NCBI GenBank assembly: GCA_028715225.1
Contig: JAQUSH010000010.1
Span: 1 to 12,443 of the forward strand
Length of the DNA stretch: 12,443 nt
From: Candidatus Aenigmatarchaeota archaeon
GTDB lineage: Archaea > Aenigmatarchaeota > Aenigmatarchaeia > Aenigmatarchaeales > Aenigmatarchaeaceae
Direction: 5' to 3'
Of the stretch, positions 1 to 12,443 are shown in pieces (position 1 is the stretch's first letter; each line of letters begins with the position of its first letter). Position numbers and translations under genes: made by a program. The notes beneath the pieces were generated by a model. It had not been told where the DNA came from. It searched no databases and saw nothing but the letters and a program-made list of their open reading frames with translations.

Positions 1-17
1 CGACGCTCTTCCGATCT
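1..17 (+). other. Illumina adapter remnant at contig end
   Basis: The first 17 bases, CGACGCTCTTCCGATCT, are identical to the 3' end of the standard Illumina TruSeq read-1 adapter. This is not genomic sequence. It shows that the window begins at an assembly end where an untrimmed adapter was kept, so the gene running off this end on the minus strand is artificially truncated and its last few apparent codons are adapter-derived. Confidence 0.95.
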
Positions 18-246
18 CAAATACTAAGAAAAACATCACAATGAAAAACCAAGTAACACTAGGTAAATATGACCATAATACACTCATGAATGGGGTATAA
101 CTGGCAGAAAAAGCAGATATCGCCAAAGCAATTATCAAATTAGCTGCCTTGTTTTTTATTGGGCTTGCTTTCTCTAAAACACCAAATACTATTGCTAATA
201 TGAATAAAAATGAAATCAAAAATTGTGTTGTTATGTCAAATATCAA
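18..246 (-). CDS. Small multi-helix membrane protein, truncated by contig end
   Basis: An open minus-strand frame runs from a TTG codon at 246-244 to the contig edge with no stop, giving about 76 residues before adapter sequence begins. The TTG start is supported by GAGGAG at 253-258, six bases upstream, and lies directly after the TAA stop of the preceding gene, in the same frame. The product starts IFDITTQFLISFLFILAIVF and is very hydrophobic, with about three membrane segments and a short conserved-looking VFGVLEKA stretch after the first helix. From memory, that stretch resembles a membrane-protein family of small-genome archaea, often found in tandem with other membrane proteins, but I cannot name a function. 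Co-transcription with the preceding coiled-coil membrane protein is almost certain. Readthrough of the separating TAA is a less likely alternative. Confidence 0.7.
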
Positions 247-819
247 TTAACTCTCCTCTATTTCTTTTATTGCTCTTTTCAATTCTGAAATTTGTGATTC
301 AATATTTTCAATTCTATATTTAACAGCTAAGTTATCTGTATCCCCGCCGTGCTCGGCAATAACCTTTTTCTTATCTTTTTCTAACTGACCAATTTTTCTG
401 TAAATTTTATCGATTTCTTTGTCTTTGGAACCAATATTTTTTATCCTTGAACCAGCCTCTTTAACTAAACCACCGACTGCACCAGCTACATCTGGGTGTA
501 TAACTTTGGCTATTATAAAGAATAGGAACATTCCTCCTATCATAATTGGGAACCATGCATTGATTATTGGTATCATCCAACTTCCATACCAACCACTCCA
601 AATTATATACATGTAGGTAATTAGTGTAAATAAATATCTAATTCCTTTATGACTAGGAACAACTGCATATCCAAACATCCAAAGAAACATAAGTATTACA
701 ACATGTGGAATCAAGATAAGATAAAATAATTGATCCTGAATAGAACTATATTGATAGATAAGGTTTGTATCTATCTTTAATAATGTCTCTAAAATTAAAG
801 TTAGTATATCTATAGCCAT
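247..819 (-). CDS. Membrane protein with three TM helices and C-terminal coiled coil
   Basis: This 190-residue protein has an amphipathic N-terminus, then three long hydrophobic segments at roughly residues 28-53, 61-80 and 83-108, the last two rich in Trp and Tyr. A polar tail from about residue 113 follows, with a charged heptad-like helix (about 133-190, KEIDKIYRKIGQLEKDKKK) that looks like a cytoplasmic coiled coil. No enzymatic motif is visible and I do not recognise the family. The ATG at 819 fits a leaderless transcript, because a TATA box (ATTATAAATA, 841-850) is centred 26 nt upstream and there is no Shine-Dalgarno site. The next membrane-protein gene starts directly at its stop codon, so the two probably form an operon and possibly a complex. 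Confidence 0.75.
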   Translation of the reverse strand: MAIDILTLILETLLKIDTNLIYQYSSIQDQLFYLILIPHVVILMFLWMFGYAVVPSHKGIRYLFTLITYMYIIWSGWYGSWMIPIINAWFPIMIGGMFLFFIIAKVIHPDVAGAVGGLVKEAGSRIKNIGSKDKEIDKIYRKIGQLEKDKKKVIAEHGGDTDNLAVKYRIENIESQISELKRAIKEIEES

Positions 820-840
820 AAAAATAATGTACTTTACTGA

Positions 841-850
841 TATTTATAAT
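841..850 (-). promoter_or_regulatory. TATA box for the coiled-coil membrane protein operon
   Basis: On the minus strand this reads ATTATAAATA. Its centre is about 26 nt from the ATG at 819, the archaeal TATA-to-transcription-start distance, so the mRNA should begin at or next to the start codon. Confidence 0.55.
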
Positions 851-863
851 TTGTTTTATCTAT

Positions 864-1379
864 TTATGCTGTTGCTAAATCTTCTGTTTTATCACTGTTA
901 AATTTCTCGTAAAAACTTTTTTCTTCGGCTTCATTTTCTAATTTGTTTTTAACATAGTACATAAATTCTTTCCCATTTATAGGGTGGTTATCATTTGCTA
1001 AATTAATGTAATAATCAGCACTGTGCATTGTTCTTTCTGCACCAGTTAAATATGGAAATGATTCTTCTAAAAACTGAACTACAGGTTGAATATATTTAAC
1101 AACCCAACTGAAAGCATCATTTGGCATTGCTTCTCTAATAATTCCTGGCTGAACCTCTTCTGGATAAACATTTATAGATTTATCGCCAATTTCTTTAAGA
1201 TTGTCATTAAATACTCCTTTAATATCAACAGTTGGCGATCCGCCACCACCAGAATATAATTTACTTAAAGTTTGCCACGAATCATACATTGGACCAAGTA
1301 TTTGAACATCATTACTAATAGGAACTCTAGGATTTGCTACATAAATTGCAGATGCCTGTACTTTTTGTTCGTCGGCCAT
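864..1379 (-). CDS. Unrecognised soluble protein, 171 residues
   Basis: The product begins MADEQKVQASAIYVANPRVP and has no hydrophobic segment long enough to span a membrane and no signal peptide. A Gly-rich stretch (SGGGGSP, about 43-49) separates an N-terminal part from a mixed helical C-terminal part containing several aromatic residues (FSWVVKYIQP, FPYLTGAERTMHSADYYI). I do not recognise the family. The start is well supported: a good Shine-Dalgarno site (AGGTGA, 1386-1391) lies six bases before the ATG, and a TATA box lies about 39 nt upstream, leaving a short leader. It has its own promoter in a 58-base gap after the DUF357 gene and is followed by a separately promoted membrane-protein operon. 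Confidence 0.75.
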   Translation of the reverse strand: MADEQKVQASAIYVANPRVPISNDVQILGPMYDSWQTLSKLYSGGGGSPTVDIKGVFNDNLKEIGDKSINVYPEEVQPGIIREAMPNDAFSWVVKYIQPVVQFLEESFPYLTGAERTMHSADYYINLANDNHPINGKEFMYYVKNKLENEAEEKSFYEKFNSDKTEDLATA

Positions 1380-1385
1380 TTCATT

Positions 1386-1422
1386 TCACCTAATTATATT
1401 TACTATTAAGTAGTATATAAAT
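1386..1422 (-). promoter_or_regulatory. TATA box and Shine-Dalgarno of the 171-residue protein
   Basis: On the minus strand, ATTTATATAC (1413-1422) is a strong archaeal TATA box centred about 39 nt from the ATG. AGGTGA (1386-1391) is a Shine-Dalgarno site matching the archaeal 16S tail. Transcription should start near 1392, giving a leader of about 12 nt, in contrast to the leaderless genes nearby. Confidence 0.65.
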
Positions 1423-1437
1423 CTAATGGTATCTACG

Positions 1438-1683
1438 TTATTCACCGATTTGTGTGAATACTCCAAGTTCTAAGCATATCTCATATATTGCCCAGGCCCA
1501 CACAACAGCCTCAAAACTTCTAACAAAGTCACCTTCTTTCAGGAAATGCTTGCAGTCAGAAATGTAAGCTTTCATGTTTGTATACATCTGCTCTCCTTTA
1601 GTATCATTTACTTCTATCTTGTCAACTATGGATTCTATTTTATTCAACCATTTTTCAATTTCTTCTCTAGGCACTTCTTTCAT
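1438..1683 (-). CDS. DUF357 family protein
   Basis: This 81-residue, mostly helical protein has the layout of the archaeal DUF357 family: an N-terminal helix (EEIEKWLNKIESIVDKIE), then a MYTNMKAYISDCKHFLKEGD segment and a C-terminal FEAVVWAWAIYEICLELGVF helix. The family is small, archaeal and of unknown biochemical function; its two-helix repeat resembles HEPN-like or TPR-like helical hairpins. Its ATG overlaps the TGA of diphthine synthase by four bases (ATGA at 1680-1683), so the two are translationally coupled from the dph5 promoter. The coupling suggests co-expression and possibly a role near translation, but no function can be read from the sequence. Confidence 0.8.
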   Translation of the reverse strand: MKEVPREEIEKWLNKIESIVDKIEVNDTKGEQMYTNMKAYISDCKHFLKEGDFVRSFEAVVWAWAIYEICLELGVFTQIGE

Positions 1684-2390
1684 TTGATCATCTCCAAATA
1701 TTCTTTTTCTCTAAAATGCAGTTTTCCTGGTATAACTATAGCAGAGGGTGTTTCTATCTCTTTTTCAAGCATGTTAGAAACAGAATCATAATAGATTTCT
1801 TTGCCTATTTTTCCAGAGATTATTTTGTCATTTTTCTTAATTAATTTAGCATCTAAAAGAAGCTTTAAAGCGTCTTTCACTTTCATATACAATCCAACTT
1901 CAGCATCCAGATCCAAAAGAAGCAAAGTATGCAAACCAGCTTTTTTGTTAGATTTCAATGCATCTCTGACAGAATCTAATTTATTAGAAAATGGTATCGT
2001 TACGGTACGACCATATTTGTACATCTGCAAACCAAATTCACCTAAAGCTGAAAATACAGAAGAATTGTGGATTATCTTAACTGGTATATTCAGATTTTTA
2101 GCTTCAATAACTAAATCAATATGTGTAGTTGCTGCTAACGGATCGCCTAAAACAAATAAAGCAACATCTTTGTCTTCACAATTCTTAAGAAACTCCTTCT
2201 GATTATCTTCTAAATCTTTTCGTCTTATCTGTTTGATATTATTTCCCACTATTCTTTCTAAACTACGAATATCTCCTTCCCATTTAGATGTATAGGTTTC
2301 AACAAAACACTCGCATTTTTTAGCTATTTCCATGCCTCGCAATGTTATGTCCTTTTCGTCTCCTAAACCCAATCCTATCAAATAAAGCAT
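1680..2390 (-). CDS. dph5: Diphthine synthase (diphthamide biosynthesis methyltransferase)
   Basis: This is the AdoMet-dependent enzyme that methylates the modified histidine of elongation factor 2 during diphthamide synthesis. It is an SAM-binding fold of the tetrapyrrole-methylase type. Diagnostic stretches are the N-terminal MLYLIGLGLGDEKDITLRG, the central FVLGDPLAATTHIDL (about 79-93), and HNSSVFSALGEFGLQMYKYG (about 108-127) followed by RTVTIPF. At 236 residues it is slightly shorter than many archaeal homologues, mostly at the C-terminus. The ATG at 2390 has a TATA-like element about 24 nt upstream (2411-2420), so it is probably leaderless. It is divergent from the trm5-like gene and coupled to the downstream DUF357 gene. 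Confidence 0.93.
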   Translation of the reverse strand: MLYLIGLGLGDEKDITLRGMEIAKKCECFVETYTSKWEGDIRSLERIVGNNIKQIRRKDLEDNQKEFLKNCEDKDVALFVLGDPLAATTHIDLVIEAKNLNIPVKIIHNSSVFSALGEFGLQMYKYGRTVTIPFSNKLDSVRDALKSNKKAGLHTLLLLDLDAEVGLYMKVKDALKLLLDAKLIKKNDKIISGKIGKEIYYDSVSNMLEKEIETPSAIVIPGKLHFREKEYLEMIK

Positions 2391-2420
2391 AATTTAAATG
2401 GAAGTTCAAGTTATAAATAT
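2391..2420. promoter_or_regulatory. Interlocked divergent promoters for dph5 and trm5-like gene
   Basis: Two TATA elements face opposite ways in about 30 bases. AATTTAAA (2391-2398) is centred 27 nt before the ATG at 2422 on plus. On minus, ATATTTATAA (2411-2420) is centred about 25 nt before the dph5 ATG at 2390. Each TATA box therefore lies between the other's TATA and its start codon, and both genes would be leaderless. This spacing also argues that the plus-strand gene starts at 2422, not at the ATG at 2398, which sits on its own TATA box. Confidence 0.6.
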
Positions 2421-2421
2421 T

Positions 2422-3168
2422 ATGGTATATGAGGTAGTTGGTTCTAAAGATAAGGCAGTCGCAATAATAGGATACGGCGTGAAAAATCCTAGAAAATTAG
2501 CAAAAAGAATAATGAAAAAACATAAAAACATCAAATCTGTTCTGCACAAGTGCGGCGAACGAACTGGAACATACAGACTGCATCCTTGCAAACTGATAAT
2601 TGGTGATAAAAACACTGAAGTTATACATAAAGAAAATGGATATTCAATAAAATTAGATCCGCTTAAAGTTTATTTCTCACCGCGAGAGGCAACGGAACGC
2701 GAGCGCATAGCCAAAATGGTAAAATCCGGCGAACGTGTTCTTATTATGTTTTCAGGTGCATCTCCTTATGCATTTGCTATAAAGAAAAAGCATTCTGATG
2801 TTTATGTAACGTGTGTGGAAATTAATCCTTATGCAGTCGGATATGCGAATAAAAGTGTTAAATTAAATAAAATGAACCGGATTAAGAACATATGTGCTGA
2901 TGTTAGGAAGGTTAAGCTTGGAAAATTCGATAGAATAATAATGCCTCTGCCAGAAACAGCTATTAAGTTCTTAGATTCAGCTTATCATTTTGCTAAACCT
3001 GGCGCAACCATCCATGTTTACACATTTAACAACAGCCACAATGCAGCTAATCATGAGATTGCTAATATATGTGAGATGTTTAACATCAAGTGCCAAGTTG
3101 TTGGCGAACAGAAAGTGCTGCCTTATGCTCCTGGTTTGTATAAATTCAGAGTAGATCTGAAAGTTTAA
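2422..3168 (+). CDS. trm5: Trm5-like tRNA (guanine-37 N1) methyltransferase
   Basis: Class I AdoMet methyltransferase of the Met-10+/Trm5 family, expected to make m1G37 in tRNA, which prevents frameshifting and is the first step to wyosine in tRNA-Phe. From the start at 2422 it has 248 residues: an N-terminal alpha/beta D2-type domain, the family signature VYFSPREATER (about 83-93), AdoMet motif I VLIMFSGASPYAF (106-118), EINP (133-136) for the ribose, and the catalytic-region motif DRIIMPLPETA (160-170), of the LP type expected for Trm5, not Taw2. It lacks the extra N-terminal D1 domain of Methanocaldococcus Trm5. Motif I has Ile in place of the common Asp. The alternative ATG at 2398 adds eight residues and is disfavoured by promoter spacing. 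Confidence 0.85.
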   Translation: MVYEVVGSKDKAVAIIGYGVKNPRKLAKRIMKKHKNIKSVLHKCGERTGTYRLHPCKLIIGDKNTEVIHKENGYSIKLDPLKVYFSPREATERERIAKMVKSGERVLIMFSGASPYAFAIKKKHSDVYVTCVEINPYAVGYANKSVKLNKMNRIKNICADVRKVKLGKFDRIIMPLPETAIKFLDSAYHFAKPGATIHVYTFNNSHNAANHEIANICEMFNIKCQVVGEQKVLPYAPGLYKFRVDLKV

Positions 3169-3253
3169 GTTCACTATAGCCTTGTATTTCTCCAACGGAT
3201 TGTAAAACTCTTGTTAAATTTGTTTCTCTTATGCAGTAAGGTATTCCGACCAT
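3146..3253 (-). CDS. Possible 35-residue small ORF after the helical protein gene
   Basis: This short minus-strand frame starts at an ATG five bases after the stop of the 161-residue gene and encodes a mixed-composition peptide beginning MVGIPYCIRETNLTRVLQSV. It overlaps the last 23 bases of the trm5-like gene on the other strand. There is no good Shine-Dalgarno site. It may be a genuine small protein in an operon with the preceding gene, a remnant of a longer gene, or chance. It explains the otherwise empty 90 bases between the converging genes, but support is weak. Confidence 0.25.
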   Translation of the reverse strand: MVGIPYCIRETNLTRVLQSVGEIQGYSELKLSDLL

Positions 3254-3258
3254 ATTTA

Positions 3259-3744
3259 TCAACAAATCTCATCTATTACGTGTAAAAGTTTTCTTAATTT
3301 CTCTGCTTCATTCTCTGTTTCTGTAATTCCTATCTGCTCTTCTATATTCAATATATATTCTGGGGATCTTTTTTTGCAAATATAATCGTAATAATTCTCG
3401 GTTTTTTTGACTATAAATTCTAAAACCTTATTTTTACTGGTTTGAGTAATCTCAGTCAGTCCTTTAACTTTCTCCTTTGCAAAGAAAAGTTTGTCGGCCT
3501 TCTCAGGTTTTTCTACTGCTATTCCAGCTAAAGAAGCATAAAATCTTGCATCTTCATAACGCTTTTCTCCCATTAATTCTTCTGCTTTTTTATAATATCG
3601 GGAAGCTGATAAATTAGTTGAAACATCGTATTTACCAACCTCATTCAATACTTTTTCAGCAGGTTTTCTAACTTTTTCAGTCTCCTTTGCTCTTTCTTCC
3701 AATATTCTTCTCAATTGCATTGCTTTTAGATAGCTGCTGGCCAT
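3259..3744 (-). CDS. Unrecognised helical protein, 161 residues
   Basis: The product is highly charged and almost entirely helical, with no membrane segment. It starts MASSYLKAMQLRRILEERAK. Its central part, SRYYKKAEELMGEKRYEDAR followed by FYASLAGIAVE (about 48-78), looks like a TPR-like or MIT-like helical hairpin, and the C-terminal half looks like further helices with many Lys and Glu. I do not recognise a named family. The gene should be leaderless, because a TATA box (GTTTAAATT on minus, 3766-3774) is centred 26 nt before the ATG. That box overlaps the stop codon of the upstream taw2-like gene, so the two are adjacent on the strand but separately promoted. Confidence 0.75.
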   Translation of the reverse strand: MASSYLKAMQLRRILEERAKETEKVRKPAEKVLNEVGKYDVSTNLSASRYYKKAEELMGEKRYEDARFYASLAGIAVEKPEKADKLFFAKEKVKGLTEITQTSKNKVLEFIVKKTENYYDYICKKRSPEYILNIEEQIGITETENEAEKLRKLLHVIDEIC

Positions 3745-3765
3745 AAGAATAATTCAACAGAAAAG

Positions 3766-3774
3766 AATTTAAAC
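3766..3774 (-). promoter_or_regulatory. TATA box embedded in the end of the taw2-like gene
   Basis: GTTTAAATT on the minus strand is centred 26 nt before the ATG at 3744, consistent with a leaderless mRNA. It shares bases with the taw2-like stop codon region (3769-3771), an example of how compact this DNA is. Confidence 0.55.
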
Positions 3775-4569
3775 CCTAATATCGTAAACGACATGCCATA
3801 TTTTAGGTGCATATGATTTAACTTTTCTAAACTTGACAGAACCATATTTTTCCAATTTCTTCTTGACTTTCAGAATATCTTTTTCAGCTACGTTTTTATG
3901 AAAATGAATTATACAGTGCTTTTTAGCTATTTTTAATGCAGCAGGAAGAAATCGTTCCGTATCATAAATATAACCAATTATGATTCTGTCAGCAATTCCT
4001 TCTAGTGGCGAAGCAAACTTTCGGCAATCTCCTTCAAGTATTTCGATCTTACTTTGAACATGATTAAGGTATGCATTACGTCTCAGATATTCAATTGCTT
4101 TAGGATTGATATCGATAGCATAAACTTTCTTAGCTTTTTCAGCAACATAGATAGCCCAGTAACCGATTCCAGCGAACATGTCTACAATGATCTCGCCTTG
4201 TTTGATTGATTTTAACATCCTTTCACGTTCTGCTTTGTTTCCTTTAGACCACATATTCTCAGATACGTCCAGTAAAAATTGTTTTCCATGCTCTTTATGC
4301 ATAGTTTGCGTTGATCTGCAACCGGCAATAATTTCTATTTTAGGCTTTCTTTTAACACCTTTGATACCTTTATCCAGAACAACAGTGTGAACATATGGTA
4401 ATATTTCAAGAATAGTCTTTCCTATTATTTTTTTGTGTTTTATTAGACTCTTATCAAGCTTCAGAATAAGTATCTTTCCTAAGATATAATAGGTTTTAGG
4501 CAGTTTCTGTAATTCTTTACTTTTTAGCTTATTTTCTAATTTATTCTTCAGTTTATCATAAAATGACAT
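3769..4569 (-). CDS. taw2: Taw2-like wyosine biosynthesis enzyme (tRNA-Phe 7-aminocarboxypropyltransferase)
   Basis: Trm5-superfamily protein in which AdoMet is expected to donate an aminocarboxypropyl group, not methyl, to the tricyclic imG-14 base at position 37 of tRNA-Phe. The Taw2 features that distinguish it from Trm5 are MWSKGNKAERERM (about 106-118) in place of the FSPR motif, and DRIIIGYIYDTERFLPAAL (about 194-212) in place of the LP catalytic motif. AdoMet motif I is VDMFAGIGYWAI (about 129-140), then DINPKAIEYLRRNAYLNHV (153-171) and GDCRKF. I chose the ATG at 4569 (266 residues): it begins MSFYDKLKNKL, a usual family start, and AAGTATAAAG (4588-4597 on minus) lies about 23 nt upstream as a leaderless-type TATA box. 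An ATG at 4620 would add 17 polar residues and overlap a small ORF. Together with Trm5 it implies a wyosine pathway. Confidence 0.82.
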   Translation of the reverse strand: MSFYDKLKNKLENKLKSKELQKLPKTYYILGKILILKLDKSLIKHKKIIGKTILEILPYVHTVVLDKGIKGVKRKPKIEIIAGCRSTQTMHKEHGKQFLLDVSENMWSKGNKAERERMLKSIKQGEIIVDMFAGIGYWAIYVAEKAKKVYAIDINPKAIEYLRRNAYLNHVQSKIEILEGDCRKFASPLEGIADRIIIGYIYDTERFLPAALKIAKKHCIIHFHKNVAEKDILKVKKKLEKYGSVKFRKVKSYAPKIWHVVYDIRV

Positions 4570-4594
4570 TTTAGAATATTGATTATCTTTATAC

Positions 4595-4702
4595 TTATCC
4601 TTTTCTAGCGTGTTCCCCATATCCTTTTACTTCATCGGGTTTCATGACAACATAAAAGTTATCAGCAACTGGTTTATCTTGTTTTACTGTCATAAAAATC
4701 AT
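4595..4702 (-). CDS. Small ORF of 35 residues, coupled to the 39-residue ORF
   Basis: The frame starts at an ATG overlapping the TGA of the upstream 39-residue ORF (ATGA at 4699-4702) and ends just before the taw2-like promoter region. An in-frame ATG at 4693 gives MTVKQDKPVADNFYVVMKPD as the start of a 32-residue version. The C-terminus is charged (DEVKGYGEHARKG). I do not recognise it. The four-base overlap and the position of its stop just ahead of the next promoter favour a real gene. Alternatively, it and the upstream ORF are one gene split by a frameshift. Confidence 0.45.
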   Translation of the reverse strand: MIFMTVKQDKPVADNFYVVMKPDEVKGYGEHARKG

Positions 4703-4818
4703 GATATTAAAGCGTAAGCTTTGTCTCCTTCTACACTTATTCCAAATAGACCACTATCTACACAATCCTTTACTTCTGGATCATATACGAAATTTATAGG
4801 TATCGGTTTCTTTTCCAT
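4699..4818 (-). CDS. Small ORF of 39 residues with strong Shine-Dalgarno
   Basis: This encodes a peptide starting MEKKPIPINFVYDPEVKDCV and ending in a short Gly-rich segment (SGLFGISVEGDKAYALIS). It is acidic and has no membrane segment. The start is well supported by AGGTGA (4825-4830) six bases upstream, identical to the site of the 171-residue gene, and by a TTTTTTATT element around 4850-4858 that could be its TATA box. It ends with TGA overlapping the ATG of the next small ORF. Function is unknown. The strong ribosome site makes it likely to be translated despite its size. Confidence 0.55.
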   Translation of the reverse strand: MEKKPIPINFVYDPEVKDCVDSGLFGISVEGDKAYALIS

Positions 4819-4879
4819 TTTATTTCACCTGTTTTTTACAATGAATAAAAAAGAAAAGGGGAGGGATCGGAAAATTGTC

Positions 4880-4909
4880 AAAAATACATGCGAAATTCCC
4901 TACATGTAT
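4880..4909 (-). terminator. Hairpin terminator after the four-helix membrane protein
   Basis: On the minus strand, ATACATG (4903-4909) pairs with CATGTAT (4884-4890) across a 12-base loop, directly followed by a run of T. The 5' arm overlaps the last codons of the gene and the loop contains its TAG stop. A second T-rich tract follows near 4845-4860. This looks like an intrinsic terminator fused to the end of the coding region. Confidence 0.55.
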
Positions 4910-5277
4910 TTGATTGAACCTGCGTTCCAGATTTCCTTAACTGCTATTATGACGATTGCAGGAGCAACTAAAGCTGCGATGTATCCAACTATTGGTGCTA
5001 AAAAGCTACCTATGTATGGAACATCCTTTAATGCTGCGCCTGATGCACCAACTACCATTAAGGCAATTGCTGCCATCATAAACATTTCTTTGCTTTCATT
5101 TCCAATTGATCCCATTCCAAATGCGCTGAATAATCCTATCAAGAAACCTAATACTACTATTATGGTTCCTGCTGAAGGGATTACTCCTGATACCAATCCT
5201 TCTACAATTGCTATTATTATACCTAAAAGGAATAGGTATCCGCTCAATTTTACCCATTGTTTGTTTGATTTTACCAT
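4900..5277 (-). CDS. Small four-helix membrane protein, 125 residues
   Basis: From the ATG at 5277 the product has a short Lys-rich N-terminus (MVKSNKQWVK), then four hydrophobic helices at about residues 11-30, 37-56, 64-82 and 95-114, and a short polar tail. The last helix carries AALVAPAIVIIAVKEIWNAG, a pattern I associate with small tandem membrane-protein genes in small-genome archaea; the role is unknown. The start is fixed by GGGTGA (5285-5290), seven bases upstream; the frame itself is open to 5316. A small hairpin with a GAAA loop lies directly upstream of the ribosome site and a hairpin terminator covers the stop codon, so this is an individually delimited transcription unit, likely well expressed. 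Confidence 0.75.
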   Translation of the reverse strand: MVKSNKQWVKLSGYLFLLGIIIAIVEGLVSGVIPSAGTIIVVLGFLIGLFSAFGMGSIGNESKEMFMMAAIALMVVGASGAALKDVPYIGSFLAPIVGYIAALVAPAIVIIAVKEIWNAGSIKYM

Positions 5278-5284
5278 ATTGTTT

Positions 5285-5307
5285 TCACCCTTTAGGACTT
5301 TCGTCCT
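5285..5307 (-). promoter_or_regulatory. GAAA-capped leader hairpin next to Shine-Dalgarno
   Basis: On the minus strand, AGGAC (5303-5307) pairs perfectly with GTCCT (5294-5298) around a GAAA tetraloop (5299-5302). Three bases later comes the Shine-Dalgarno GGGTGA (5285-5290). A GNRA-capped hairpin this close to the ribosome site could protect the leader, position the ribosome or bind a protein. Confidence 0.5.
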
Positions 5308-5312
5308 TAGGA

Positions 5313-5363
5313 TCATGAAAAAATAAAAGGGGGTGTAGTTGATTTTCCAGGCCCTCTTTTATT
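5313..5363 (-). terminator. Hairpin terminator after the 89-residue membrane protein
   Basis: Twelve-base arms at 5352-5363 and 5322-5333 form an inverted repeat with one C-A mismatch on the minus strand (a G-U pair if read on plus), separated by 18 bases and followed on minus by TTTTATTTTTT-type sequence to about 5318. The stem begins at the gene's TAA stop (5359-5361), the same stop-in-hairpin layout as at 4884-4909. Confidence 0.55.
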
Positions 5364-5628
5364 TGAATATTCCTGTTAAAACGAAGACTGCTCCCAATAG
5401 TGTTACAATCAATCCAACTACACTGAACAAAGTTGCACCCCATCCTAGAGCACTTAACGTCATACCATCGATTCCTAGTTTAAATGCCGCGGCAAGCAAA
5501 TATAGCGCTCCGCCTGCGCCCATCCATAGGAAACCTTTGTCTGCTTTTGCTCTTATCTTCCCATATTCTGCGAATATAGGGGTAAGCAACAATGCAATTC
5601 CTAACCACGTTAATGTTAATTCAAACAT
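5359..5628 (-). CDS. Small three-helix membrane protein, 89 residues
   Basis: The product is almost entirely hydrophobic, with helices at roughly residues 3-20, 33-51 and 60-86, and a short polar loop (EYGKIRAKADKG, about 21-32) after the first. Gly and Ala are abundant (MGAGGALYLLAAAFKLG), which favours close helix packing. No family is recognised. The ATG at 5628 follows a Shine-Dalgarno core GGTG about 8-10 bases upstream (AATTAGGTGTAAACC). It lies upstream of the 125-residue membrane protein with a terminator hairpin between, and behind a long leader with its own hairpin, so expression may be controlled after initiation. Confidence 0.72.
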   Translation of the reverse strand: MFELTLTWLGIALLLTPIFAEYGKIRAKADKGFLWMGAGGALYLLAAAFKLGIDGMTLSALGWGATLFSVVGLIVTLLGAVFVLTGIFK

Positions 5629-5635
5629 TGGTTTA

Positions 5636-5719
5636 CACCTAATTAGACTTGTAAAAAAATGCTTTTAAGCATGACTTCGACAATCGCAAAATCTCTCTCC
5701 GCAATAGAAATCTTTATAT
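5636..5719 (-). promoter_or_regulatory. Promoter and long leader with internal terminator-like hairpin
   Basis: On the minus strand a strong TATA element, AATATATAAAG (about 5709-5719), predicts transcription from about 5690. The RNA would soon contain ATGCT-TAAA-AGCAT (5659-5672) followed by seven T, which is the form of an intrinsic terminator, and only then the ribosome site of the 89-residue gene. Alternatively, the CTTAAAAG inside the palindrome is itself the TATA box: it is 37-38 nt from the ATG, matching the other leadered gene at 1379. The two readings make different predictions about the leader. Confidence 0.4.
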
Positions 5720-5849
5720 ATTATTATTTTTCTTATATAACACCGTTATAGATATAATTTATAATGAAGAATATAATTTGTATGTTTTTTTATAAAATTT
5801 GATTATTTTTTGTTATCTTAAGAGTGATAAAATTGGTAGTTGAGAGAAA
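5720..5849. other. AT-rich non-coding stretch
   Basis: Together with the leader at 5629-5719 this makes about 220 bases without a gene. This part is extremely AT-rich, with runs of T and no open frame of note. At its end TATCTTA (5814-5820) is repeated in inverted form at 5851-5857, overlapping the stop of the endonuclease gene, with a 30-base loop; on minus this may mark the end of that gene's transcript. I see no tRNA-like, C/D-box or CRISPR structure. Confidence 0.4.
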
Positions 5850-6449
5850 CTAAGATATACTTTCAATTCTTTTTCTTCTTTCTGGATGAAGTAATTTGAT
5901 ATGTTTTCTGAAATTCATAACTTCTTTGTGTGGTACTGTTAAATACCATGTTTTATCACAATTTGGTCCAGTGATTTTAGAATATATGTTTATATCCTTT
6001 AATAATTTTTCCACTTGTTTTAGTCCATTGAGGTTTACACACTTAATTCTTACTACATTATTTGTCAAATCTATAGTACATTCATCATCAAAAAATGCTC
6101 TTAACCAAGCCTTCTTTATTGAATTATTATTATTCAGTATTTCATTCGAAATAAACCATGAACGGCTTTTCCCGCCACCCAAGATACAAATTCTATCATA
6201 AACACGTTTTGATCTACATCTTAGTTCTGTTTTCCATATCCGAGATTTAATACCAAAACTTTCTAGCATATCTTTTTCAAATTCTTTTAGCAAGATATTT
6301 TGAGTATTAGAATATGATATTTGATATCTTTTTCTATCTCGCTTATATTTTCTTCCATGAACTATTTGTAATGACTTTTTCTCAATGTAGGTTCCTATGC
6401 TACCATCACCACAAACATGAGCTGTAATTCTTGCTTCAGATAATTTCAT
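5850..6449 (-). CDS. Free-standing LAGLIDADG homing endonuclease-like protein
   Basis: This 199-residue protein carries two LAGLIDADG-type helices typical of single-chain homing endonucleases. ARITAHVCGDGSIG (about 6-19) has an acidic residue, D15, at the expected metal-binding position; KKAWLRAFFDDECTID (about 112-127) has D121 or D122. After each helix comes the expected beta-rich saddle, including RIKCVNLNGLKQVEKLLKDI, and the end carries LHPERRKRI, also common in this group. Both acidic positions are kept, so it may be active as a DNA endonuclease. The ATG at 6449 has a TATA box (6471-6480) 26 nt upstream, so the gene is probably leaderless. It stands 31 bases downstream of a tRNA gene with three introns, in the same direction, but is not inside any intron. 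A domesticated regulator or inactive remnant is possible. Confidence 0.85.
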   Translation of the reverse strand: MKLSEARITAHVCGDGSIGTYIEKKSLQIVHGRKYKRDRKRYQISYSNTQNILLKEFEKDMLESFGIKSRIWKTELRCRSKRVYDRICILGGGKSRSWFISNEILNNNNSIKKAWLRAFFDDECTIDLTNNVVRIKCVNLNGLKQVEKLLKDINIYSKITGPNCDKTWYLTVPHKEVMNFRKHIKLLHPERRKRIESIS

Positions 6450-6470
6450 ATATAGAATTATTGCTTGTAA

Positions 6471-6480
6471 GAATATAAAG
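6471..6480 (-). promoter_or_regulatory. TATA box of the endonuclease gene, abutting the tRNA 3' end
   Basis: CTTTATATTC on minus begins at the base next to the tRNA discriminator A (6481) and is centred 26-27 nt before the ATG at 6449. It implies a leaderless endonuclease mRNA transcribed independently of the tRNA. Confidence 0.6.
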
Positions 6481-6494
6481 TAGCGGGAGTCCGA

Positions 6495-6516
6495 TTTTCA
6501 GAAAGTTTATCTTTCA
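6495..6516 (-). other. tRNA intron 3, T-loop, position 59/60 (22 nt)
   Basis: This is a textbook bulge-helix-bulge. The outer helix is the T-stem itself, GTCCG/CGGAC; the central helix is TTCA (6519-6522) with TGAA (6497-6500); bulges are AA^T on both strands (6516-6518 and 6494-6496); and the inner stem is GAAAG (6511-6515) with CTTTC (6501-6505). Cutting after the second bulge base restores the T-loop TTCAAAT. Confidence 0.9.
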
Positions 6517-6546
6517 TTTGAACGGACGACCCCTGGGTTATGAGCC

Positions 6547-6568
6547 ATTCACTCCTAAATTATAGGAT
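6547..6568 (-). other. tRNA intron 2, anticodon stem, position 29/30 (22 nt)
   Basis: The central helix is TCAC (6571-6574, tRNA 24-27) with GTGA (6549-6552). Bulges are TG^A (6568-6570) and AT^G (6546-6548). The inner stem is TCCTA (6563-6567) with TAGGA (6553-6557). Cuts after the second bulge base restore CTGGG, the 5' strand of the anticodon stem, giving the three G:C pairs of an initiator. Confidence 0.87.
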
Positions 6569-6585
6569 CAGTGAGCACTCCAGGC

Positions 6586-6614
6586 TTAGAGGGAAATTGA
6601 AAAACCAATCTCCT
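6586..6614 (-). other. tRNA intron 1, D-loop, position 14/15 (29 nt)
   Basis: In the precursor, GGAG (6617-6620, tRNA 9-12) pairs with CTCT (6588-6591) as a four-base central helix with one G-U pair. Bulges are CA^A (6614-6616) and AA^G (6585-6587), with cuts after the second base. The intron's own stem is GGAGATTG (6606-6613) with CAATTTCC (6592-6599). Cutting there leaves A14 and G15-C-C-T-G-G, a normal archaeal D-loop. The outer helix is weak, so this is a relaxed bulge-helix-bulge. Confidence 0.82.
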
Positions 6615-6650
6615 TGCTCCATCCCGCTGATAAACATTTATACGGCGGAA

Positions 6651-6660
6651 CCTTAAATAG
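6651..6660. promoter_or_regulatory. Shared bidirectional TATA element for tRNA and rnhB
   Basis: CCTTAAATAG on plus reads CTATTTAAGG on minus, a TATA-like element in both directions. Its centre is about 27 nt from the rnhB ATG (6683) and about 28 nt from the tRNA 5' end (6628), the right distances for both. No better box for either gene is visible between 6629 and 6682, though GTATAAATG (6635-6643 on minus) lies too close to the tRNA to serve it. Confidence 0.6.
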
Positions 6661-6682
6661 TTTAGCTTACAAACTGATTTTT

Positions 6683-7360
6683 ATGACAACTATACTTGGC
6701 ATTGATGAAGCTGGACGAGGATCAGTAATTGGACCGCTAGTCATAGGTGGAATATTAATCGACGAAAAAGATGAGAAAAAACTGAAAGAACTTGGGGTTA
6801 AAGATTCAAAAATGCTTTCTTCAAGACAAAGAGAAATGATGTATAAAGAAATCAAAAAAATAGTCAAAGATTATGTTACAATTCATATCTCTGCTAAGGA
6901 AATTGATGACGAGCGCAAGAGAATTAATCTGAATAGAATAGAAGCTGAAAAGATTGCACAGATAATCAAAACACTTAATCCTGATGTAGCTGTCGTCGAC
7001 GCGCCACAGGTATCAACTGATAAATTCAAAAAAATGTTGATGGGAATGGCTAAAAACGGAACTAAGATAATTTCTGAAAATTATGCTGATAAAAACCATG
7101 CTGTGTGCTCAGCAGCATCTATAATTGCTAAAGTTGAACGAGATAAAGAAATTGAAAAGATTAAAATTAAAGTTGGCACTGATTTTGGAGTTGGATATCC
7201 TCACGATGAGCGGACAAGAGCATTTGTTAAATCTGCTCTGAAAGAGAAGAAGTTTTTAGAGCATATAAGACATTCTTGGATTACAGTTGATGATTTGATA
7301 GAAGAGAACGAACAGCAGAAATTGAAAACATTTTTAAACGGCAACAGTAATAATAAATAA
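6683..7360 (+). CDS. rnhB: Ribonuclease HII
   Basis: This endonuclease removes RNA from RNA-DNA hybrids, including single ribonucleotides and primers. It has 225 residues from the ATG at 6683. The active site is complete for type 2 RNase H: D8 and E9 in ILGIDEAGRGSVIGP, D106 in VAVVDAPQ, and D136 in YADKNHAVCSAASIIAKVER. The GYPHDERTRAF segment is also typical. The frame is open upstream to 6614, but that extension would run into the tRNA gene, and the enzyme normally begins just before the first catalytic motif. TATA spacing of 27 nt also places transcription start at 6683 (leaderless). It is the first gene of a long plus-strand operon. Confidence 0.93.
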   Translation: MTTILGIDEAGRGSVIGPLVIGGILIDEKDEKKLKELGVKDSKMLSSRQREMMYKEIKKIVKDYVTIHISAKEIDDERKRINLNRIEAEKIAQIIKTLNPDVAVVDAPQVSTDKFKKMLMGMAKNGTKIISENYADKNHAVCSAASIIAKVERDKEIEKIKIKVGTDFGVGYPHDERTRAFVKSALKEKKFLEHIRHSWITVDDLIEENEQQKLKTFLNGNSNNK

Positions 7361-7370
7361 GGTGAATATA

Positions 7371-7622
7371 ATGAAAAATGAAAACAAAGTAATGTTTGGT
7401 TATATACTATACGGAATTCTGGTTGGTGCAGCAAGCTACTACATGAAAAATGTCATTGCTTCGCTGTTAACTATGCTTATGATTCTGTACATAGGCAAAT
7501 TTACATTAGGCAAAATATTCAAGATAACCGAGAAATTCAAATGGTTCTTGACAAATGGCGGATGGATGTACATATTTGTCTGGTTCATAGTCTGGACAAT
7601 ATTGATCAATGTGATCAGATGA
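7371..7622 (+). CDS. Small conserved-looking membrane protein, 83 residues
   Basis: The product has three hydrophobic helices (about 8-25, 28-47 and 63-82) and a basic loop (KIFKITEKFKWFLTNGGW) between the second and third. The KFKWFLTNGGW...WFIVWTI pattern feels like a recurring archaeal small membrane family, but I know no function. The start is the ATG at 7371, preceded by GGTGA (7361-7365); an in-frame GTG at 7362 lies inside that ribosome site. It begins 10 bases after rnhB and its TGA overlaps the aspS ATG by four bases, so all three are co-expressed. Confidence 0.75.
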   Translation: MKNENKVMFGYILYGILVGAASYYMKNVIASLLTMLMILYIGKFTLGKIFKITEKFKWFLTNGGWMYIFVWFIVWTILINVIR

Positions 7623-8959
7623 TTGATAATATCGGAGACTGGAAAAGAACGCATTATTCTAAAGACGTTACTAGCAAAATGGATAATAAAGAAGTAATTG
7701 TTATGGGCTGGGCACGTGCTCTTCGTGGAGGAGGCGCTTTAAAGTTCATACAATTGTCTGACCGTGAAGGAAATATTCAGATTACTGCTAAGAAAGGAGT
7801 TGTTGCTGACAATATAATGAAAAAAATTGAATCTCTAAACAGAGAAGACGTTCTTGCTGTGAAGGGAACAGTAAAAGCTTCTAAAGAGGCACCTAATGGA
7901 TTTGAGATAATTCCTATTGATATACGTGTCCTTAACAAAGCTGAAACACCGTTGCCGTTAGAATTAGTAACTAAAAAGACTCCAGCTGAACCTGCTACAA
8001 GATTTGACGCACGATCATTAGATCTCAGAAAACCTGAAATAGCAGCAATATTCAACATCAAAGATTCAGTTACTACAGCTGTCAGAAATTATCTTGAAGG
8101 TTCTGGATTTATAGAAATTCATAGTCCTAAAATAATTGCAGAAGCTAGCGAAGGAGGTTCTGAAGTATTCAAAGTAAAATATTTTGATCGTGAAGCTTAC
8201 CTAGCTCAATCACCACAGTTCTACAAACAGATGATGATGGCAGCTGGGTTTGATAGAGTATATGAAATGGGTCCAGCTTTCCGTGCAGAAAAATCACATA
8301 CTACGCGTCACTTGGCAGAAATACTTATGCTAGACATGGAAATGTCGTTTATCAAATCTACTGAAGATGTAATGGATGTTGTTGAAAAACTTATGATTGA
8401 AATATGCTCACATGTTAAGAAAAATGAAGAACGTTCTTTACAGATAATTGGAAAGAAAATTGAAGTTCCTAAACCTTCATTTCCAAGAATAACAATGGAA
8501 GAAGCTAAAAAGATACTAAAGAAAAAAGGTTTGGAATATAAACCAAATGAAGAAATAGACTCGGCTGGAGAGAAAGCATTAGGAGAATATGTAAAGGAAA
8601 AATATGATCACGATTTTGTATTTTTAACAGAATTCCCTTGGGCAGAAGCAAAATTCTATCACAAACAGTCTGATACTAATCCTAAAGCAGCTGAACGCTG
8701 TGATTTGATATACAGAGGTTCTGAGATAGCAACCATAACACAAAGAGAACACAGATATGATATTCTGATTAAACAGGTTAAGGCACAGAAAGTGACAGCT
8801 GAAAAAATAAAATTCTATTTGGATGCATTCAGATATGGCATGCCTCCTCACGGCGGATGCGGCATAGGAATTGATAGGATTGTACAGCAACTTTTAGAAT
8901 TATCTAATGTTCAAGAAGCGGTATTATTCCCTAGAACTTCTGAAAGAATTACACCTTGA
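7619..8959 (+). CDS. aspS: Aspartyl-tRNA synthetase, archaeal type, probably non-discriminating
   Basis: Class IIb synthetase that attaches Asp to tRNA-Asp in the cytoplasm; 446 residues, the compact archaeal/eukaryotic form without a bacterial GAD insertion. The N-terminal OB-fold (about 24-100) binds the anticodon. Motif 1 is in GFIEIHSPKII, motif 2 is FRAEKSHTTRHLAE, and motif 3 is GMPPHGGCGIGIDRI near the C-terminus. In the anticodon-binding region, the positions equivalent to Trp26 and Lys85 of the tRNA-Asp-specific Thermococcus enzyme are R33 and P92 (KEAPNGFEI). Pro there is associated with enzymes that also charge tRNA-Asn. The ATG at 7619 overlaps the previous stop (ATGA) and has GTGATC (7611-7616) as ribosome site; the frame extends further upstream to 7541, but that would overlap the membrane protein. 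Confidence 0.93.
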   Translation: MIDNIGDWKRTHYSKDVTSKMDNKEVIVMGWARALRGGGALKFIQLSDREGNIQITAKKGVVADNIMKKIESLNREDVLAVKGTVKASKEAPNGFEIIPIDIRVLNKAETPLPLELVTKKTPAEPATRFDARSLDLRKPEIAAIFNIKDSVTTAVRNYLEGSGFIEIHSPKIIAEASEGGSEVFKVKYFDREAYLAQSPQFYKQMMMAAGFDRVYEMGPAFRAEKSHTTRHLAEILMLDMEMSFIKSTEDVMDVVEKLMIEICSHVKKNEERSLQIIGKKIEVPKPSFPRITMEEAKKILKKKGLEYKPNEEIDSAGEKALGEYVKEKYDHDFVFLTEFPWAEAKFYHKQSDTNPKAAERCDLIYRGSEIATITQREHRYDILIKQVKAQKVTAEKIKFYLDAFRYGMPPHGGCGIGIDRIVQQLLELSNVQEAVLFPRTSERITP

Positions 8960-8964
8960 TTATT

Positions 8965-10287
8965 ATGCGACCAATAATTATCGGTTCTGGAATGGGTGGT
9001 TTATGCACAGGACTTATTCTGAAAAAGAACGGATTTAATCCAATTGTATTTGAAAAGGATAATCACTACGGTGGATCATTTTGGTCTTACAAATTAAAAG
9101 GATATACAATAGACACTGGTGCTCATATGCTAACACGCGGAAAGTCAGGAGAATTGCCTACTCTTATGAAAAAATATATTGATCCTAATATATTTGAAAA
9201 GAAATTTGTTGCGCAAAAACATTACAGATTTTACATTCATGATAAGGGTGCTGAAGTACCTGGAAACCTATCATCTCTTTTGAAATTTGATTTGCTTCAA
9301 ATGAAAGACAGAATATCATTTCTTAAGATGTTTGTGGATTTTCTGAGACTGGGACGCGCCGGAACTGAAAAATATCCTAACATGAAATCCTACGATTATG
9401 TGAAGAAATATGTGACTTCTCGCGATCTACTTATACTTCTTAATGCATTTTCATGGATGAGCACTGGCTGTTCGATAAAAGAAGGTGCGTTGTCTCGTTT
9501 TGTAGATACATTTGTAAGAGACAAAAAGATGACTGGGAAATATATTCTGAAACATATTACTCCGACTTCAAACGCGACTGAAGGTGACTGGTATCCTAAA
9601 GGCGGATTGAAAAAAGTTCCAGAATATTTCATAAAACAAGGATTGGATGTTCGACTATGCAAAAAAGTCGATAAAATAATTATTAAAAACAATCAGGTTG
9701 TAGGAGTTAAAATCGGAAAAAAAATAATGAAAACAGACATGGTTATTTATGATGGCCTTGTAAAAAATCTGAACAAGATGTTAATCGGTGGTAAATACAC
9801 AGGAAAGCTTCCTAAAGAAGATGAATATGCTTCAGTAACTATCTGGCTAGGTTTCAAGAAAAAAATAGCTGACTGGAACAGAGAATCAAGAGTTTATTGC
9901 GATCCTAATCTAGAATCTCCTCACTGGGCGGTGTTCTTTACTGATTTTGATCAAACACTTGCTCCGAAAGGACATCAGCTGTTTGGTATGAGCGCAATAA
10001 CACATGGTGATACTAAAAAATTAGTAAGCAAAATGGAAAAAACTTTAGATAAGATGCTTCCTGGATATAAAAAACATCTAGACATGAAACATGTTCAAAT
10101 CTGGAGAGCTGAAAAAACTCTGCAGAAAGCTCATAATTCTATGTGGAATCTTCCTGAGCAGAAGACCAATATCAAAGGATTATATGTAGTAGGGACAGAC
10201 ACCAAAGGATATGGGTCTGGTGGAACACTATGCGCAGACTCAGCTATGCGCTGCTGGCATTATATTCGAAAAGATTATAAAGTTTAA
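8965..10287 (+). CDS. CrtI-like FAD-dependent oxidoreductase (phytoene desaturase family)
   Basis: This 440-residue flavoprotein starts directly with a dinucleotide-binding fold, IIIGSGMGGLCTGLILKKNG (about 4-23), with the FAD-ribose acid in IVFEKDNHYGGS (E30). It ends with GLYVVGTDTKGYGSGGTLCA, the usual C-terminal FAD-binding segment of the phytoene desaturase/carotenoid isomerase group. The middle part is a divergent substrate domain. Likely chemistry is oxidation, reduction or isomerisation of an isoprenoid or other lipid; the substrate cannot be read from the sequence. The ATG at 8965 is five bases after the aspS stop; a TTG at 8956 overlapping that stop is an alternative. It is followed by a ferredoxin and a geranylgeranyl-reductase-family gene, which supports an isoprenoid-lipid role. 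No carotenoid synthesis genes are in view. Confidence 0.8.
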   Translation: MRPIIIGSGMGGLCTGLILKKNGFNPIVFEKDNHYGGSFWSYKLKGYTIDTGAHMLTRGKSGELPTLMKKYIDPNIFEKKFVAQKHYRFYIHDKGAEVPGNLSSLLKFDLLQMKDRISFLKMFVDFLRLGRAGTEKYPNMKSYDYVKKYVTSRDLLILLNAFSWMSTGCSIKEGALSRFVDTFVRDKKMTGKYILKHITPTSNATEGDWYPKGGLKKVPEYFIKQGLDVRLCKKVDKIIIKNNQVVGVKIGKKIMKTDMVIYDGLVKNLNKMLIGGKYTGKLPKEDEYASVTIWLGFKKKIADWNRESRVYCDPNLESPHWAVFFTDFDQTLAPKGHQLFGMSAITHGDTKKLVSKMEKTLDKMLPGYKKHLDMKHVQIWRAEKTLQKAHNSMWNLPEQKTNIKGLYVVGTDTKGYGSGGTLCADSAMRCWHYIRKDYKV

Positions 10288-10299
10288 ATTAGTAGTGAT
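10273..10299 (+). promoter_or_regulatory. Possible internal TATA box and ribosome site before ferredoxin
   Basis: ATTATAAAG (10274-10282), inside the end of the CrtI-like gene, is centred 25 nt before the ferredoxin ATG and could start a leaderless transcript. GTGAT (10295-10299) can also act as a weak Shine-Dalgarno for the operon transcript. The cassette may therefore be read both from rnhB and from here. Confidence 0.35.
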
Positions 10300-10302
10300 T
10301 TT

Positions 10303-10479
10303 ATGGCATGGTCTATAGATAATAAGAAATGTTTGAGATGTGGTACATGCGTTTCAGTGTGCCCGCTTTTAGCACTTAACCTTGAAGAAAACGGATTAGA
10401 GATTGATAGAACAAAATGCGTTCTTTGTGCTAAATGTTCTAAGGTTTGTCCAGTAAAAGCAATAAAGGTGGAAAAATGA
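10303..10479 (+). CDS. Small 2[4Fe-4S] ferredoxin
   Basis: This 58-residue protein starts MAWSIDNKKCLRCGTC and carries two complete cluster-binding motifs: C10-x2-C13-x2-C16-x3-C20-P and C39-x2-C42-x2-C45-x3-C49-P. It is the bacterial/archaeal dicluster ferredoxin type, a soluble low-potential electron carrier. It starts 15 bases after the CrtI-like gene, and its TGA overlaps the next ATG by four bases. Position beside a geranylgeranyl-reductase-family gene recalls Methanosarcina, where a ferredoxin encoded next to the reductase supplies its electrons, so the same partnership is inferred here. Confidence 0.93.
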   Translation: MAWSIDNKKCLRCGTCVSVCPLLALNLEENGLEIDRTKCVLCAKCSKVCPVKAIKVEK

Positions 10480-10721
10480 ATTGGAAAGAGTTTTTAAAAC
10501 CAGATATGAAAAAAATAAAAATATTTATCTTACTATCAGCCACATTTTCAATAATATTATATTTTATGTTCTCAGCCGTTACATGCTTTTCATGTACAGC
10601 CGAACAGATTATGACCGAAGCCATTAATCGATTGCTATCAGATTTACCCTACATTTTAGTTGTATCATATTTAATATCTTGTTCAATATTAACTGTTTAT
10701 AATAAGGTGAAGAAAAAATGA
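10476..10721 (+). CDS. Small two-helix membrane protein with CxxC, 81 residues
   Basis: The product has a basic N-terminus (MNWKEFLKPDMKKIK), a first membrane helix (about 15-36), a short loop with CFSC (37-40), and a second helix (about 57-74) followed by NKVKKK. The layout resembles small archaeal proteins with two helices and a loop carrying a Cys pair, probably exposed outside. No function is known to me. Start: ATG overlapping the ferredoxin stop, with AGGTGG (10466-10471) as ribosome site; its TGA overlaps the next ATG. Being wedged between ferredoxin and a geranylgeranyl-reductase-family gene, it may link them to the membrane, but this is speculative. Confidence 0.72.
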   Translation: MNWKEFLKPDMKKIKIFILLSATFSIILYFMFSAVTCFSCTAEQIMTEAINRLLSDLPYILVVSYLISCSILTVYNKVKKK

Positions 10722-11908
10722 TAAAAAACTATTATGATGTTGTCATAGCTGGAGCTGGTCCTGGTGGATCAATGACAGCTATACATTTAGCTAAGAAAGG
10801 TTTTAGTGCTGCTTTATTTGAAAAAAGACAAGAAGTAGGCGCACCAAAAAGATGCGGAGAAGGATTGCCGCTAACAGCTGAAGAAATATACAAATTAGGA
10901 ATACCTGATTTCTGCAAAAGACAAGAAGTAAACGGAGCTACTCTTCATGCACCTAACGGCAAAAGTGTTACTATTAACATGGGTGACATAGCTGGTTATG
11001 TTGTTGAACGAAAAGCTTTGGACAAATGGCTTGCTTCTGAAGCATCACGAGCTGGAGCATATGTTCAGGCTAAAACAGAAGTAATTGATGTAATAAAAGA
11101 AAATGGATATGTTACTGGTGTCAAAGTAGAATATGAAAATGAAATTCATACAATAAAATGCAAAGTTCTTGTTGCAGCTGACGGAATAGAATCTACGGTA
11201 GCTAGGAAAGCTGGATTAGATACAACTAATCAACTAATTGATGTTGAATCAGGCTTTCAATTTGAAATGGCAAATCTGAAACTAAATGATGATCTTAAGA
11301 AATTACATTTATATTTTGGAAAAGATGTCGCTCCTCGAGGATATATATGGATATTCCCTAAAAGCAAAGATGTAGCTAACGTTGGAATTGGAATTTCTGA
11401 ATCAGAACATTCTGCAAGGTATTATCTTGAAAAATTCATAAAAGAACGTCCAGAGATATTTGGAAATGCTGGAATTGTTGAAGTTAATGCAGGAGGAATA
11501 CCGACAGGTGGATTACTTGAAAATTTTGTGCTTAATGGATTTGCAGTTGTTGGAGACGCTGCTCATCAGGTGAATGCTTTGCATGGTGGTGGCCTGCATG
11601 AATCAACTACAGCCGGAAGAATACTTGCTGACGTTATTGGAAAATGCATCAAAAAAGGTGATGTTTCTCAGGAAGCTTTATCTGAATATAATACATTATG
11701 GTGGGAAGAGAGAGGAAAAAAGTTAGAAAGAATATTGAAATTCAGGCAAGCTTATGACAAGATGACTGATGAAGACATGAACATGATAGCTGACAGTTTG
11801 AGCGGAGAAGATCTTCTGAGCATGGTAAAGGGTTCTAAGATATTAGGATTAGGTAAATTACTAGTAAAACACCCTAAACTTCTAGGTTTATTGAAACACT
11901 TTGTATAA
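10718..11908 (+). CDS. Geranylgeranyl reductase family protein (archaeal lipid side-chain saturation)
   Basis: This 396-residue flavoprotein is expected to reduce the double bonds of geranylgeranyl chains in archaeal membrane lipids. Visible features are the FAD fold DVVIAGAGPGGSMTAIHLA (about 7-25), the family signature GAPKRCGEGL (41-50), the second FAD motif VLVAADGIEST (about 150-160), GYIWIFPK (208-215) with ANVGIG (220-225), and VVGDAAHQVNALHGGGL (277-293), where flavin is bound. This matches digeranylgeranylglycerophospholipid reductase in length and order. The ATG overlaps the previous stop (ATGA) and AAGGTGA (10703-10709) is its ribosome site. Some family members have other isoprenoid or quinone substrates, so the exact substrate is open. 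Confidence 0.88.
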   Translation: MIKNYYDVVIAGAGPGGSMTAIHLAKKGFSAALFEKRQEVGAPKRCGEGLPLTAEEIYKLGIPDFCKRQEVNGATLHAPNGKSVTINMGDIAGYVVERKALDKWLASEASRAGAYVQAKTEVIDVIKENGYVTGVKVEYENEIHTIKCKVLVAADGIESTVARKAGLDTTNQLIDVESGFQFEMANLKLNDDLKKLHLYFGKDVAPRGYIWIFPKSKDVANVGIGISESEHSARYYLEKFIKERPEIFGNAGIVEVNAGGIPTGGLLENFVLNGFAVVGDAAHQVNALHGGGLHESTTAGRILADVIGKCIKKGDVSQEALSEYNTLWWEERGKKLERILKFRQAYDKMTDEDMNMIADSLSGEDLLSMVKGSKILGLGKLLVKHPKLLGLLKHFV

Positions 11909-11916
11909 TACATATC

Positions 11917-11950
11917 TTTAAATATGACTAATCAGATAAATATGATTAGT
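11917..11950 (+). promoter_or_regulatory. TATA box and inverted repeat at the AbrB-type gene
   Basis: TTTAAATA (11917-11924) is a TATA box. Just after it lies a perfect inverted repeat, ACTAATCA (11927-11934) and TGATTAGT (11943-11950), with an eight-base spacer, spanning the expected transcription start near 11946. This suits a dimer-bound operator, most simply for the regulator encoded next to it. Confidence 0.5.
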
Positions 11951-12130
11951 ATGAATAACAAAAAGTGCATTGGTTCTACTAAAGTAGGTTCTCGAGGACA
12001 GATTGTAATACCGCAGGAAATTAGAGAAAAATTAAATATCAAAGAGGGAGAGATTCTTTTCGTCATTGAAAATAATGATACTATTGAGATTGTAAAAGCT
12101 CAAGTGATTGCGGAGGCTCTGAAAAAGTGA
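11951..12130 (+). CDS. AbrB/MazE-type (SpoVT-AbrB fold) DNA-binding protein
   Basis: This 59-residue protein has the swapped-hairpin DNA-binding signature STKVGSRGQIVIPQEIREKL (about 9-28), followed by NIKEGEILFVIENNDTIEIVKA, and forms dimers in this family. Members are either stand-alone transcription regulators or antitoxins; no toxin partner gene is visible, so a regulator is more likely. The ATG at 11951 follows the inverted repeat; in-frame ATGs at 11924 and 11942 would add nine or three residues, and the first lies within the TATA box. It precedes smc by four bases, so it is probably co-transcribed with it and may set chromosome-condensation gene dose. Confidence 0.85.
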   Translation: MNNKKCIGSTKVGSRGQIVIPQEIREKLNIKEGEILFVIENNDTIEIVKAQVIAEALKK

Positions 12131-12134
12131 TGTT

Positions 12135-12443
12135 ATGGTAAGAATAGATAAAATGGAATTGTATGGTTTCAAGTCATTTGCCAAGAAGACACTATTGACT
12201 TTTCCTCAGAACTTCGCATGCATATGCGGTCCTAATGGATCTGGTAAGTCTAATGTATTAGACGCAATATGCTTTGTATTAGGAAGAACATCAGCTAAAT
12301 CATTAAGGGCAGACAAGATGATGGAAGTTGTATTCAATGGAGGAACAGGCAAACCTCCTGCTGAATTTGCTAAAGTAAAATTATATTTTGACAACAGTGA
12401 TCATAAATTTCCAATAGAAGAGAATGAGGTTGCTGTATCTAGA
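12135..12443 (+). CDS. smc: Chromosome segregation ATPase SMC, N-terminal part (window ends)
   Basis: The first 103 residues of SMC, the ring-shaped ATPase that organises chromosomes, run open to the window end. Visible are MVRIDKMELYGFKSFAKKTL, the Walker A motif CGPNGSGKSNVLDAI (31-45), the FVLGRTSAKSLRAD segment (47-60) and a YFDNSDHKFP strand. All match archaeal SMC closely. The hinge, coiled coils and Walker B lie outside the window. The ATG at 12135 is four bases after the AbrB-type stop, with GTGAT (12127-12131) as a close ribosome site. Confidence 0.93.
   Translation, partial: MVRIDKMELYGFKSFAKKTLLTFPQNFACICGPNGSGKSNVLDAICFVLGRTSAKSLRADKMMEVVFNGGTGKPPAEFAKVKLYFDNSDHKFPIEENEVAVSR

Follow-up and report, generated by a model that had tools for sequence, protein, structure and literature searches.

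The 12,443-nt stretch of DNA analysed here (the window) carries an initiator tRNA-Met(CAT) gene split by three short introns, and a LAGLIDADG homing endonuclease gene (HEG) that lies just past its 3′ end. Each intron fits a bulge-helix-bulge (BHB) motif. Orthologues of the tRNA gene occupy a conserved locus, differ in intron content between close relatives, and in some genomes hold or adjoin nuclease genes. We consider it probable that the gene provides the working initiator tRNA of its host and is a recurrent homing target, with its introns as HEG-less passengers or remnants.

The interrupted initiator tRNA gene and its predicted splicing

The features discussed are listed below, with the basis of each call in parentheses.

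6481..6628, minus strand: initiator tRNA-Met(CAT) gene of 148 nt, split by three introns into four exons that total 75 nt
6615..6628, minus strand: exon 1, tRNA positions 1-14 (splice alignment and BHB register)
6586..6614, minus strand: intron 1, 29 nt, D-loop, site 14/15 (splice alignment and BHB register)
6569..6585, minus strand: exon 2, positions 15-29 (splice alignment)
6547..6568, minus strand: intron 2, 22 nt, anticodon stem, site 29/30 (splice alignment and BHB register)
6517..6546, minus strand: exon 3, positions 30-59, including the CAT anticodon (splice alignment)
6495..6516, minus strand: intron 3, 22 nt, T-loop, site 59/60 (splice alignment and BHB register)
6481..6494, minus strand: exon 4, positions 60-73 (splice alignment)
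6651..6659, minus strand: TATTTAAGG, TATA-box-like element, −31 to −23 from the tRNA start (also in congener G006)
6683..7360, plus strand: rnhB (RNase HII), divergent from the tRNA (PF01351, E 1.4e-44 on the 6614-7360 frame)
5850..6449, minus strand: LAGLIDADG homing endonuclease gene, free-standing, encoding 199 aa (co-directional with the tRNA, whose 3′ end is 31 nt away)

An initiator tRNA-Met gene at 6481..6628 had been proposed, with no strand given, in a preliminary description of this DNA. Covariance model R1, built from the mature initiator tRNAs of nine relatives with the window left out, matched exactly this interval on the minus strand over its full length (34.6 bits, E 1.4e-5 with 156,718 bases searched), and this was its single match in the whole window up to E 10. 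The splice-tolerant aligner scored the gene at 40.1, versus a maximum of −9.1 for 200 dinucleotide shuffles and of −13.8 for 45 other tiles of the window. Removal of 29, 22, and 22 nt yields the 75-mer that had been described as fully paired, and it indeed forms 21/21 cloverleaf pairs, with A1-U72, the CAT anticodon, a GGG/CCC anticodon stem, the T-loop TTCAAAT, and A73. The A1-U72 pair is a mark of archaeal initiator tRNAs, and it was found here together with the other features by which these are recognized, three G-C pairs by the anticodon loop and CAT. ARAGORN made zero tRNA calls in the window, and a search with Rfam gathering thresholds gave no match there either, so the forecast that standard finders would miss the gene was borne out for these two. 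Because gene finders can miss it, genome surveys may score the initiator tRNA as missing in such archaea. Archaeal TATA boxes sit near −26; the upstream element TATTTAAGG also occurs in the congener G006, 2 nt further out than in the window. The start of rnhB at 6683 is the first ATG, as placed by reading.

Each splice site has a few equivalent registers, of which the one with the best BHB was chosen. In these registers, all three introns show a four-pair central helix and three-base bulges with the cut after the second bulge base, the geometry claimed beforehand; none lies at 37/38, also as claimed, the sites being 14/15, 29/30, and 59/60. Intron 1 has the central helix GGAG/CTCT, one pair of which is G-T, bulges CA^A and AA^G, an inner helix counted as 9 pairs, and no outer helix. 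The central helix of intron 2 is TCAC/GTGA, with bulges TG^A and AT^G, an inner helix of 5, and an outer helix of 2 bp, and that of intron 3 is TTCA/TGAA, with bulges AA^T and AA^T, an inner helix of 5, and an outer helix of 5 bp, which is the T-stem. A scan of the pre-tRNA over every 5′ site and every length of 10 to 59 nt gave 5,374 combinations, only 6 of which combined 4/4 central pairs (Watson-Crick in at least 3) and an inner helix of at least 4 bp; three of those six are the introns of the window.

The bin to which the window belongs, as contig C12, comprises 671 kb in 104 contigs (86.7% complete, 5.45% contamination) and mixes two related strains, the syntenic contigs C66 (L063) and C67 (L064) being 79-84% identical. 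Named Aenigmatarchaeota contigs encode the nearest relatives of the window's rnhB protein (68% and 62%), by which we assigned the host to this DPANN phylum. The bin encodes RtcB (E 1.3e-140) and an alpha-type splicing endonuclease, EndA, of 178 aa, one for each of the two mixed strains. Among solved structures, the best match to EndA is 3iey_A (its partner chain bears the name NEQ261, N. equitans), ahead of chains such as 1a79_A. In pairwise alignments, the stretch from the catalytic Tyr to the catalytic His holds extra residues, as in the N. equitans and ARMAN chains, and no insertion was seen at the ARMAN loop, as placed by reading. Broad EndA specificity has been tied to lineage-specific loops, and relaxed BHB motifs are substrates of some splicing enzymes (PMC12397907, in part). 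A splicing endonuclease of broad specificity had been expected for this host, and the only EndA seen, with no ARMAN-loop insertion in these alignments and no second subunit found, does not bear this out. As to which endonuclease type the genome encodes, a point raised in the preliminary description, the 86.7%-complete bin shows an alpha-type chain and no second EndA subunit type; one may sit in the missing 13%. With the strict 3-4-3 geometry of the introns, a canonical enzyme could be enough, at least for 59/60.

Intron number, sites, and turnover in orthologues

A survey of initiator tRNA genes across Aenigmatarchaeota covered 156 genomes with one gene per genome, and is biased to genes findable by covariance model or by an intact 5′ part. 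At least 96 genes were placed at an aligner score of at least 28, of which 89 are clean, the seven unclear genomes (G019, G047, G053, G069, G085, G090, and G108) being dropped. No intron was seen in 19 clean genes, one in 32, two in 29, three in 7, and five in 2. Interrupted genes thus make up 70/89, and at least three introns occur in 9/89, so that the rarity of triple-intron tRNAs outside Thermoproteales, as stated in the preliminary description, does not hold for this gene in Aenigmatarchaeota. The 121 introns of the clean genes are distributed over 17 positions, most commonly 37/38 (32 introns), 59/60 (20), 29/30 (18), and 20a/21 (16). Their length runs from 12 to 450 nt with a median of 30, and only 6/121 exceed 100 nt.

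In the register adopted for each, 64/121 introns have a perfect central helix, this register being the best among those yielding the same mature sequence (≤1 mismatch in the control set), a choice that favours BHB match. In the register control, 4/4 pairs were formed by 21/1,027 single shifted registers versus 40/85 introns of the same set. Introns at 4/5 are too close to the gene end for the BHB test. The most interrupted genes are those of G042 (L196:1368-1522), whose 155 nt include five introns of 12-20 nt, and of G076 (L144:165-832), with five introns including one of 450 nt; both spliced tRNAs form 21/21 pairs. Acceptor-stem introns, at 4/5 or 6/7, were noted in five genomes (L022, L102, L113, L121, and L144), where any BHB would require the 5′ leader.

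The initiator tRNA adjoins rnhB in many genomes of Aenigmatarchaeota, and rnhB therefore served as the mark of the orthologous locus. In Pacearchaeota and Woesearchaeota records, the two genes were likewise found on one contig. At this locus, the congener G006 has a mature tRNA that equals that of the window but for 2/75 bases, a single compensated pair changed from C-G to T-A at positions 53 and 65. Its two introns lie at sites other than those of the window, with none in common and wholly different sequences. A single compensated pair in the exons beside wholly different introns points to constraint on the exons. Within genus g43, G055 has two introns plus an HEG of the window's family, G056 has none, and G057 has two at other sites. 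Presence/absence or differing intron sites were also found within g14, g27, g63, g68, g96, and g104, and sites common to the members within g57 and g70. Presence and absence at one site among close relatives, by which a mobile intron is recognized, is therefore seen in the congener and same-genus comparisons. These data suggest that the initiator gene has been invaded repeatedly by introns in related archaea.

Nuclease genes inside and beside initiator tRNA genes

The introns of the window (29, 22, and 22 nt) have no endonuclease gene inside; its HEG stands 31 nt outside the tRNA gene. The preliminary description had mentioned neither this HEG nor the intron turnover among close relatives. The encoded protein matches PF14528 (LAGLIDADG_3) with an E of 8.4e-12 and 45.6 bits against a cut-off of 22.5. 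Its AlphaFold model (mean pLDDT 95.9) has its best fold match in I-DmoI (E 3e-10, TM 0.64/0.72, rmsd 4.9), an enzyme that comes from an archaeal rRNA intron. The family, here family B, counts 48 proteins in the search, itself included, 39 of which were used as homologues in the structure prediction, and D15 and D121-D122-E123, in two motifs, are invariant in the 39 aligned proteins. Its nearest relative in the phylum (52%) is encoded in G055, a genome of a different taxonomic family in the same class, where it follows the initiator tRNA in the same orientation after 56 nt. The initiator tRNA of G055 has introns at the window's sites 14/15 and 29/30, a combination present in only 3/89 genomes, the third being G001 (13/14 counted with 14/15). 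At these common sites, the introns of the window and of G055 look unrelated in sequence, by eye, and the 14/15 intron of G055 has 3/4 central pairs.

Family B HEGs also lie close to tRNAs at large. A tRNA was present within 200 nt, a limit chosen after data inspection, in 7/20 family B loci (five by Rfam, two initiators by the aligner) versus 0/20 controls (p 0.008; five Rfam cases alone, p 0.047), one control tRNA missing the limit by about 5 nt. The controls were 14 rnhB loci picked for having no adjoining initiator plus six EndA loci, and an ARAGORN tRNA-SeC call near the HEG of G058 was left out of the count. Relatives of the window HEG were noted near other tRNAs, 5S rRNA, or LSU rRNA in L165, L166, L168, L159, L173, L160, L163, and L169, and some of the tRNAs near them look intron-bearing (L166, 173 nt; L173, 117 nt).

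Other LAGLIDADG genes sit inside initiator introns. The 359-nt intron at 20a/21 of G006 consists almost wholly of a LAGLIDADG_1 frame that runs without a stop from exon 1 until exon 2 ends. The 353-nt intron at the same site in G134, with 2/4 central pairs in its chosen register, encodes a 47% relative of the G006 protein that scores 21.9 in Pfam versus a cut-off of 23.1. An ORF that is LAGLIDADG-like, below the Pfam cut-off, occupies the 450-nt 37/38 intron of G076. Two further relatives of the G006 intron HEG (family A), at 61% in G036 and 58% in G046, are docked beside the 3′ end of the tRNA in the opposite orientation, with matched parts beginning 11 and 6 nt past it, respectively, and both of these tRNAs carry a small 20a/21 intron. 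Weaker relatives lie in or near rRNA genes in 5/20 loci. For the link between HEG family and intron site, which was seen post hoc in four flank-docked cases, chance was put at 0.024 for family A and 0.0008 for family B. HEGs accompany 9/70 interrupted initiator genes by count. The flank survey comprised 60 entries with 700 nt of 3′ flank, a few named records among them, and its queries were the families found; G081 gave two matches in it. Beside its intron HEG, G006 (L065:1517-1984 and 2039-3067) has a 342-aa gene between the tRNA and rnhB that looks LAGLIDADG-like by eye and in which Pfam detects an HTH_5 domain only; the Woesearchaeota contig L007 carries a strong homologue (E 2.5e-86) 148 nt beyond its initiator tRNA.

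A second type of nuclease was found at 37/38. In G003 (L177:254-612), the 284-nt intron at this site encodes an intact 89-aa protein with a modest-strength resemblance to VRR-NUC nucleases, and G065 (L215:196-554) has a broken version in an intron of equal length and place. The family has 45 members in the protein search, itself counted (41/45 homologues were used for the structure prediction), with D and K invariant and E nearly so, in a D...ExK arrangement. In 7/45 members, the N-terminus is the translated exon of an initiator tRNA (such as MGQPGVPVGLI), and in P0001, the query protein, the exon is read in another frame; among the 48 proteins of the window HEG family, such a start occurs in 0. 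From these N-termini, the seven genes most likely lie within initiator 37/38 introns.

We interpret these results as follows. We infer that the gene is transcribed and its RNA spliced, with the archaeal tRNA splicing endonuclease cutting the transcript at its three BHB motifs and RtcB joining the exons. Because EndA and RtcB would remove them, BHB introns should do little harm. The initiator gene would be a preferred target of intron homing in Aenigmatarchaeota, its sequence being highly conserved and its loss impossible. Nucleases aimed at this conserved sequence would break intron-less alleles, and repair from an intron-bearing copy would insert the intron and destroy the target, bringing the nuclease gene along if it lies in the intron or flank. 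The nuclease would thus ride within the intron or beside the tRNA and, once it is lost, a mini-intron would remain. The window would represent the docked stage, with three HEG-less introns and an HEG 31 nt away, and its LAGLIDADG gene likely drives one or two of the introns, at 14/15 and/or 29/30. Points against this interpretation include the missing outer helix of intron 1, an EndA with no positive mark of broad specificity, the small number of HEG-bearing genes, the four post hoc cases behind the link of HEG family to intron site, and the unrelated look of the introns at the sites common to the window and G055. Against an invasion specific to the initiator, two tRNA-like stretches of the bin, on C31 and C2, look multiply interrupted by eye.

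A functional tRNA is also the premise of the strongest alternative, in which introns move by transposition of small BHB elements or by reverse splicing, as has been proposed for Thermoproteales, and the nearby nucleases are coincidental guests of tRNA 3′ ends. The small size of most introns (median 30 nt, only 6/121 above 100 nt) fits this explanation, as do the location of window-family HEGs near other tRNAs, 5S or LSU rRNA, the interrupted look of other tRNAs in the bin, and the large-scale transposition of tRNA introns in Thermoproteales (PMC4033280, in part). However, three orthologues hold a LAGLIDADG-type ORF and two a VRR-NUC-like ORF (one broken) within an intron, and two flank-docked HEGs of family A and two of family B are each paired with common intron sites. 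We judge the alternative possible but on the unlikely side.

Beyond the window, we formulated a wider proposition, that the DPANN initiator gene is a homing hub in which BHB introns carry at least two unrelated HEG folds, docked HEGs mobilise HEG-less mini-introns in trans, and the VRR-NUC family is the archaeal counterpart of I-Ssp6803I at the same spot of the same tRNA. The folds in question are LAGLIDADG in G006, G134, and G076 and VRR-NUC-like PD-(D/E)XK in G003 and, broken, in G065. We regard this proposition as evenly poised between right and wrong. The group I intron of cyanobacterial tRNA-fMet encodes the PD-(D/E)XK enzyme I-Ssp6803I (PMC1995217, in part; Bonocora and Shub 2001, cited there), and the likeness to G003 is that the anticodon region of an initiator is invaded by a PD-(D/E)XK-carrying intron. 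The cyanobacterial intron is a group I ribozyme, in contrast to the BHB intron here, and neither the two sequence matches of the VRR-NUC-like protein nor its 50 listed fold matches include I-Ssp6803I. Phage collaborative homing, in which a free-standing HEG and a HEG-less intron are associated with one target site, is the nearest precedent for a docked HEG beside HEG-less introns (PMC3984707, in part). That system concerns group I introns in phage genes, with cleavage at the intron site demonstrated, whereas in the present case such cleavage is a prediction.

Thermoproteales (PMC4033280, in part) and Asgard archaea (PMC11291895, in part) likewise have tRNAs with several short BHB introns each, many of them at non-canonical sites. 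For the multiple-intron tRNAs of Thermoproteales (Sugahara et al. 2008, as cited in PMC4033280), three introns are given as the most in PMC4033280 (in part), whereas the initiator orthologues here reach five, with nuclease ORFs inside or beside some. In the Asgard genomes of PMC11291895 (in part), 92-95% of the tRNA genes are interrupted, versus 9/28 of the other tRNAs in the present bin (ARAGORN, which detects anticodon-loop introns only). The combination of BHB introns with LAGLIDADG proteins recalls the HEG-encoding BHB introns of archaeal rRNA (I-DmoI type; PMC4496867, in part), and the predicted fold of the window HEG fits I-DmoI; unlike in these, the host gene is a tRNA and the window HEG lies in its 3′ flank, outside the introns. 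In the titles and abstract beginnings of open-access literature, we found nothing among the matches listed on homing endonucleases inside archaeal tRNA introns or on initiator tRNAs of Aenigmatarchaeota. BHB introns and the initiator tRNA are known; the initiator as a putative homing hub, with HEGs beside or within tRNA introns, did not turn up among these matches. The observations bear on the origin of archaeal tRNA introns and on why some lineages accumulate them: a single essential gene at a syntenic locus displays intron presence, absence, and change of site within genera, with endonuclease genes inside and just outside. With such turnover and nuclease genes at one gene, homing can be put to a direct test, using small proteins, as an origin of tRNA introns.

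Other tRNAs of the host bin

We looked for another initiator tRNA in the bin, as the preliminary description had recommended, and saw none. On the stretches examined with the splice aligner, the best score was 10.3, and neither ARAGORN nor Rfam yielded one in the 86.7%-complete bin; the intron-tolerant search covered part of the bin, and multi-intron genes can escape covariance-model searches. ARAGORN names just one further CAT tRNA, of the elongator type with one anticodon-loop intron. That the gene of the window is a decaying or non-functional copy, with the real initiator in the missing part of the genome, is very improbable. Incompleteness and mixture of the bin (5.45% contamination; C66 and C67 79-84% identical) leave room for such a second gene, and no other initiator was seen among the bin tRNAs. 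Decay is nevertheless at odds with 21/21 pairs, the initiator identity bases, the compensated change relative to G006, and the conserved TATA-like element upstream, and orthologues are interrupted in 70/89 genomes with one gene counted per genome. An assembly or alignment artefact, with gaps by chance and no tRNA present, might be imagined for a short contig from an uncultured MAG, and its likelihood is practically nil: it was rejected on the shuffles (40.1 versus a 200-shuffle maximum of −9.1) and syntenic orthologues, and the model match has exact ends with a BHB at all three junctions.

Introns were called in 9/28 other tRNAs of the bin by ARAGORN, and one Rfam tRNA match in the bin (L062) has no ARAGORN call. 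Two stretches, L062 (C31:4957-5040) and L237 (C2:4980-5037), appear tRNA-Gln-like by eye with several introns apparent; ARAGORN made no call in the former and a doubtful tRNA-Thr call in the latter. Near the initiator tRNA, the window also contains two TRM5/TYW2-type methyltransferase genes close together, at 2398-3168 and 3769-4620. The strain contigs C66 and C67 each carry topo VI genes and an archaemetzincin-like gene (both by eye) as well as EndA, and in the gap before the archaemetzincin-like gene they have differing LAGLIDADG-like genes, the one in C67 recognized by eye only.
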